64,000 nucleotides of DNA from Gammaproteobacteria bacterium (GTDB taxonomy: Bacteria > Pseudomonadota > Gammaproteobacteria > Burkholderiales > Gallionellaceae). A program made the position numbers and the translations under genes. Every line of letters begins with the position of its first letter. Position 1 is the first letter of the stretch. The notes beneath the pieces were generated by a model that was not told the DNA's origin, did not search any database, and was given only the letters and a program-made list of their open reading frames with translations. The stretch covers positions 124,001 to 188,000 of the forward strand of contig JAHIZO010000005.1 of NCBI GenBank assembly GCA_018814405.1, in the 5' to 3' direction. Below are positions 1 to 64,000 of this stretch, piece by piece.

Positions 1-695
1 TGGCGAAGCATCTGTCAGCCATTGCCGAAGTGACGGTGGTCGCGCCAGAGCGTGATCGCAGCGGTGCCAGCAACTCACTCACGCTCAATCGTCCACTCAA
101 TCTGCGCCGTGCAGCCAGCGGCTTTCATTACGTGGATGGCACGCCGACAGACTGCGTACACCTCGCAGTGACCGGCATGCTGGATGTTCAGCCCGATATC
201 ATCGTGTCGGGTATCAATGCAGGCGCGAACATGGGCGATGACACTATCTATTCAGGTACGGTGGCAGCGGCAACAGAGGGTTTCTTGCTGGGCGTGCCGG
301 CCATCGCCATCTCCATGTCTAAATTTGATCCGGAGCACTTCGATACAGCGGGGAAAGTTGCTGTCGAACTGGTGCAACGTTTTATGCAAGAAGCGAGACC
401 ACATCCATGGTTGCTCAATGTGAACGTGCCGGATATCCCCTACGAACAACTGCAGGGGATGGAAGTGACCCGTCTTGGCAAACGGCATAAGGCAGAGCCT
501 GTGGTCAAAGCCAGTAATCCCCACGGTCAACCGATCTACTGGATCGGACCGGCAGGCAAGGCGCAGGATGCGGGCGAGGGTACTGATTTCAATGCGATCA
601 ACAATAACCGCGTTTCCATCACCCCGCTACAGATTGATTTGACGCAATACAGCCAGCTTGATGCGGTACGTACCTGGATGGGAGCCTCTGCATGA
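1..695 (+). CDS. surE: 5'-nucleotidase SurE, N-terminus outside window
   Basis: SurE is a metal-dependent survival-protein phosphatase that dephosphorylates nucleoside 5'- and 3'-monophosphates. The reading frame is open from base 3 ([10 protein letters not shown]...), so the start codon and the N-terminal metal-binding DD motif lie upstream of the window. The visible 231 residues contain the family block [12 protein letters not shown] followed by YSGTV, and GTPTDC just before it. The stop overlaps the pcm start by four bases (ATGA), indicating translational coupling. The order surE-pcm-nlpD is the classical proteobacterial stationary-phase arrangement. Identification is firm; only the 5' end is missing. 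Confidence 0.95.
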
Positions 696-1348
696 ACTTG
701 CAGCACGCGGGCATAGGCATGACCTCGCCGCGCACGCGGGCACGCATGGTCGAGCGTCTGCGTACCCAGGGTATTCGTGATGAAACGGTACTGGCCGCGA
801 TGAACAATGTGCCGCGCCATATGTTCGTGGATGAGGCCCTCGCGGGTCGTGCCTATGACGATGTTTCGCTACCAATCAACTACGGACAGACTATCTCGCA
901 ACCCTACATCGTGGCGCGCATGACGGAAGTGCTGCGTAACGGCAAGCAGTTGGGCAAGGTGTTGGAGGTCGGCACCGGTTGTGGATATCAAGCTGCGGTT
1001 TTGGCTCAGGTCGCACAACAGGTTTATAGCGTGGAACGCATCTTGCCGCTGCATGAACGTGCCCGCAAATTGCTGCGTGAATTGAAGATCAGGAATGTCG
1101 TGCTGCGCCATGCCGATGGTACGAGCGGTTTGATGGAAGGTGCGCCCTTCGAGGGCATCATCATGGCATGCGCTGCTCCAGCATTGTCCGAGGCGCTGAA
1201 AGAGCAGTTGGCGGTGGGTGGTAGAATGGTGCTGCCCGTAGGCACTCAGGAACAGTTCCTATATCTGGTCGAACGTACCGAAAACGGTTTCAAGGAGACG
1301 CGCTTGGAGGCGGTGAAGTTCGTACCACTTCTGGCGGGAATAGCATGA
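692..1348 (+). CDS. pcm: Protein-L-isoaspartate O-methyltransferase
   Basis: This enzyme uses S-adenosylmethionine to methylate isoaspartyl residues in aged proteins so that they can revert to aspartate. At 218 residues it has the usual length. The SAM-binding motif I is [11 protein letters not shown] near residue 90, preceded by the family segment [14 protein letters not shown]. The start ATG at 692 overlaps the surE stop, and the gene's own stop (TGA 1346-1348) overlaps the nlpD start at 1345. It is therefore the middle gene of a coupled trio. A second in-frame ATG lies about nine codons downstream, but the overlap favours the first. Confidence 0.95.
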
Positions 1349-2235
1349 CAGGCAATTTTTCTAAAGCGTTACATACAAGCAATATTCTCATCGCATTGTT
1401 GCTGGCAGCATTGCTAACTGCCTGTGCAGGCCCGGCTGCCAGTGGTAAACGTGCGCCTATCGTGGAGTACGGTTCTGGCCCAGTACTGTCTGCTGCGGAC
1501 AAGCCTGCGGAAACCAGCACGATCTATGTGGTGCAGGCGGGAGACACTTTGTACAGCATCGCATTCCAGAATGGCTTGGACTATATGGAAGTGGCGCAGC
1601 AGAACGGTCTCAAAGATCCAACCGCTATCCAAGTGGGGCAGAAGCTGCGCTTGATAGTCCCCGCAGAGGAAGTGGTTTCCGAAGAGCCGACTCAGATCGT
1701 TACGCGCATCCCGCGTGCCGGTGAGATCAAGAATCAACCCAAAGTAGGGCGCTTGCTATATTCGGCGCAAGCCTTGGCCAAAGCGCAGCACATCCAAGAT
1801 GATGAGCCTTCTACTACATCTGTCGCAAGTGCTGCTCCGGCGTCGACGGTGGTCGAGGAGGGGGTGGAATGGGGGATGCCGACGCGCGGCAAGGTGATTG
1901 CCGGTTATTCCAAGAGTGCCAATCGCAAGGGGGTGGATATTGCAGGCTCTCAAGGCCAGCCCATCCTCGCCAGTGCTTCCGGCAAAGTGGTGTATAGCGG
2001 CAGCGGTCTGCGCGGCTATGGCAAGCTGGTCATCATCAAGCATAACGCCACCTTCTTGAGCGCTTACGCACACAACAACCGTTTGTTGGTAAAAGAAGGG
2101 CAGAGCGTACGCAAAGGGCAGAAGATCGCAGAGATGGGCAATAGCGATACCGACCAGGTCAAATTACATTTCGAGATACGCAAGATGGGCAAGCCGGTGG
2201 ATCCTGCCAAGTATCTGCCGCTGATCAAGTCTTGA
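1345..2235 (+). CDS. nlpD: NlpD-type lipoprotein, LysM plus M23 amidase activator
   Basis: This 296-residue lipoprotein probably activates periplasmic N-acetylmuramoyl-L-alanine amidases during cell separation. It has an N-terminal signal with lipobox LTAC, a LysM domain at about residues 58-103 (YVVQAGDTLYSIA) and a C-terminal M23/LytM domain from about residue 170 to the end. The M23 metal site is degenerate: the usual H(K/R)GxD reads RKGVDI and the HxH motif reads KLHFE. This matches NlpD/EnvC activators rather than active endopeptidases. It overlaps pcm upstream and the next gene downstream. The rpoS gene that often follows nlpD is absent here. Confidence 0.92.
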   Translation: MTGNFSKALHTSNILIALLLAALLTACAGPAASGKRAPIVEYGSGPVLSAADKPAETSTIYVVQAGDTLYSIAFQNGLDYMEVAQQNGLKDPTAIQVGQKLRLIVPAEEVVSEEPTQIVTRIPRAGEIKNQPKVGRLLYSAQALAKAQHIQDDEPSTTSVASAAPASTVVEEGVEWGMPTRGKVIAGYSKSANRKGVDIAGSQGQPILASASGKVVYSGSGLRGYGKLVIIKHNATFLSAYAHNNRLLVKEGQSVRKGQKIAEMGNSDTDQVKLHFEIRKMGKPVDPAKYLPLIKS

Positions 2236-3071
2236 GCGAGACGCCCTTAAACATCTACGACCATGACCGGGCCAGCGCCGGACTGCGCTATGTCTACCCG
2301 GTCGTATCGCGTCGTGCAGGCGGCGTTTCCATCGGCATCAATCTCAATACCAACAATGCATGTAACTGGCGTTGTATCTATTGCCAGGTGCCTGACTTGA
2401 AACTGGGTTCTGCGCCACCTGTAGATTTGCCGTTGCTAGAAAAAGAGCTAAGCGGTTTTTTGCATGAATTGCAGCACGGCGATTTCATGCAGCGCGTACC
2501 GCCCGAGGCCCGCCGCATCAACGACATCGCACTCTCCGGTAACGGTGAGCCGACCAGTGCGCAGGAATTTCCCGAGGTCATTGAACTTATCGGCAGGTTG
2601 AAGCCCGCCGATCTCAAGCTGGTACTGATCACCAATGGCAGCTTGATGCAGCGCGACTATGTGCAACAGGCATTGCGCCGCATGGCGCAATTCAATGGTG
2701 AAGTATGGTTCAAGCTCGACCGTGCCAGTGAAGCGGGTATGTTGCGCGTGAATGATACGAAGTCAAAGATGGCGCTTGTGCGCACGAACCTTGCAACGGC
2801 AGTGAGTTGTTGTCCCAATACTTGGCTGCAGACATGTTGGTTCGCATTGGATGGTGAAGCACCCAGCAAGCAGGATGAGGATGACTATCTGGATTTTATT
2901 GTGGCTTGCATGCGCGACGGTATCAAGCCGGGCGGGGTGTTGTTATACGGTTTGGCGCGCCCTTCACTTCAGCCTGAAGCAATTCAACTATCTGCGTTGT
3001 CGATGCAGCAACTGGAGCCTTTTGCAGCGCGTATCCGCGCCCTTGGTATGGAGGTTAGGTTGGCAGTTTGA
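2232..3071 (+). CDS. Radical SAM protein, COG0731-like
   Basis: A 279-residue radical SAM enzyme. The cluster-binding motif CNWRCIYC (CxxxCxxC) lies at about residues 44-51, and a glycine-rich SAM-contacting segment LSGNGEPTS follows near residue 98. General architecture resembles the COG0731 Fe-S oxidoreductases related to wyosine-type enzymes, but the substrate cannot be told from sequence. The start is TTG at 2232, which overlaps the nlpD stop (TGA 2233-2235). No better start is close by, so translation is presumably coupled to nlpD. It ends the surE operon; a GGTCCCGGGACC palindrome follows at 3081-3092. Confidence 0.85.
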   Translation: MSETPLNIYDHDRASAGLRYVYPVVSRRAGGVSIGINLNTNNACNWRCIYCQVPDLKLGSAPPVDLPLLEKELSGFLHELQHGDFMQRVPPEARRINDIALSGNGEPTSAQEFPEVIELIGRLKPADLKLVLITNGSLMQRDYVQQALRRMAQFNGEVWFKLDRASEAGMLRVNDTKSKMALVRTNLATAVSCCPNTWLQTCWFALDGEAPSKQDEDDYLDFIVACMRDGIKPGGVLLYGLARPSLQPEAIQLSALSMQQLEPFAARIRALGMEVRLAV

Positions 3072-3080
3072 TACGGTTCT

Positions 3081-3092
3081 GGTCCCGGGACC
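3081..3092. terminator. Palindrome between convergent genes, possible weak terminator
   Basis: A perfect 12-base palindrome GGTCCCGGGACC lies nine bases after the radical SAM gene and just before the 3' end of the minus-strand small ORF. An alternative hairpin can pair ACGGTTC (3073-3079) with GGACCGT (3088-3094). No U-run follows on either strand, so intrinsic termination is uncertain. Confidence 0.3.
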
Positions 3093-3107
3093 GTGCGACT
3101 TTAAAGG

Positions 3108-3353
3108 TCAATGCCCCCGGCGCTCAGTTTGTAGTTGTTTATCTTCCAATTCATTATCTTGCTTCAGGCGGTCCAACGCCTGCTGGGAGAGTCTCATTGA
3201 AAAGATTGTCAAACCACCCGAGATGGTGCTGACTATCAGCAATCGGTCGGCGTTGATTTCACCTAAGGCAGTTGCGATCAGCTCGGCAGCGATTACGCCG
3301 ATCACCAAGATGTTGACTAGAATGGGAATCAAAGGGTTCACAACTTCCCTCAC
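3108..3353 (-). CDS. Small putative membrane protein downstream of EAL gene
   Basis: I do not recognise this ORF. With the GTG at 3353 it gives 81 residues: two hydrophobic segments (about residues 8-28 and 38-52) and a charged C-terminal tail rich in Asp, Glu, Lys and Arg. No clear ribosome binding site precedes the GTG. The frame stays open back to 3447, where the preceding EAL gene stops, so the ORF is in the same frame as that gene and separated from it only by its TGA. There is no ATG in the 93 bases between. It could be a separate small gene, a readthrough extension or a remnant of a longer fusion. Confidence 0.45.
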   Translation of the reverse strand: MREVVNPLIPILVNILVIGVIAAELIATALGEINADRLLIVSTISGGLTIFSMRLSQQALDRLKQDNELEDKQLQTERRGH

Positions 3354-3446
3354 GGTTGAGCTGGCTTTATTGGACGTAAATATAGCTTTATCTGCTGCGA
3401 TTCGGAACAGTTTGAGTCGAATATCTGCATATTTTAAAAATGCGAC

Positions 3447-4928
3447 TCATTCCTCAAGTGCGCGCGGGCGGGAAATACCGAAACCTTGTGCGTAGTCGAT
3501 CCCCAGCTCACTTAGTTTGGTGATGAGTTCATCGCTTTCCACCAGTTCAGCCACAGTGCGCACACCGATCTTTTTGGCCACGCGGTCTATGGAGCTTACC
3601 TTGGCCAGATTGACTGGGTCGCGCAGCAGGCCAAGGATGAGGCTGCCGTCGATCTTGATGAAGTCCACTTGAAAGCCTCGTATGCGGTCGAATGAAACGT
3701 TATCTCGTCCGAACCCACTCAAAGCGACCCGGCAACCACAGGCTCTGACTTGGCGTATGAATTCGGCGGCATTCTCGCCCCGCTGTGCAAGTTCGGCATC
3801 GGTCACTTCAAAACACAGACTGCTAGCGCCTGCTTCGTATTCCTGCAATGTGCTTTTTAAGAATTCGGGGAATTCAGGGTCGCCCAGCGTGGCAGCGGCG
3901 AGGTTGATGAAGAACATCGAATCCTTGCGGCTGTGGCTGGCTGACCATGCCAGCACATGCTGGATCACCCAGCGGTCAAGGTAGGGCATCAGGCCGTGTT
4001 TTTCCGCCAGCGGAAAGAAGGCGCCGGGCGGCAACAGCCCTTCTTCTTCTTCTTGTAAGCGGATAAGTATCTCGTAGTGTGCGGCGCCAACGCTGTTGGG
4101 TGGAAGGGGGGAGATCAGCTGGCAGAACAGGCGGAACTCACCCTGCTCGATGGCAGTGATGATGCGTTTGCCAGCATCCTTCTGTCCGGTGAGTTGCTCC
4201 GAAAAGGCATCGATGTAGAGCTCTTGCCCAGCTTGGTGTCCATTCCCTGTGTCAGACTGTTCATTGGCGGACGTTTGAGCTGGGTTCAGGTCGCTGCGGT
4301 CGGTTATGTCGTCTGCCAAAAAATAGAAACCGTTGACTTTACCTGCCTCGTCGTATTGTGGAATATGGGTGATCGACAGGTGGTAGAGCGCGCCGTTCGC
4401 CATCGCCTGTGTGCGTTCGTATCGTACTTCCTGCCCGTCGAGGGACTGCCGAACCGCGGTGGCGATCTCGGCCCCGACCTTGGGGCCGAGTATCTCGCGA
4501 ATAAGGTGATTGTCTATCTGCTCGGGCCGCATGCCCAGCCACTCGTGGAAAGCACGATTGTGGTAATGGCATTGGCCTTTGGTATCGAACAACGCGACCA
4601 TGGTCGACAGGGAATCATCCATGATTTGCAGGCGGGGACGGTCGGCTGCATTTTTTTGATCGGCATGTTTGCGTAGCAGCGCCTCACGTTCCAGTTTGCT
4701 TTTGATGGCGGCAAGTTGCGCCGTGCGGCGCATCAGTAGCCATTCCGAGCGTGAGGCGCGCACTGCCTCGGCCAAGATGGCGGCAACTAGTACACCAGTC
4801 AGGAACGCCGTCCATGGCAAGCTGGATTCAGTGTAGGAGATGGCAAACACCAAAGCGGACGCCGTGGCAATCACAGCCAGCGCGGCGACATAGTTGCGAA
4901 TGGTGCGGAACAGCGTCCGTTTCTGCAT
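3447..4928 (-). CDS. Membrane PAS-EAL protein with degenerate EAL site
   Basis: A 493-residue signalling protein with two N-terminal membrane segments (about 12-32 and 38-56), a PAS-like domain (about 103-212) and a C-terminal EAL domain (about 250-493). No GGDEF domain is present. The EAL signature reads EILIR (286-290) and Asn342, Glu374, Lys425 and Glu461 are kept. The metal-binding DDFG motif is SGFG (404-407) and the second acidic residue of the ITE-type motif is Asp377. Loss of both DDFG aspartates predicts no c-di-GMP hydrolysis, so it is more likely a c-di-GMP sensor or protein-interaction module. Start: ATG 4928 has AGGGAGG five bases upstream; a TTG one codon earlier is less well placed. 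Confidence 0.85.
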   Translation of the reverse strand: MQKRTLFRTIRNYVAALAVIATASALVFAISYTESSLPWTAFLTGVLVAAILAEAVRASRSEWLLMRRTAQLAAIKSKLEREALLRKHADQKNAADRPRLQIMDDSLSTMVALFDTKGQCHYHNRAFHEWLGMRPEQIDNHLIREILGPKVGAEIATAVRQSLDGQEVRYERTQAMANGALYHLSITHIPQYDEAGKVNGFYFLADDITDRSDLNPAQTSANEQSDTGNGHQAGQELYIDAFSEQLTGQKDAGKRIITAIEQGEFRLFCQLISPLPPNSVGAAHYEILIRLQEEEEGLLPPGAFFPLAEKHGLMPYLDRWVIQHVLAWSASHSRKDSMFFINLAAATLGDPEFPEFLKSTLQEYEAGASSLCFEVTDAELAQRGENAAEFIRQVRACGCRVALSGFGRDNVSFDRIRGFQVDFIKIDGSLILGLLRDPVNLAKVSSIDRVAKKIGVRTVAELVESDELITKLSELGIDYAQGFGISRPRALEE

Positions 4929-5050
4929 CAAGCCCTCCCTTATGTGCGCTTTTAACAGATTATGTCACCAAGTCGACTCGGCTTGCGCTTGTTCCGTTTC
5001 TGAGGACTTGTCTGATAGCCTTCCCAGATGAGTAAAAGTGCTGCAACAGC

Positions 5051-5079
5051 TTGAGTCATCAGGGGACTTCAGTTACAAT
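5051..5079 (+). promoter_or_regulatory. Sigma-70 promoter of rpsB-tsf
   Basis: TTGAGT (5051-5056), 17-base spacer, TACAAT (5074-5079), then a GCGCGCCCC discriminator. The predicted start near 5086 leaves a leader of about 120 bases before rpsB. Confidence 0.7.
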
Positions 5080-5085
5080 GCGCGC

Positions 5086-5209
5086 CCCGTTTATCCGGCA
5101 ACTGCCGGTGAATGGGAATTCACACACTCGTTCATGTTGGGGTGTCCTTGAAATACAAGGATCAGGCTGGCGAGTGGAAGAACTTAACCCTTAACGATGG
5201 AGTAATAAC
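5086..5209 (+). promoter_or_regulatory. rpsB leader, candidate S2 autoregulatory RNA
   Basis: The leader can form two short hairpins: CCGGC (5095-5099) with GCCGG (5104-5108), and TCCTTG (5145-5150) with CAAGGA (5156-5161). S2-binding leaders are known upstream of rpsB in other proteobacteria. Whether this one is homologous cannot be decided by eye. Confidence 0.3.
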
Positions 5210-5938
5210 ATGGCAGCAGTCACAATGCGTCAAATGCTGGAAGCGGGTGTCCATTTCGGTCACCAGACACGTTTCTGGAATCCCAAGATGGCCCCTTTCA
5301 TTTTCGGTCATCGCAACAAGATCCATATCGTCAACTTGGAAAAGACCGTCGTGATGTTCAACGACGCGCTGAAAGAAGTGCGCAAGATCTCCGCGAAGAA
5401 GGGTAATGTCCTGTTCGTGGCGACCAAGCGTCAAGCGCGTGAGATCATCCGCGAAGAAGCGCTGCGCGCCGGTTCTCCTTATGTTGACCATCGTTGGTTG
5501 GGCGGCATGCTCACCAACTTTAAAACTGTACAACTGTCGATCAAGCGTCTGAAAGAGCTGGAAGCAATGATCGAGGACGGCAGCATTGAAAAGATATCCA
5601 AAAAAGAAGGTCTGATGTTCCGCCGTGAATTGGAAAAGCTGGAGCGTAGCTTGGGGGGTATCAAGGATATGGCCGGCTTGCCTTCCGCGATCTTCGTGAT
5701 CGACGTCGGTTACCAGAAGGGTACTGTCACTGAAGCACAGAAGCTGGGCATCCCAGTCATCGGCGTGGTCGATACCAACCACAGCCCAGATGGCGTGGAT
5801 TTCGTGATCCCCGGTAACGACGACTCAAGTCAGGCGATCCGCCTGTACGCACGCGGTGTGGCCGATGCGATCCTGGAAGGTCGCGAACAAGCGACTAATG
5901 ATCTGGTCGAACAGATCGCGGACAAAGAAGCTGCGTAA
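5210..5938 (+). CDS. rpsB: 30S ribosomal protein S2
   Basis: S2 joins the 30S subunit late, between head and body, and helps recruit S1. The 242-residue product has the usual length and N-terminal block ([19 protein letters not shown]) and the conserved [12 protein letters not shown] segment near residue 92. The start ATG is preceded by GGAG. It is the first gene of rpsB-tsf; an intrinsic terminator lies between them, so tsf may be expressed partly by readthrough, as in other proteobacteria. Confidence 0.98.
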
Positions 5939-5954
5939 GCTGCCTCTCCGTAAC

Positions 5955-5979
5955 AAGGGGGCGCAAGCCCCCTTTTTTG
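5955..5979 (+). terminator. Intrinsic terminator between rpsB and tsf
   Basis: AAGGGGGC (5955-5962), GCAA loop, GCCCCCTT (5967-5974), followed by a T-run to 5978. It is a canonical strong hairpin, yet tsf begins only 35 bases later without a clear promoter, so it may act as a partial terminator. Confidence 0.85.
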
Positions 5980-6013
5980 TAACCTGAATTCAGATAGAGC
6001 ATAGGAGTTTGAC

Positions 6014-6913
6014 ATGGCGGAAATCACCGCAAGCATGGTTAAAGAACTGCGTGAGGCCACTGGCCTCGGCATGATGGAGTGCAAGAAGGCACTGGTAGAG
6101 ACAGACGGCGATGCGAAGGCTGCTGAAGAGCTGCTGCGTATTAAGAGTGGGGCCAAGGCAAGTAAGGCTGCTTCGCGCGTGACGGCTGAGGGCGTGATCG
6201 GATCCTATCTGTCAGCAGATGGCAAGATAGGCGCTGTGGCGGAAGTGAACTGTGAAACTGACTTCGTTGGCAAGAACGACGACTTCATTGCTTTTGCTAA
6301 GAACGTTGCTGAGACAGTGGCAAAGAATAATCCCGCTGACATCGATGCGCTGCTGGCTATGAAGCTGGTGAACGGTGTGGATACTGTGGAAGAAGACCGC
6401 AAAGCACTGGTGATGAAGTTGGGCGAGAACCTGACCGTGCGCCGTGTCGAGCGCTACGAGACATCCACCGGTAGCCTGTCGACCTATCTGCACGGCAGCA
6501 AGATCGGCGTGTTGATCAATTACGAAGGTGGCGATGAAACTTTGGGCAAGGATCTGGCGATGCACATCGCAGCATCCAAGCCGAAGTCTGTAGATGCATC
6601 CGGCGTGAATCCGGAAGACATCGAGACTGAGCGTCGTATCGCGATCGAGAAAGCCAAAGAAGCTGGCAAGCCAGAAGCCATGTTGGAAAAGATCGCCGAA
6701 GGTACCGTGCAGAAGTTCCTGAAGGAAGTGACGCTGCTGGGTCAAGTGTTCGTCAAGGCAGAAGACGGCAAGCAGACCATCGAGCAATTGCTGAAGAGCA
6801 AGGGTGCTTCGGTTGTCGCTTTCCAGATGTTCGTGGTTGGCGAAGGTATCGAGAAGAAAGTCGAAGATTACGCGGCTGAAGTCGCTGCTGCGGCTGCTGC
6901 ACTGAAAGGCTAA
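6014..6913 (+). CDS. tsf: Elongation factor Ts
   Basis: EF-Ts is the nucleotide exchange factor for EF-Tu. The 299-residue product has the N-terminal UBA-like domain with the [12 protein letters not shown] motif (about residues 16-27) and the conserved [13 protein letters not shown] segment near residue 79, which belongs to the EF-Tu-contacting core. A GGAG ribosome binding site precedes ATG 6014. pyrH follows after three bases, so tsf-pyrH-frr form an operon. Confidence 0.98.
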
Positions 6914-6916
6914 ACC

Positions 6917-7636
6917 ATGACCACGCCCGCCTACAAACGCATCCTGCTCAAACTTTCTGGCGAAGCCCTGATGGGCGATGACAGCTACGGTATCAACCGT
7001 GCCGTCATCGAACGCATCGTGGCCGAGATCAAGGAGGTGGTCGAGTTGGGTGTGGAAGTGGCGATGGTGGTCGGCGGTGGCAACATCTTCCGTGGCGTCG
7101 CTCCGGCGGCAGCAGGGATGGATAGGGCAACTGCCGATTACATGGGTATGCTGGCCACGGTGATGAACTCTATGGCGTTGCAGGACGCGATGACGCGCGC
7201 CGGGCTGGACTGCCGTGTGCAGTCCGCATTGAGTTTGGAGCAAGTGGCAGAGCCGTTCATCCGTGGCAAAGCACTGCGTTATTTGGAAGATGGCAAAGTG
7301 GTGATCTTCGCAGCGGGTATCGGTAGTCCGTTCTTCACTACCGATACAGCTGCTGCACTACGCGGCGTCGAGATGACGGCCGATGTGGTGATCAAAGCCA
7401 CCAAGGTCGACGGTATCTATACCGATGATCCGAAGAAGAATCCCGATGCGATCCGTTATCAGAGCCTGAGCTTTGATGAAGCGATCAGCAAGAATCTGAA
7501 GGTGATGGATGCGACGGCGCTGACCCTGTGTCGCGACCAGAAACTGCCCATCATCGTGTTTAGCATCTTCAAGCCGGGCGCGCTCAAGCGCGTGGTGTTC
7601 GGCGAAGGTGAAGGTACATTGGTACGAGTGGATTAG
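6917..7636 (+). CDS. pyrH: UMP kinase
   Basis: PyrH phosphorylates UMP to UDP and is the bacterial hexameric amino-acid-kinase-type enzyme, unrelated to eukaryotic UMP kinases. The 239-residue protein has the N-terminal [13 protein letters not shown] motif, the [10 protein letters not shown] phosphate-binding loop near residue 56 and the [17 protein letters not shown] segment near residue 155. It sits between tsf and frr, three and nine bases apart, as in many proteobacteria. Confidence 0.98.
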
Positions 7637-7645
7637 GAGCTAACT

Positions 7646-8203
7646 ATGATCTCTGACATCAAAAAGAACGTAGAACAAAAGATGCAAAAGTCGCTTGAAG
7701 CACTGAAGGTCGACTTGAGCAAGATCCGTACAGGTCGCGCGCATACCGGCATCTTGGATCATGTGATGGTTGAGTATTACGGAACGCCCACCCCAGTGAA
7801 TATGGTGGCGAACGTCACGCTGACCGATGCGCGTACCATCGGTGTGCAGCCGTACGAGAAGAACATGATCGGTCCCGTCGAGAAAGCGATCCGTGATTCC
7901 GATCTGGGATTGAACCCCGCCACCAACGGCGATCTGATCCGCGTGCCGATGCCGATGCTGACCGAAGAGCGCCGCCGCGATCTGATCAAGGTGGTAAAGA
8001 ACGAAGGTGAAGATGCCAAGATCGCCGTGCGTAACATCCGCCGCGATGCCAACGAGCAATTGAAACGATTGCTGAAGGACAAAGAAGTGGGTGAGGACGA
8101 TGAGCGTCGTGCACAGGACGATGTGCAGAAGCTGACCGACCGCTTCGTTGCCGAGATCGACAAGGCATTGCAGTCCAAAGAAGTTGATTTGATGGCGGTC
8201 TGA
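7646..8203 (+). CDS. frr: Ribosome recycling factor
   Basis: RRF splits post-termination ribosomes together with EF-G. The 185-residue product has the standard length and landmarks: [13 protein letters not shown] near residue 29, [11 protein letters not shown] near residue 46, and the C-terminal helix with [24 protein letters not shown] precedes the ATG at good distance. It is the last gene of the tsf group; 65 bases separate it from uppS. Confidence 0.98.
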
Positions 8204-8268
8204 TAGGGATGCAGGTGCCGGAATCAGGAATAGACCCGCTGCCTTGACCTGAGTCTCGCACCCTAACT

Positions 8269-9030
8269 ATGGCCATATTCAAAAGCTCAACACGCACCAT
8301 TCCCGAGACTGCCGCAGTCCCGCGTCATATCGCTATCATCATGGACGGCAACGGACGCTGGGCCAAGAAACGTTTGATGCCGCGCGTGATGGGGCATCAG
8401 CGTGGTGTGGAAACGGTACGCGAAGTGGTTAAAGCCTGTCGCCAGATGGGTGTTGAATACCTGACGCTGTTTGCTTTCAGCAGCGAAAACTGGCGCCGTC
8501 CCGCCGACGAAGTATCTTTCCTGATGAGTCTGTTCCTGAAGATGCTGGAACGCGAAGTCTCCAAACTGCACGAAAATAATATCTGTCTAAAAATCATTGG
8601 CGACCGCAGCCGTTTTGATGCACCTTTGGTGCGTCACATCGAAGAAGCTGAACGACTGACTGCTGATAACACAGGGCTGACACTCACCATCGCCGCCAAC
8701 TACGGTGGACGCTGGGACATCATGCAGGCCATGCATGCGTTGAGTCAGGCGCATCCCGATCGCGCGAGCGCGTTCGAGGAAGAAGAACTCGCCCCCTATC
8801 TATCCATGCACTACGCGCCAGAACCGGATCTGTTCATCCGCACCGGAGGTGAGCAGCGCATCAGTAACTTCCTGCTGTGGCAACTGGCATATACAGAATT
8901 ATTTTTTACCGACACGCTGTGGCCTGCTTTCGACCGTAAGGCGCTGGAAGAAGCGATCAAGTCATACCAAAAACGCGAACGCCGTTTCGGTCGCACCAGC
9001 GAACAACTCAAGGGAAATGACGATGCTTAA
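8269..9030 (+). CDS. uppS: Undecaprenyl diphosphate synthase
   Basis: This cis-prenyltransferase extends farnesyl diphosphate with isopentenyl diphosphate to the C55 carrier used for peptidoglycan and O-antigen. The 253-residue protein shows the catalytic [11 protein letters not shown] motif near residue 25, [11 protein letters not shown] near residue 72 and the C-terminal [20 protein letters not shown] block. The stop TAA (9028-9030) overlaps the cdsA start region, so the two are coupled. The neighbouring dxr supplies the same isoprenoid pathway. Confidence 0.97.
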
Positions 9031-9853
9031 ATCGCGTGTGATCACAGCCTTCATCATGCTGGTGTTGCTACTGGCTGCGTTGTTCCTTTTACCTGAGCTT
9101 GGCTGGTCTTTGTTGGTGATCGCCATGGTGATGCAGGGCACGTCGGAATGGGCGCGTTTGTCAAAACTGCAGGGGATGCATGCAAATATGTATTGGGGCG
9201 CTACGCTGTTGTTGATGCTGAGTCTGTTGTGGTTGGATATGAACTTGGAACCGGGGGCGATGAACTATCCGCATCTGACTGCCTATCTGTTCTCGGCTGT
9301 TCTATGGTTGATCGTGGTGCCAGCCTGGCTGATGAGTGGTGTGAAAGTGACACACAAAGGTTTGATGATGCTGGTCGGCTGGCTGGTGTTGGTGCCGACC
9401 GGATTGGCTATGATCGATCTGCGTGCTTGGGGCCCCGGTCCGTGGATGTTGCTGTTTGTGATGGGGCTGGTGTGGGTGGCTGACATTGCCGCATATTTCG
9501 CCGGTCGCAAGTATGGCAAGACTAAGCTGGCACCCAGTATCAGCCCGGGCAAGACCTGGGAAGGTGTTGCCGGTGCAATCTTTGGCGTCTCCATCTATGT
9601 GGCGTTGGTGTGGACGTTCAGCGACGAATTCGCTCGTTTGCAGATATTGCCGGCGATGATGCTCACAGCCTGGTGGTGGGTGGTGCTGGCGGTGATGGGA
9701 GATCTGTTTGAATCGGCCATCAAGCGTCAGGCAGGCGTTAAGGATAGCGGGGCACTGTTGCCCGGCCATGGAGGTCTGCTTGATCGTATCGATGCGCTGA
9801 CTTCGACCTTGCCGCTGGCCATGCTGGCCTTGCTCTTTCACGGGCTGAACTAG
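9023..9853 (+). CDS. cdsA: Phosphatidate cytidylyltransferase
   Basis: CdsA makes CDP-diacylglycerol from phosphatidic acid and CTP in the inner membrane, the branch point for all phospholipids. The 276-residue protein is almost entirely hydrophobic with about eight membrane segments. It carries the family signature near the C-terminus ([18 protein letters not shown], then [11 protein letters not shown]). I chose ATG 9023 because AAGGG lies eight bases upstream; an ATG six bases earlier is too close to that site. A much longer open frame upstream overlaps uppS and is not coding. The stop TAG overlaps the dxr GTG by one base. Confidence 0.95.
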
Positions 9854-11034
9854 TGCAGAACATTACCGTTCTTGGTTCCACGGGCAGTATTGGCAAAAGC
9901 ACGCTGGATGTCGTTGCACGTCATCCGGATCGTTACCGCATCATCGCGTTGACCGCGAATCAGCAAGATGAGTTGCTATTCGAGCAATGTCGTCAGTTCC
10001 GTCCGCATTTTGCCGTGCTGCTCGACGAGGCTGCCGCCGAACGTTTGCGTAAGCACATCGCTATTGCAGGTCTGGATGTTGAAGTGTTGTGCGGCAATGA
10101 AGCATTGGTGCGGGTCGCCACCTTGCCGGATGTCGATGCAGTGATGGCAGCCATTGTCGGTGCGGCGGGCATGCGTCCCACGCTGGCGGCTGCGGAAGCG
10201 GGTAAGAAGGTGCTGTTGGCGAACAAAGAGACACTGGTGTTGGCTGGTCATCTGTTCATGGATGCAGTGCGCCGCAGCGGTGCGGTGCTGTTGCCTATCG
10301 ACAGTGAGCACAACGCCATCTTCCAGTCCTTGCCGCACGATTATGCGGGCAATATGCAGCAGAGTGGCGTCAGCAAGATATTGCTCACCGCGTCAGGTGG
10401 CCCGTTCCGCAACACACCTTTGTCCGAACTACAGAGTGTCACACCAGATCAAGCCTGCGCCCACCCCAACTGGAGCATGGGACGCAAGATTTCAGTCGAT
10501 TCCGCCAGCATGATGAATAAAGGTTTGGAAGTGATCGAAGCGCATTGGCTATTCAATGCCGCAGCCGATGACATTCAGGTCGTGGTGCATCCGCAAAGTG
10601 TGATCCATTCCATGGTGCAATATGTTGATGGCTCGGTGTTGGCGCAGTTGGGCAATCCGGACATGCGCACGCCCATCGCCTATGCCCTAGCGTGGCCGGA
10701 GCGCATCAGTTCCGGCGTGGCGCCGCTGGATCTTTTCGCCATCGCCAAACTGGATTTCGTGGCGCCTGATCTTGAACGATTCCCTTGCCTGGCTTTGGCA
10801 TATCGTGCGTTGCGTGAAGGTGGCACTGTGCCGGCCTTGCTCAATGCGGCTAATGAAGTTGCGGTGGACGCGTTCCTCAATCATCACATCGCCTTTTTGG
10901 ATATACCGCGCCTGATCGAATCAGTGATAGCAAGAGTGCCCCGTACCGAAGTACATCAGTTGCAGGATGTTCTGGACGCCGATGCTGCAGCCCGTGTAGC
11001 CGCGCAGGCGTGGGTGGAGCAAAATTCAAAGTGA
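9853..11034 (+). CDS. dxr: 1-deoxy-D-xylulose 5-phosphate reductoisomerase
   Basis: Dxr converts 1-deoxy-D-xylulose 5-phosphate to 2-C-methyl-D-erythritol 4-phosphate with NADPH, the committed step of the MEP isoprenoid pathway. At 393 residues it has the normal length. The N-terminal NADPH motif is [25 protein letters not shown] and the [15 protein letters not shown] block mark the metal and substrate site. The start is GTG 9853, overlapping the cdsA stop by one base. The gene supplies precursors for uppS two genes upstream. A 73-base gap separates it from rseP. Confidence 0.97.
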
Positions 11035-11107
11035 GGATCGGGCCGGTACTGAACCTCTGTATACCTGTAATGTCAGCGGGAATATGCCCTGCGGAACCCT
11101 TTAAACC

Positions 11108-12463
11108 ATGATCACCTTGTTGGCATTTGTCGTTGCAATCGTCGTGCTAGTAGTGTTCCACGAGTATGGGCACTATCTGGTCGCGCGTTGGTGTGGCGTG
11201 AAGGTGCTGCGTTTCTCGGTTGGTTTCGGCAATGTCATCTATTCACGCCGTATCGGCAAAGACGGTACCGAATGGGCGCTGTCGGCCATTCCATTGGGTG
11301 GTTACGTCAAGATGTTGGATGAGCGCGAAGGCGATGTGCCGCCTAACGAATTGCGCTACGCCTACAATCGCAAACCGGTGTTGCAGCGCATGGCTATCGT
11401 GGTGGCAGGACCGCTGGCCAATCTGCTGTTGGCTGTCGTGCTGTACTGGGCGTTGTTCATGTACGGTGTGCCGGGGGTCAAGCCGGTGCTGGGGGAGATA
11501 GCGTCCGGCACCCCGGCTGCAGTCGCTTCCTTGCAAACTCAAAGCACCATCGTCAGCATCAACGGAAAAGCCACGCAAAGTTGGCAAGAGGTACGTTGGA
11601 CCCTGCTTGAACTGATCCTGCAGCAGCGCGCTGCCACACTGGAACTGCGAGACAAAGCCGGTGTTGTCATGGTGCGTGACCTAGATATGTCGTATCTGAG
11701 CGCGGCCGACCTGGATGGCGACTTCATGCGTAAGTTGGGCTTGCTACCTTATCAGCCGCCGGTGTATCCGGTCATCGGGCAGTTGACCAATGACGGGGCG
11801 GCGGCGCAGGCGGGCATGAAAACAGGTGACTTGGTGCTGACCGTGAACGGCGAAGCGATTGCGCTATGGGAAGATTGGGTCAAAGTGATACGCGCCAATC
11901 CCGAGCATATTTTGCAGCTGGAGATCGAACGTGACGGGGCGCTGATGGGCCTGACTATCAAGCCGGCAGCAATGATGGATAAAGGCGAACGTATCGGCCG
12001 TATCGGTGCGGGGGCACAGATCGATCAAAAAGCTTTTGAGGCATTGCTGACTGAAGTACGTTACCCGCCGTTGCGAGCACTGTCTGAAGGGCTAAGCAAG
12101 ACTTGGGAGACGGCCGTCATCAGCCTGAAGATGATGGGCAAGATGGTCATGGGCGAAGTGTCGCTGAAGAACCTGTCCGGCCCGATCACCATCGCCGACT
12201 ATGCCGGTCAGTCGGCGCAGATGGGCTTGGGGGCCTATGTGGGTTTCTTGGCACTGATCAGCATCAGTCTGGGAATATTGAATCTGCTGCCGATCCCGTT
12301 ATTGGATGGCGGTCATTTGCTGTATTATTCGGTCGAATTTTTCAAGGGCAGTCCGGTCTCTGACGATCTGTGGGAAGCAGGACAGAAAGTCGGTATCGCA
12401 CTCTTGGTGACCATGATGGCTTTTGCGTTGTACAACGACGTGAGCCGCCTGATTTTGGGTTGA
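11108..12463 (+). CDS. rseP: Site-2 zinc metalloprotease RseP
   Basis: RseP cleaves the transmembrane anti-sigma factor RseA in the sigma-E envelope stress cascade and removes leftover signal peptides. The 451-residue protein has the intramembrane zinc motif HEYGH at residues 18-22, periplasmic PDZ domains in the middle (about 110-300), and the C-terminal LDGGH motif in PIPLLDGGHLL. It lies directly before bamA, six bases away, so outer-membrane assembly and its stress protease are co-expressed. Confidence 0.97.
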   Translation: MITLLAFVVAIVVLVVFHEYGHYLVARWCGVKVLRFSVGFGNVIYSRRIGKDGTEWALSAIPLGGYVKMLDEREGDVPPNELRYAYNRKPVLQRMAIVVAGPLANLLLAVVLYWALFMYGVPGVKPVLGEIASGTPAAVASLQTQSTIVSINGKATQSWQEVRWTLLELILQQRAATLELRDKAGVVMVRDLDMSYLSAADLDGDFMRKLGLLPYQPPVYPVIGQLTNDGAAAQAGMKTGDLVLTVNGEAIALWEDWVKVIRANPEHILQLEIERDGALMGLTIKPAAMMDKGERIGRIGAGAQIDQKAFEALLTEVRYPPLRALSEGLSKTWETAVISLKMMGKMVMGEVSLKNLSGPITIADYAGQSAQMGLGAYVGFLALISISLGILNLLPIPLLDGGHLLYYSVEFFKGSPVSDDLWEAGQKVGIALLVTMMAFALYNDVSRLILG

Positions 12464-12469
12464 TAAATA

Positions 12470-14752
12470 ATGGATTTTATAAAACTAGCTGGCGTGATCG
12501 CGCTTGTATATGGCGCGTCCGCCTGGGCAGGTCAATCTTTCGTAGTGAAAGATATCCGCATCGAGGGTATTCAGCGCACCGAGGCAGGGACCGTATTCAG
12601 CTATCTGCCGGTCAAGGTCGGCGATACACTGGACGACGAACGTTCAACGGCAGCGCTGCATGCCCTGTTTGCTACCGGTTTTTTCAAGGATGTGCAACTG
12701 TTGGCCGATCAGGGCGTGTTGGTGGTACGCGTACAGGAGCGTCCGACCATTGCCAGTGTCGAACTGGACGGCATCAAAGATTTTCCCAAGCCGCAGTTGC
12801 TGGACAACCTCAAGCTGGTCGGGCTGGCCGAAGGTCGCATCTTCGACAAATCGGCCTTGGAGAAATCCGAGAACGAATTGAAGCGGCAGTACATCGCTCG
12901 CGGCAAGTATGGGGTGGTAGTGAAGACCACGGTGACCGAGTTGGAGCGCAATCGCGTTGCTGTCAGTCTGGTCGTGGTCGAAGGCAAGCCATCCAAGATC
13001 CGTCAGATCAATATCATCGGCAACCAGCATTTCAGTGATGACGATCTGTTGGGCGAGATGAAGCTGACCACACCCGGCTGGTTCTCCTGGCTCACCAACA
13101 ATGATCAATATTCCAAGCCCAAGCTGTCCGCCGACATCGAGTCCATCCGTAGTCTGTACCTGAATTCGGGTTATATGGATTTCTCCATCGATTCGACCAA
13201 TGTAACGATCTCTGCCGACAAAAAGGATATCTACATCACACTCAATCTGGCAGAAGGCGAACAATATTCCATCTCCGACATCAAGGTGGCGGGTGCCAAG
13301 AACGTGTTCAGTAACGAAGCTTTGCGCGCCATGGTCGATGTGCAGCCGGGGCAGGTATTCTCGCGTGAGGCGCTGACTGCCGCTTCGGAGAAGATCCGCG
13401 AGAATCTGGGCGAGGAGGGCTATGCCTTCGCCAACGTTAACATCGTACCGGATATCGACAAAGAGAAGCACCAGGCTGCATTCACCTTCGTGGTTGACCC
13501 TATGCAACGCGCGTATGTGCGTAACATCAATATTTCTGGCAATGATAAGACCAAGGACGAAGTCGTGCGGCGCGAGTTCCGACAGATGGAAGGCGGTTGG
13601 TTCGCCACCTCCAAGATCAAAAAGTCCAAGCAGCGCATCGATCGATTGGATTTCTTTGAAAGCGTGAATGTAGAGACACATCAGGTACCCGGCAGCACCG
13701 ACCAACTCGATCTGGATCTGACGGTGGCAGAGAAATCGACCGGTAACTTCAACATCGGTATGGGTTTCAGTAACGGCGAGGGTCTTACCTTCATGGGGGG
13801 CGTTACGCAGACCAACCTGTTCGGTACCGGTAACTACCTGTCTACCCAGATCAACACCAGCAAGGTGAACCAGGTTTATTCTGTGTCCTACACCAATCCG
13901 TATTACACGGATGACGGTGTCAGCCGCGGCTTCGATATCTATAAGCGCCGTTCAGATGTAACTTCGACTTCTATCAGCCAGTACACCTCAGAGACCTACG
14001 GCGCAGGTATCCGCTACGCTGTGCCGATCAGTGACGAAGAGATGTTCCATTACGGACTGGCACTGGAGAACACCGCAATTGGCTTGACCACCAATAGTCC
14101 GCAGCGATTCATCGATTACATTGCCACCTTTGGCAAGACTAATCAGAACGTGCTGGGTACCATCGGCTGGTCGCGTGATACGCGCGATAACGCGCTGTTC
14201 CCGAGTGAAGGGGCGACGCAACGCGCCAATATCGAAGCCTCTCTGCCGGTATCAGGACAGCGTTTTTACAAGTTCACTTACACCCAGCAGTGGTACCAAC
14301 CGCTGACCGAGAGCCTGATCCTGCACCTGAACGGTGACTTGGGGGTGGCGGACGGCTATAGCGGCATGACCTTACCGTTCTTCAAGAATCTGTATGCGGG
14401 GGGATCGGGAACTGTACGCGGATATGATTACAACTCACTGGGGCCGCGCGACGGCAACGGCTATTCGCTGGGCGGTAACAGGCGTGTGGTGGGTAATGCC
14501 GAGATCCTGTTCCCCATGCCGGGCATGGAAAAGAGCAGGTCGCTGCGCATGAGTCTGTTCGTTGACGGCGGCGCGGTCTACGGCGATGCTACGCAGCAGC
14601 CGGCGTCGGAGGGAATGCGCTATGCTGGCGGCTTGGGACTGACCTGGTTCTCACCAGCCGGTCCGATACAGATCAGTTGGGCCAAGGCATTGAATTCGCA
14701 GCCGCAGGACAAATTGCAATTCTTCCAGTTCACCATGGGCGGCATGTTCTAA
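12470..14752 (+). CDS. bamA: Outer membrane protein assembly factor BamA
   Basis: BamA is the Omp85 insertase that folds beta-barrels into the outer membrane. The 760-residue product has a signal peptide ending around AWAG, five POTRA domains (about residues 22-420) and a C-terminal 16-strand barrel. The barrel contains the VRGYDYNSLGPRD segment (the conserved VRGF-type loop 6 motif) and ends in a terminal phenylalanine (FTMGGMF), the outer-membrane targeting signature. The skp chaperone that delivers substrates follows after 43 bases. Confidence 0.97.
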   Translation: MDFIKLAGVIALVYGASAWAGQSFVVKDIRIEGIQRTEAGTVFSYLPVKVGDTLDDERSTAALHALFATGFFKDVQLLADQGVLVVRVQERPTIASVELDGIKDFPKPQLLDNLKLVGLAEGRIFDKSALEKSENELKRQYIARGKYGVVVKTTVTELERNRVAVSLVVVEGKPSKIRQINIIGNQHFSDDDLLGEMKLTTPGWFSWLTNNDQYSKPKLSADIESIRSLYLNSGYMDFSIDSTNVTISADKKDIYITLNLAEGEQYSISDIKVAGAKNVFSNEALRAMVDVQPGQVFSREALTAASEKIRENLGEEGYAFANVNIVPDIDKEKHQAAFTFVVDPMQRAYVRNINISGNDKTKDEVVRREFRQMEGGWFATSKIKKSKQRIDRLDFFESVNVETHQVPGSTDQLDLDLTVAEKSTGNFNIGMGFSNGEGLTFMGGVTQTNLFGTGNYLSTQINTSKVNQVYSVSYTNPYYTDDGVSRGFDIYKRRSDVTSTSISQYTSETYGAGIRYAVPISDEEMFHYGLALENTAIGLTTNSPQRFIDYIATFGKTNQNVLGTIGWSRDTRDNALFPSEGATQRANIEASLPVSGQRFYKFTYTQQWYQPLTESLILHLNGDLGVADGYSGMTLPFFKNLYAGGSGTVRGYDYNSLGPRDGNGYSLGGNRRVVGNAEILFPMPGMEKSRSLRMSLFVDGGAVYGDATQQPASEGMRYAGGLGLTWFSPAGPIQISWAKALNSQPQDKLQFFQFTMGGMF

Positions 14753-14795
14753 CGGGCGATATCTTCGCGGGCTAGGCGTCCAACAAGGAGTAAAC

Positions 14796-15311
14796 ATGAA
14801 GAACATATTCGTTACATTCATTTTTGGAGCACTGATCGCATCCAATGTTCAGGCGAGCGATTTCCGGATCGGCATCGTCGATACCGAACGTATCCTGCGC
14901 GAATCTGCGCAGGCACTTGCAGCCCAGAAAAAAATTGATAAAGAGTTCGCCGTGCGCGATCAGGAGATCAAGAAGCTGGCTGGTGAACTCAAGGATGCAC
15001 AACAGGATCTGGATAAGAACCGCAGCAAGATGTCCGATGCTTCGCGTCGTATCAAAGAACGCGAGATCGCCAACCTCAATCTTCAACTGCAAACTCGCCA
15101 GCGCGAGTTCCGCGAGGACCTGAGCCTGCGCCAGAACGAAGAGCTGGCACAGATCCTCGCCAAGGCAGACAAAGCGATCCGTGCCATTGCGGAGAGCGAA
15201 CAATATGACGTCATATTGCAGGAAGCCGTCTACCGGAATCCGCGTGTAGATATCACAGACAAGGTACTCAAATATCTGGAAGGCGAACCACTGTCCGCAT
15301 CGGGCAAGTGA
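14796..15311 (+). CDS. skp: Periplasmic chaperone Skp/OmpH
   Basis: Skp is a trimeric jellyfish-like periplasmic holdase for unfolded outer-membrane proteins. The 171-residue product has a cleavable signal peptide (cleavage near NVQA-S), then a short beta segment (FRIGIVDTERIL) and a long charged coiled coil at about residues 40-120 that forms the tentacles. AAGGAG precedes ATG 14796 at the ideal distance. Position between bamA and lpxD is the classical one. Confidence 0.95.
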   Translation: MKNIFVTFIFGALIASNVQASDFRIGIVDTERILRESAQALAAQKKIDKEFAVRDQEIKKLAGELKDAQQDLDKNRSKMSDASRRIKEREIANLNLQLQTRQREFREDLSLRQNEELAQILAKADKAIRAIAESEQYDVILQEAVYRNPRVDITDKVLKYLEGEPLSASGK

Positions 15312-15331
15312 TAGTTCGATAGGTGGGATAG

Positions 15332-16372
15332 ATGGAGCGACCGAACTACAGCCTAGCCGACATCGTTGCCCGCTTCGGCGGACAGGTGCTGGGAGATGCA
15401 CAAACTGCCGTATCGCAGATCGCCACGCTGGAAAAGGCCGGTCAAGGTCATATCGCTTTCCTTGCCAATACAAAATATCGCAAACAACTGGAAGATAGTC
15501 ATGCTTCCGCGGTGATACTTGGTGCCGCCGATGTCGAGCTGACCCAGCGCCCGCGTATCGTGGCGGCTAATCCGTATTCCTATTTTGCCAAGCTGTCCGC
15601 ATTTCTAAATCCCTTGCGTGAGTATGCGCCCGGCATCCATCCCAGCGCGGTAATCGATGCAGGCGCGCATGTGTCTCCGGATGCGCATATTGGTGCCAAT
15701 GTATGGGTAGGGGAGGGCGCGCGTATCGGTGCACGCTGCGTGGTGATGGCCGGTTGCATGGTCGGTGAGCAGGTGACGCTGGGTGAGCATGTGCGGCTGT
15801 ATCCCAATGCCAGCGTGTATCATGGTTGTACGCTGGGCGATCACGTCATCGTACATTCCGGTGCCGTGATCGGCGCAGACGGCTTCGGCATCGCTATGGA
15901 AGAAGGGCGCTGGCTGAAGATCCCGCAGATCGGTCGCGTCGTCATCGGCGACCATGTCGAGATCGGTGCCAACACCACCATCGACCGTGGTGCGCTGGAC
16001 GACACCGTGATCGAAGAGGGCGTGAAATTGGACAACCAGATCCAGATCGCACACAACGTGCGCATCGGTGCGCATACCGCCATCGCCGGCTGTGTTGGCA
16101 TCGCGGGCAGCGCGCGCATCGGACGTTACTGCCGCATCGGCGGGGGCGCCATCATCCTCGGTCATCTGCAGGTTGCGGACGAAGTGGAAGTCTCTGCCGG
16201 TACGGTGATCACCAAGAGCATCGAGAAGGGCAGCTACACCGGCACCTATCCGTTCAGCGACAATCAAGCCTGGCGGCGCAACGCGGCACAACTGCGCCAC
16301 CTGGACGAGATGGCGAAACGCATCAAACAACTTGAACACGATATTGAAACATTGAAGGGGAGAGAAGCATGA
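15332..16372 (+). CDS. lpxD: UDP-3-O-acylglucosamine N-acyltransferase LpxD
   Basis: LpxD adds the second hydroxyacyl chain to UDP-3-O-acylglucosamine in lipid A synthesis. The 346-residue protein has the N-terminal uridine-binding domain (about 1-100), a left-handed beta-helix of hexapeptide repeats (about 100-305, including the GADGFGIAM catalytic region) and a C-terminal helical extension. The stop TGA overlaps the fabZ ATG at 16369. Confidence 0.97.
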
Positions 16373-16815
16373 GCATCACCATGGACATACATGAAGTACT
16401 GGAACACCTGCCGCACCGTTATCCGTTCCTGTTGATCGACCGCGTGCTGGACGTGGTGCCGAACGAGCGCATCGTGGCGCTCAAGAACGTGACCATGAAT
16501 GAGCCGTTCTTCCCCGGCCACTATCCGCATCACCCGGTGATGCCGGGCGTGTTGATCATTGAGGCGATGGCGCAGGCTTCCGCCTTGTTGTCGTTCAAGA
16601 GCATGGGTACAAAGCCGGATGAGAATTCGGTGTACTACTTCGTCGGTATCGACAATGCGCGCTTCAAGCGTCCTGTCAGCCCTGGTGACCAATTGATCTT
16701 CCGCATGGAGCTGACCATGAATCGTCGTGGTATGTTCAAGTTCAAGGGCACGGCCGAAGTGGATGGACAGATCGCTGCTGAAGCGGAACTGATCTGCGCA
16801 ATCAAGGATAAGTAA
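16369..16815 (+). CDS. fabZ: 3-hydroxyacyl-ACP dehydratase FabZ
   Basis: FabZ dehydrates 3-hydroxyacyl-ACP in fatty acid elongation and competes with LpxA and LpxD for the same substrate, which explains its place between them. The 148-residue hot-dog-fold protein shows [11 protein letters not shown] near residue 16, the catalytic His in FFPGHYP and the catalytic Glu in [11 protein letters not shown] 16369 overlaps the lpxD stop; an in-frame ATG four codons later (16381) is an alternative. The stop overlaps lpxA by one base. Confidence 0.97.
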
Positions 16816-17594
16816 TGAGCGAATTGCGCCATCCGACCGCCATCATCCATCCGGGCGCCAAGCTGGCCGACGATGTCAGTGTCGGTCCTTACACTATCAT
16901 CGGTGAGCACGTCCAGATCGGTGCCGGTACCACGGTTGGTCCGCATGTGGTCATCAATGGTCACACCACCATCGGTAAGAACAACCGCATCTTCCAGTTC
17001 TCCTCGCTGGGCGAGATCCCGCAGGACAAGAAGTATGCAAACGAGCCGACACGTTTAGAGATCGGCGACAACAACATGATCCGTGAGTTCTGCACCTTCA
17101 ATTTGGGAACAGAGCAGGACGGCGGTGTGACGCGCCTCGGCAACAACAACTGGATCATGGCCTATGTACATCTGGCGCATGATTGCCAGGTCGGCAACAA
17201 CACCATCTTCGCCAACAACGCGCAACTGGCCGGGCATGTGATCGTGGAAGATTTTGCCATCCTCGGTGGTTTCACAGTGGTGCACCAGTTCGTGCAGATC
17301 GGTGCACATGTCATCACCGGCATGGGCAGCATCCTGTTCCAGGATATTCCGACCTATGTCACCGTCTCCGGCAATCCCGCAGCGCCTCATGGCACCAATT
17401 CGGAAGGTCTGAAGCGTCGTGGCTTCTCCAGCGCTGCCGTGATGGCGATCAAACGAGCCTACAAGACTTTGTACAAATCCGGCATGACGCTGGAGGAGGC
17501 AAAGTCAGCATTGGCCGCGCAAGCGGCCGCGCATCCCGAGCTGCAGGCTATGGTGGATTTCCTCGGACGTAGCCAGCGCGGCATCGTCCGTTAA
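16815..17594 (+). CDS. lpxA: UDP-N-acetylglucosamine acyltransferase LpxA
   Basis: LpxA catalyses the first step of lipid A synthesis, 3-O-acylation of UDP-GlcNAc. The 259-residue protein is a hexapeptide-repeat beta-helix over the first 190 residues, including [11 protein letters not shown] with the catalytic His near residue 120, and ends in a helical domain. The start shares one base with the fabZ stop, and lpxB starts three bases after its stop. Confidence 0.97.
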
Positions 17595-17596
17595 TC

Positions 17597-18760
17597 ATGT
17601 CTGAACCAGTCAAGACCATCGCCATCGTGGCGGGCGAGGCGTCGGGCGATATGCTCGCCAGCATGTTGATGCAGGCAATCAAGCAAGCCTATCCGGCAGT
17701 GCGTTTCATCGGTATCGGTGGCCCCAAGATGCAGGTAATCGGTATGGAAGTCCTGTTCCCTTTGGAAAAGCTCGCCGTACGCGGCTACGTCGAAGTGCTG
17801 CGCCATTACCGTGAGATCGTCGGCATCCGCAATCAGTTACGTAAACGTTTCATCGCGCAAAAACCGGACTTATTCATCGGCGTGGACGCACCCGATTTCA
17901 ATCTCGATCTTGAGCTGGCTTTGAAATCCCACGGCATCCCGACCGTGCATTACGTCAGTCCTTCCATCTGGGCTTGGCGCGGCGAGCGTATCAACAAGAT
18001 CAAAAAGGCTGTCTCACACATACTGGCACTGTTTCCGTTCGAAGCGCCTTTGTATGAGCAGGCCGGTGTGCCGGTCACATACGTCGGTCATCCGCTGGCC
18101 GATTTCATGCCCGAGCAGCCCAAGCGAGAAGCGATGCGAGAACAGATGCGTATTCTGCCCAAGACCGCTAAGGTGTTCGCGCTGTTGCCGGGCAGTCGCC
18201 AGAGCGAGGTGCGCCAGCTTGCCGAGACCTATATCGAGACCGCCAAACAGATATGGCAGCAATGTCCCGAGGCGCAATTCCTGGTGCCGTTGGCGACACG
18301 CGAGACACGTAACATCTTCGAGCATGTGCGCTGGAAACTGCATGCACAGGATCTGCCGATGACGCTGTTGTTCGGTCATTCGCATGACGCGATGATCGCT
18401 GCTGACGGTGTGCTGGTCGCCTCCGGCACCGCGACGCTGGAAGCTGCATTGCTCAAGCGGCCAATGGTCATCACCTACAAGATGCCAGCACTGTCCTGGT
18501 GGATGCATAGGCGCAAGATGTATCAGCGCTGGGTGGGACTCCCCAATATTCTGGCAGAGCGTTTTGTGGTACCCGAGATACTGCAGGACGATGCGACGCC
18601 GCAGAATCTGGCACAAGCATTATTGAACTTAGTTAACAGCAAATCGGCTGTGGCAGAGTTGGAGCAGACCTTCACCGCAATGCATCACATTTTGCGCCAG
18701 AATACTGCGCAGAAAGCGGCGGCAGCGATATTGCCGTTCCTGATAAAAGATGCAGACTAG
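17597..18760 (+). CDS. lpxB: Lipid-A-disaccharide synthase LpxB
   Basis: LpxB is the GT-B-type (GT19) glycosyltransferase that condenses UDP-2,3-diacylglucosamine with lipid X. The 387-residue protein shows the N-terminal [11 protein letters not shown] motif, VDAPDFN near residue 96, YVSPSIWAW near residue 117 and [13 protein letters not shown] near residue 196. The rnhB ATG at 18750 lies inside its last codons. Confidence 0.97.
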
Positions 18761-19346
18761 TCTGCTCATCTGCGGTGTGGATGAAGCCGGTCGCGGCCCG
18801 CTGGCCGGGCCGGTGAGCGCGGCGGCGGTGATCCTCGATCCTGCACGTCCCATCGCTGGTCTGGCCGACTCCAAGAAATTGTCCGAGAAGCAGCGTGACC
18901 GTTTGGCACCCATCATCCGCGAGCAGGCATTGGCTTGGTGCGTCGCCTATGCCGAGCCGCACGAGATCGACGAGATCAATATCCTGCAAGCGACCTTGCT
19001 GGCGATGAAGCGTGCAGTCGAAGGCTTGTCGCTGCGGCCGCAACAGATTCTGGTGGACGGCCTGTATTGCCCGGACACCGGCATCCCCAGTGAAGCGATC
19101 GTCAAGGGGGACAGCAAAGTGGCAGCGATCTCTGCTGCATCAATCTTGGCCAAGACCGCACGCGACGAGATCATGTTGCAGATGCACGAGCGTTATCCGC
19201 AATACGGATTCGATGCGCACAAGGGTTATCCCACGGTTGTTCATCTGGCGGCCTTGCGTACACACGGTGTGCTGGACATCCATCGACTATCATTCAAACC
19301 AGTGCGAGAAGCGATCGCACCACTTTCACAGGAGCCTATATGCTGA
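18750..19346 (+). CDS. rnhB: Ribonuclease HII
   Basis: RNase HII nicks RNA in RNA-DNA hybrids and starts excision of misincorporated ribonucleotides. The 198-residue protein has the catalytic [14 protein letters not shown] motif at residues 9-22, [10 protein letters not shown] near residue 41 and the later acidic residues of the DEDD site. It overlaps lpxB by 11 bases; the lpxB-rnhB linkage is conserved. Its stop overlaps the start of the following membrane protein gene. Confidence 0.96.
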
Positions 19347-19798
19347 CCTTTTTGAAATTACTACATCTGTTTGGCGTCGTCGTTTGGATCGGCGGGATGT
19401 TCTTCGCTTACCTAGTGTTGCGTCCGACTGCGGCCAGTGTGCTGCAACCGCCGGAACGTCTGCGTCTGTGGAATGGGGTGTTCAGTCGCTTTTTCAACTG
19501 GGTATGGCTATCCATTGGCGCCATCTTGCTCAGCGGCCTGTATCTGATCTACCTGTATGGCGGCATGGGCAATGTGGGCCATTATGTGCATATCATGCTG
19601 CTGCTCGGTCTAGTGATGGTCGCTGTCTACGTCTATGTGTTCTTCGGCTGCTTCGTGCCGTTCAGCCTGAATGTGGAGAAAGAGCGCTGGAAAGAAGCGG
19701 CTGCCATGTTGAACAAGATACGCCAGCTGGTCGCCATCAATCTATCATTGGGATTGCTCACGCTGGCGGTCGCCACCATCGGTGTTCAATTCGGTTAG
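19340..19798 (+). CDS. CopD-family-like four-helix membrane protein
   Basis: A 152-residue integral membrane protein with about four transmembrane helices. The N-terminus [19 protein letters not shown] fits the CopD-like family, with His8 in the first helix and other His residues near the second and third helices. CopD proteins are linked to copper uptake or resistance, but no other copper gene is nearby, so the role is open. The start overlaps the rnhB stop by seven bases. Confidence 0.65.
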
Positions 19799-19808
19799 GG
19801 AGGCAGGG

Positions 19809-20051
19809 ATGCAAAAGATCGTATTCATTCTGATATGCGCAGTGATAGGTATGGCGATCGGCTACGGCGTCTTCGGTAAGATCGCCGGCCACTATGTCAG
19901 TGTGAACAGCCTGCTGTCGTTCGGTGGCAATGCCTTGCAGAGCGCTTGGAGCTCGGTGTCCGGTCTGGCCGAGATGCGCAACAAGATCCTGTTGTGCGGT
20001 GCAGGTGGGGCGGTGGTGGGATTCCTGCTGTCCACCAGATTCAAGAAGTAA
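19809..20051 (+). CDS. Small hypothetical membrane protein
   Basis: I do not recognise this 80-residue protein. It has two hydrophobic segments (about 3-27 and 59-75) and a basic tail RFKK. ATG 19809 is chosen over an upstream in-frame ATG at 19782 because a strong GGGAGGCAGGG site stands just before it and the upstream start lies inside the preceding gene. It begins 10 bases after that gene and 31 bases before uvrB. A co-expressed pair of small membrane proteins is plausible. Confidence 0.7.
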   Translation: MQKIVFILICAVIGMAIGYGVFGKIAGHYVSVNSLLSFGGNALQSAWSSVSGLAEMRNKILLCGAGGAVVGFLLSTRFKK

Positions 20052-20082
20052 GCATTCGGGTTTTGCCTAACACCTGAAATCG

Positions 20083-22107
<2,025 letters not shown>

Positions 22108-22115
22108 GTTGAGCC

Positions 22116-22595
22116 ATGAAAGTTAACGTGCTGTTTGTCTGCATGGGCAATATCTGCCGTTCACCGACTGCAGAGGCGGTGTTCCGACACTACGTTGATG
22201 AGGAAGGGCTGACTGATGTCATCCATATCGATTCGGCGGGTACACATGATTATCACATCGGCGAGCCACCCGATTCCCGCACGCAGCGGGCGGCAAAACA
22301 ACGCGGTTACGAAATGAATAGCTTGCGTGGACGTCAGGCCGAGGAGGGGGACTTTGCACGCTTCGATTATGTGCTGGCGATGGATGAGGCCAATCTTTCG
22401 ATACTGCAAAACCTGCGCCCTCGTGATACGCAAAGCCATCTGGGACTATTCCTGGCGTTTGCCGAGCACCACAAAGAGCGTGAAGTCCCCGATCCTTATT
22501 TCGGCGGTGCAGATGGTTTCGAGCATGTACTCGATCTGGTCGAGGATGCCTCGCGTGGTTTGCTAAAACATATCCGATCACAACTGGGGAGCTGA
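22116..22595 (+). CDS. Low molecular weight protein-tyrosine phosphatase
   Basis: A 159-residue low-Mr tyrosine phosphatase. The P-loop CMGNICRS (CX5R(S/T)) lies at residues 9-16 and the general-acid Asp is in VPDPYFGG near residue 127. Relatives dephosphorylate bacterial tyrosine kinases in capsule or exopolysaccharide export (Wzb/Etp) or have housekeeping roles. No kinase or polysaccharide gene is near, so the partner is unknown. It lies nine bases after uvrB and two bases before the next gene. Confidence 0.92.
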   Translation: MKVNVLFVCMGNICRSPTAEAVFRHYVDEEGLTDVIHIDSAGTHDYHIGEPPDSRTQRAAKQRGYEMNSLRGRQAEEGDFARFDYVLAMDEANLSILQNLRPRDTQSHLGLFLAFAEHHKEREVPDPYFGGADGFEHVLDLVEDASRGLLKHIRSQLGS

Positions 22596-22596
22596 C

Positions 22597-23055
22597 ATGT
22601 TGCTGACATTCGTAAATGAAGCCGAGATGCTGCATGCTTTTCAGATGTCCATGTTCTGGGGTGCGCTGGTGGTAGTCATCACGACTGTGTTGATGACGGC
22701 ATCACTGGAGGGGACCAAATCAGAGATACGGAACTCTACGGCGGTCATTTTGGGTTGCTTATTCTATCTATTGTTCGGCATCCTTACCTACAAGGAACAA
22801 TACGGCAGTTTCACAGAGGCTGATGTCAGCGCACAGCGCATCACGCTACGTTACGCGGGAAGCCATTTCCTGCCGCTGAATATTGAGGCGGGGCAGATTG
22901 AGGCCATTGAGGTCGATCATCCGGGAAAAGGCGTGGCGAAGCAGTGTTATTTGAGTATTAAACTGATGTCAGGAGAAAGTCATCGTAGCGCGCCCGCATC
23001 GAATGTCGACTGTGAGGGATTCCGCAAGCAGATAGAGATGCTGCTGGGGCGTTAG
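22597..23055 (+). CDS. Hypothetical two-helix membrane protein
   Basis: I do not recognise this 152-residue protein. It has two hydrophobic segments at about 16-36 and 50-66, then a soluble domain of about 80 residues with alternating beta-like stretches (ITLRYAGSHFLPLNIEAGQIEAIEV), which could be a PH-like fold. It follows the phosphatase gene by one base, so the two are probably co-translated. A bidirectional terminator follows before rne. Confidence 0.7.
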   Translation: MLLTFVNEAEMLHAFQMSMFWGALVVVITTVLMTASLEGTKSEIRNSTAVILGCLFYLLFGILTYKEQYGSFTEADVSAQRITLRYAGSHFLPLNIEAGQIEAIEVDHPGKGVAKQCYLSIKLMSGESHRSAPASNVDCEGFRKQIEMLLGR

Positions 23056-23074
23056 GATATGATTTGGCAATAAA

Positions 23075-23098
23075 AAACGCCCGGCTTTCCGGGCGTTT
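23075..23098. terminator. Bidirectional terminator between convergent operons
   Basis: AAACGCCCGG (75-84 of 23000) pairs perfectly with CCGGGCGTTT across a CTTT loop. A-rich and T-rich flanks on the two sides let it serve both the plus-strand operon ending at 23055 and rne on the minus strand. Confidence 0.8.
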
Positions 23099-23118
23099 AT
23101 ATTTGAGGCTTGCTTCGA

Positions 23119-25629
23119 TCAGTTGCCTGAACGTGTCTCCACCTGTTGCAGCGGTTCGCTGTTCTCGATGGTATAGACCTCACGAGGACGTTGACGACGA
23201 CGCGGTGAATGCGCAGTTCTTTCTTGTGTTGGTGCAACAACAGAGGCGGCCTTGTTCGGGTCGGTCTCGATCATTGTCAGGCCGGTGGCGCTCAGGTCGG
23301 CTGCGATCGGTGCCTTGTTCGCCACGACAGGTGCGCTAACTGCAGCTACGGGTGCTACAACTGGCACTTCAACAGGTGCAGCAGCCACAACCGGCTTGTT
23401 GGTCGGATAGCACACGATCTCGGTCGGTGTGACCGGACGAGTCATGCCGGCAGGGTAAGCCACGTACTCCGAAGGCTTCACGCGCGCCGGTGTTCTGGCT
23501 TCACGTGCGACCGGTGCTTGTGCTCCCTGTGCGGAAGTCTCGGCACTATTTGTTTCCGGCGTATCTAGCTGCTCACGACGCTCGCGTTCGCGACGACCAC
23601 CGCGGCGACCACGTTTGCGACCGCCTTCACGAGGCTGGCCTTCAGGTCCTTGTTGCTCAGTGACATTGGCAGGAGTCGCTTCCAGTACTGGCTTGTTCTC
23701 GTCTTTTTCCTGACGTGGCTGGCGAGGCGGGCGCGGTTGACGCTCTTTGCGATTGCCTTGTTGCTCCTTGTCAGCGACTTCCAGACGGGGAGCTTCATCA
23801 CGATCACGGCGAGCCTTCTTGCCACTTTCGCTGCGTTCACCACGCTCGCCACGGTCACGGCGTTTGTCACCGCGTTCGCGACGACCATTGTTGCGGCTGC
23901 CGCCCTTGCGGGTTTCGATAGCCGGTTTTTCCGGCTCGCTTTCGCCGCCCAAAGATTTGATCCAGCCGAACAAGCTACCGAGAAGGGAAGTCTTCTTCTC
24001 GACTTTTTCTGTGTGCTTCGGTGCAGGCTGTGTCGGCGTGATGCTCCGTACAGCGGCCTGTGGGCGTTGTGCGATCTTGCTCTCGGGTGTTGCGGTGACC
24101 GGCTTGGTCTCTTCCGGTGCCACGACTTGCTTGTAGCTGGCTTGCAAGTGGTCCGCTGTGATGTCGTCCATGCGCAGACGATCCACCGAATAGTGCGGTG
24201 TCTCCATGTGCGGATTGGGGATCAGCGTGACGCGTACTTTGAAGCGCTGTTCGATGCGGTTGATGTCGGATCGCTTCTCGTTGAGCAAGAAGGTGGCGAC
24301 GTCTACCGGCACTTGTGCATAGATGGCGGCGCTGCTGTCCTTCATCGCTTCTTCTTGGATGATACGCAGGATGTTCAAAGCGGAGGATTCCGTGCCGCGG
24401 ATGTGGCCGATACCGTTACAGCGCGGGCAGGTGGAGTGATTGCCTTCTTCCAAACTCGGTGCCAAGCGTTGGCGTGAAAGTTCCAGCAGGCCGAAACGCG
24501 AGATCTTTGCGCTCTGGATGCGTGCGCGGTCGAAGTGCAGCGCATCGCGCAGGCGGTCTTCCACAGCGCGCTGGTTCTTGGTGGCTTCCATGTCGATGAA
24601 GTCGATCACGATCAGGCCGCCCAAGTCGCGTAAGCGCAGTTGGCGGGCGATCTCGTCAGCCGCTTCCAGATTGGTATTGAATGCGGTGGTCTCGATGTCG
24701 GTACCGCGCGTGGAACGCGCGGAGTTGATGTCGATGGCGGTAAGTGCTTCGGTATGGTCGATCACGATGGCACCGCCGGAAGGCAGGTTCACCTGACGGG
24801 CATGGGCCGATTCGATCTGGTGTTCGATCTGGAAGCGCGAGAACAGCGGCACGTCATCGTGATAACGCTTGATGCGGTTCACGTGGTCCGGCATCACCGT
24901 GCCCATGAAGGCTTGTGCCTGCTCGAAGATGTCGTCGGTGTCGACCAGGATCTCGCCGATGTCCGGGTTGAAGTAGTCACGGATGGCGCGAACCACCAGA
25001 CTGCTTTCCAGATAGATCAGGGAAGGGGCTTTTTCGGACTGCGAAGCGCCTTCGATGGCGTCCCACAGTTGTTTGAGGTAGTTCAAGTCCCATTGCAGTT
25101 CCTCGGCATTGCGGCCGATGCCTGCGGTGCGGGCGATGATGCTCATGCCCTTGGGGACGTCGATCTGCGCCAGTGTGTCGCGCAGTTCGTTGCGGTCTTC
25201 ACCTTCGATGCGGCGCGATACGCCACCACCGTTCGGGTTGTTCGGCATCAGCACCACATAGCGACCAGCCAGGCTGATGTAGGTGGTGAGGGCGGCGCCC
25301 TTGTTGCCGCGCTCGTCTTTTTCGACTTGCACCAGCAGTTCCTGGCCTTCTTTCAGTGCTTCCTTGATGCTGGGACGGCTACCGACGCCCGCTTGGTAAT
25401 ACTGCGGGGCGACTTCTTTGAAGGGGAGGAAACCGTGGCGGGTGCCACCGTATTCTACGAAGCAAGCTTCGAGGCTGGGCTCGAGGCGGGTGATGACGGC
25501 TTTGTAGATATTGCTCTTGCGTGATTCTTTACCGGCTGTTTCGATATCGAGGTCGACCAGTTTCTGACCGTCAACGATGGCGACGCGGAGTTCTTCCGGT
25601 TGCGTCGCATTGAATAGCATGCGTTTCAT
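23119..25629 (-). CDS. rne: Ribonuclease E
   Basis: RNase E is the main endonuclease for mRNA turnover and rRNA/tRNA maturation. The 836-residue protein has an N-terminal catalytic half with an S1 domain (about 35-125), the 5' sensor, the DNase-I-like domain with catalytic aspartates in AIDINSARSTRG and IVIDFIDM, and the zinc-link CPRCNGIGH. The C-terminal part from about residue 510 is disordered, with Arg-rich RNA-binding stretches and Pro/Ala/Val repeats, the usual degradosome scaffold. ATG 25629 (MKRMLFNATQ) is chosen over an upstream in-frame ATG at 25653 because GGGAG lies at the right distance and homologues start there. Confidence 0.96.
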   Translation of the reverse strand: MKRMLFNATQPEELRVAIVDGQKLVDLDIETAGKESRKSNIYKAVITRLEPSLEACFVEYGGTRHGFLPFKEVAPQYYQAGVGSRPSIKEALKEGQELLVQVEKDERGNKGAALTTYISLAGRYVVLMPNNPNGGGVSRRIEGEDRNELRDTLAQIDVPKGMSIIARTAGIGRNAEELQWDLNYLKQLWDAIEGASQSEKAPSLIYLESSLVVRAIRDYFNPDIGEILVDTDDIFEQAQAFMGTVMPDHVNRIKRYHDDVPLFSRFQIEHQIESAHARQVNLPSGGAIVIDHTEALTAIDINSARSTRGTDIETTAFNTNLEAADEIARQLRLRDLGGLIVIDFIDMEATKNQRAVEDRLRDALHFDRARIQSAKISRFGLLELSRQRLAPSLEEGNHSTCPRCNGIGHIRGTESSALNILRIIQEEAMKDSSAAIYAQVPVDVATFLLNEKRSDINRIEQRFKVRVTLIPNPHMETPHYSVDRLRMDDITADHLQASYKQVVAPEETKPVTATPESKIAQRPQAAVRSITPTQPAPKHTEKVEKKTSLLGSLFGWIKSLGGESEPEKPAIETRKGGSRNNGRRERGDKRRDRGERGERSESGKKARRDRDEAPRLEVADKEQQGNRKERQPRPPRQPRQEKDENKPVLEATPANVTEQQGPEGQPREGGRKRGRRGGRRERERREQLDTPETNSAETSAQGAQAPVAREARTPARVKPSEYVAYPAGMTRPVTPTEIVCYPTNKPVVAAAPVEVPVVAPVAAVSAPVVANKAPIAADLSATGLTMIETDPNKAASVVAPTQERTAHSPRRRQRPREVYTIENSEPLQQVETRSGN

Positions 25630-25981
25630 TATTTTTCTCCCGCGCTCTGACACGGGCAGGACGAAGCTACGCGCTTAAGGGCGCGCGAGAAGGCGGATAT
25701 TCGAATCGTGATGCTGACGATGGTCCAAGTGCTTGTTCTCGTTGTTAGCTTGTCTTTGTTTGTGTGTCGCCCAACAGTTGGGCAACACACTAAAATCTAT
25801 TCTGCTTCGTGCTTAGAGCGCGCAAATCATTTACCATCACTGCTTGTCTCCGGTGAGTGAGATTAACCGGGCGGGGCTGCTTCGTAGGCGGCTTGATTGC
25901 CTGCCTTGGGTTGGACGGGGAAAGTAATTTACATCCCGTTTCGACGAAGGCGCACACGCGAGGCGCGGAGTATATTCAATA
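25630..25981. other. Divergent rne-rluC intergenic region with long rne leader
   Basis: This 352-base gap holds no convincing gene. Its clearest structure is a 14-base inverted repeat (GTGTGTCGCCCAAC at 25762-25775 with GTTGGGCAACACAC at 25777-25790, one mismatch). On the minus strand it would form a strong hairpin in the rne leader about 135 bases before the start. RNase E of E. coli autoregulates through hairpins in its long 5' leader, so a similar role is possible. I see no convincing -35/-10 pair for either gene; TTGGGT with TACATC around 25910-25940 is a weak candidate for rluC. Confidence 0.5.
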
Positions 25982-26914
25982 ATGAGCGGTTTAGGCAAAG
26001 AATCCGTAACTTGGGTCGAAATAGATGAGGGCGGCGAAGGCCAGCGCATCGACAATTTCCTGTTCAAGCACCTGAAAGGCGTCCCCAAGAGCCATATCTA
26101 CCGCATCCTGCGCGGTGAAGTCAGGGTCAACAAGAAGCGTATCGACCAGACCTATCGCCTGCAAATGGGCGATGTGCTGCGTATTCCGCCCATCCGCGTC
26201 GCTGAAAAGCCGCAGAGCGAGTACGTCCCGGCCACAGAATTCCCTATCCTTTATGAGGATGATGCGCTGATCGCCATCAACAAACCGGCGGGTACGGCGG
26301 TGCACGGCGGCAGCGGGGTGAGCTTCGGTGTCATCGAGCAGATGCGCAGCGCCCGTCCGCAGGCCAAGTTTCTGGAATTGGTACACCGTCTTGATCGTGA
26401 GACCTCCGGTATCCTGCTGATCGCCAAGAAGCGTTCGGCATTGGTCGGTATGCACGAGATCATGCGCGAGGGCAACAGTGACAAGCGCTATTACGCGCTG
26501 GTGCTGGGGGAATGGCACAACGTGCGCCAGCATGTGAAATTACCGCTGCACAAATTTGACACGCCGCAGGGCGAGAAGCGGGTGATGGTGCGCGAGGATG
26601 GTCAGCAGTCCCATACTATCTTCAATCTGCAAAAGAACTGGCCTGGCTTCTCGCTGCTGGAAGCCGAGCTGAAGACCGGGCGCACGCACCAGATCCGCGT
26701 GCATCTGTCGCATCTGGGCTTTCCCATCGCGGGTGACGACAAATATGGTGACTTCGCACGTAATAAAGAATTGATGAAGCAGGGGTTGAAGCGCATGTTC
26801 TTGCATGCACACAGCATCAGCTTCAAGCATCCACTGACCGAACAGTCGCTGACCATCCAGGCACCTTTAGCCCCGGAACTGCAAAAGTTCATCGACCGGC
26901 TGGACAAGGTGTAA
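25982..26914 (+). CDS. rluC: 23S rRNA pseudouridine synthase RluC
   Basis: RluC makes pseudouridines at 955, 2504 and 2580 of 23S rRNA (E. coli numbering). The 310-residue protein has an N-terminal S4 RNA-binding domain (about 17-75) and a RluA-type catalytic domain with the active-site Asp in HRLDRETSGILL near residue 139. It is divergent from rne, as in many beta- and gammaproteobacteria. The stop TAA shares one base with the next ATG. Confidence 0.95.
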   Translation: MSGLGKESVTWVEIDEGGEGQRIDNFLFKHLKGVPKSHIYRILRGEVRVNKKRIDQTYRLQMGDVLRIPPIRVAEKPQSEYVPATEFPILYEDDALIAINKPAGTAVHGGSGVSFGVIEQMRSARPQAKFLELVHRLDRETSGILLIAKKRSALVGMHEIMREGNSDKRYYALVLGEWHNVRQHVKLPLHKFDTPQGEKRVMVREDGQQSHTIFNLQKNWPGFSLLEAELKTGRTHQIRVHLSHLGFPIAGDDKYGDFARNKELMKQGLKRMFLHAHSISFKHPLTEQSLTIQAPLAPELQKFIDRLDKV

Positions 26915-28143
26915 TGACCCAGCCCGTCCGTTCAGAACGTGCCCTGCTGCTGACGCTGGCCGCCATCCAGTTCAGCCACATCCTCGACTTCATGATCATG
27001 ATGCCGCTGGGCCCGATGCTGATGAACGAGCTGGGTATCACCACGCACGAGTTCGGGCTGCTGGTGGCGTCTTATAGTTTTAGCGCGGCGTTCTCCGGCC
27101 TGTTCGCCGCCACCTTTGTCGACCGTTTCGAGCGCAAACGCTTCTTGCTGGTGATCTTCGTGCTGTTCGGCTTGGCGACCTTGGCCTGCGCTATCGCGCC
27201 TAGTTACGCCAGCTTGCTTGTCGCGCGCGGTCTGGCCGGGGCGTTCGGTGGTGTGCTGGGGGCGCTGGTGCAGACCATCGTTGGCGACACCATTCCTTTC
27301 GCGCGACGCGCCAAAGCCAGCGGTACGATCGCCGCAGCCTTCTCGTTCTCGACGGTGGCGGGGGTGCCGCTCTCGCTGTGGCTGGCCAGCCTGTTCCACT
27401 GGCGAGCACCGTTCGTGTTCATCGTGACGTTGGTGGCGATCTTCTTGCTCATCGCCCATCGCGTATTGCCGGAACTGCGCCATCACCTGAATCAGGAGAA
27501 AAGGGCCCATCCCTTCATCGATCTGTTCGCCGTGATGCGCGACCCCAACCATTGGCGCGCCATGACCCTGACCGCCATGATCATCTTTTCAGGCTTTACC
27601 GTTATCCCCTACATCACGGTGTATGCGGTGAACAACATCGGCATCAGCCAGCATGACATCGCCTACATCTATCTGGTGGGTGGCGCGGCAACCTTGTTCA
27701 CCGCGCGCGCAATCGGGCATTGGGCAGACGCCGCCGGCAAGGTACAGGTCTACCGTATCGTCGCGTTCTGCGCCATGTTGCCCATTCTGCTGGTGACGCA
27801 GGTGGAACACGCCTCGCTTAACCTGTTCCTGGTGTTCACTACCCTGTTCTTCGTGCTGGTCTCTGGGCGCTTCATCCCCGCCATGGCCATCATCACCTCG
27901 GCGGCGCAACCCAAGCTGCGCGGCACTTTCATGTCGCTCAACGCCACTGTGCAATCGCTAGCGATGGGGCTGGCTGCCACACTCAGCGGCTTCATCATCA
28001 CGCAGGATGCCAGTGGCCAGATCGTGGGTTATGGCAATGTCGGCTACGTCGCCATCGGTGCCAATCTACTGGCGATGGGGTTTGTGTCTCGCATCGTGAT
28101 GCACGATGCGCATCCCAATTTGCCGGACGTAGTGCCTAAATAG
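26914..28143 (+). CDS. MFS transporter
   Basis: A 409-residue major facilitator superfamily protein with about 12 transmembrane helices. The loop 2-3 signature is present in the form FVDRFERKRFLL, and helix 4-5 carries the ARGLAGAFGGVLGALV stretch seen in drug/sugar exporters of the AraJ/DHA1 type. The substrate cannot be inferred. It is coupled to rluC through a TAATG overlap. Confidence 0.85.
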   Translation: MTQPVRSERALLLTLAAIQFSHILDFMIMMPLGPMLMNELGITTHEFGLLVASYSFSAAFSGLFAATFVDRFERKRFLLVIFVLFGLATLACAIAPSYASLLVARGLAGAFGGVLGALVQTIVGDTIPFARRAKASGTIAAAFSFSTVAGVPLSLWLASLFHWRAPFVFIVTLVAIFLLIAHRVLPELRHHLNQEKRAHPFIDLFAVMRDPNHWRAMTLTAMIIFSGFTVIPYITVYAVNNIGISQHDIAYIYLVGGAATLFTARAIGHWADAAGKVQVYRIVAFCAMLPILLVTQVEHASLNLFLVFTTLFFVLVSGRFIPAMAIITSAAQPKLRGTFMSLNATVQSLAMGLAATLSGFIITQDASGQIVGYGNVGYVAIGANLLAMGFVSRIVMHDAHPNLPDVVPK

Positions 28144-28204
28144 AGGTAATCTTTTACTGTGGATTGCCGATATATCGGGTAATCAAGTCGGGAAAGGAAG
28201 CATC

Positions 28205-28516
28205 ATGCGTTTCGTACCCACCATCTTGCCAGTTGCCGCAACACCCACTTCCAGGGCGGTCAAGAGCTTGAGTAATGTGCACGCGGTGAAGCCGGTGCAT
28301 GCGCGAGATCCTGAAGCCTTGCCTGATGCCCTCCATTCCGAAGAACACGGTGATCATCCGCACAAACAGGAAGGGTTGCCTTTTGAAGACAGACGCAAAG
28401 CCTGTCGCCGCATCCATAACCAGAAAGTATTGATCGAATTACGTTCCGGTCTGGATCGCCGTCGCCATAACCTGGTCGAGGGTGGACCGTCTGATCACAT
28501 CGATGAAAAGGTATAA
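28205..28516 (+). CDS. Small Arg-rich protein, first of a tandem pair
   Basis: I do not recognise a named family. The 103-residue protein has a low-complexity N-terminus with several His and Pro, and a charged C-terminal block EDRRKACRRIH followed by ELRSGLDRRR. GGAAAGGAAG just upstream of ATG 28205 is a strong ribosome binding site. The C-terminal block is clearly related to that of the next gene (DRRK..RRIH....ELR(S/T)G.(D/E)RR), so both are real and probably arose by tandem duplication. No membrane segment. Function unknown; the basic blocks would suit binding to nucleic acid or an acidic partner. Confidence 0.7.
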   Translation: MRFVPTILPVAATPTSRAVKSLSNVHAVKPVHARDPEALPDALHSEEHGDHPHKQEGLPFEDRRKACRRIHNQKVLIELRSGLDRRRHNLVEGGPSDHIDEKV

Positions 28517-28613
28517 CCAAGTCCCGATCATGCAATCGCCTCAAATAATGTTCCCGTAAAGATTCTATGAATTATGCCGATAGGGGCTTGTATTCCACTC
28601 AAGCCACCGAAGC

Positions 28614-28943
28614 ATGCGCTCGCCGCTATCCCAATCACTGCAGAACTCGACTCCCAGCCTGACGCAAGGCAGGACGATTCCGTACGCAGTTGGAGAAGCG
28701 CCACATGCCGGCGATGCGCTGGCCAGTGTCCGTGGCGCGCAGCATCTGGCTGTGGCGGGCCTGGATAGCGCTGTTAAATATAAGCGTGAGTACCGTCAGC
28801 GCATGGAAATGGATAGGCGCAAACTCAGCCGCCGTATCCATTCAGCTTGCCCGTTGCAGATCGAGTTGCGCACCGGTTTTGAGCGCCGTGGTGGTAGTCG
28901 GCGCGGAGGAGAGCCCGCCATGCATATTCGGGTGAATGTCTAG
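28614..28943 (+). CDS. Small Arg-rich protein, second of the tandem pair
   Basis: A 109-residue unrecognised protein whose last 45 residues (MDRRKLSRRIH, then ELRTGFERR) match the preceding gene in order and spacing. The N-terminal 60 residues do not align. The start is uncertain: ATG 28614 is the first in-frame ATG after a stop at 28581-28583 and has no clear ribosome binding site, and ATG 28804 would give only the conserved block. Its 3' end overlaps the 3' end of rlmM on the other strand by four bases. Confidence 0.55.
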   Translation: MRSPLSQSLQNSTPSLTQGRTIPYAVGEAPHAGDALASVRGAQHLAVAGLDSAVKYKREYRQRMEMDRRKLSRRIHSACPLQIELRTGFERRGGSRRGGEPAMHIRVNV

Positions 28944-29983
28944 CGTCGTTCCCGGTGCAGGAACACTGTGACTTCCTCGCGGTCATGGTAGAGCTGCTTG
29001 GCGTCTAACCGGTAGCGCAGACCTTTCTTGTTGAGTGTGGCGCGAATGGTATCTAGCGCCGTCTTTAAAGCTTCCACACGCTTCTTCATCGGCAGTTTTA
29101 AGTTGAAGATCGCGTTCATGCTCGATCCCTCGATTATCCAGTCCGTCATCAGTGCCGCGACGCGCTGCGGTTGTTCAACCATGTCGCACACCAGCCAGTC
29201 TACTGGGCGTTTGGGGCGGAACTTGAATCCGTCCTGACGCAGGTGTTTGATGTCGGGATGTGTAGCGGCTGCGCCTTTGAGCGGGCCGTTGTCGATGGCG
29301 GTGACTTTCAAACCGCGCTGTACCAGCTGCCAAGTCCAACCACCGGGTGCGGCCCCCAGATCGACAGCGTTCATCTTCGGCTTCAGCCATTGTTCCTGTT
29401 CTTGCTTATCTAAAAACACTTCGAATGCTTCCGCCAATTTCAGATAGGAACGGCTTGGCGCATCGGCAGACATGCTGACACGGTGGATGCCGTTGAGCGC
29501 ATCGCTGCTGTTGCGCGGGTCACTGGTGGCGATCAAGGCACGATCTTCGGACGGGAAGAAGATGTGCAGTCGTGGCAGGTCGGTGTCATCTGACAGGCGG
29601 TCACTGTCGCGCAGTGCTTGCTCCAGCAAAGGTTGGAAGCGCTTGGTGAAGCCGGACAAGGTTTTGCCGTCGTTGGTGTCGGGCACTTCAAGATAGAGCG
29701 CACTGAATCGAGATGGCACTTGCGGGATGGCAGCGAGCAGAGGCGTGAGTCGGTCGCGCTCCGGCAATCCGTGTACTTCGCAGTGCAGTTTGAGCAATTG
29801 GCGGGCGAAAGCGAGTTGTCTATACGCCAAGCGAGCTTTGCCTTGTAGCACCAGATAACCGCTGTTCTCAGTCGCTTCAACGGGTTTGGCCTGTGTCTCA
29901 TCGATACAGTCGCGTTCGAAACCGGGGCGGCAATAGACCAGCCAGGCGGGTAGGTTGGGATCGATCATGGATGTGGGTGACAT
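28940..29983 (-). CDS. rlmM: 23S rRNA 2'-O-ribose methyltransferase RlmM
   Basis: RlmM methylates the 2'-O of C2498 in 23S rRNA. With the start at 29983 the protein has 347 residues: an N-terminal THUMP domain and a Rossmann-type methyltransferase domain with the SAM site DLGAAPGGWTWQL, then VCDMVEQP and the K-rich LKLPMKKR near the catalytic Lys. The open frame reaches 30142, but a TATAAT -10 box on the minus strand (30014-30009) lies inside that extension, and homologues begin close to the LVYCRPGFERDC segment. ATG 29968 is an alternative start. Confidence 0.9.
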   Translation of the reverse strand: MSPTSMIDPNLPAWLVYCRPGFERDCIDETQAKPVEATENSGYLVLQGKARLAYRQLAFARQLLKLHCEVHGLPERDRLTPLLAAIPQVPSRFSALYLEVPDTNDGKTLSGFTKRFQPLLEQALRDSDRLSDDTDLPRLHIFFPSEDRALIATSDPRNSSDALNGIHRVSMSADAPSRSYLKLAEAFEVFLDKQEQEQWLKPKMNAVDLGAAPGGWTWQLVQRGLKVTAIDNGPLKGAAATHPDIKHLRQDGFKFRPKRPVDWLVCDMVEQPQRVAALMTDWIIEGSSMNAIFNLKLPMKKRVEALKTALDTIRATLNKKGLRYRLDAKQLYHDREEVTVFLHRERR

Positions 29984-30008
29984 AGCGCTGTCCAACAGAA
30001 GGGAGCGC

Positions 30009-30043
30009 ATTATACGAGTTAGGGGTGAGGGCGATGGTAGAAT
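30009..30043. promoter_or_regulatory. Divergent -10 boxes of rlmM and gph
   Basis: Minus strand: TATAAT at 30014-30009 followed by GCGCTCCC, about 20 bases before the rlmM ATG. Plus strand: TAGAAT at 30038-30043 followed by CCGCGCC, 26 bases before gph. The -35 elements are poor on both strands, so the call rests on the -10 and discriminator sequences. Confidence 0.45.
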
Positions 30044-30068
30044 CCGCGCCTCAATTTTGGATGTACAG

Positions 30069-30725
30069 ATGTCAAAACGATACGAACTCATCGTGTTCGA
30101 CTGGGATGGCACGGTGATGGATTCCACGGCGGTGATCGCCACTTCTATTCAATCGGCCTGCCGTGACCTCGATCTTCCTGTACCCAGCGACGAGGCTGCG
30201 CGCCATGTGATCGGTATGGGCTTGATACAGGCATTGCAACATGCGGTACCGAGCGCGCCGGAAGATATGTATGAGCCGTTGGCTGATCGCTATCGGCATT
30301 ACTTCCTTGCACAAGATCAAACCATTCCGCTGTTCACCGGCGCGCGCGAGACTATCGCGGAACTGCATGAAGCAGGTCATGCGCTGGCGGTGGCGACAGG
30401 CAAGAGCCGAAAAGGTTTGGATCGCGTGTTGGACAGTAGCGAGCTGAGAAAGTATTTTCACGCTTCGCGCACTGCGGATGAGACTTTCTCCAAACCCCAC
30501 CCGGCCATGTTGCAAGAGTTGATGGATGAACTGGGCATGCAGCCGGAGCAGGTGTTGATGATCGGCGATACCACGCATGACTTGCAGATGGCGATCAACG
30601 CTGGTGTGGATGCTGTGGCTGTGACGCATGGTGCTCACCCCGAAGATCAATTGCGCGCACTGAGTCCGCTCGCTTTGTTGGATGATTTTAATGAGATGCG
30701 CGCTTGGCTGAAGGCCAACGCCTAA
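30069..30725 (+). CDS. gph: HAD phosphatase, phosphoglycolate phosphatase-like
   Basis: A 218-residue haloacid dehalogenase-type phosphatase, close to bacterial Gph, which removes 2-phosphoglycolate formed in DNA repair or by Rubisco. Motif I is FDWDGTVMDS at residues 9-18, motif II the VATGKS segment, motif III the Lys in FSKPHP, and motif IV GDTTHDLQMA near residue 166. ATG 30069 is used; a longer frame from 29955 would run through the divergent promoter region. A PGP-like or related sugar-phosphate substrate is likely but not proven. The S49 peptidase gene follows after 22 bases. Confidence 0.8.
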   Translation: MSKRYELIVFDWDGTVMDSTAVIATSIQSACRDLDLPVPSDEAARHVIGMGLIQALQHAVPSAPEDMYEPLADRYRHYFLAQDQTIPLFTGARETIAELHEAGHALAVATGKSRKGLDRVLDSSELRKYFHASRTADETFSKPHPAMLQELMDELGMQPEQVLMIGDTTHDLQMAINAGVDAVAVTHGAHPEDQLRALSPLALLDDFNEMRAWLKANA

Positions 30726-30747
30726 GACGATTTATAAGGAGTGCAAA

Positions 30748-31701
30748 ATGTCAGAACTGGGCGATAACTGGGAACGCAACGTACTGGAGAAACTGGCGAT
30801 GTCCGCTATCCAGGAGCAGCGTCGCACGCGCCGCTGGGGGATATTCTTCAAGCTGCTGACTTTCGCCTACTTGTTCTTTTTGTTCGCGATGGTGGCGGAT
30901 CTGGTCGGCAACGATGGCGACGGTCTGGCCAGCGGCAAGCACACCGCGCTGATCGAAGTGAGGGGTGTGATCGCTGCCGACAGCATGGCCAACGCGGACA
31001 ATCTCATCGGCAGTTTGCAGGATGCATATAAAGACAAGAACACAGCTGGCATCATCCTGCGTGTGAATAGCCCCGGCGGCAGTCCGGTGCAAGCCGGTCT
31101 GGTGAACGACGAGATCAAGCGCCAGCGTGCACTGCATCCCGAAATCCCGCTGCATGTAGTGGTGGAAGATATGTGTGCCTCCGGCGGTTACTTCATCGCG
31201 GCTGCGGCAGACAACATCTATGTCAACAAGGCGAGCATCGTCGGTTCCATCGGTGTGCTGATGGACGGCTTCGGCTTTACAGGCACCATGCAGAAGCTGG
31301 GCGTGGAGCGCCGTTTGATGACGGCGGGTGAGAACAAAGGCTTCATGGATCCATTCTCTCCGCGCAACCCAAAGCACGAAGCGTTCACCAAGTCCTTGCT
31401 GGAAGACATCCACCAGCAATTCATCACGGTGGTGCGTGACGGTCGCGGCAAGCGTCTGCATGAGACACCGGAGATGTTCAGTGGCCTATTCTGGACCGGC
31501 GACAAAGCCATTCAGATGGGATTAGCCGACGGCATCGGCAGCGTGGATTCTGTGGCACGCGACATCATCAAGACAGAGAGAGTGGTCGACTTCTCCGCAC
31601 ATGAGAACATCGCGGATCGTCTGGCAAAGAAGCTGGGTGCCGGTGTGGCGAGTATGTTCCCCGGATTCGGCGCGCAGAGCGAAGGCGTGACGCTACGCTG
31701 A
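30748..31701 (+). CDS. S49-family signal peptide peptidase
   Basis: A 317-residue single-domain SppA-type serine peptidase, anchored by one transmembrane helix (about 32-52) with the catalytic domain in the periplasm. The nucleophile Ser is in MCASGGYFIA near residue 147 and the general-base Lys is provided by the later conserved Lys region around VERRLMTAGENKG. Family members degrade cleaved signal peptides and membrane-stuck peptides. AAGGAG lies before ATG 30748. It converges with the following minus-strand gene; a GCGACC/GGTCGC hairpin at 31726-31744 lies between without a U-run. Confidence 0.88.
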   Translation: MSELGDNWERNVLEKLAMSAIQEQRRTRRWGIFFKLLTFAYLFFLFAMVADLVGNDGDGLASGKHTALIEVRGVIAADSMANADNLIGSLQDAYKDKNTAGIILRVNSPGGSPVQAGLVNDEIKRQRALHPEIPLHVVVEDMCASGGYFIAAAADNIYVNKASIVGSIGVLMDGFGFTGTMQKLGVERRLMTAGENKGFMDPFSPRNPKHEAFTKSLLEDIHQQFITVVRDGRGKRLHETPEMFSGLFWTGDKAIQMGLADGIGSVDSVARDIIKTERVVDFSAHENIADRLAKKLGAGVASMFPGFGAQSEGVTLR

Positions 31702-31754
31702 TGAAACAACTAGCCACCCCACTAAGCGACCAAAGAACGGTCGCAAGTGGTTGG

Positions 31755-33785
31755 TTATAGTTCAGCCTTCAGCGCGGCTAGGTTGGTGATCGGCGGCAGA
31801 CACTGTGGGCCGCGACACAGCCAGGCAGTGGTCGATGCTTGTGGTGGTTTAGCCAGTACCTCAGGCAAGTTCTGCTCATTGCCATTCAGCGTGATCACCA
31901 TCAAGTCAGGTTCATAGTGTTCAGAAACAGCCGCCCGCCAGGCGGCTGTTTCTTTTGCGTCGCCACATAACACCAGCAACGACGGTGGCTGCAACAGCTC
32001 GTTCAGTGCCGTGTTCAGGCTGCAACACTGACTCGCTGCCTGCTGCATCAATGGATAGAAAAGTTTCAGGCAGCGTTCTGCAGCATCGCGATAGCGCGTA
32101 TCACCCGTCAATTCGGAAAGTCTCAGCAGCGCTTGCGTGGCGATGCCGTTGCCGGAGGGGGTGGCGTTGTCTTGTCCGGTCTTGTTGCGCTGGATCAGTG
32201 CTTCATGGTCGTGGCTGGTGAAGTAGAAGCCGCCGTGCTCTTCATCCTCGAACCGTTCCAGTAATGCATCCGCGAGTTGCACGGCGAACTGCATATCTGT
32301 CGCGCGATACTCTGTTTGCATAGCTTCCAACGCGGCATCCAGCAGGAAGGCATGGTCGTCCAGATAGGCGTTCAGATGCGTCTTGCCATCTTTGTGTGTG
32401 GCGTACAACTTGCCGTCCTGCCACAAGGTATCGTGCACGAAATCCATGGCGCGTTGGGCTGAGGCTTTCCAGTCATCGCGCCCGAAGATGCGTGCCGCCT
32501 TCGCCATACCGGCAATCATCAGTCCGTTCCAACTTCCCAATATCTTTTCGTCGCGACCGGGGCGGATGCGCTGTTCGCGCACGGCGAATAACTTGACCTG
32601 TGCCGAAGTGAGCAACTCGGTCGCCTGCTGCTGATCGAGCTGTATGGACGATGCGATCTCGCTCAGCGGTCGGGTCACGCGCAAGTTCCATGCGTGGTTC
32701 TCGAAGTTGGGTGTGCTATCCAGCCCGTAATAAGGTTTGACGATGGCGTATTCCGCTTCGGTCAACAAGTCGCGGATGTCATTGCGTTGCCACACATAGA
32801 ACTTGCCTTCCTCATGTTCCGAGTCGGCATCCAGCGAGGCGTAGTAGCCGCCTTGCGGTGATTGCATCTCGCGCATCACCCAAATGGCAGTCTGTTCCAC
32901 GATGCGCGCGAACAGCGGGTCGCGACTGTTCAGCCAAGCATCGCAATACAAGCCGAGCAGCAGGCCGTTGTCATAAAGCATCTTCTCGAAATGCGGGATG
33001 TCCCAGCTGGCATCCACGCTGTAGCGGCAGAATCCGCCACCGAGCTGGTCATATAGTCCGCCCAGTGCCATCTGTTGCAGCGTGAATAGCGCGACATGGC
33101 GCGCGTCCTCGTCCTGATGTGCTTTGGCCTGTCGCAATAGCAGAACGAGTTCAGCCGGATGCAGGAACTTCGGCGCATCGCCGAAGCCGCCGTTCACGCG
33201 GTCACAATTCTGTTTCAACTGGTGTACTGCATCGGCAAGTGGTGAAGCATCGAATGCGGTTTCATCACTGCCCGGTTTCGGTTGCCAAGCGGCGAGGGCG
33301 TTGATGAGTTGCTGGCTCTGTGCGGCGAGTTCGCTGCGCTTCTCTTTATAAGCTTGTGCGAGCTGTCCCAATAGCTGCGGGAAGCCGGGTAAGCCGTAGC
33401 GCGGCTGTTTTGGAAAGTAGGTGCCGCTATAGAACGGCGTGCCATCCGGCGACAGGAACATGGTCAGCGGCCAGCCGCCGCTGCGGCGCGCCAACAGATA
33501 ATGCGCGTTCTGGTAGATCTGGTCGAGGTCGGGACGTTCTTCACGGTCCACTTTGATATTGATGAAGTACTCGTTCATCACGGCCGCGACGTCCGCATCC
33601 TCGAACGATTCGTGCGCCATCACATGGCACCAGTGGCAGGCCGAGTAACCGATGGAGAGCAGGATGGGTTTGTCCTGCTCATGCGCCAACTGCAACACTT
33701 CAGGTGCCCACGGGTGCCAGTCCACCGGATTTTCGGCATGCTGCAACAGATAGGGGCTGGTTTCGTGGATGAGGTGGTTTGTCAT
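31755..33785 (-). CDS. Thioredoxin domain-containing protein (YyaL/SSP411 type)
   Basis: A 676-residue protein of the DUF255/YyaL family related to mammalian SPATA20. The N-terminal thioredoxin-like domain (about 1-160) has the redox motif SACHWCHVM with a CxxC at about residues 50-53. The rest is an alpha/alpha six-barrel like that of glycosidases and N-acylglucosamine epimerases. The cellular function of this family is unclear. Its ATG at 33785 touches the tesA stop, so tesA and this gene form a minus-strand operon. Confidence 0.88.
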
Positions 33786-34387
33786 CAGTTCAGGAGTGGC
33801 TTCAAGTGTTGCATCACGTTGCGCAGAATGCGCGGCTGCGCGGCTGCGTTCGGGTGCAGGTTGTCGGGCAGGAACTGGTCGGGCGGAATACCCTCCAGCA
33901 TGAAGGGCAGCAAGGCGACGCCATGTTTCTTCGCAAGCTTCGGGTATATGTTGCGGAACTGTTTGGTGTAAGTAGGGCCATAGTTGGGCGGTAACTGGAT
34001 GCCAAGCAACAGCACTTTCGCTTTTGAATTCTTTGCGCGCTTGATGATGGCATTCAGATTCTTTTCAGTCTCTGCCAGTGGCGAGCCGCGCAGTCCATCG
34101 TTGGCGCCCAGTTCGACGATCACCACAGCAGGCTTGTGTTTGGCCAGTGCCTTGTCGATGCGGCGTATGCCGCCGGAAGTCGTCTCGCCACTGATGCTGG
34201 CATTGACCACTGTGTAGGGTGTGTCTTTCAATTCCTGTTGCAGCAGATGGGCCCAGGAAGCTTCGCGCGCGATGCCGTAACCGGCTGATAAACTGTCGCC
34301 GAAGACAAGGATGTTGTTGGCGGCCTGCGCGAAGTTGATTGGCGTCAGTGCAGCGAGCAGTAAAACGATTTTAAGGATGAGGTTCAT
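33785..34387 (-). CDS. tesA: SGNH/GDSL esterase TesA
   Basis: TesA is a periplasmic acyl-CoA thioesterase/lysophospholipase L1/arylesterase. The 200-residue precursor has a signal peptide ending in FAQA, then block I FGDSLSAG with the nucleophile Ser, block III GANDG and block V with the catalytic Asp and His in PDNLHPN. The start ATG occupies 34387-34385 and its bases are shared with the divergent ybbA start in one CATG. No Shine-Dalgarno is visible, and a weak -10 (CACAAT) a few bases upstream raises the possibility of a leaderless mRNA. A long upstream extension of the frame is antisense to ybbA and not coding. Confidence 0.93.
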
Positions 34388-35054
34388 GGCAACGATTGTG
34401 CAAGCAGCAGGGCTCACCAAGCAAGTGTTAAGCGGCGATAGTCCGCTCACTATCCTGCATGACGTCAGTTTTGCGGTGGAAGCAGGCGATAGCCTTGCCA
34501 TCGTTGGGGCTTCCGGTTCTGGAAAATCCACCTTGCTCGGTCTGCTGGCTGGGCTGGATGTACCGACCAGTGGCAGTGTGTCCCTGAACGGCGCGGACAT
34601 CTTCGCGCAGGACGAGGATAGCCGCGCACGTTTGCGCGGCGAACTGGCCGGTTTCGTATTCCAGTCCTTCCAGTTGCTGCCCGCGCTGAATGCGCTGGAG
34701 AACGTGATGCTGCCGCTGGAACTGGCCGGAGTGAGCGATGCGCGCCAGCGCGCGGAAGCCTCATTGCAACAAGTTGGCCTCACCGCCCGTGCGCACCATC
34801 TGCCCAAGCATCTTTCCGGTGGCGAGCAGCAACGGGTGGCACTCGCCCGAGCCTTCGTCTCACAACCCAAGATACTGTTCGCCGATGAACCCACCGGCAA
34901 CCTCGATGCCGCCACCGGCGCGCAGGTCATCGACCTGATGCTGGAACTGAATCGCGCGCAGGGCACGACCTTGATACTGGTGACGCACGACGACAAACTG
35001 GCTGCGCGCTGCAAGCGGCAATTGCGCCTGGCGGCAGGGGAGGTGGTGCAATGA
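34386..35054 (+). CDS. ybbA: ABC transporter ATPase YbbA
   Basis: A 222-residue LolD/MacB-type ABC ATPase. Walker A GASGSGKST at about residue 40, Q-loop in VFQSFQLLP, signature LSGGEQQRV, Walker B ILFADEP and the H-loop VTHDD are all intact. AAGGATGAGG before ATG 34386 supports this start. It is coupled to the large permease that follows by a four-base overlap and divergent to tesA, the same arrangement as in E. coli. A possible promoter TTGGCG-16-TAAAAC lies at 34339-34366 inside tesA. Confidence 0.93.
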   Translation: MATIVQAAGLTKQVLSGDSPLTILHDVSFAVEAGDSLAIVGASGSGKSTLLGLLAGLDVPTSGSVSLNGADIFAQDEDSRARLRGELAGFVFQSFQLLPALNALENVMLPLELAGVSDARQRAEASLQQVGLTARAHHLPKHLSGGEQQRVALARAFVSQPKILFADEPTGNLDAATGAQVIDLMLELNRAQGTTLILVTHDDKLAARCKRQLRLAAGEVVQ

Positions 35055-37525
35055 ATCTGCTACGCCTCTCCCTTAATCTGTTGCGGCGCGACTGGCGTGC
35101 CGGGGAATGGCGTGTGTTGTTATTGGCACTGGTGCTGGCGGTCGGCAGTTTGGCCACAGTCGGGCTGTTCGCCGACCGTGTGCGGCAGGCGTTGCAGGAA
35201 CAGGCGCAGAGTTTGATCGGAGCCGATCTGCGCATCACCTCCACACGCCCGTTCTCTTCCGACTATCGCCAGCAGGCTTTGGCGCGCGGTATGCAGGTGG
35301 TTCAGAGCCGGACATTCCCCAGTATGGTGTCGCATGGCGAGCGGGTGTTGCTGAGTGAGTTGCAGGCGGTGGAACGTGGCTATCCCTTGCGCGGCAAGAT
35401 CGAGATCGACGATGGTGAGTTGCATGTGGCGGAAGCGATCCCAGCTTCCGGCACTGTGTGGGTGGACGAACGCCTGTTGCGGCGTCTCGGGCTGGAAGTC
35501 GGTGGCGAAGTAGGTATCGGTGCGCGCCGTTTCGAGGTGGCGGCACGCATAGTGAAGGACATCGACCAGTCCATCGGCTTCGCGAGTTTCGCGCCGCGCG
35601 TGTTGATGAACGAGCAAGACCTTGCTGAGACCGGTCTGTTGCAGGAGGGGAGCCGACTCTCCTATCGTTTGATGATTGCGGGCGAGGCGAAGCAGGTGGC
35701 AGCATTAAAGGTTGCGCTGCAGGCGAAGCTGTCCGGCAACGAGAAGCTGGAGGATGTGCGCGATGCGCGACCGGAGATCCGCACGGCGTTGGAACGCGCC
35801 GAGAGTTTTCTCGGCTTGGCGGCGCTCACAGCCGCGATCCTGGCCGGTGCTGCGATGGCGTTGGCGGCGCGGCGATTCGTGTTGCGTCATCTGGATGGTT
35901 GTGCGGTGATGCGTTGTCTGGGGGCGCAGCAGGGGCAGGTGCTGTGGCTGTTCCTGAACCAATTCATCCTGCTTGGATTGATCGCCGTGCTGCTTGGCAG
36001 CTTGCTCGGTTACGGCACGCAAGCGTTACTGGTGGAGAGTATCGCCAGCATGCGCGATGCGAACTTGCCGCAACCAAGCGTGTTGCCGCTGTTGCAGGCG
36101 TCGGTGAGCGGTTTCGCCTTACTGCTGGGTTTTGCTTTTCTGCCTTTGTTGCAGTTGCGCAAGGTTTCGCCGTTGAGGGTGCTGCGCCGTGAGCTGGGTG
36201 CGCCGGAAGCGAGCGGCTGGCTGGTCTATGGTGTGGCGACGCTGGTGTTGGCTAGTCTGTTCCTGTGGCATGCCGGTTCCTTGAAGCTGGGGCTGGCAGT
36301 GCTTGGCGGGCTGCTGGCGGGATTGATGCTGTTCGGTTGGCTAGCTTGGCTGCTGCTGCATGGTTTGGCGCGCAATGCGTACTTCATGCGCTCGCAGTGG
36401 CGACATGCTTTCAATAACCTGTCTCGCCACGGACGCAGTGCGGCGGTGCAGGTGGTGGCGCTGAGTCTGGGCGGGATGGCACTGCTGGTGCTGACACTGG
36501 TGCGCGGCGATCTGTTGCAGGGCTGGCAAAACAAGTTGCCGCCGGAGACGCCGAACCGTTTCGTAGTGAATATCCAGCATGACCAGATCGACGCGATACG
36601 AGATTTTTTCAAGCGACAGTTATTAGCTGCGCCCGAGATGCAGCCTATGGTGCGCGGTCGTCTGGTTGAGATCGATGGTCGAGCCATCAGTGGCGATGAT
36701 TATCTTGATCCGCGTGCTCGTGGCTTGGTGGAACGTGAGTTCAATCTTTCTTATATGGTGCAGATGCCGTCATGGAACGCGTTGGTGAGTGGGCAATGGT
36801 GGGCTGAAGATGGCAAGGGCGAGCTGTCGGTGGAAGAGGGCATCGCTAAGACGCTGGGTATCAAACTCGGTGATTCACTCACTTATGATGTGGCGGGTAG
36901 TCGTTTCACCGCCAAAGTCACCAATCTACGCAAAGTGGAATGGGATTCGATGAAGGTGAATTTTTTCGTTATCTCGACACCGGAATTGTTGCAGGACTTT
37001 CCGTCCAGCTATCTATCCAGCTTCTATCTGCCGCCGGACAAGGTGCAGGCCGGTGACGAGCTGTCGCGCGAGTTCCCCAATTTGCTGTTGATCGATACCG
37101 GTGCGGTGATCGCGCAGGTGCGCGGCATCATGGATCAGATAGCGCAGACAGTGAGTGCGGTGTTCCTGTTCACTCTGCTGACTGGACTGGCCGTGCTGTA
37201 TGCCGCATTGTTGTCCACACAGGACGAGCGCAGCCACGAGGCGGCGATACTGCGCACGCTGGGGGCGGATAGTCGCTATCTGCGTCGTTTGCACCTTTCC
37301 GAGTTCGCGGTGCTGGGCGGCTTGAGCGGCTTGTTCGCGGCTGGCGGGGCGGTATTGCTGGGCTGGGTGCTGGCACGCTTCGTCCTAGAGATACCCGCCA
37401 ACTTCGACCCGCTCATCTGGCTGGTGGGTATCGGCGGGGGCATCGTGATCGTGATGCTGTCCGGCTGGCTGGCGACGCGCAAGTTGATACAGCGTCCTCC
37501 GCTCAGGATTCTCGCGGCAGATTAA
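35051..37525 (+). CDS. ybbP: FtsX-like ABC permease YbbP
   Basis: An 824-residue permease of the YbbP type. It has an N-terminal transmembrane helix and periplasmic MacB-PCD-like domain, a first FtsX block of helices (about 260-400), further helices, a second periplasmic domain (about 490-690) and a C-terminal FtsX block (about 700-815). With YbbA it forms a complex whose substrate is not firmly known; linkage to tesA suggests lipid or ester handling. The S6 operon promoter begins just after its stop. Confidence 0.92.
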   Translation: MNLLRLSLNLLRRDWRAGEWRVLLLALVLAVGSLATVGLFADRVRQALQEQAQSLIGADLRITSTRPFSSDYRQQALARGMQVVQSRTFPSMVSHGERVLLSELQAVERGYPLRGKIEIDDGELHVAEAIPASGTVWVDERLLRRLGLEVGGEVGIGARRFEVAARIVKDIDQSIGFASFAPRVLMNEQDLAETGLLQEGSRLSYRLMIAGEAKQVAALKVALQAKLSGNEKLEDVRDARPEIRTALERAESFLGLAALTAAILAGAAMALAARRFVLRHLDGCAVMRCLGAQQGQVLWLFLNQFILLGLIAVLLGSLLGYGTQALLVESIASMRDANLPQPSVLPLLQASVSGFALLLGFAFLPLLQLRKVSPLRVLRRELGAPEASGWLVYGVATLVLASLFLWHAGSLKLGLAVLGGLLAGLMLFGWLAWLLLHGLARNAYFMRSQWRHAFNNLSRHGRSAAVQVVALSLGGMALLVLTLVRGDLLQGWQNKLPPETPNRFVVNIQHDQIDAIRDFFKRQLLAAPEMQPMVRGRLVEIDGRAISGDDYLDPRARGLVEREFNLSYMVQMPSWNALVSGQWWAEDGKGELSVEEGIAKTLGIKLGDSLTYDVAGSRFTAKVTNLRKVEWDSMKVNFFVISTPELLQDFPSSYLSSFYLPPDKVQAGDELSREFPNLLLIDTGAVIAQVRGIMDQIAQTVSAVFLFTLLTGLAVLYAALLSTQDERSHEAAILRTLGADSRYLRRLHLSEFAVLGGLSGLFAAGGAVLLGWVLARFVLEIPANFDPLIWLVGIGGGIVIVMLSGWLATRKLIQRPPLRILAAD

Positions 37526-37536
37526 TGACTTGGCGC

Positions 37537-37564
37537 TTGACGGGGCGCTCAAACTCCCTATAAT
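37537..37564 (+). promoter_or_regulatory. Promoter of rpsF operon
   Basis: TTGACG (37537-37542), 16-base spacer, TATAAT (37559-37564), followed by GCCCGCC. Both hexamers are close to consensus. The predicted start at about 37571 coincides with the first base of a terminator-like hairpin. Confidence 0.75.
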
Positions 37565-37570
37565 GCCCGC

Positions 37571-37648
37571 CTCCCTGAAAAAGGGAGTTTTTAACCTTGC
37601 TCCACCGTCCATTGAGTGCCGGGGGGCTTTAATCCACAAGGAGATGTA
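37571..37648 (+). promoter_or_regulatory. rpsF leader, candidate S6:S18 autoregulatory RNA
   Basis: The leader starts with a hairpin CTCCCT/AGGGAG followed by five T (37571-37592), resembling an intrinsic terminator. Downstream, CCTTG (37595-37599) can pair with CAAGG (37637-37641), which contains part of the Shine-Dalgarno AAGGAG. Between them is CACCG (37603-37607), the pentamer known from S6:S18-binding leaders of rpsF in many bacteria. The parts fit feedback control by S6:S18, but the full fold was not computed. Confidence 0.5.
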
Positions 37649-38041
37649 ATGCGACACTACGAAATCGTATTTATCGTGCATCCCGATCAGAGCGAGCAAG
37701 TGCCTGCGATGATCGAGCGATATCGCACGTTGGTGACTGGCAAGAACGGTCACATCCACCGTCTGGAAGACTGGGGCCGCCGTCAACTGGCATACCCGAT
37801 CCAGAAGATCCACAAAGCACACTATGTGATGATGAATATCGAGTGCGACCAGGAAACCCTGGACGAGCTCGAGCACGCATTCAAGTTCAACGACGCCGTA
37901 CTGCGCCATCTGACCATCAGGACCAAGGTTGCTGTGACTGAGCCTTCCGTGATGATGAAGGAAGAGAAGTCTCGTTCGTTGACTGACACTGCTACAGCAG
38001 CGCCGGCTCCAGCAGCCGAAGCGCCCGCAGCAGCAGCGTAA
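37649..38041 (+). CDS. rpsF: 30S ribosomal protein S6
   Basis: S6 binds the 30S platform as a dimer with S18. The 130-residue protein begins [17 protein letters not shown], has [20 protein letters not shown] near residue 33 and ends in an Ala/Pro-rich tail. ATG 37649 has AAGGAG five bases upstream; an earlier in-frame ATG at 37616 lies inside the structured leader and is rejected. First gene of rpsF-priB-rpsR-rplI. Confidence 0.97.
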
Positions 38042-38047
38042 TTTGGA

Positions 38048-38344
38048 TTGAGCAGTAACCGTTGTGTGATTGACGGGGAAGTGATCGAGTCGGAAGGCTT
38101 ACGACACACCCCGGCAGGATTGGCGAGATTGGCGTTCAGAATGCGCCACACCTCGATGCAACAGGAAGCAGGGATGCAGCGTCAAGTACAGTGTGAAGTT
38201 CCGGCACTGGCACTGGGCGAAATGGCTCAGAAGCTGAGCAGTTTGCAGCTCGGTCAGCAATTAAAGGCTGAAGGTTTTCTGGCGCAGCGCAGTCTAAAGA
38301 GTACGCAATTGGTTCTGCATATTGATAACGTTACATTGAAATAG
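38048..38344 (+). CDS. priB: Primosomal replication protein N (PriB)
   Basis: PriB is a single-stranded DNA-binding OB-fold dimer of the replication restart primosome. The 98-residue product matches in length and in the segments EVIESEGLRHTPAGL and CEVPALALGEMA. The start is TTG at 38048; no ATG is available in this frame before the conserved region. Its position between rpsF and rpsR is the classical one. Confidence 0.88.
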   Translation: MSSNRCVIDGEVIESEGLRHTPAGLARLAFRMRHTSMQQEAGMQRQVQCEVPALALGEMAQKLSSLQLGQQLKAEGFLAQRSLKSTQLVLHIDNVTLK

Positions 38345-38353
38345 GGGCACATC

Positions 38354-38623
38354 ATGGCTCGTGTATTTAAGAAAAAAGACGACAAGAAGGGTAACTCTTC
38401 ACGTCAGCTGTTCAAGCGTCGTAAGTTCTGCCGTTTCACTGCCGAGAAGATCGCGGAAGTGGATTACAAGGACATCAACATCCTCAAGGAATTCGTTTCC
38501 GAGAATGGCAAGTTGATCCCGGCACGTATCACCGGCACCAAGGCGCGTTATCAGCGTCAGTTGAGCACCGCAGTGAAGCGTGCTCGCTTCTTGGCGCTGC
38601 TGCCTTACACCGATTTGCACTAA
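38354..38623 (+). CDS. rpsR: 30S ribosomal protein S18
   Basis: S18 pairs with S6 on the platform. The 89-residue product has a basic N-terminus, [11 protein letters not shown] and the conserved [20 protein letters not shown] stretch, then [10 protein letters not shown]. Both S6 and S18, the predicted ligands of the leader, are encoded in this operon. Confidence 0.97.
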
Positions 38624-38633
38624 GGAGTAGATC

Positions 38634-39083
38634 ATGCAAGTTATTCTTATGGAAAAAGTTGTCAACCTCGGCCAGTTGGGCGATGTGGTCAAAGTAAAGA
38701 ATGGTTTCGCGCGTAACTTCCTGATCCCGCAAGGCATGGCCAAGCGTGCGACAGAAAGCAACGTGGCGGATTTCGCTGCACGTCGTGCGGAACTGGAAGC
38801 GGGTGAAGCTGCCAAGCTGGCCGATGCTACGGCACGCGGCGAGAAGCTGACCGGTCTGACCATTCAAATGGTTCAGAAGGCCGGCGTTGACGGCAAACTG
38901 TTCGGCTCCGTGACCAATGCTGACATCGCTGCAGCGCTGGTTGCTGAAGGCCACACGGTTGAAAAGGGTCAAGTGCGTATGGCTGAAGGTCACCTGAAGC
39001 AGATCGGTGATCATCCGGTGAGCATCGCGCTGCATCCTGACGTTGTTGTTGATATGACCGTTTCGGTACTAGGCGAGCAGTAA
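38634..39083 (+). CDS. rplI: 50S ribosomal protein L9
   Basis: L9 is the elongated two-domain protein at the L1 stalk base. The 149-residue product has the N-terminal [19 protein letters not shown] motif, the [11 protein letters not shown] block and the long connecting helix (about 41-75). AAGGAG precedes its ATG. An intrinsic terminator follows and closes the operon. Confidence 0.97.
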
Positions 39084-39109
39084 TCCCGTTCGCTCAGGCA
39101 GTTACAAGA

Positions 39110-39134
39110 AAGGACTGGCGACAGTCCTTTTTTG
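39110..39134 (+). terminator. Intrinsic terminator after rplI
   Basis: AAGGACTG (39110-39117), GCGA loop, CAGTCCTT (39122-39129) and a T-run. A canonical hairpin ending the rpsF operon before dnaB. Confidence 0.85.
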
Positions 39135-39148
39135 TTTTCTGAAAAGTG

Positions 39149-39154
39149 TAGAAT
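39149..39154 (+). promoter_or_regulatory. Possible -10 box of dnaB
   Basis: TAGAAT 28 bases before the dnaB ATG, after the rplI terminator. No good -35 is visible, so this rests on position and the -10 alone. Confidence 0.35.
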
Positions 39155-39181
39155 CTCCCTCTCGTTATTTGTCAGCAAACC

Positions 39182-40567
39182 ATGCAGAACTATTCAGCTC
39201 CCGTCGCAGATGCACAGCTAGAAGCGCTGAAGCTACCGCCGCATTCCGTTGAGGCGGAGCAGTCGGTGCTTGGCGGCATCCTGCTGGATACCAGCGCTTG
39301 GGATAAGGTCACCGACCTGCTGGGGCAGGAGGATTTCTATCGTGGTGAGCATCGGTTGATCTGGCACCATATTGGCAGATTGAACGAACAGGCTAGGCCG
39401 GTCGACGTCATCACGCTGGCCGAGTCACTGGAAAGCAATGGAGAGCTGGAGAAAGCAGGCGGTCTGAGCTATCTGGGCTCGTTGGCGCAGAATGTGCCGT
39501 CAGCCGCCAATATCCGTCGTTATGCCGAGATCGTGCGCGAGCGCGCCATCATGCGCAAGCTGGTGGAAGTCGGTAGTGACATCGCTACCAGCGCCTACAA
39601 TCCCAGCGGTCGCGATGCAGGTCAATTGCTGGACGAAGCTGAGAGCAAGGTCATGCAGATCGCGGAGCAGGGTGATCGTGGTAAACAAGGCTTCGTAGCG
39701 ATCCCGCCATTGTTGACGCAGGTGGTCGAGCGCATCGAGACCTTGTATGGCCGTGAAGATGCCAGCGAGGTGACAGGTGTTTCAACCGGCTTTACCGATC
39801 TGGATAGCAAGACATCCGGTCTACAGCCCGGCGACCTGATCATCGTGGCAGGACGCCCGAGTATGGGTAAGACCGCGTTCTCCATCAACATCGCCGAGAC
39901 AGTGGCGCTGGAAGGAAAGCCGGTCGCCATCTTCAGTATGGAAATGGGTGGCGCGCAATTGGCGATGCGTATGATCGGTTCCGTGGGGCGTCTGAATCAA
40001 CACACTTTGCGTACGGGCCGTCTGGAAGATGATGACTGGTCGCGAATGACGCATGCCTTGGGGCTGCTCAATGACGCCCCCATCTTTATTGACGAGACAC
40101 CGGGCTTGAATGCGTTGGAATTGCGTTCCCGTGCGCGACGCCTGCATCGCCAGAACAATGGTCTGGGGTTGGTGGTGATTGACTATATTCAGTTGATGTC
40201 GTCACCGGCAGGCAAGGGAAGTGAGAACCGTGCGACGGAGATATCAGAGATCTCGCGCTCCTTGAAGTCATTGGCCAAAGAACTGAAAGTGCCGGTGATC
40301 GCTTTGTCCCAGCTCAATCGTAGTTTGGAGCAGCGTCCGAATAAGCGCCCCGTCATGTCTGACCTGCGCGAATCCGGCGCTATCGAGCAGGATGCCGACT
40401 TGATCCTGTTCATCTATCGTGATGAGGTCTACAACCCCGATACGCCGGACAAGGGTAAGGCAGAGATCATCATTGGCAAGCAACGTAACGGCCCGATCGG
40501 CGCGGTCAATCTGACCTTCCGTGGTGAATTCACTCGATTTGAAAACTATGCTCCTGCTCAATATTGA
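39182..40567 (+). CDS. dnaB: Replicative DNA helicase DnaB
   Basis: DnaB is the hexameric 5'-3' helicase of the replication fork. The 461-residue protein has the N-terminal helical domain (LPPHSVEAEQSVLGG near residue 17), a linker, and a RecA-type C-terminal domain with Walker A AGRPSMGKTAF near residue 223, Walker B LVVIDYIQLM and the sensor block SQLNRSLEQRP. No intein interrupts the P-loop or other usual insertion sites. A clean 10-base-pair hairpin lies 65 bases downstream. Confidence 0.97.
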   Translation: MQNYSAPVADAQLEALKLPPHSVEAEQSVLGGILLDTSAWDKVTDLLGQEDFYRGEHRLIWHHIGRLNEQARPVDVITLAESLESNGELEKAGGLSYLGSLAQNVPSAANIRRYAEIVRERAIMRKLVEVGSDIATSAYNPSGRDAGQLLDEAESKVMQIAEQGDRGKQGFVAIPPLLTQVVERIETLYGREDASEVTGVSTGFTDLDSKTSGLQPGDLIIVAGRPSMGKTAFSINIAETVALEGKPVAIFSMEMGGAQLAMRMIGSVGRLNQHTLRTGRLEDDDWSRMTHALGLLNDAPIFIDETPGLNALELRSRARRLHRQNNGLGLVVIDYIQLMSSPAGKGSENRATEISEISRSLKSLAKELKVPVIALSQLNRSLEQRPNKRPVMSDLRESGAIEQDADLILFIYRDEVYNPDTPDKGKAEIIIGKQRNGPIGAVNLTFRGEFTRFENYAPAQY

Positions 40568-40631
40568 GCAGAGGCATGTTTCGGTGAAGGCTTACCTGCG
40601 AAGCGGGTTATGCCGGAACCAAAATTACGCA

Positions 40632-40658
40632 CCTGCCGCAGTATTGATCTGCGGCAGG
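40632..40658. repeat. Perfect 10-bp inverted repeat after dnaB
   Basis: CCTGCCGCAG (40632-40641), seven-base loop, CTGCGGCAGG (40649-40658). It has no T-run on either side. It may be a Rho-assisted or 3'-end-protecting hairpin of the dnaB transcript, or a member of an interspersed repeat family. Confidence 0.5.
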
Positions 40659-40734
40659 AATTACTAGCGAGCGATTCGCTGTGTTGAAGTGATGTTGCTA
40701 ACGAAAAATATTCGCATTTCTTTGCATAATTCAT

Positions 40735-40762
40735 TTGCGCGTTCGCGCGGTTCGGTTACAAT
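40735..40762 (+). promoter_or_regulatory. Promoter of tRNA-Val
   Basis: TTGCGC (40735-40740), 16-base spacer, TACAAT (40757-40762), followed by GCGCGTCC. The predicted start is about eight bases before the mature tRNA. It is also the only clear promoter upstream of the MCE gene cluster. Confidence 0.65.
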
Positions 40763-40776
40763 GCGCGTCCTTTTAC

Positions 40777-40853
40777 AGGCGCGTAGCTCAGCTGGTTAGA
40801 GCACCACCTTGACATGGTGGGGGTCGTTGGTTCGAGTCCAATCGCGCCTACCA
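40777..40853 (+). tRNA. tRNA-Val (anticodon GAC)
   Basis: A 77-base cloverleaf: acceptor AGGCGCG pairs with CGCGCCT, anticodon stem CCACC/GGTGG with loop TTGACAT (anticodon GAC), T-loop TTCGAGT, and an encoded CCA end. The next gene begins only 39 bases after the CCA. Confidence 0.95.
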
Positions 40854-40892
40854 ATTTCTTCTTCTCCTTTACGAACGTCTATCGAGAAGCTC

Positions 40893-41447
40893 ATGTTCAC
40901 ATTGAGTCTACATGGAGAAGAAAGCACACAGGCCCTGCTGCAAGCGGGTCATTCCTACAGCCTTATCGTTCGCTCTGAATCACAACGTGCAGCCTTGCTC
41001 AAGAATCTTGGCGAGCAGGAAGGCGTAGTCATCGTGCCGCACAACGGCGGCCTTATCAGCAATCTCCGAGTTTGGGAAAACATCATTCTGCCAGTGCAGT
41101 ATCATGGCATCCAGCTACCAGGGAAGCTTGAAGACAACGTAAGCACCTTGCTCGATCAGTGTGGTTTATCTGACGAGACTTTAGTGTCCGCATTTATGCT
41201 CAACTTGCCCGATCAACTTTCTTTGTATGAGAAACGTCTGGCTGGTTTCATAAGGGCGATGCTGATGGGGCCGGAGCTCATCATCTATGACGGTCTGAAT
41301 GAAGGCTTGTCGCGCAAGGAATTGGAGATGGTGAACAAGTTCGAAACGGTGTTTCGCTTGCACTTTCCATTTGGGACTTCTGTTCTAGTTAGTTTCGAAG
41401 CGGACAGTGACAAGAGCGATCCAAATCAGCAGATTATCCATCTATAA
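40893..41447 (+). CDS. Degenerate MlaF-like ABC ATPase homologue
   Basis: A 184-residue protein that aligns along the ABC ATPase fold of MlaF but lacks each catalytic element. The P-loop region reads IVRSESQRAALL (25-36) where GxSGxGKTTLL is expected. The Q-loop region reads VPHNGGLIS, the signature LSGGM reads LSLYE (109-113), Walker B keeps Asp133 but has Gly134 in place of the catalytic Glu, and the H-loop His is Phe168. Structural segments remain clear (WENIILPVQYHG; RAMLMGPELIIYDG), so it is a maintained pseudo-ATPase rather than random decay. Start ATG 40893 is chosen; a longer frame from 40809 would run through tRNA-Val. The MCE gene follows after five bases. Confidence 0.8.
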   Translation: MFTLSLHGEESTQALLQAGHSYSLIVRSESQRAALLKNLGEQEGVVIVPHNGGLISNLRVWENIILPVQYHGIQLPGKLEDNVSTLLDQCGLSDETLVSAFMLNLPDQLSLYEKRLAGFIRAMLMGPELIIYDGLNEGLSRKELEMVNKFETVFRLHFPFGTSVLVSFEADSDKSDPNQQIIHL

Positions 41448-41452
41448 CGGCG

Positions 41453-42400
41453 ATGAAACTGAGTAACTACAATCAGCGTTTGTTGAATATCGAACAGCGC
41501 ACCAAGCGCTTCATGTTGGGCGCGCTCGGTGCGATGCTGTTTGTCTTGCTGTTGATCGCCATCAAGCAGGACTATCTGGTGCGCAGCACCGCTATCTATT
41601 TCTTTGCGGAGAATGCACAAGGATTGAATAAAGGGATGGCGGTCAAGTTCATCGGCTTCAAGGTGGGGAGCGTCAAGGATGTCAGCATGGAGCCCAATGC
41701 GACTGTGCGCGTGAAGGTGGCCTTGGATGATGATTATGTACATCTGATCGGACAGGATGCTAAAGCACGTCTGATCAAGGAAGCGCTGGTCGGTGAAAGC
41801 GTGGTGGAGATTATCCCCGGTTCGCAGCAGGTGCAGCAGGTGACGCAGAATAGCGTACTTCAGTTCGAGCGCGGGCAGGATGCAAGTAGTATCGCCGAGA
41901 GTATGGCTGCCCAGCTGCAACCTATCCTGAAAGATATCCGCCAGATCACTTCCAGCATCAATAATCCGAATGGCGACATCCAGCAGACACTGAAGAACCT
42001 GAATCAGTTGACTGGCGAGCTTCGTGAAACGGTGAAGCAATTCACTCAGCTGGGTACTAGCGGCAATCAGAAGCTGGATAGCGTGCATGGCAAGCTGGAC
42101 AAAGCGTTGGATAGCGTGAATGCCAATCTGGAAGTGATGGATAAAGCACTCCCGCGTCTTGTCGATAGGGCAGATGCGACGCTGGACAACGTGCAGAGCG
42201 CCACATCGGACATAAAGCGGATGGCGGCTGAGTCGGCTGGTGAGTTGCCGGCATTCATACATAACAGCAATGCATTGGTGCAGGACAGCCAGGACATGCT
42301 GGAGGGGGCGAAGCAATCTTGGCCATTCAGCGGTTGGTTCCGCAAGCCCGAAGCGCAAGTATTGCCAGTAGATGGCTATGTGCCACCCGAGAAGCCATGA
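41453..42400 (+). CDS. MlaD-like MCE-domain protein
   Basis: A 315-residue membrane-anchored periplasmic MCE protein. One transmembrane helix (about 20-38) is followed by the MCE domain (about 45-122) with the family pattern GLNKGMAVKFIGFKVGSV, then a long helical region (about 140-285) that could form the coiled needle or barrel seen in MCE hexamers, and a Pro-rich end. MCE proteins make lipid-conducting rings between membranes. Start ATG 41453 lies five bases after the pseudo-ATPase stop, and the lipoprotein gene overlaps its stop (ATGA), so the genes are translationally coupled. Confidence 0.88.
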   Translation: MKLSNYNQRLLNIEQRTKRFMLGALGAMLFVLLLIAIKQDYLVRSTAIYFFAENAQGLNKGMAVKFIGFKVGSVKDVSMEPNATVRVKVALDDDYVHLIGQDAKARLIKEALVGESVVEIIPGSQQVQQVTQNSVLQFERGQDASSIAESMAAQLQPILKDIRQITSSINNPNGDIQQTLKNLNQLTGELRETVKQFTQLGTSGNQKLDSVHGKLDKALDSVNANLEVMDKALPRLVDRADATLDNVQSATSDIKRMAAESAGELPAFIHNSNALVQDSQDMLEGAKQSWPFSGWFRKPEAQVLPVDGYVPPEKP

Positions 42401-43191
42401 GTCGGCTGCAATTCCCTTCCTTGCTTGTAATTGTTGGTGTGCTGTTTCTGACTGCTTGCGGGCAGACTGCACCTGCACGAAACGCGCGCTTGGAGTTGGC
42501 TGCAGACCATAGTCAGAGTGCGCAGCGTGCATACAACCGTGGGGATTATCATGTTGCGCTCAGGCAATATGAAATGGCGCTGCAGGTGGATGTCGCCGTT
42601 GAAAACATTCCTGGTATTGCCATCGATATCTTGAATTTGGCGCGATTGAGTCAAATACTCGGCCGACACGAAGTGGCCGATGCCTATTTGGATAAGCTGC
42701 TGCAAGACGATGCGCTGGAATATGAGATCTCCTATTTGGCTGCGGCGGCGACACAGAAATCCTTGTTGATTTTGCAGCGAGGGGATGTGGCGGGTGCACG
42801 ACTCTGGTTGGAGAAAGCGTCGGCATGGTGCGTTGCAGAATGTACGCTGACTAGCGTGATCGATAATGCGCGTGCTGGAATCGCGCTGCGTGAAAAGGAT
42901 GCTGACCAAGCTTTGCACTGGGCGGATCGCGCCGCATCATCCAGCCGCAATGACTCACCTTTGGAGTATGCCAACGCTCTGCGCTATATGAGTGAAGCGA
43001 GGTTGATGCGCCGCGAGTTCTCGATGGCATTGAGATTGGCAGACGAAGCACTGGTGGTGGATAAGACGTTGGGTTTGCCTGCCAAGATCAAGCAGGATCT
43101 GTTGCTGTCTGCCAGTGCATATGAAGGGCAGGGTGATGCGGAGCAGGCTAAGCGATTCCGTGAGCGAGCTTCGCGAATCGTTGCAAGGTGA
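42397..43191 (+). CDS. TPR-like lipoprotein in MCE operon
   Basis: A 264-residue predicted lipoprotein: signal peptide with lipobox LTAC (Cys21), then helical repeats of TPR character over about residues 35-260 (AYNRGDYHVALRQYEMAL; GDVAGARLWLEKAS). It has no Asp at +2 of the mature protein (CGQT), so outer-membrane sorting is expected. It takes the position where Mla-type operons often encode MlaC or MlaB/auxiliary lipoproteins, but it resembles neither. ATG 42397 overlaps the MCE stop. It may be the outer-membrane-side partner, but no function is established from sequence. Confidence 0.75.
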   Translation: MSRLQFPSLLVIVGVLFLTACGQTAPARNARLELAADHSQSAQRAYNRGDYHVALRQYEMALQVDVAVENIPGIAIDILNLARLSQILGRHEVADAYLDKLLQDDALEYEISYLAAAATQKSLLILQRGDVAGARLWLEKASAWCVAECTLTSVIDNARAGIALREKDADQALHWADRAASSSRNDSPLEYANALRYMSEARLMRREFSMALRLADEALVVDKTLGLPAKIKQDLLLSASAYEGQGDAEQAKRFRERASRIVAR

Positions 43192-43196
43192 TCGGC

Positions 43197-43388
43197 ATGG
43201 GTAGTCAAGAACGCTTGCAGGATCCGCGATTCAGATGGCTGCTGGGTTTGGCGATTTGTCTGGTAGTTGTACTCGATATTTCATATTTCCAAACTGGCGA
43301 TAGCCTGAGCCAGAAAATACTGGATCGGCAGTTCGATCTTCTGCAGCAGAGCGCGCAGTGGACACCGCTCGTGCTTGGTGAGAAATGA
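43197..43388 (+). CDS. 63-residue single-pass membrane protein in MCE operon
   Basis: I do not recognise this small protein. It has a charged N-terminus, one transmembrane helix (about 16-34) and a short periplasmic-type tail with Gln and Leu (DRQFDLLQQSAQW). ATG 43197 has AAGGTG seven bases upstream; a GTG three codons earlier is possible. It sits five bases after the lipoprotein gene and overlaps the MlaE-like permease by four bases, so tight coupling argues for a real subunit or assembly factor. Confidence 0.65.
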   Translation: MGSQERLQDPRFRWLLGLAICLVVVLDISYFQTGDSLSQKILDRQFDLLQQSAQWTPLVLGEK

Positions 43389-44170
43389 TGAGTGGACTCT
43401 GGAAGCGCGTGTTCATCAGGTTGCAGATGCGGCAAGTGCGGCAGACGATATTCGGCGCTCTCTCTTTGCTGTGGTATGCATTCAATAACCTCCATGTATT
43501 ACGGCGCGTGCCAGTGAATGCCGTTTTTCATCGTCAGCTGTTCTTCACTGGCGTCGAAGCGCTTGGTATTGTGGCGATCTTCGCTTTGTTGAGTGGCGCA
43601 CTGGTCATAACGCAGGTCACCTCGCTCATTGGTGGCGATAGCACGCTGGCTGTGAAGATTCTAATCTGGACGATCGTGCGTGAGATCGGCCCATTGTTCG
43701 CCGCCATCATCATCGTTGCCCGCAGCAGTGCCGCCATAGCTTCCGAACTTGCGCTGATGAAGACGCGCGGTGAGATGAAAAGCCTAGAGCGGATGGGGAT
43801 CTCGCCGCAGGATTATCTGCTAGTGCCGCGCATTGTGGGCGTAACCCTGGCGGTGCTGGCTTTGACCATCTATTTCCAGATAGTTGCAATTGGTGGCGGT
43901 CTGGCGATCAGCGCTTTGTTTCAGAACGTGTCCTGGCTGGATCAGGTCGGCCGCTTCCTGCAGACGGTGAAACTAAGCGAATTCGCAGTGGTCGCCTTTA
44001 AAGGTTGTCTCTTCGGGCTGGCAATCTCCAGTATCTCTTGCTACAACGGCATGCAGGCGCAGCCGTCAGTGACTGAGGTGCCGAAGGTCGCCATCAAGGC
44101 CGTTCTGCAGAGTTTGTTGTTCGTGTTTGCACTGGATGCGCTGATCGCCTACCTGAACATGACATGGTGA
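43385..44170 (+). CDS. MlaE-like ABC permease
   Basis: A 261-residue MlaE/YrbE-family permease with about five to six membrane segments. The conserved coupling region is WTIVREIGPLFAAIIIVARS, then AAIASELALMKTRGEMKSLE, matching the family core including the Glu-rich cytoplasmic helix that contacts the ATPase. With the MCE protein and the ATPase-like protein it defines an Mla-type lipid transporter. MlaB (STAS) is not encoded in the cluster. The start overlaps the small membrane protein gene by four bases. Confidence 0.88.
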   Translation: MMSGLWKRVFIRLQMRQVRQTIFGALSLLWYAFNNLHVLRRVPVNAVFHRQLFFTGVEALGIVAIFALLSGALVITQVTSLIGGDSTLAVKILIWTIVREIGPLFAAIIIVARSSAAIASELALMKTRGEMKSLERMGISPQDYLLVPRIVGVTLAVLALTIYFQIVAIGGGLAISALFQNVSWLDQVGRFLQTVKLSEFAVVAFKGCLFGLAISSISCYNGMQAQPSVTEVPKVAIKAVLQSLLFVFALDALIAYLNMTW

Positions 44171-44183
44171 GTTGCGATATACT
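44154..44183 (+). promoter_or_regulatory. Probable thrS promoter
   Basis: TGAACA (44154-44159), 18-base spacer, TATACT (44178-44183), then GCGCGCC. The -35 lies inside the end of the permease gene. A start near 44190 would put the following terminator-like hairpin inside the thrS leader. Confidence 0.5.
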
Positions 44184-44222
44184 GCGCGCCGTGTGGCGTA
44201 TGTGCGCCTGAACCTATATTGA

Positions 44223-44251
44223 AAGTGCGGCGCAGGCCGCATTTGCTTTTT
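44223..44251 (+). terminator. Terminator or attenuator before thrS
   Basis: AAGTGCGGC (44223-44231), GCAG loop, GCCGCATTT (44236-44244), one G-T wobble, followed by GCTTTTT. It can end the MCE operon, or act as an attenuator if thrS is transcribed from the promoter just upstream. Confidence 0.7.
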
Positions 44252-44268
44252 ATTTAGAGTGGATTGAA

Positions 44269-46182
44269 ATGCCTGTCATAACACTACCGGATGGTTCTCA
44301 ACGCAGTTTCGAAGGCCCTGTAACTGTTGCCGAAGTCGCGGAAAGTATCGGTGCCGGTTTGGCGCGCGCCGCGCTGGCCGGCAAGGTGGATGGAAACCTG
44401 GTGGATACTTCTTACCAGATCACTACTGATGCAAAGCTGGCAATCATCACCGGCAAGGATGAGGATGGACTTGATCTGATCCGCCATTCCACCGCGCATT
44501 TGCTGGCCTATGCAGTAAAGGAACTCTTCCCAGAAGCGCAAGTGACTATCGGTCCGATGATCGAGAATGGTTTCTATTACGACTTTTCCTATTCCCGGCC
44601 ATTTACGCCTGAAGATCTGGCTGCTATCGAGAAGCGAATGGCTGAGTTGGCCAAGAAAGACCTGCCGGTAACGCGCAAGGTATTGCCGCGTGATGAGGCC
44701 GTGGCCTATTTCAAATCCATCGGCGAGAAGTATAAGGCTGAGCTGATCGAGTCCATTCCTGCAGATCAGGATGTTTCGCTGTATAGCGAGGGTGAGTTCA
44801 CCGATCTGTGCCGCGGGCCGCACGTACCTTCGACCGGCAAGCTTAAAGTCTTCAAGTTGATGAAAGTCGCTGGTGCCTATTGGCGCGGTGATTCCAAGAA
44901 CGAGATGCTGCAACGCATCTATGGTACGGCTTGGGCGAAAAAAGAAGACTTGGATGAGTACCTGCATCGTTTGGAAGAGGCCGAGAAGCGCGACCATCGC
45001 AAGTTGGGCAAGCAGCTGGATCTGTTCCATATGCAGGACGAAGCGCCTGGTATGGTTTTTTGGCATCCCAAAGGATGGGCAATGTGGCAGGTGATCGAGC
45101 AATACATGCGCAGCGTGTACCGCGATAACGGCTACCAAGAAATCCGCTGTCCACAGATCATCGATCGTGTGCTGTGGGAGAAGTCCGGCCACTGGGAGCA
45201 TTACAAGGACAATATGTTCACGACGGAGTCGGAAAAGCACGACTACGCGATCAAACCGATGAATTGTCCGGGTCATGTGCAGGTGTTCAATTCTGATCTG
45301 CGCTCGTACCGCGAATTGCCTGTGCGCTACGGCGAATTCGGTTCCTGCCATCGCAACGAGCCATCCGGTGGTCTGCATGGTTTGATGCGTGTGCGCGGGT
45401 TTGTGCAAGATGATGGTCACGTATTCTGTACCGAAGAGCAGATCGAATCCGAAGTGACTGCCTTCAACGCATTGGTGTTGAAGGTTTACAAAGACTTCGG
45501 TTTCAATGATGTGGTGGTTAAGTTGGCCCTGCGTCCTGAAGGACGGGTCGGTTCGGATGATATCTGGGATAAGTCTGAAGCGGCGTTGCGAGCTGCTTTG
45601 CGAGCTTCCGGCATGGATTGGGTGGAACTGCCGGGCGAAGGGGCGTTCTACGGCCCTAAGATCGAATTTCACATCAAGGATGCCATTGGGCGTTCATGGC
45701 AGTGCGGTACGATTCAAGTGGACTTTTCCATGCCAGGCCGCTTGGGGGCTGAGTACGTTGATGAGGACAATACTCGCAAGACACCGGTGATGCTGCATCG
45801 TGCGGTGCTGGGGTCCTTGGAGCGTTTTATCGGGATTTTGGTGGAGAATCACTCCGGCGCACTGCCATTGTGGCTGGCTCCGGTTCAAATGGTGGTGATG
45901 AACATCTCTCAGGCGCAGGAAGCTTATGCTGGTCAAGCGGCTGACGCATTGCGCGCCGCAGGCTTTAGAGTGCAATCAGATTTGCGCAATGAGAAGATTA
46001 CCTATAAAATCCGCGAACATAGCTTGCAGAAGTTGCCTTACCAGCTGATTATCGGTGATAAGGAAATGGCTGCTGGCCTCGTTGCCGTGCGAAACCGCCA
46101 AGGTGAAGACCTAGGGCAGATGTCGGTGGAAGCGTTGATTGAACGCTTGAATTCCGAACTGCATGCGGGAAGCGCGGTTTAA
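44269..46182 (+). CDS. thrS: Threonyl-tRNA synthetase
   Basis: ThrRS charges tRNA-Thr and edits mischarged serine. The 637-residue protein has the N-terminal TGS domain (1-61), the editing/SAD domain (about 65-225), the class II catalytic core with the zinc Cys in [10 protein letters not shown] and the motif 2 Arg in [15 protein letters not shown], and the C-terminal anticodon-binding domain (about 535-637). It heads the thrS-infC-rpmI-rplT-pheST cluster shared by most proteobacteria. Confidence 0.98.
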
Positions 46183-46203
46183 TTTTTTATTGGAGTAATT
46201 GCA

Positions 46204-46725
46204 ATAGCACAGGATAAGTCGCAGCGATTGAATGAGCAGATAACGGCACCACAGGTGCGGCTCATCGGCGCGGAGGGAGAGCAGGTTGGTGTTGTGGCAG
46301 TTGCGGAAGCACTGCGCATGGCTGATGAAGCGGAACTGGATTTGGTGGAGATCGCGCCTTTGGCGGAACCGCCTGTCTGCCGCATCATGGATTTCGGTAA
46401 GTTCAAATATGCCGAAAGCAAAAAACAGCACGAAGCCAAACTTAAGCAGAAACAGGTACAGGTCAAGGAAATCAAATTCCGTCCCGGTACGGACGAAGGC
46501 GATTACAACATCAAGTTGCGCAACTTGACCCGTTTCTTGGCTGATGGCGACAAGACCAAAATCACATTGCGATTCCGAGGCCGTGAAATGGCCCACCAAG
46601 AGATCGGTATGCGCTTGATTGAGCGTATCAAGGCCGACTTGGAAGAGCATGGTGTAGTGGAGCAGTTTCCGAAGATGGAAGGCCGTCAGATGGTGATGGT
46701 GATTGCTCCGAAGAAGAAGGTCTAA
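46204..46725 (+). CDS. infC: Translation initiation factor IF-3, ATA start
   Basis: IF-3 checks start codons and keeps subunits apart. The 173-residue protein is identified by [26 protein letters not shown] and the C-terminal [13 protein letters not shown]. No ATG lies before the conserved [12 protein letters not shown] segment. GGAG at 46192-46195 stands eight bases before ATA (46204-46206), which I take as the start codon; an ATT at 46198 is too close. The first ATG (46228) would remove conserved residues. Rare infC start codons (ATT in E. coli) let IF-3 repress its own synthesis, and an ATA would serve the same way. Confidence 0.9.
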
Positions 46726-46860
46726 TAGTTAAGTTACATCGTAACGAAGCAAGGGGCTGTCGTGACGGTGGTTGTACAAGGTGCCCCAAACAAGTGATTT
46801 CGGGTCTTTAAGTGTTCCTGTCAGGAACCTCCCGGTGTCATCAAATAAAACGGAGTAGTT
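46726..46860 (+). promoter_or_regulatory. infC-rpmI spacer, candidate L20 leader
   Basis: This 135-base spacer can form hairpins, for example GTTCCTG with CAGGAAC (46813-46827) and GGGGC with GCCCC around 46753-46789. In E. coli and firmicutes L20 represses rpmI-rplT by binding upstream RNA. No conserved L20 motif could be confirmed by eye. Confidence 0.3.
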
Positions 46861-47058
46861 ATGCCAAAGATGAAGACCAAAAGCAGTGCGAAGAAACGCT
46901 TCCGCGTTCGCGCTGGTGGCAGCGTCAAGCGCGGCCAGGCGTTCAAGCGCCACATCCTTACCAAGAAAACCACCAAGAACAAGCGTCAACTGCGTGGCTC
47001 TACAGGTGTCCATGAAACCAACACGGCGTCCGTTCGCGCCATGATGCCCTACGCATAA
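46861..47058 (+). CDS. rpmI: 50S ribosomal protein L35
   Basis: L35 is a small basic protein of the 50S subunit. The 65-residue product begins [20 protein letters not shown] and contains [20 protein letters not shown], both typical. CGGAG precedes the ATG. rplT follows after 11 bases. Confidence 0.97.
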
Positions 47059-47069
47059 GGAGTTAGAGA

Positions 47070-47429
47070 ATGCCAAGAGTAAAACGTGGTGTAACGGCGC
47101 GTGCGCGCCATAAGAAGATCCTAGACAAGGCCAAGGGTTACCGCGGCCGCCGCAAGAACGTCTATCGTATCGCCAAAGAAGCGGTGATGAAGGCTGGTCA
47201 ATATGCCTATCGTGACCGTCGTCAGAAGAAGCGTCAGTTCCGCACTCTGTGGATCGCTCGTATCAATGCTGCTGCACGTGAGCAGGGTCTGAGCTACAGC
47301 GTGTTCATGAACGGCCTGAAAAAAGCAGCGATCGATATCGACCGCAAAGTGCTGGCCGACTTGGCCGTGTTCGACAAAGCTGCGTTTACGCAGATCGTCG
47401 GACAAGCTAAAGCCAGCCTCGGCGCGTAA
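47070..47429 (+). CDS. rplT: 50S ribosomal protein L20
   Basis: L20 is an early assembly protein and in several bacteria the repressor of its own operon. The 119-residue product begins [17 protein letters not shown] and has [20 protein letters not shown] and [18 protein letters not shown] strong terminator lies 14 bases after its stop, yet pheS starts only 25 bases after that. Confidence 0.98.
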
Positions 47430-47443
47430 TTATTGCGCTATAT

Positions 47444-48507
<1,064 letters not shown>

Positions 48508-48508
48508 C

Positions 48509-50869
48509 ATGCAATTTTCCGAATCTTGGTTGCGTACCCTCGTGAATCCTTCACTGTCAAGCGAGGAACTGTCTCACCTATTGACCATGGCTGGCCTGGA
48601 AGTGGAGGAGATGACTCCTGTCGCCCCAGCTTTTGAAAAGGTCGTGGTAGCGCAGGTGCTGACGAAAGAAAAGCATCCTGATGCAGATCGCTTGAATGTG
48701 TTGACGGTGAATGTCGGTGATACCGAGCCGTTGACGATCGTGTGTGGCGCATCGAATGTGACTGTAGGTATGAAAGCACCTTGTGCGTTGGTCGGGGCAA
48801 GATTGCCGAATTTTGAGATCAAGAAAGCCAAAGTGCGTGGCATTGCATCCTTTGGCATGATGTGCTCCGAGACCGAGATCGGTCTGGCTGAGGAAAGTGC
48901 TGGCTTGATGGTTCTTTCAGATGAAGCAGTCGTTGGTCAAAGCATCCGCGAGCATCTTGATCTGGATGATCATTTGATCACCTTGAAGCTCACGCCGAAT
49001 CGCAGCGATTGTTTGTCGCTGAATGGCATCGCGCGCGAAGTGGCGGCACTGACGGGCGCTCCATTACAGACGATGGAGGACTCAACAAACATAAAGCAAT
49101 CTGGAAGCGCATCTCGCAATGTCAAGGTGTCGGCACCTGAAGCTTGCCCGCGATATACAGGTCGAGTGATCTCCGGCGTGAACGCAAAGGCCGTTACACC
49201 TTCTTGGATGGTGCAACGCCTGGAACGTTGCGGATTGCGCAGCATCAGCGCCTTGGTCGATGTGACCAATTATGTGCTGCTTGAGCTAGGTCAACCGCTA
49301 CATGCTTTCGATCTGAATAAGCTAAGTGGCGATATTGATGTGCGTTTTGCCAAAGCAGGCGAAAAGCTGAAGCTGCTGAACGAGCAGCTAGTCGAATTGC
49401 AAGACGATATGCTGGTGATTGCCGACGGCAAAGGGCCTGTCGCGCTGGCTGGTGTGATGGGTGGTGCTGATTCAGCAGTCGATGATATGACCACGGACAT
49501 CTTCCTTGAGAGCGCCTTCTTTGTGCCCGGCGTTATCGTCGGAAAATCCCGTCGTCTTGGCTTTAGTTCTGATTCTTCCTATCGCTTCGAGCGCGGTGTG
49601 GATTTTGCTGCGACACTGATCGCGCTTGATCGCGCCACGCAATTGATACTCGAGATCTGTGGTGGTGAGGCGGGGCAGGTGACTGCGGTACAGGGTGACT
49701 TGCCAGTTCGCGCACCAGTGACACTGCGTAGTTCACGCGTGCTGCGCATTTTGGGCATTTCACTGGATTCTGAAGAGATCGCTCAAATACTTTCAAGTCT
49801 GGGTATGACTTTCCAGCAAAGTGGCGATGACTTCACTGTGACACCGCCGAGCTATCGCTTCGACATCGCTATCGAAGAAGATCTGGTCGAAGAAGTCGCT
49901 CGTGTACATGGCTATGAGCAGATACAGCCTGCGCCTATTCAGGCCAGTATGACTATCCTGCCGAATTTCGAGGCAGAGCGTCCGTTGTCGAAAGTGCGCC
50001 AGGTCATGGTGCTGCGCGACTATCAGGAAACCATCAACTATTCCTTCGTCGAGGCAGACTGGGAACGTGACCTGTGCAGCAATACCACGCCGGTAACATT
50101 ACTGAACCCGATAGCTAGCCAGATGAGCGTGATGCGCAGCAGCCTGTTGGGTGGTTTGCTTGATTCTTTGCGCACCAATCTTGCCCGTAAACAGCCACGT
50201 ATACGCCTATTCGAAATTGGTGGTTGCTTTGAAGCAGAGGCGGGAAGCTATTCACAAGAAGAACGCTTGGCAGGCTTGGCTTATGGCTCTGCGGTCTCGG
50301 AGCAATGGGGAGCACCTGCGCGTAATGTCGACTTCTATGATGTGAAGAGCGATCTTGAAGCTTTGTTCGCTCCTCGCACGCTGACTTTCCAAGCAGCAGA
50401 ATACCCAGCCTCACATCCGGGACGCTCCGCTCGTATTCTGCTCGACGGGGTCGCTATTGGTTGGTTAGGTGAACTTCATCCTAAATGGCAGCAGCAATAC
50501 GATATGCCACTAACCGCAGTCTGGTTTGAAGTTAAGCTGAATGCATTGATTCAATCATCGGTTCCAAGAGCTGAAGATATATCTAAGTTCCCGGCAGTAC
50601 GAAGAGATATTGCGGTGTTGGTCGATGAAAAAGCCGATGTGCAGACACTTTTAGATGCAATGGATAATCAAAATGTGCCGTATGTGACCGAGTTGGCGCT
50701 ATTCGATGTGTATCGCGGGCAAGGGGTCGAGGAAGGGAAAAAAAGCCTTGCATTCCGTGTGTTATTAAAAGATACTCAGAAGACACTTACAGATTCAGAG
50801 ATAGAGCCGAGCATCGCTATGCTGGTTGAAGCGTTGCATAAGATCGGTGCGAAGTTGAGGGGGAAATGA
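48509..50869 (+). CDS. pheT: Phenylalanyl-tRNA synthetase beta subunit
   Basis: The 786-residue beta subunit contains the EMAP-II-like tRNA-binding domain (about 40-150), the B3/B4 editing domain, B5 domains and the C-terminal ferredoxin-fold anticodon domain (about 690-786, starting near [12 protein letters not shown]). The start ATG lies one base after the pheS stop, and the stop overlaps the ihfA ATG. pheS-pheT-ihfA is a conserved operon. Confidence 0.98.
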
Positions 50870-51180
50870 TGACATCTACATTGACGAAGGCCGAACTGGC
50901 AGATTTGCTGTTTGAAAAAGTCGGCCTGAACAAGCGTGAAGCCAAAGACATGGTGGAAGCTTTTTTTGAAGAGATCAGGATGCAACTGGCTCAGGGTGAT
51001 AGCGTCAAGCTTTCCGGGTTCGGCAATTTCCAGTTGCGCGATAAACCCCAACGTCCTGGTCGCAACCCCAAGACCGGTGAAGAGATTCCGATCACTGCTC
51101 GACGGGTGGTCACTTTCCATCCCAGCCAGAAGCTCAAGAGCATGGTAGAGACGACCTATCATGGAACTGCAGGTAACTAA
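50866..51180 (+). CDS. ihfA: Integration host factor alpha subunit
   Basis: IHF-alpha pairs with IHF-beta to bend DNA in recombination, replication and transcription. The 104-residue product has the HU/IHF fold, [20 protein letters not shown] and the DNA-intercalating arm [19 protein letters not shown]. Two adjacent ATG codons (50866 and 50869) are possible; both overlap the pheT stop. The next gene starts inside its last codons. Confidence 0.96.
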
Positions 51181-51544
51181 TTCCGGCTTGCCGCCGATCC
51201 CAGCCAAGCGATATTTCACGATCGGTGAAGTGAGCGCGCTATGTGGCGTCAAGGCGCATGTCTTGCGTTACTGGGAGCAAGAGTTCACACAACTCAAGCC
51301 GCTCAAGCGCGGCGGCAATCGACGTTACTATCAACATCATGAAGTCCTGCTCATCCGTCGTATCCGCCAGCTGTTGTACGAAGAGGGCTTCACCATCAGC
51401 GGCGCACGTAGCAGACTCGATCAAGCGCATACCCAAGAATCGGATACTGCACAGGCAGTGAGTGCGCGTTCAGAATTATCTGGCATAGCCATTCCCCAAT
51501 TACGTCGAGAGTTGAGTGACATACTTAATTCATTGCGCGCTTGA
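51161..51544 (+). CDS. MerR-family transcriptional regulator
   Basis: A 127-residue MerR-type protein with the N-terminal winged helix (about 17-85): [26 protein letters not shown], then [20 protein letters not shown]. Like the homologues that follow ihfA in many proteobacteria, it has no recognisable effector cysteines, and the C-terminal part is short. The regulon is unknown. It overlaps ihfA by 20 bases. Confidence 0.9.
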
Positions 51545-51590
51545 TCGATAAATTCGCTTCAAATCGTGCTGCAAAATAAATGTCCTCTGC

Positions 51591-51596
51591 TATAAT
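51591..51596 (+). promoter_or_regulatory. -10 box of tRNA-Pro
   Basis: TATAAT followed by CCGCGCCC, ten bases before the mature tRNA. The -35 is weak. Confidence 0.55.
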
Positions 51597-51605
51597 CCGC
51601 GCCCT

Positions 51606-51682
<77 letters not shown>

Positions 51683-51703
51683 GAACAATAGTATTAATAA
51701 GAC

Positions 51704-51731
51704 AATCCGGCTCAGCCGGATTTTTATTTTT
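51704..51731 (+). terminator. Intrinsic terminator after tRNA-Pro
   Basis: AATCCGGC (51704-51711), TCA loop, GCCGGATT (51715-51722) and a T-rich run to 51731. Confidence 0.85.
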
Positions 51732-51783
51732 ACAGCCCTTCAATTCGTACTATTCCTCTATTTTCTTCTGTCCATTCTGATAA

Positions 51784-51812
51784 TTGTTTACAATCAACCC
51801 ATAAGTTATAAA
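51784..51812 (+). promoter_or_regulatory. Promoter of TonB receptor operon
   Basis: TTGTTT (51784-51789), 17-base spacer, TATAAA (51807-51812) in an AT-rich stretch. It lacks the GC-rich discriminator found at the housekeeping promoters in this window. Confidence 0.5.
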
Positions 51813-51836
51813 TAAACGTTACAGGGGTGGGGCAGA

Positions 51837-53816
51837 TTGAAATCGCACAATCGCAATTTTCTTCAAATTCTATTAGCAACGTTGATGTGGTTATCACTTT
51901 GCAATGTTGCACATGCAACTGGGGATTTAGATTCTGAACAGGCATTCTTTCTTGAATTGCCCGTCGTATTGACGCCCTCCCGACTTAAGCAGCCGATTGA
52001 TGAATCTCCAAGTGCGATGACAGTTATAGATGCGCAGATGATTCGTGCTTCAGGCTTCCGTAAATTGTCAGAGATATTTAGATTGGTGCCGGGCATGTAT
52101 GTGGGTAGTCAGAACGGTCACGCAGCATTTGTGTCCTATCATGGCACAACAGATAACTATGCGCGCCGCATGCAGGTGCTGGTGGACGGCCGTAGCGTCT
52201 ACCTCCCCCCGTTCAGTTCTGTGACTTGGGATAACATCCCGGTATTACTGGAGAACATCGAGCGTATCGAAGTAGTGCGCGGTCCGTCTGCAGCCTCACA
52301 CGGTGCGAATTCGACACAAGGGGTCATCAATATCATCACCCGTGAACCCAGCATCCTTTCGCCAGATCAGGTTACGGTCGCGCAGGGCGGGAATGGAGTC
52401 TCTGATCTTTCCGCGATGTTCGGAATAACCTCATCTCTCATGGATCAGCGGCTGAGTATCGCTTATCGCTCTGACAAGGGTTACGACTGGTCATTGATCA
52501 ATGACGATAACCGCACGCGCATGATCAGCTGGCGAGGCAACTACCACCCCAATGTCAGCGATAGTATCGACATTCAATTGGGGTTTAGCGATGCGAATCG
52601 AAGTGAAGGTGTCGTGGGGCGCTCGCAAAGTCCATTTCGTGATACCCAGTCCAGTTACAACTACCAGCAATTGATTTGGACGCGATCATTGGCGTCGGCT
52701 GGAGAAGTGCGCGTGAATTATCAACATTCCTATTCGCGGTTCGATGATAGCCAGACCCTCTTCCCAGAGAGTTACGGAGCATATCGCCATGACCTTGAAC
52801 TACAACATATCAGCCAATGGCATCCTGATAACAGGTTGGTATGGGGGATGGGTATTCGTTCCGATAAGGTAACTTCTCCGCACGCATTTGTAGTTGCTGC
52901 ACCAACATTGGTTCAGACGCGTGTTTTCGCGCATGATGAATTGCGCATAGGTGATGCGGCAGTCGTGAATGCAGGGGCGATGTGGGAAGACGACGCGATG
53001 GGCCATAGCAATGTCTCTCCGCGCTTGTCGTTTAATTATCATTTGATGCCCAATCAGACATTGCGTTTTGGCACGTCGCTGGCTTATCGCAGTGCCGCCA
53101 CCGTCGAGGAATATGGCAACACTGGCCCCATCGCGGATCACCCCGTCTGGGCTCAGGGCGGTGTCTTGCCGGAAAAGATGTTGTCGCGCGAGATCGGCTA
53201 TATGGGACAGTTCCCAAATCTTGGTTTGACGGTCGATACACGCGTCTATGCGGACCACCTCAGCAAGATGATCTTCGTTGATCCGGTGATCATCGGTACG
53301 GTTTACAACAGCTTCAAGAATATGTACCAAGTGGAATACAAGGGATGGGAGAGCACGCTGAAATACCAGTGGAACAAAAGCGACTCACTGATATTCAACT
53401 ATGCACGGCAGCATGCGACCTGTGCTTCGGATGGACTGCCTACCAATCTTTGGCATCCTGCCATCGAGGCAGGGTATAACAACTTGTTGAGTAGTTGTCC
53501 CAGGATGGTCCCTGTAAACAGCGGCAGTATTTTGGTGGATCACAGGCTTGCTGAGGGGCTGATGCTGAGTGGTGGATATTATTTCCAGGATGAGGTTCAG
53601 GTGCTGGATGCACAGTACGTTCAGAGTCCGATGCACAGAGTTGATATAAAAATAACCCGCGCCTTTGGCAAGCGGGATGAAGTTGGTGGAGGAGAGGTGT
53701 CTTTGGTGGTGCAGAATCTGTTCCGGGACAGTCATACGGAATATTCGAGCATCCCTCAACAAGGTAGCCCTACCCTCGACCGACGTGCCTATCTGCTCGC
53801 CACCTTCCTCTACTAG
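51837..53816 (+). CDS. TonB-dependent outer-membrane receptor
   Basis: A 659-residue receptor for TonB-energised uptake. It has a signal peptide (about 1-27, ending VAHA), a possible TonB box around ELPVVLT, the plug domain (about 50-165) with LDGR-type block QVLVDGRSVY and RIEVVRGPSAASHGANS, and a 22-strand-type barrel ending LLATFLY. Ligand unknown. The start is TTG 51837 with a G-rich site (GGGGTGGGG) before it; the first internal ATG would cut the signal peptide. The next gene begins 19 bases after the stop. Confidence 0.85.
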   Translation: MKSHNRNFLQILLATLMWLSLCNVAHATGDLDSEQAFFLELPVVLTPSRLKQPIDESPSAMTVIDAQMIRASGFRKLSEIFRLVPGMYVGSQNGHAAFVSYHGTTDNYARRMQVLVDGRSVYLPPFSSVTWDNIPVLLENIERIEVVRGPSAASHGANSTQGVINIITREPSILSPDQVTVAQGGNGVSDLSAMFGITSSLMDQRLSIAYRSDKGYDWSLINDDNRTRMISWRGNYHPNVSDSIDIQLGFSDANRSEGVVGRSQSPFRDTQSSYNYQQLIWTRSLASAGEVRVNYQHSYSRFDDSQTLFPESYGAYRHDLELQHISQWHPDNRLVWGMGIRSDKVTSPHAFVVAAPTLVQTRVFAHDELRIGDAAVVNAGAMWEDDAMGHSNVSPRLSFNYHLMPNQTLRFGTSLAYRSAATVEEYGNTGPIADHPVWAQGGVLPEKMLSREIGYMGQFPNLGLTVDTRVYADHLSKMIFVDPVIIGTVYNSFKNMYQVEYKGWESTLKYQWNKSDSLIFNYARQHATCASDGLPTNLWHPAIEAGYNNLLSSCPRMVPVNSGSILVDHRLAEGLMLSGGYYFQDEVQVLDAQYVQSPMHRVDIKITRAFGKRDEVGGGEVSLVVQNLFRDSHTEYSSIPQQGSPTLDRRAYLLATFLY

Positions 53817-53835
53817 TCTTCCGCATCCCGAGGGC

Positions 53836-54717
53836 ATGCACCGGATCGCCCTGGTCCGGTGGCTGTTATTGGTGTGCAGCGTACTTTGCTTCAATACGAT
53901 ACAAGCCGCACCGCTCAAGGTCGCCTTGGCGTTGAGTGAGGATCGGGAGATATACCGTGCTTTTGAATCCGCCCTGCGAGATTCGCTCGATTCTCGGCGG
54001 GAGATCCAGATATTGCCATCCACTGCCGCTGTGCAAGCAGAGCTGATCGTGGCGATTGGTGCCAAGGCGGCTGGGAATTTCCGTAGTTCTTCTATTCCGG
54101 TTTTGAGCGTGATGGTCAGCCGAGCAGGACTTGAAAAGTTCAGGCTAGGCCGTAGCCAAGGATCATCCGGCATCTACATGGATCAGCCTATGGCGCGCCG
54201 ATTCTCGCTACTCCGAGCCACCTTGCCTCAGACCAAGTCCATAGGGGTGCTTGTTTCCAGCGAGACATCCGAACTGGCGGTAGTCAAACAACTGGCTACT
54301 GCTTTTGGATTAAAACTGCACATTCAGACCGTGCCGACACCTGATCGGCTTGCAGGCAGTCTTTCTTCTTTGCTGGCCGACAGTGAGGTACTGCTGGTCC
54401 TGCCTGACGCGGAGATCTATCGTTCGGATACCATTCGCAACATATTGCTGGAGACTTACCGTCAGCATGTGCCGATGATCGGTTTGTCGCAATACTATGT
54501 ACGAGCTGGGGCGTTATGCGCTGTTTATAGTACGCCGCAGCAGATTGCCGATCAGGCTGCCCGGGAAATTATCCGATTTGCAAAGACGAAGAAACTGCCT
54601 GACTATCAGTATCCTCAGGAATTTGAAGTGGCTGTTAATACGCAAGTAGCCCATTCACTCGGGTTGACGATAAGAAGTGCAGAACAACTGCGCGCGGAGA
54701 TCGGGGAGAGACCATGA
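53836..54717 (+). CDS. Periplasmic ABC_sub_bind-type binding protein
   Basis: A 293-residue predicted periplasmic protein with signal peptide (about 1-25, ending IQAA). The body resembles ABC_sub_bind (PF04392, TrpX-like) type-I periplasmic binding folds: ELIVAIGAKAAGNF, then KSIGVLVSSETSE, and VLLVLPDAEIYRSDTIRNILLETYRQHVP in the second lobe. No permease or ATPase is nearby, and the hybrid kinase ATG overlaps its stop, so it more likely works as the ligand-binding partner of that sensor. ATG 53836 is chosen for the signal peptide; the longer frame from 53665 lies within the receptor gene. Confidence 0.75.
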   Translation: MHRIALVRWLLLVCSVLCFNTIQAAPLKVALALSEDREIYRAFESALRDSLDSRREIQILPSTAAVQAELIVAIGAKAAGNFRSSSIPVLSVMVSRAGLEKFRLGRSQGSSGIYMDQPMARRFSLLRATLPQTKSIGVLVSSETSELAVVKQLATAFGLKLHIQTVPTPDRLAGSLSSLLADSEVLLVLPDAEIYRSDTIRNILLETYRQHVPMIGLSQYYVRAGALCAVYSTPQQIADQAAREIIRFAKTKKLPDYQYPQEFEVAVNTQVAHSLGLTIRSAEQLRAEIGERP

Positions 54718-56630
54718 AAAAGTTCGGTATCGAGCGGCAGACGATGACCGTCGCACTGATTCCAATATTGATACTGGCCGTACTGTTGGAAACATCGTTC
54801 ATTGTGGCCCGTATCGCCGATCTGGATCAGACGCTCAAGGACAGGGCGAGCCTGATCGCTCGGCAGCTCGCATCTTCCAGCGAGTACGCGGCGTTTTCCG
54901 GAAATCGTGTTTTGCTGCAGCAGCAGGCAGAAGTGGCCCTCGCACAACAGGATGTGACTGCGGTATTCATTCTCGATGCGGGCGGAAAGATCTTGGCGAG
55001 TTCTAGCGGGGTGAGCGATCTGAAGATCATCCCCCCCGATTGGCGATCAGGCCAGACACTGCGGGAAGACAGTCGTTCGCTGGCTGTGTACCACGCCATC
55101 GTGACCACCCAATTGTCATTAGACGATACTGAAATAGCTTCTACTTCGAACATGGGGACTTCGCTGGGAGGCGTCTTCCTTGTGCTGGGAAAAAACAGAC
55201 TCAATAGCGAAAAGGTGCGGATGGTCGCCATGAATCTGATCCTTACCGCGCTGGTTCTGTTGCTTGCAGTTTTGGTGGCGATGCGGGTCGCGCGCAGGAT
55301 CACGCTGCCGATCATGGGTATGCGCACTGCGGTACGCGATCTGGGGGAAGGCCGCTTATCAACGCGTATCGGCGAGATGCAAGTGCTCGAACTGAACGAG
55401 TTGGCAGAAGGTATCAATGAGATGGCCTCGCAATTGCAGCAAGAGCGGAATCAATTGAAGCAGCGTATCGATGACGCGACAACCGCCTTGCGCAGCCAAA
55501 AGGAGCAGGCGGAAAAGGCCAATTTTGACAAGACGCGCTTTCTGGCTGCGGCAAGTCATGACCTGCGCCAGCCCATGCATGCGCTTGGCTTGTTCATGGG
55601 AGAGCTGCAGAATCGTCTCGAAACACCCGAACAGCGGAAGATAGTTGAAAAAGTAGAAGAGTCCGTGACAGCGATGTCGGGCTTGTTGGATTCTCTGTTG
55701 GATATTTCCAAACTGGATGCGGGTGTCATCGTGCCACAAGAGCAGGAGATCGAGATCTCCACGCTGCTGCGGCGTCTGACTGAAGCATATGAGCCTATGG
55801 CCAGAGCAAAATCTATCAGGTTGCGAATACAAACTTCTAATGCACGCGTGAGAAGCGACCCCATCCTGCTCGAACGCATTCTGATGAACCTGCTGGGCAA
55901 TGCGATCCGCTATACGCAGGAACATGGCAGCGTGTTCCTGGCATGTCGCAAGCGCGGAGACCGGTTGCGTTTCGAGATACGTGACAATGGTCCCGGTATC
56001 CCGCTGGATGAGCAGGAAAATATCTTCCGGGAATTCGTGCAACTGGAGAATACAGCCCGCGATAGAAGCAAAGGATTGGGACTGGGTCTTCCCATCGTCC
56101 AGCGTTCGGCCAGACTGTTGAATCATCCCTTGTATCTTTGTTCGATACCGGGGAGAGGTTCGATCTTTGCACTTGAGGTGCCGCGTGTGCCCGATTTGAA
56201 AGATCTGCTGGCGCAGGGAAGTGCTGTCAGCGTCAAACCGCCGACAGACCGCGAAACTTCGTTCGCGGATCGCAGTGTGCTGGTGGTGGACGACGATGAA
56301 CTCGTGCGCAACGGGACGGCAGGTCTGGTCGATGCGTGGGGATGCCGTGTGGCGGTGGCTGAAAGCCTGGCCGAGGCTGAGCAGCTGTTCGAACAATCAA
56401 ATTTCGAGTTGGTGATCTGTGATTATCGTTTGCCGGATGGCACCGGGGTGGAGCTGGCAGAGCGCATCTATGCGCAAAGCAAGCGGCAACCGGCATTTAT
56501 ACTCGTCAGTGGTGACACATCGCCTGAAGTGTTGAAACTCGTGGCGGACAAGGGCATGCACTTGCTGCATAAGCCGGTGCGTCCGGCCAAGCTGCGTTCG
56601 ATGATGGCTTTTGTTTTGAAAGCGAAATGA
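54714..56630 (+). CDS. Hybrid sensor histidine kinase with receiver domain
   Basis: A 638-residue membrane kinase. Two transmembrane helices (about 10-32 and 170-190) flank a periplasmic sensor; then HAMP (about 190-243), a coiled coil, the H-box AAASHDLRQPMHAL with His282, HATPase with N-box MNLLGNAIRY and G1 DNGPGIP, and a C-terminal receiver with phospho-acceptor Asp570 in ICDYRLPDG. No DNA-binding or HPt domain is present, so a separate partner must take the phosphate. It overlaps the binding protein gene by four bases. Its stop TGA abuts the stop of the convergent Crp/Fnr gene in TGATCA. Confidence 0.9.
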   Translation: MKKFGIERQTMTVALIPILILAVLLETSFIVARIADLDQTLKDRASLIARQLASSSEYAAFSGNRVLLQQQAEVALAQQDVTAVFILDAGGKILASSSGVSDLKIIPPDWRSGQTLREDSRSLAVYHAIVTTQLSLDDTEIASTSNMGTSLGGVFLVLGKNRLNSEKVRMVAMNLILTALVLLLAVLVAMRVARRITLPIMGMRTAVRDLGEGRLSTRIGEMQVLELNELAEGINEMASQLQQERNQLKQRIDDATTALRSQKEQAEKANFDKTRFLAAASHDLRQPMHALGLFMGELQNRLETPEQRKIVEKVEESVTAMSGLLDSLLDISKLDAGVIVPQEQEIEISTLLRRLTEAYEPMARAKSIRLRIQTSNARVRSDPILLERILMNLLGNAIRYTQEHGSVFLACRKRGDRLRFEIRDNGPGIPLDEQENIFREFVQLENTARDRSKGLGLGLPIVQRSARLLNHPLYLCSIPGRGSIFALEVPRVPDLKDLLAQGSAVSVKPPTDRETSFADRSVLVVDDDELVRNGTAGLVDAWGCRVAVAESLAEAEQLFEQSNFELVICDYRLPDGTGVELAERIYAQSKRQPAFILVSGDTSPEVLKLVADKGMHLLHKPVRPAKLRSMMAFVLKAK

Positions 56631-57293
56631 TCAGTTGGAGGCTAAGCGATGCAACGCAGCGCGATCGATCACCTCGATCTGTTCTCGCCCCAGTTTGACC
56701 CAGCCCTGATCCGCAAAGCCTTTGAGCAGGCGGCTCACCATCTCGCGTGCGCTGCCTAATTCATCTGCAAGCACCTGATGCGTAGAATGGATGGGGCTGG
56801 GGCGTGAAAGCAGTAGCGCGGCCAACCGTTGATCCAGCTTCTGGAATGCCACGGCCGAGACCAACTCCATCAGATCTGTGAGGCGTTCCGCAAACAGGCT
56901 GAATATGTAATCGCGAAACGGTGAGCAATCCGCCATCAAGGTGCGAAAAGCGGCGGGTGGCAAAATGATCATCTCCACATCTTGCTCGACGATACCCCGC
57001 GCCTGATAGTTGCTGTGGCCGAGTAGACAGCTGCTGGTGAGGATGCAGCTCTCACCTTCGCCAACACGATAGAGCTGCAACTCGCGTCCATTAGAAGAGG
57101 ATTTGATGACGCGCACACTGCCAGAGAGCAATAGCGGGAAACCTTGGCACGGTTGATTCTCATCGAAGATCACCGTGCCTGCCGGCAAGCGCATCGCGCT
57201 GGCCTGATTGAACAACTCCGAAAAACGTGCCGGTGCCAGCTCGCCTAACAGCGGGTAGCGTTCAAGCAGCCGTTGGTTATCGTTGGCAGGCAT
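56631..57293 (-). CDS. Crp/Fnr-family transcriptional regulator
   Basis: A 220-residue regulator with an N-terminal cyclic-nucleotide-type beta roll (about 20-125) and a C-terminal winged helix (about 150-215) with the recognition helix around ELGSAREMVSRLLKGF. The N-terminal Cys cluster of FNR is missing; single Cys residues occur at CQGF, SCIL and SCLL. It lies ten bases after lysS and seems to be the last gene of recJ-MgtC-prfB-lysS. Ligand and targets are unknown. Confidence 0.88.
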   Translation of the reverse strand: MPANDNQRLLERYPLLGELAPARFSELFNQASAMRLPAGTVIFDENQPCQGFPLLLSGSVRVIKSSSNGRELQLYRVGEGESCILTSSCLLGHSNYQARGIVEQDVEMIILPPAAFRTLMADCSPFRDYIFSLFAERLTDLMELVSAVAFQKLDQRLAALLLSRPSPIHSTHQVLADELGSAREMVSRLLKGFADQGWVKLGREQIEVIDRAALHRLASN

Positions 57294-57303
57294 GGACGTC
57301 AGA

Positions 57304-58806
57304 TCACTCCGGACGCATATGCGGGAATAGGATCACGTCGCGGATGCTGGCGGCATCGGTCAACAGCATCACCAAGCGGTCGATGCCGATTCCTTCACCA
57401 GCGGTCGGCGGCAGGCCGTGTTCCAATGCGCGGATGAAGTCGGCATCTTTGAACATGGCCTCTTCATCACCTGCATCCTTGGCAGCAACCTGAGCGTCGA
57501 AACGTGCTTCCTGGTCTTCAGCATCGTTCAACTCAGAGAAGCCGTTGGCAATCTCGCGGCCCACGATGAACAACTCGAAGCGTTCAGTGGTGTTTGGGTC
57601 CTTGTCCGAGGCACGCGCCAGGGGAGAAACCTCGACCGGGTAATCGACGATGAAAGTCGGCTCGAACAGCAGGTGTTCGGACAGTTCTTCAAACAAGGAC
57701 AATTGCAGACCACCAACGCCATCTTCTGGCTTGTACTTCGCTTTCAAGTCTTGCAGCTCATTGACCAAGAAGTCACGGCTGCTCAATTGCTCGTCGCTGA
57801 ACTGAGGGTGGAATTTCTGGATCGCTTGCACCATGGTCAAGCGATGGAAAGGTTTACCCAAGTCCAGTTCTTTTCCTTGATAGCTGATCACAGTTGTACC
57901 GAGAACCTTGAGCGTCACTTCGGCGAATAGGCGTTCGGTGAAATCCATCAGATATTTGTAATCACGATAGGCTTCATAGAATTCGATCATGGTGAACTCG
58001 GGATTGTGACGTGTCGACAAACCCTCGTTACGGAAGTTGCGGTTGATCTCGAACACCTTCTCGAAGCCGCCCACCACCAGTCGTTTCAGATACAACTCGG
58101 GCGCGATGCGCAGATACATCTCCATATCCAGCGCATTGTGGTGGGTGACGAAAGGTTTGGCCGATGCGCCACCCGGAATCGGGTGCAGCATCGGTGTCTC
58201 GACTTCCAGATAATCATGACGAGTGAAGAACTCACGGATGGCTTGCACGATCTTGGAGCGGATCATGAAAGTCTTGCGTGTCTGCTCGTTGGTGATCAGA
58301 TCGATATAGCGATGGCGATACTTCTGCTCTTGGTCGGTCAGGCCGTGGAACTTCTCCGGCAGTGGGCGCAATGCTTTGGTCAGCAGACGGACCTCGGAGA
58401 CGCGTACTGACAGTTCGCCAGTCTTGGTTTTGAACAGCACGCCAGTCGCGCCAAGGATGTCGCCGAGATCGTGATGTTTGAAAACGGCATGTGCATCCTC
58501 GCCGGTGATGTCGTTGCTGATGAACAATTGGATACGACCACTCATATCTTGCACAGTGGCGAAGCTTGCCTTACCCATTACGCGCTTCAACATCATGCGA
58601 CCGGCGACGGCTACCGAGATCTGCTCGGTTTCCAATTCATCGGGGGTCTTTTCACCGAAAGATGTGTGCAGATCGGCAGCAAGGTTCTTGCGCTCGAAGT
58701 CATTGGGGAATGCGATGCCCTTTTCACGGATCGCCTTTAGCTTGCTGCGGCGCTCGGCAATGATCTGGTTTTCGTCTACTGGTGGAGTGTTCTGTTCGGT
58801 AGTCAT
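57304..58806 (-). CDS. lysS: Lysyl-tRNA synthetase (class II)
   Basis: LysRS charges tRNA-Lys. The 500-residue protein has the N-terminal OB-fold anticodon domain (about 60-160) and a class II core with motif 2 [20 protein letters not shown] and motif 3 [11 protein letters not shown] near the C-terminus. Its ATG follows the prfB stop by nine bases; prfB-lysS is a conserved pair. Confidence 0.98.
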
Positions 58807-58815
58807 GATGTGTTC

Positions 58816-59923
58816 CTAGTTAACGCCTTGCTTCAAACTGGCTGCAATGAAATCGTCGAGGTCGCCGTCGAGTACGGCCTGGGTGTTGCCCACTTCAAAG
58901 TTGGTGCGCAAGTCTTTGATACGGGACTGGTCGAGCACGTAAGAGCGGATCTGGTGTCCCCAGCCGATGTCTGACTTGGTATCTTCCAGTGCCTGCTTCT
59001 CGGCATTGCGCTTGCGCAGTTCTTCCTCATACATGCGCGACTTCAGCATGGACATCGCTTCAGCGCGGTTCTTGTGCTGCGAGCGGTCATTTTGGCACTG
59101 CACCACGATACCGGTCGGGATGTGGGTGAGTCGCACCGCCGAGTCGGTCTTGTTGATGTGCTGCCCACCCGCACCGGAGGCGCGATAGGTATCGACGCGC
59201 AGATCGGCGGGATTGATGTCCACTTCGATGGAGTCATCCACTTCCGGATAGACGAACACGCTGGAGAATGAAGTGTGGCGACGGTTGCCGGAATCGAACG
59301 GAGATTTACGTACCAGACGATGCACGCCGGTCTCGGTGCGCAAGTGGCCATACGCGTATTCGCCACTGATCTTGAGGGACGCGCCCTTGATGCCCGCGAC
59401 TTCGCCATCGGATTGTTCCAACACTTCAACAGTGAAACCCTTGCGCTCGGCATAGCGGATATACATGCGCAACAGCATGGAGCCCCAATCCTGCGCTTCG
59501 GTACCGCCGGAACCGGCCTGAATATCGAGGAAGCAGTTGGCCGCATCCATCTCGCCGGAGAACATGCGGCGGAACTCCAGATCGGCGACCAATTTTTCAA
59601 TCTGCTCCACATCGCTGACGATGCCCATCAGGCTCTCGTCATCGTTCTCAGCCAATGCCATCTCCATCAGTTCGGTGTTGTCGTTGACCGACTGGCTGAT
59701 CTTTTGCAGATTGAGCACGATGCCTTCCAGCATCTTGCGTTCTTTTCCCAGATCCTGAGCGCGCTTGGCGTCCTGCCAGATGGCAGGGTCTTCAGCCAAT
59801 TCGGCGACTTCAACTAGGCGTTCTTGCTTGCCATCGAAGTCAAAGATACCTCCGAAGTTCGAGGTTGCGGTCGCTCAGATCTTGCAGTTTGGCGGTGAGG
59901 GCGTTGAGTTGTTCGGCTTCCAT
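58816..59923 (-). CDS. prfB: Peptide chain release factor 2 with programmed +1 frameshift
   Basis: RF2 reads UGA and UAA stops. The first 27 codons run from ATG 59923 and end at CTT (59845-59843), followed in frame by TGA (59842-59840). Skipping T59842 gives GAC and opens the main frame to 58816, for a total of 368 residues. The site reads CGGAGG-TAT-CTT-TGA-C, with an internal Shine-Dalgarno-like CGGAGG, matching the known autoregulatory RF2 frameshift. Domain landmarks are KSPFDSG (the SPF stop-codon reader) and the GGQ motif in [14 protein letters not shown]. Confidence 0.95.
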
Positions 59924-59960
59924 GATCGGTTCTGTCTGTCACTGCTTAAAAGGGGCGCAA

Positions 59961-61232
59961 TTATAGCGCAAACAGCCCCAACAATACGCCGCAGGAGATG
60001 GCACCGAAGCCGATAGCGACCTGACGAGCCAGAGCAGAACCGGCGATGAAAACGACTAGGCCGAATTTGAACGCGATGTTGGAAAGGAAGGCGATAGCGA
60101 TGGCGGTCACAGTCTGCTGTTCGCTGAGTTGTCCCAGATTGAATAGTCGCAAACTGGAAAGGGCGATGGCATCCACGTCAGTCAATCCCGATATCAGTGC
60201 CACGGCATAAAGGCCCTGACTGCCTGCAAGGTCGGACATCCATGCCGAACCCAGTAGGACGACGACGTAGAGCAATCCGAAACCGATGGCGGTATGCAAC
60301 TCGGCCGGATTCGAGGTTTCAGGGACCAGTAGCTGCTGACCTTTGCTGGTTTGTTGCCAGGCATAGACGGAAGCGATCAGGCCCGCGATCAGTCCGCCCG
60401 CATAGACCGGGGCGAGGCCGGGCAAAGCACCGAAGGCCACGATGGAACTCATGACCAGCAAACGTAGTAATACCACCATGCTGGCGATCACGATCACCAT
60501 TGCCGCCAGATTGGAGAGGGCGGGACTTGCCTTGCCGTGTTTCGAGTAGATCAGGGTGGTGGCGGTGCTGGACACCAAACCGCCAAAGAAACCCAGTAAC
60601 GGCGCGCCATAGCGCGTACCGACCAGATGCAATGCGGCATAACCGGCCAGACTCAGACCCGAGATGAGCACCACCATCAACCAAGCTTGATGCGGATTGA
60701 ACGCATCGTAGGGGCCGTAGTTCTGGTCGGGCAGAATGGGTAGCACGATGAAGGTCAGTACCGAGAACTGCAATACGGCGACCAGATCGCGTCTTGTCAG
60801 GCGTTGTGAGAATCCGCGCAATTCCGGTTTGAAATAGAGCAGGGCGGTGATGCCGATGGCCAGCATCACCGCCAGTTCGGACATGTTCAGCCAGATCATC
60901 ACGCCCAGCGCATAGCTCAGGATCAGGGCGATCACGGTGGTGGTGCCGGGGTCGGCATCCGGCTTGTCAGGCTCGTCGCCGAGATATGCGGCGATGATGG
61001 TCAGCGCGACGGCCGCCAATCCGGTAATCACCAGCCATGAGGTGTCCAGATGCTCGGCGAGCATTCCCATCAGGGTGCCGAGTAGCGCAACCAGCGCGAA
61101 TGTGCGCAGACCGGCTTTGGCAGAGGGATTGCGTTCGCGTTCTAAACCGATCAACAGGCCGATGGCGATGCTGGTGAGGAATTTCGGTAACAGTTCAATA
61201 CCGTTGTTTTGCAGTAAAGTGAATTCCATCAC
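59961..61232 (-). CDS. MgtC/DUF4010-family membrane protein
   Basis: A 423-residue integral membrane protein with an N-terminal MgtC-like domain (GLLIGLERERNPSAKAGLRT near residue 25) and a C-terminal DUF4010 part with about eight helices (DVDAIALSSL near residue 355). MgtC proteins relate to Mg2+ limitation or ATP synthase control, but DUF4010 members have no settled function. The first two codons are both ATG (61232, 61229). It starts nine bases after recJ and ends 37 bases before prfB. Confidence 0.85.
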   Translation of the reverse strand: MMEFTLLQNNGIELLPKFLTSIAIGLLIGLERERNPSAKAGLRTFALVALLGTLMGMLAEHLDTSWLVITGLAAVALTIIAAYLGDEPDKPDADPGTTTVIALILSYALGVMIWLNMSELAVMLAIGITALLYFKPELRGFSQRLTRRDLVAVLQFSVLTFIVLPILPDQNYGPYDAFNPHQAWLMVVLISGLSLAGYAALHLVGTRYGAPLLGFFGGLVSSTATTLIYSKHGKASPALSNLAAMVIVIASMVVLLRLLVMSSIVAFGALPGLAPVYAGGLIAGLIASVYAWQQTSKGQQLLVPETSNPAELHTAIGFGLLYVVVLLGSAWMSDLAGSQGLYAVALISGLTDVDAIALSSLRLFNLGQLSEQQTVTAIAIAFLSNIAFKFGLVVFIAGSALARQVAIGFGAISCGVLLGLFAL

Positions 61233-61241
61233 GCTTTCTCC

Positions 61242-62930
61242 TTACCAGTGACGCACGATCAGTTGCAGCGTCTCGGAACCATTGTATTCATTGATGCTCA
61301 GGCTGTACACGGCATGCACGGTGTCCGGGGCGGTGTCGGCGTGGAAGAAACGGATCGCATCGAAACTGCCGGCCGAGCAGGTGAGTTTCAGCTTCAGATG
61401 TTTCTCGCCCACGATGCGCTGTGTCTGCACGCGGAACGCCCCTTCAAATAGCGGTTCAGGAAACCCTTGTCCCCACACTTGCGCTTGCAGTTCGCGCGCC
61501 ATGCCCAGAGAGAATTCTTGTGCTTCCAACTCGCCATCGGTGGCGATGCTGCGCACCAGTGCCTCGCTATCCAGCATCTCTTGCACGACGGATTCGAACG
61601 CGATGCGGAATGCATCCAGCGCATCCTCCGGAATGCTCAGTCCTGCCGCCATGGCATGGCCACCGAATTTTAGGATCAGGTGAGGTTGCCGTTTGGAAAC
61701 GAGGTCGAGCGCATCGCGCAGATGCAGACCAGGGATGCTGCGTCCCGAGCCTTTCAACTCGCCCGTCTGTGCCCGGGCGAAGGCGATCACCGGACGATGG
61801 AATTTGTCTTTCAGGCGCGAGGCGAGGATGCCGATCACCCCTTGATGCCATTCATCATTGAACAAAGCGAGTGAATAGCTTTCCGCTGGGTCGAACGTCT
61901 CCAGTGTCGCCAGTGCAGTGTCTTGCATGTCGGCCTCAATGCTGCGCCGTTCCAGATTGAGCGCATCCAGTTTGGCGGCAATCTCATTGGCTTCGTTGGC
62001 GTCATCGGTCAACAGGCAGCGGATACCGAGGCCCATGTCTTCCAGCCGTCCAGCGGCATTCAGGCGCGGACCGACGATGAAACCCAGTTCATAAGAAGAA
62101 GCTTGTGCCGCCGGGCGGCGTGCGATGCGCAGCAAAGCCATGATGCCGAGGCAGGCGCGTCCGGTACGGATGCGCTGCAGCCCCTGATGCACTAGGATGC
62201 GGTTATTGTCATCCAGCTTAACCACGTCCGCGACCGTGCCGAGCGCGACGAGATCGAGCAGGTTACCTAGATTAGGCTCCGGTTTATCGGCGAAAGCCCC
62301 TCGTGTACGCAGTTCTGCGCGTAGTGCCATCAATACATAGAACATCACGCCTACGCCCGCTAGGTTCTTGCTGGGGAAAGGACAGCCGGGCTGGCTGGGA
62401 TTCACGATGCATTCCGCATCCGGCAGGGTATCGCCGGGTAAATGGTGGTCGGTCACCAGTACCTGCATGCCAAGCCTGTGAGCTTCAGCCACGCCATCCA
62501 CGCTGGCGATACCGTTATCCACGGTAAGCAAGATGTCCGGCGACATCGTGGCGGCCAGCCGGACGATCTCCGGTGTCAGCCCGTAACCGTACTCGAAACG
62601 GTTCGGCACGATGAAATCCACTTTAGCGCCCAATGCTGTCAGGCCGCGCATGCCTACGGCACAGGCGGTCGCGCCATCGGCATCATAGTCGGCGACGATC
62701 AACAGCTTTTTGCCTGTGGCGATGGCATCCGCCAATGCGCTCGCCATGTCCTCTGCTTGCTTCAGCAGTGTGAATGGCAGCAGTTTCTTCAGATCGATCT
62801 CAAGTTGTTCCACATCCTCGATGCCGCGCGCGGCATAGATGCGCGCCAGCAAGGAGGGAATACCGGATTCGGTAAGCCGCTGGGCGGTACTTTCAGGGTA
62901 GTTGCGAGGGTCTATTCTTGTCATATTCAC
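61242..62930 (-). CDS. recJ: Single-stranded-DNA exonuclease RecJ
   Basis: RecJ is the 5'-3' single-strand exonuclease for recombination and mismatch repair. The 562-residue protein has the DHH-family motifs: VADYDADGATA near residue 80, and DHH in VTDHHLPGDT near residue 156, then the DHHA1 domain with GGHAMAAG near residue 422. Two in-frame ATGs at the start (MNM) are possible. Confidence 0.95.
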   Translation of the reverse strand: MNMTRIDPRNYPESTAQRLTESGIPSLLARIYAARGIEDVEQLEIDLKKLLPFTLLKQAEDMASALADAIATGKKLLIVADYDADGATACAVGMRGLTALGAKVDFIVPNRFEYGYGLTPEIVRLAATMSPDILLTVDNGIASVDGVAEAHRLGMQVLVTDHHLPGDTLPDAECIVNPSQPGCPFPSKNLAGVGVMFYVLMALRAELRTRGAFADKPEPNLGNLLDLVALGTVADVVKLDDNNRILVHQGLQRIRTGRACLGIMALLRIARRPAAQASSYELGFIVGPRLNAAGRLEDMGLGIRCLLTDDANEANEIAAKLDALNLERRSIEADMQDTALATLETFDPAESYSLALFNDEWHQGVIGILASRLKDKFHRPVIAFARAQTGELKGSGRSIPGLHLRDALDLVSKRQPHLILKFGGHAMAAGLSIPEDALDAFRIAFESVVQEMLDSEALVRSIATDGELEAQEFSLGMARELQAQVWGQGFPEPLFEGAFRVQTQRIVGEKHLKLKLTCSAGSFDAIRFFHADTAPDTVHAVYSLSINEYNGSETLQLIVRHW

Positions 62931-62989
62931 GGGCTTCTGTTGCCATCAGTGTAGCAGAGCAGACATCGTCTTTTCCCTGTAACTCGGGT

Positions 62990-62995
62990 AGAATG
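62990..62995 (+). promoter_or_regulatory. -10 box of lysC
   Basis: TAGAAT followed by GCGCGCC, 33 bases before the lysC GTG. The -35 is poor. The gap to recJ (98 bases) must also hold the divergent recJ promoter; TACACT on the minus strand near 62955 is a candidate. Confidence 0.45.
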
Positions 62996-63028
62996 CGCGC
63001 CACTCAAAATTCCAATGCGAGCAAAATT

Positions 63029-64000
63029 GTGGCACTGATAGTTCAGAAATACGGCGGCACCTCGATGGGCAGTCCGGAGCGCATCAAGAGCGTTGCGCAG
63101 CGTGTAGCTAAATTCAAGGCGAAAGGTCATCAGGTCGTGGTCGTGGTCTCCGCAATGAGCGGAGAGACCAATCGCCTGATCGGTCTGGCGCACGAGATAC
63201 AGAAGCACCCTGATCCGCGCGAGCTGGATGTGGTGATCTCCACCGGTGAACAGGTCACCATCGGTTTGCTCTCTATGGCGCTGATCGATGCCGGACTCAA
63301 GGCCAAGAGCTACACCGGTGCCCAGGTCAAGATACTCACCAACAACGCATTCACCAAAGCGCGTATCGTCAGCATCGACGAAGAGAACATCCGCAACGAT
63401 CTGGATGAAGGCAAGGTCGTTGTCGTGGCGGGTTTTCAAGGTATGGATGAGAACGGCAACATCACGACCTTGGGACGTGGCGGTTCGGATACCACCGGCG
63501 TCGCGATCGCTGCCGCATTGGGCGCGGACGAATGCCAGATATATACCGACGTCGATGGTGTCTACACCACCGACCCACGTCTGGTGCCAGAAGCGCGCCG
63601 TCTGAAGAGCATCACTTTCGAAGAGATGCTGGAGATGGCGAGCCTTGGCTCCAAGGTGTTGCAGATCCGCTCGGTCGAGTTCGCCGGCAAATACAAAGTC
63701 AAACTGCGTGTGCTTTCCAGCTTCCAGGAGGAAGGCGAGGGTACGCTGATCACATTCGAGGAAAATGACAAAATGGAACAGGCCATCATCTCAGGAATCG
63801 CTTTCAATCGCGACGAAGCCAAGATCACCGTACTCGGTGTTCCCGATAAACCGGGTATCGCCTATCAGGTGATCGGCCCAGTCAGTGATGCGAACATTGA
63901 CGTTGATATGATCATTCAGAACGTTGGCGTGGATGGCTCCACCGACTTTTCATTCACGGTACATCGCAATGAATTCAACAAGGCGATGGATCTGCTGAAA
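63029..64000 (+). CDS. lysC: Aspartate kinase, 3' end outside window
   Basis: Aspartokinase phosphorylates aspartate, the first step toward lysine, threonine and methionine. The visible 324 residues include the N-terminal kinase motif VQKYGGTSMGSPERI, the VVAGFQGMDENGNITTLGRGGSD substrate region, and the beginning of the C-terminal ACT domains (ITVLGVPDKPGIAYQVI). The start is GTG 63029: in-frame codons upstream offer no ATG and homologues begin at MALIVQKYGG. About 80 further residues are expected beyond the window. Confidence 0.95.
   Translation, partial: MALIVQKYGGTSMGSPERIKSVAQRVAKFKAKGHQVVVVVSAMSGETNRLIGLAHEIQKHPDPRELDVVISTGEQVTIGLLSMALIDAGLKAKSYTGAQVKILTNNAFTKARIVSIDEENIRNDLDEGKVVVVAGFQGMDENGNITTLGRGGSDTTGVAIAAALGADECQIYTDVDGVYTTDPRLVPEARRLKSITFEEMLEMASLGSKVLQIRSVEFAGKYKVKLRVLSSFQEEGEGTLITFEENDKMEQAIISGIAFNRDEAKITVLGVPDKPGIAYQVIGPVSDANIDVDMIIQNVGVDGSTDFSFTVHRNEFNKAMDLLK

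Follow-up and report, generated by a model that had tools for sequence, protein, structure and literature searches.

A putative pseudo-ABC ATPase subunit in MlaE-type MCE operons of Gallionellaceae and other bacteria

An ATPase is generally taken as a requirement of ABC transporters. For MCE systems, the portion of an early survey that was available states that Gram-negative operons containing a permease and mce genes invariably carry an orthologous ATPase gene (PMC1810536). In the window analyzed here, a stretch of 64,000 nucleotides from a member of the Gallionellaceae, such an operon encodes an MlaF-like protein in which the motifs for ATP hydrolysis are altered. A first, sequence-only reading left three options, namely that the complex works without hydrolysis, that it borrows an ATPase encoded elsewhere with this protein as a regulatory half, or that the protein is a structural scaffold. 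In this study, these options were weighed using the following features.

40777..40853, + strand: tRNA-Val(GAC), directly upstream of the operon; a landmark outside the system
40893..41447, + strand: psABC (pseudo-ABC ATPase), 184 aa; fold of an ABC nucleotide-binding domain with the catalytic site missing, predicted permease-docking positions retained
41453..42400, + strand: MCE (MlaD-type) protein, 315 aa; PF02470, E 3.9e-15
42397..43191, + strand: TPR lipoprotein, 264 aa; TPR_12, E 1.9e-6, 28.4 bits (cut-off 30.1, not reached)
43188..43388, + strand: remnant of a CHASE2-class III cyclase gene, 66 aa; roughly 53 codons of the start and 12 of the end remain, in frame
43385..44170, + strand: MlaE-type permease, 261 aa; PF02405, E 1.4e-48, a member of the psABC-linked group

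An MlaE-family permease and an MCE-domain protein are thus present in one operon (PF02405 and PF02470 matches), whereas the domain listing of its five genes contains no MlaB (STAS) or MlaC domain and no partner ABC ATPase for psABC. The gene described in the sequence-only reading as encoding a 63-residue membrane protein is a deletion remnant of a CHASE2-cyclase gene that sits in the operon of many Gallionellaceae (cyclase catalytic residues were judged against class III motifs). The MCE protein has a hydrophobic N-terminal segment, a single MCE domain at residues 46-123 and a long C-terminal part that is probably helical; it scores 78 bits against TIGR00996 (Mtu_fam_mce), under the cut-off of 140.5. 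A lipobox-like LTAC-G was read in the TPR lipoprotein, which is presumed to be an outer-membrane anchor. By a lax and noisy pattern that gives weak detection, a lipobox-like stretch occurs in 68 of 76 homologous ORFs, and Asp at +2 was found in none of these 76.

Fold and catalytic positions of the ABC-like subunit

The AF2 model of the 40893-41447 product is confident and ABC-ATPase-like, and MlaF ranks first among 999 PDB chains aligned, in agreement with the earlier claim that the fold is retained. The model consists of a single ABC domain over residues 1-184, so that a second ATP site would have no domain of its own to occupy. Profile scores are low for the window protein (PF00005, 17.6 bits, under the cut-off of 25; FtsE and MlaF models, far under theirs), although FtsE is among the closest profiles and the best psABC relative matches PF00005 at E 2.9e-12. 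Chance resemblance to ABC proteins was ruled out by the profile comparison together with the AF2 model.

The window protein retains two of 12 catalytic positions, with VRSESQRA at Walker A, LSLYE at the signature, Gly134 at the catalytic Glu and Phe168 at the H-loop His, which bears out the reported loss of motifs. This state is shared by its relatives: all 145 distinct psABC sequences retain between zero and four of the 12 positions, whereas 11 or 12 are retained in 33/33 canonical controls, which are ATPases adjoining other MlaE permeases in the same genomes. The 145 sequences do not include three late-found loci (L212, L244 and L245). The GTDB scan for psABC selected on the conserved motif; the 65 distinct sequences found by other routes gave similar counts. 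Relatives with a normal Walker A had been set beforehand as a sign of recent decay, and the pattern GxxGxGK[ST] matches 0/145 distinct orthologues.

The three Walker A Gly columns contain Gly in 2, 2 and 0 of the 145 sequences, the signature Gly pair is present in none (one Gly alone in 2 and 1), the catalytic Glu after Walker B in 4 and the H-loop His in 8. However, the Walker A Lys column contains K or R in 103 sequences and the Walker B Asp is retained in 112, so that residual nucleotide binding is possible. Motif counts likewise revealed no ATPase with intact motifs inside the operon. These counts suggest that psABC is an ABC ATPase turned pseudo-ATPase, and that a transporter bearing it is not powered by ATP in the normal manner. 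The first proposal, made from one locus, of an MCE operon that is intact except for a dead ATPase is upheld: in this conserved family the ABC subunit is present, and its catalytic site is absent in all 145 sequences scored.

Distribution, selection and the permease interface

Betaproteobacteria, Nitrospirota, Geobacter relatives and Verrucomicrobiota have relatives of psABC, which lie together with a TPR lipoprotein, an MCE protein and an MlaE-type permease; 80 loci from at least four phyla were named. Cultured members in which the four genes are contiguous include Chitinilyticum aquatile (L192) and Geomonas sp. Red32 (L176). A full-length orthologue is present in 26/34 genus genomes, and a match at E <= 1e-8 in 55/158 family genomes. 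The operon is patchy, being found in 19/21 high-quality genomes of the genus and 36/94 of the family. A scan of a viral contig set found no relative. The class-wide count with profile A2 is unusable as a census of psABC, since 366/369 genomes match and canonical ATPases are also picked up; 19 further loci obtained with it (L244-L262) comprised two with psABC (L244 and L245), 16 in which an MlaE permease adjoins an intact ATPase and one (L261) with an intact ATPase and no permease match. The psABC gene is under purifying selection, with dN/dS of 0.063-0.151 in eight of nine comparisons, those with unsaturated dS. Recent decay or an assembly error was ruled out by this selection and by the breadth of psABC.

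psABC appears to retain the permease-docking surface, as judged at five positions of the E. coli MlaF-permease contact given in the part available of PMC7784689. At four of these five positions, one common residue is found in 93-99% of psABC: L at the L96-equivalent (139/145), L at Y108 (144/145), Y at E112 (135/145) and R at R157 (144/145). The R52-equivalent is mixed, with R or K in 54/145 and K in the window protein. The L96 and R157 equivalents are equally conserved in canonical ATPases and are therefore, alone, no argument for docking of psABC.

The permease itself differs on the facing side. Its coupling helix in the window reads RGEMKSL, without the first Glu of EExDA. At this E127-equivalent position, Glu is found in 39/40 canonical permeases and in 0/94 psABC-linked permeases. 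The Glu is not universal among canonical permeases, since 16 further canonical loci have Glu in 11 and Asp in five, all of them acidic. At the S131-equivalent, Ala is found in 39/40 canonical versus 6/94 psABC-linked permeases. Among the remaining contacts, the Tyr at the R142-equivalent is the residue seen most often in canonical permeases as well (20/40), Glu at the Q128-equivalent is present in 13/40 of these, and the M135-equivalent is unchanged. A branch with 100/100 support has the psABC-linked permeases on one side. The difference in the coupling helix may reflect a single ancestral event and not repeated co-change.

Possible roles of psABC

Of the three options, a scaffold without ATP hydrolysis fits these observations best, and an MCE lipid bridge with psABC as a structural, non-hydrolysing subunit is considered probable. 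A psABC dimer would dock under the MlaE-type permease in the place of MlaF, and would keep the permease and the MCE hexamer assembled, or fixed in a single conformation, without hydrolysis. Lipids would then be passed among the inner membrane, the MCE tube and the TPR lipoprotein, the last of which presumably sits at the outer membrane, with the flow driven by a gradient or another energy source, as may be the case in the ATPase-less PqiABC and LetAB. Held with slightly less assurance is a wider interpretation, still somewhat favored, in which a whole group of such MlaE-type transporters from at least four phyla would work without ATP hydrolysis on a purpose-built pseudo-ABC subunit; a former ABC transporter would have become a lipid bridge that is passive or draws its energy from another source, with its ABC body plan retained.

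A less probable but serious alternative is that a canonical MlaF-type ATPase from elsewhere drives the permease, with psABC as a regulator or assembly factor. A second, intact MlaF was sought in the source genome and is present (L057). Furthermore, two or more PF02405 matches were found in 31/32 and 55/56 searched operon-bearing genomes (counts that include fragments, with at least five genomes common to both lists), and an intact ATPase adjoins 33/39 of the additional MlaE loci retrieved from operon-bearing genomes, so that one could be borrowed. Five of the 39 (L206, L208, L226, L231 and L233) have no adjoining ATPase, and a stand-alone MlaF-like ATPase (L275) occurs in a genome with one such locus. 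Mycobacterial Mce1 and Mce4 share MceG, their operons being described, in the parts of the sources available, as without an ATPase of their own (PMC9947336, PMC1810536).

However, the psABC-linked permease lacks the Glu that touches MlaF R52 in E. coli and also differs at the S131-equivalent. psABC and MlaF would be expected to compete for one site, since psABC retains the same docking positions. In addition, a composite ABC site combines the Walker A of one subunit with the signature of the other; psABC supplies neither, and pairing it with MlaF would leave both ATP sites of the heterodimer incomplete. For these reasons, a scaffold is a better fit than a regulatory half working with a borrowed ATPase. 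In the draft genomes G554 and G114, a second MlaE match is absent and MlaF matches are only weak; the best ATPase in G554 belongs to a general type, and the 4.1-kb stretch around it contains no adjoining permease.

It is improbable, though consistent with the retained Walker A Lys column and Walker B Asp, that psABC acts as a non-hydrolysing sensor, binding a nucleotide such as ATP or ADP and gating the permease according to the energy state of the cell. The cyclase gene, a signalling partner, can also occur in the Gallionellaceae operon. However, the nearly empty Walker A Gly columns, the absent signature pair and the rarity of the catalytic Glu argue against such a sensor, and in the AF2 model only residues 26-28 join strand to helix at the P-loop site, fewer than in a canonical loop.

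The closeness of the FtsE profile and the same cyclase gene would also suit a signalling complex like FtsEX, with psABC and the permease relaying a conformational change to periplasmic partners. This is very unlikely, as FtsE is an active ATPase, MCE and MlaE domains serve in lipid transport, and wherever the four genes are all present in loci from other phyla they run head to tail, leaving no intergenic space for a cyclase gene between them. Finally, although psABC is short and adjoins a gene cut down to a remnant, its intact frame, strong purifying selection and occurrence across most genus genomes and several phyla leave almost no probability that it is a decaying, functionless relic.

Comparison with known systems

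The E. coli MlaFEDB complex has an ATP site, which is absent in the psABC system. Compared with Mla, the operon also has no MlaB (STAS) or MlaC gene among its five, its MCE protein is longer (315 aa), the TPR lipoprotein is extra and the coupling-helix Glu is missing. LetAB is an MCE system without an ATPase subunit, and PqiABC is described in the same way (PMC12436622, in the part available). The membrane protein of both is PqiA-type and an ABC-fold subunit is absent, whereas the psABC system combines an MlaE-family permease with psABC. The same partial source describes Brucella Mpc (MpcEFDA), a four-gene operon whose products, a permease with its ABC subunit, an MCE protein and a lipoprotein, are thought to bridge both membranes. 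The psABC operon is like it in these four components; however, the ABC transporter of Mpc is described as well conserved and its lipoprotein is PqiC-like, not TPR (PMC12436622).

In mycobacteria, YrbE permeases of the MlaE family pair with MCE proteins and their EExDA loop is a proposed ATPase site, according to the available parts of two sources (PMC9947336, PMC1810536). Whereas Mce1 and Mce4 share an active ATPase, the psABC system has a dead one in its operon and lacks the first Glu of EExDA.

In heterodimeric ABC exporters such as PatAB, TAP and CFTR, one of the two sites is degenerate and one is active. psABC is like them in having degenerate ABC motifs under selection; unlike them, it is the only ABC subunit of its operon and has no intact motif. 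No published MCE system with a degenerate ATPase was found among the matches listed, which covered titles and the beginnings of abstracts, with bioRxiv preprints and most subscription papers outside the scope.

The psABC system offers a natural test of the role of a cytoplasmic ABC subunit beyond ATP hydrolysis. It bears on whether inter-membrane lipid flow through MCE systems needs ATP, the same question that applies to Pqi and Let. The annotation of psABC genes as 'ATP-binding protein' is misleading.

Layout of the operon and the catalytic site

Five reading frames whose ends overlap or nearly touch lie between a tRNA-Val gene and thrS in the window, whose closest named relatives in a scan of GTDB genomes are Sideroxydans MAGs:

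40777-40853, tRNA-Val gene (upstream border)
40893-41447, ABC-like protein (pseudo-ABC ATPase, psABC)
41453-42400, MCE protein
42397-43191, TPR lipoprotein
43188-43388, membrane ORF of 66 codons
43385-44170, MlaE-type permease
44269 onwards, thrS (downstream border)

The sequence-only reading had described an Mla-type operon with an ABC ATPase lacking every catalytic motif; its coordinates and residues proved right on re-reading, and the absence of working motifs holds across orthologues. Twelve catalytic positions (three Walker A Gly, Lys and Ser/Thr, the Q-loop Gln, the signature S/G/G, the Walker B Asp, the catalytic Glu and the H-loop His) were scored from an alignment of 145 distinct psABC, among 153 sequences gathered, with canonical ATPases. 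The latter comprised 35 MlaF-like ATPases adjoining other MlaE permeases in genomes with a psABC operon, all with Walker A and SGG and 34 with the DEP pattern; 33 were aligned after exclusion of L222 and L240 (at least 420 aa). Canonical ATPases scored 12 (31/33) or 11 (2/33), and all 145 psABC scored 0-4 (12, 32, 68, 30 and 3 sequences at 0, 1, 2, 3 and 4, respectively). In the Walker A columns, which are gapped in a few psABC rows, the three Gly are found in 2/145, 2/145 and 0/145, Lys in 51/145 (Lys or Arg in 103/145) and Ser/Thr in 21/145. The Q-loop Gln is retained in one sequence, the catalytic Glu in four and the H-loop His in eight; the signature has Ser in 66/145, Gly in 2/145 and 1/145, and the Gly pair in none. 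The Walker B Asp is retained in 112/145 and, together with the frequent Lys or Arg at the Walker A Lys column, speaks against a total loss of nucleotide binding. The window psABC scores 2 (signature Ser and Walker B Asp), and in its predicted structure residues 26-28 form a strand-to-helix link at the place of the P-loop, with a helix from residue 29.

The loss is specific to this operon type, since intact ATPases stand beside other MlaE permeases of the same genomes. Among 39 such control loci (L203-L241), 33 have an adjoining ATPase with intact Walker A and signature, five have none adjoining (L206, L208, L226, L231 and L233; by title four Geobacter-type and one Nitrospirota) and one, L212, is a second psABC operon. 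The second, intact MlaF sought in the window genome is present in its own mla locus (L057). L206 and L208 carry an MCE gene, and one genome with an ATPase-less MlaE locus has a stand-alone MlaF-like ATPase (L275). The L212 operon (3835-6457; permease, psABC, MCE; Verrucomicrobiaceae genome G549) is more divergent and has no Walker A.

All NCBIfam and Pfam matches of the window psABC fall below cut-off. Of the members of A2, a profile of psABC-type sequences, 53/67 match the ABC_tran model at E <= 0.01 (best 2.9e-12), so that an annotation as ABC ATP-binding protein may be attached to some relatives. Among the literature matches listed, none described a degenerate ATPase in an MCE system; the bulk of the subscription literature and all bioRxiv preprints fall outside that scope.

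Docking surface and proposed working

Five contacts between the MlaE coupling helix and MlaF are described for Escherichia coli (PMC7784689), and the equivalent alignment columns were compared on both sides.

Residues at the positions equivalent to the E. coli MlaE-MlaF contacts (psABC, n = 145; canonical ATPases, n = 33; psABC-linked permeases, n = 94; canonical permeases, n = 40)
R142-E112: psABC Tyr 135, canonical ATPases Glu 26; linked permeases Tyr 89, canonical Tyr 20, Arg 12
S131-R157: psABC Arg 144, canonical ATPases Arg 33; linked permeases Ser 59, Ala 6, canonical Ala 39
Q128-L96: psABC Leu 139, canonical ATPases Leu 33; linked permeases Glu 94, canonical Gln 27, Glu 13
E127-R52: psABC Arg or Lys 54, canonical ATPases 32; linked permeases Glu 0 (G 68, N 14, R 7, S 2, H 2, A 1), canonical Glu 39
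M135-Y108: psABC Leu 144, canonical ATPases Phe 23, Tyr 3; linked permeases Met 75, canonical Met 22

On the ATPase side two positions are thus kept as canonical, two are new and nearly fixed (Tyr and Leu) and one is relaxed; on the permease side the clear changes are at the E127 and S131 positions. The EExDA motif, proposed as an ATPase site by Casali and Riley (PMC1810536), has E127 as its first Glu, and 16 further canonical loci have Glu (11/16) or Asp (5/16) at that position. In a permease tree, a 100/100 branch separates 41 psABC-linked permeases (thinned from 94 at 75% identity) from 40 canonical ones, and the coupling-helix change may therefore represent one event.

psABC probably occupies the place of MlaF, in a structural or gating role. 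A path to the outer membrane would be built from the MCE protein (a single MCE domain with a long tail) and the TPR lipoprotein, as likewise proposed for Brucella MpcEFDA (PMC12436622), and energy would come from a lipid gradient or from elsewhere. Structures of the E. coli complex contain phospholipid without nucleotide, from which their authors infer ATP-independent entry (PMC7784689).

The main rival, in which a borrowed ATPase drives the permease, keeps weight because sharing of MceG is known (PMC9947336) and at least two PF02405 matches, fragments counted, occur in 31/32 and 55/56 genomes of two lists that have at least five genomes in common. However, the coupling helix is changed in psABC-linked permeases and the docking site would already be occupied; furthermore, the draft genomes G554 and G114 each have just one MlaE match, and their MlaF matches are weak (127.5 and 109.6 bits; the second-best ABC protein of the window genome reaches 119.5 bits in the MlaF search). 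The neighbourhood of the best match was read in G554, where the ATPase is of a general type and no permease accompanies it within 4.1 kb. By the ABC mechanism, a mixed dimer of psABC and an ATPase would also have no complete composite ATP site.

Spread and selection

A full-length psABC orthologue (58-100% identity, E <= 1.1e-67) occurs in 26/34 genus genomes and in 19/21 high-quality ones; the search found none in G009 and G026, both 99% complete. Within the family, 55/158 genomes (36/94 high-quality ones) match at E <= 1e-8, and their loci are all included in the 153 sequences. When the order was searched by permease, 55/399 genomes matched at E <= 1e-25; the weaker matches, few of which were read, have long ORFs. 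Twenty loci outside the family were read, picked among the better matches: in 19 of them permease and MCE genes accompany psABC, with a TPR match in 17 of the 19, and in L103 the contig stops before the remaining genes.

The GTDB scan found 106 psABC relatives, of which 80 were kept, many from MAGs and some from cultured strains; by record title they belong to Gallionellaceae, Sulfuricella, Chitinibacteraceae, Nitrospirota, Geobacter, Geomonas, Geotalea, Trichlorobacter and Verrucomicrobiaceae. A permease match lies within the stretch in 68/80 loci; the other 12 are seven Geobacter-type or deltaproteobacterial loci by title and five short contigs, and in all five genomes checked of those seven a psABC-type permease stands alone elsewhere. 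As the scan pattern was taken from a kept motif, motif conservation in these loci partly reflects how they were picked; the 65 distinct psABC found without it give similar counts, with the Asn of WEN and the R157-equivalent Arg in 65/65. Between the window and relatives, dN/dS is 0.063-0.151 for psABC in eight of nine comparisons (one saturated); the corresponding ranges, over nine comparisons each, are 0.041-0.142 (MCE gene) and 0.031-0.096 (permease).

In L244, L245 and L272, which come from a different family within the class, the psABC operon has another gene order (TPR, permease, psABC, MCE); its permease, reading GEFDIA, likewise lacks the leading Glu of the coupling motif. The psABC of L144, titled as a Bordetella parapertussis MAG, resembles that of the betaproteobacterial MAG L145, and the title may misname the organism.

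The small membrane ORF

The small membrane protein had been counted as part of the operon; an ORF is indeed present, although it is not a core component. Between lipoprotein and permease, 15 of 20 genus loci (L123-L143, omitting L131, which has no lipoprotein match) have an ORF of 599-631 codons, with L137 as a sixteenth; two loci end between these genes and L134 has no gap there. Some other members of the family have a similar ORF downstream of their lipoprotein gene, and the only ORF scanned (L060) contains CHASE2 and class III cyclase domains. The window retains, in frame, approximately 53 codons from the start and 12 from the end of this gene, which is whole (about 600 codons) in most genus relatives; 43188-43388 is what an in-frame internal deletion has left of a CHASE2-class III cyclase gene and thus lies outside the core system. 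The cyclase ORFs of L124, L125, L126 and L127 read, for example, ARIKDF where L060 reads ADIHNF, a stretch that we take to be the metal-binding Asp position of the cyclase motif; the Asp is seemingly lost in these four, and the cyclase regulator may therefore be eroding stepwise in the genus.
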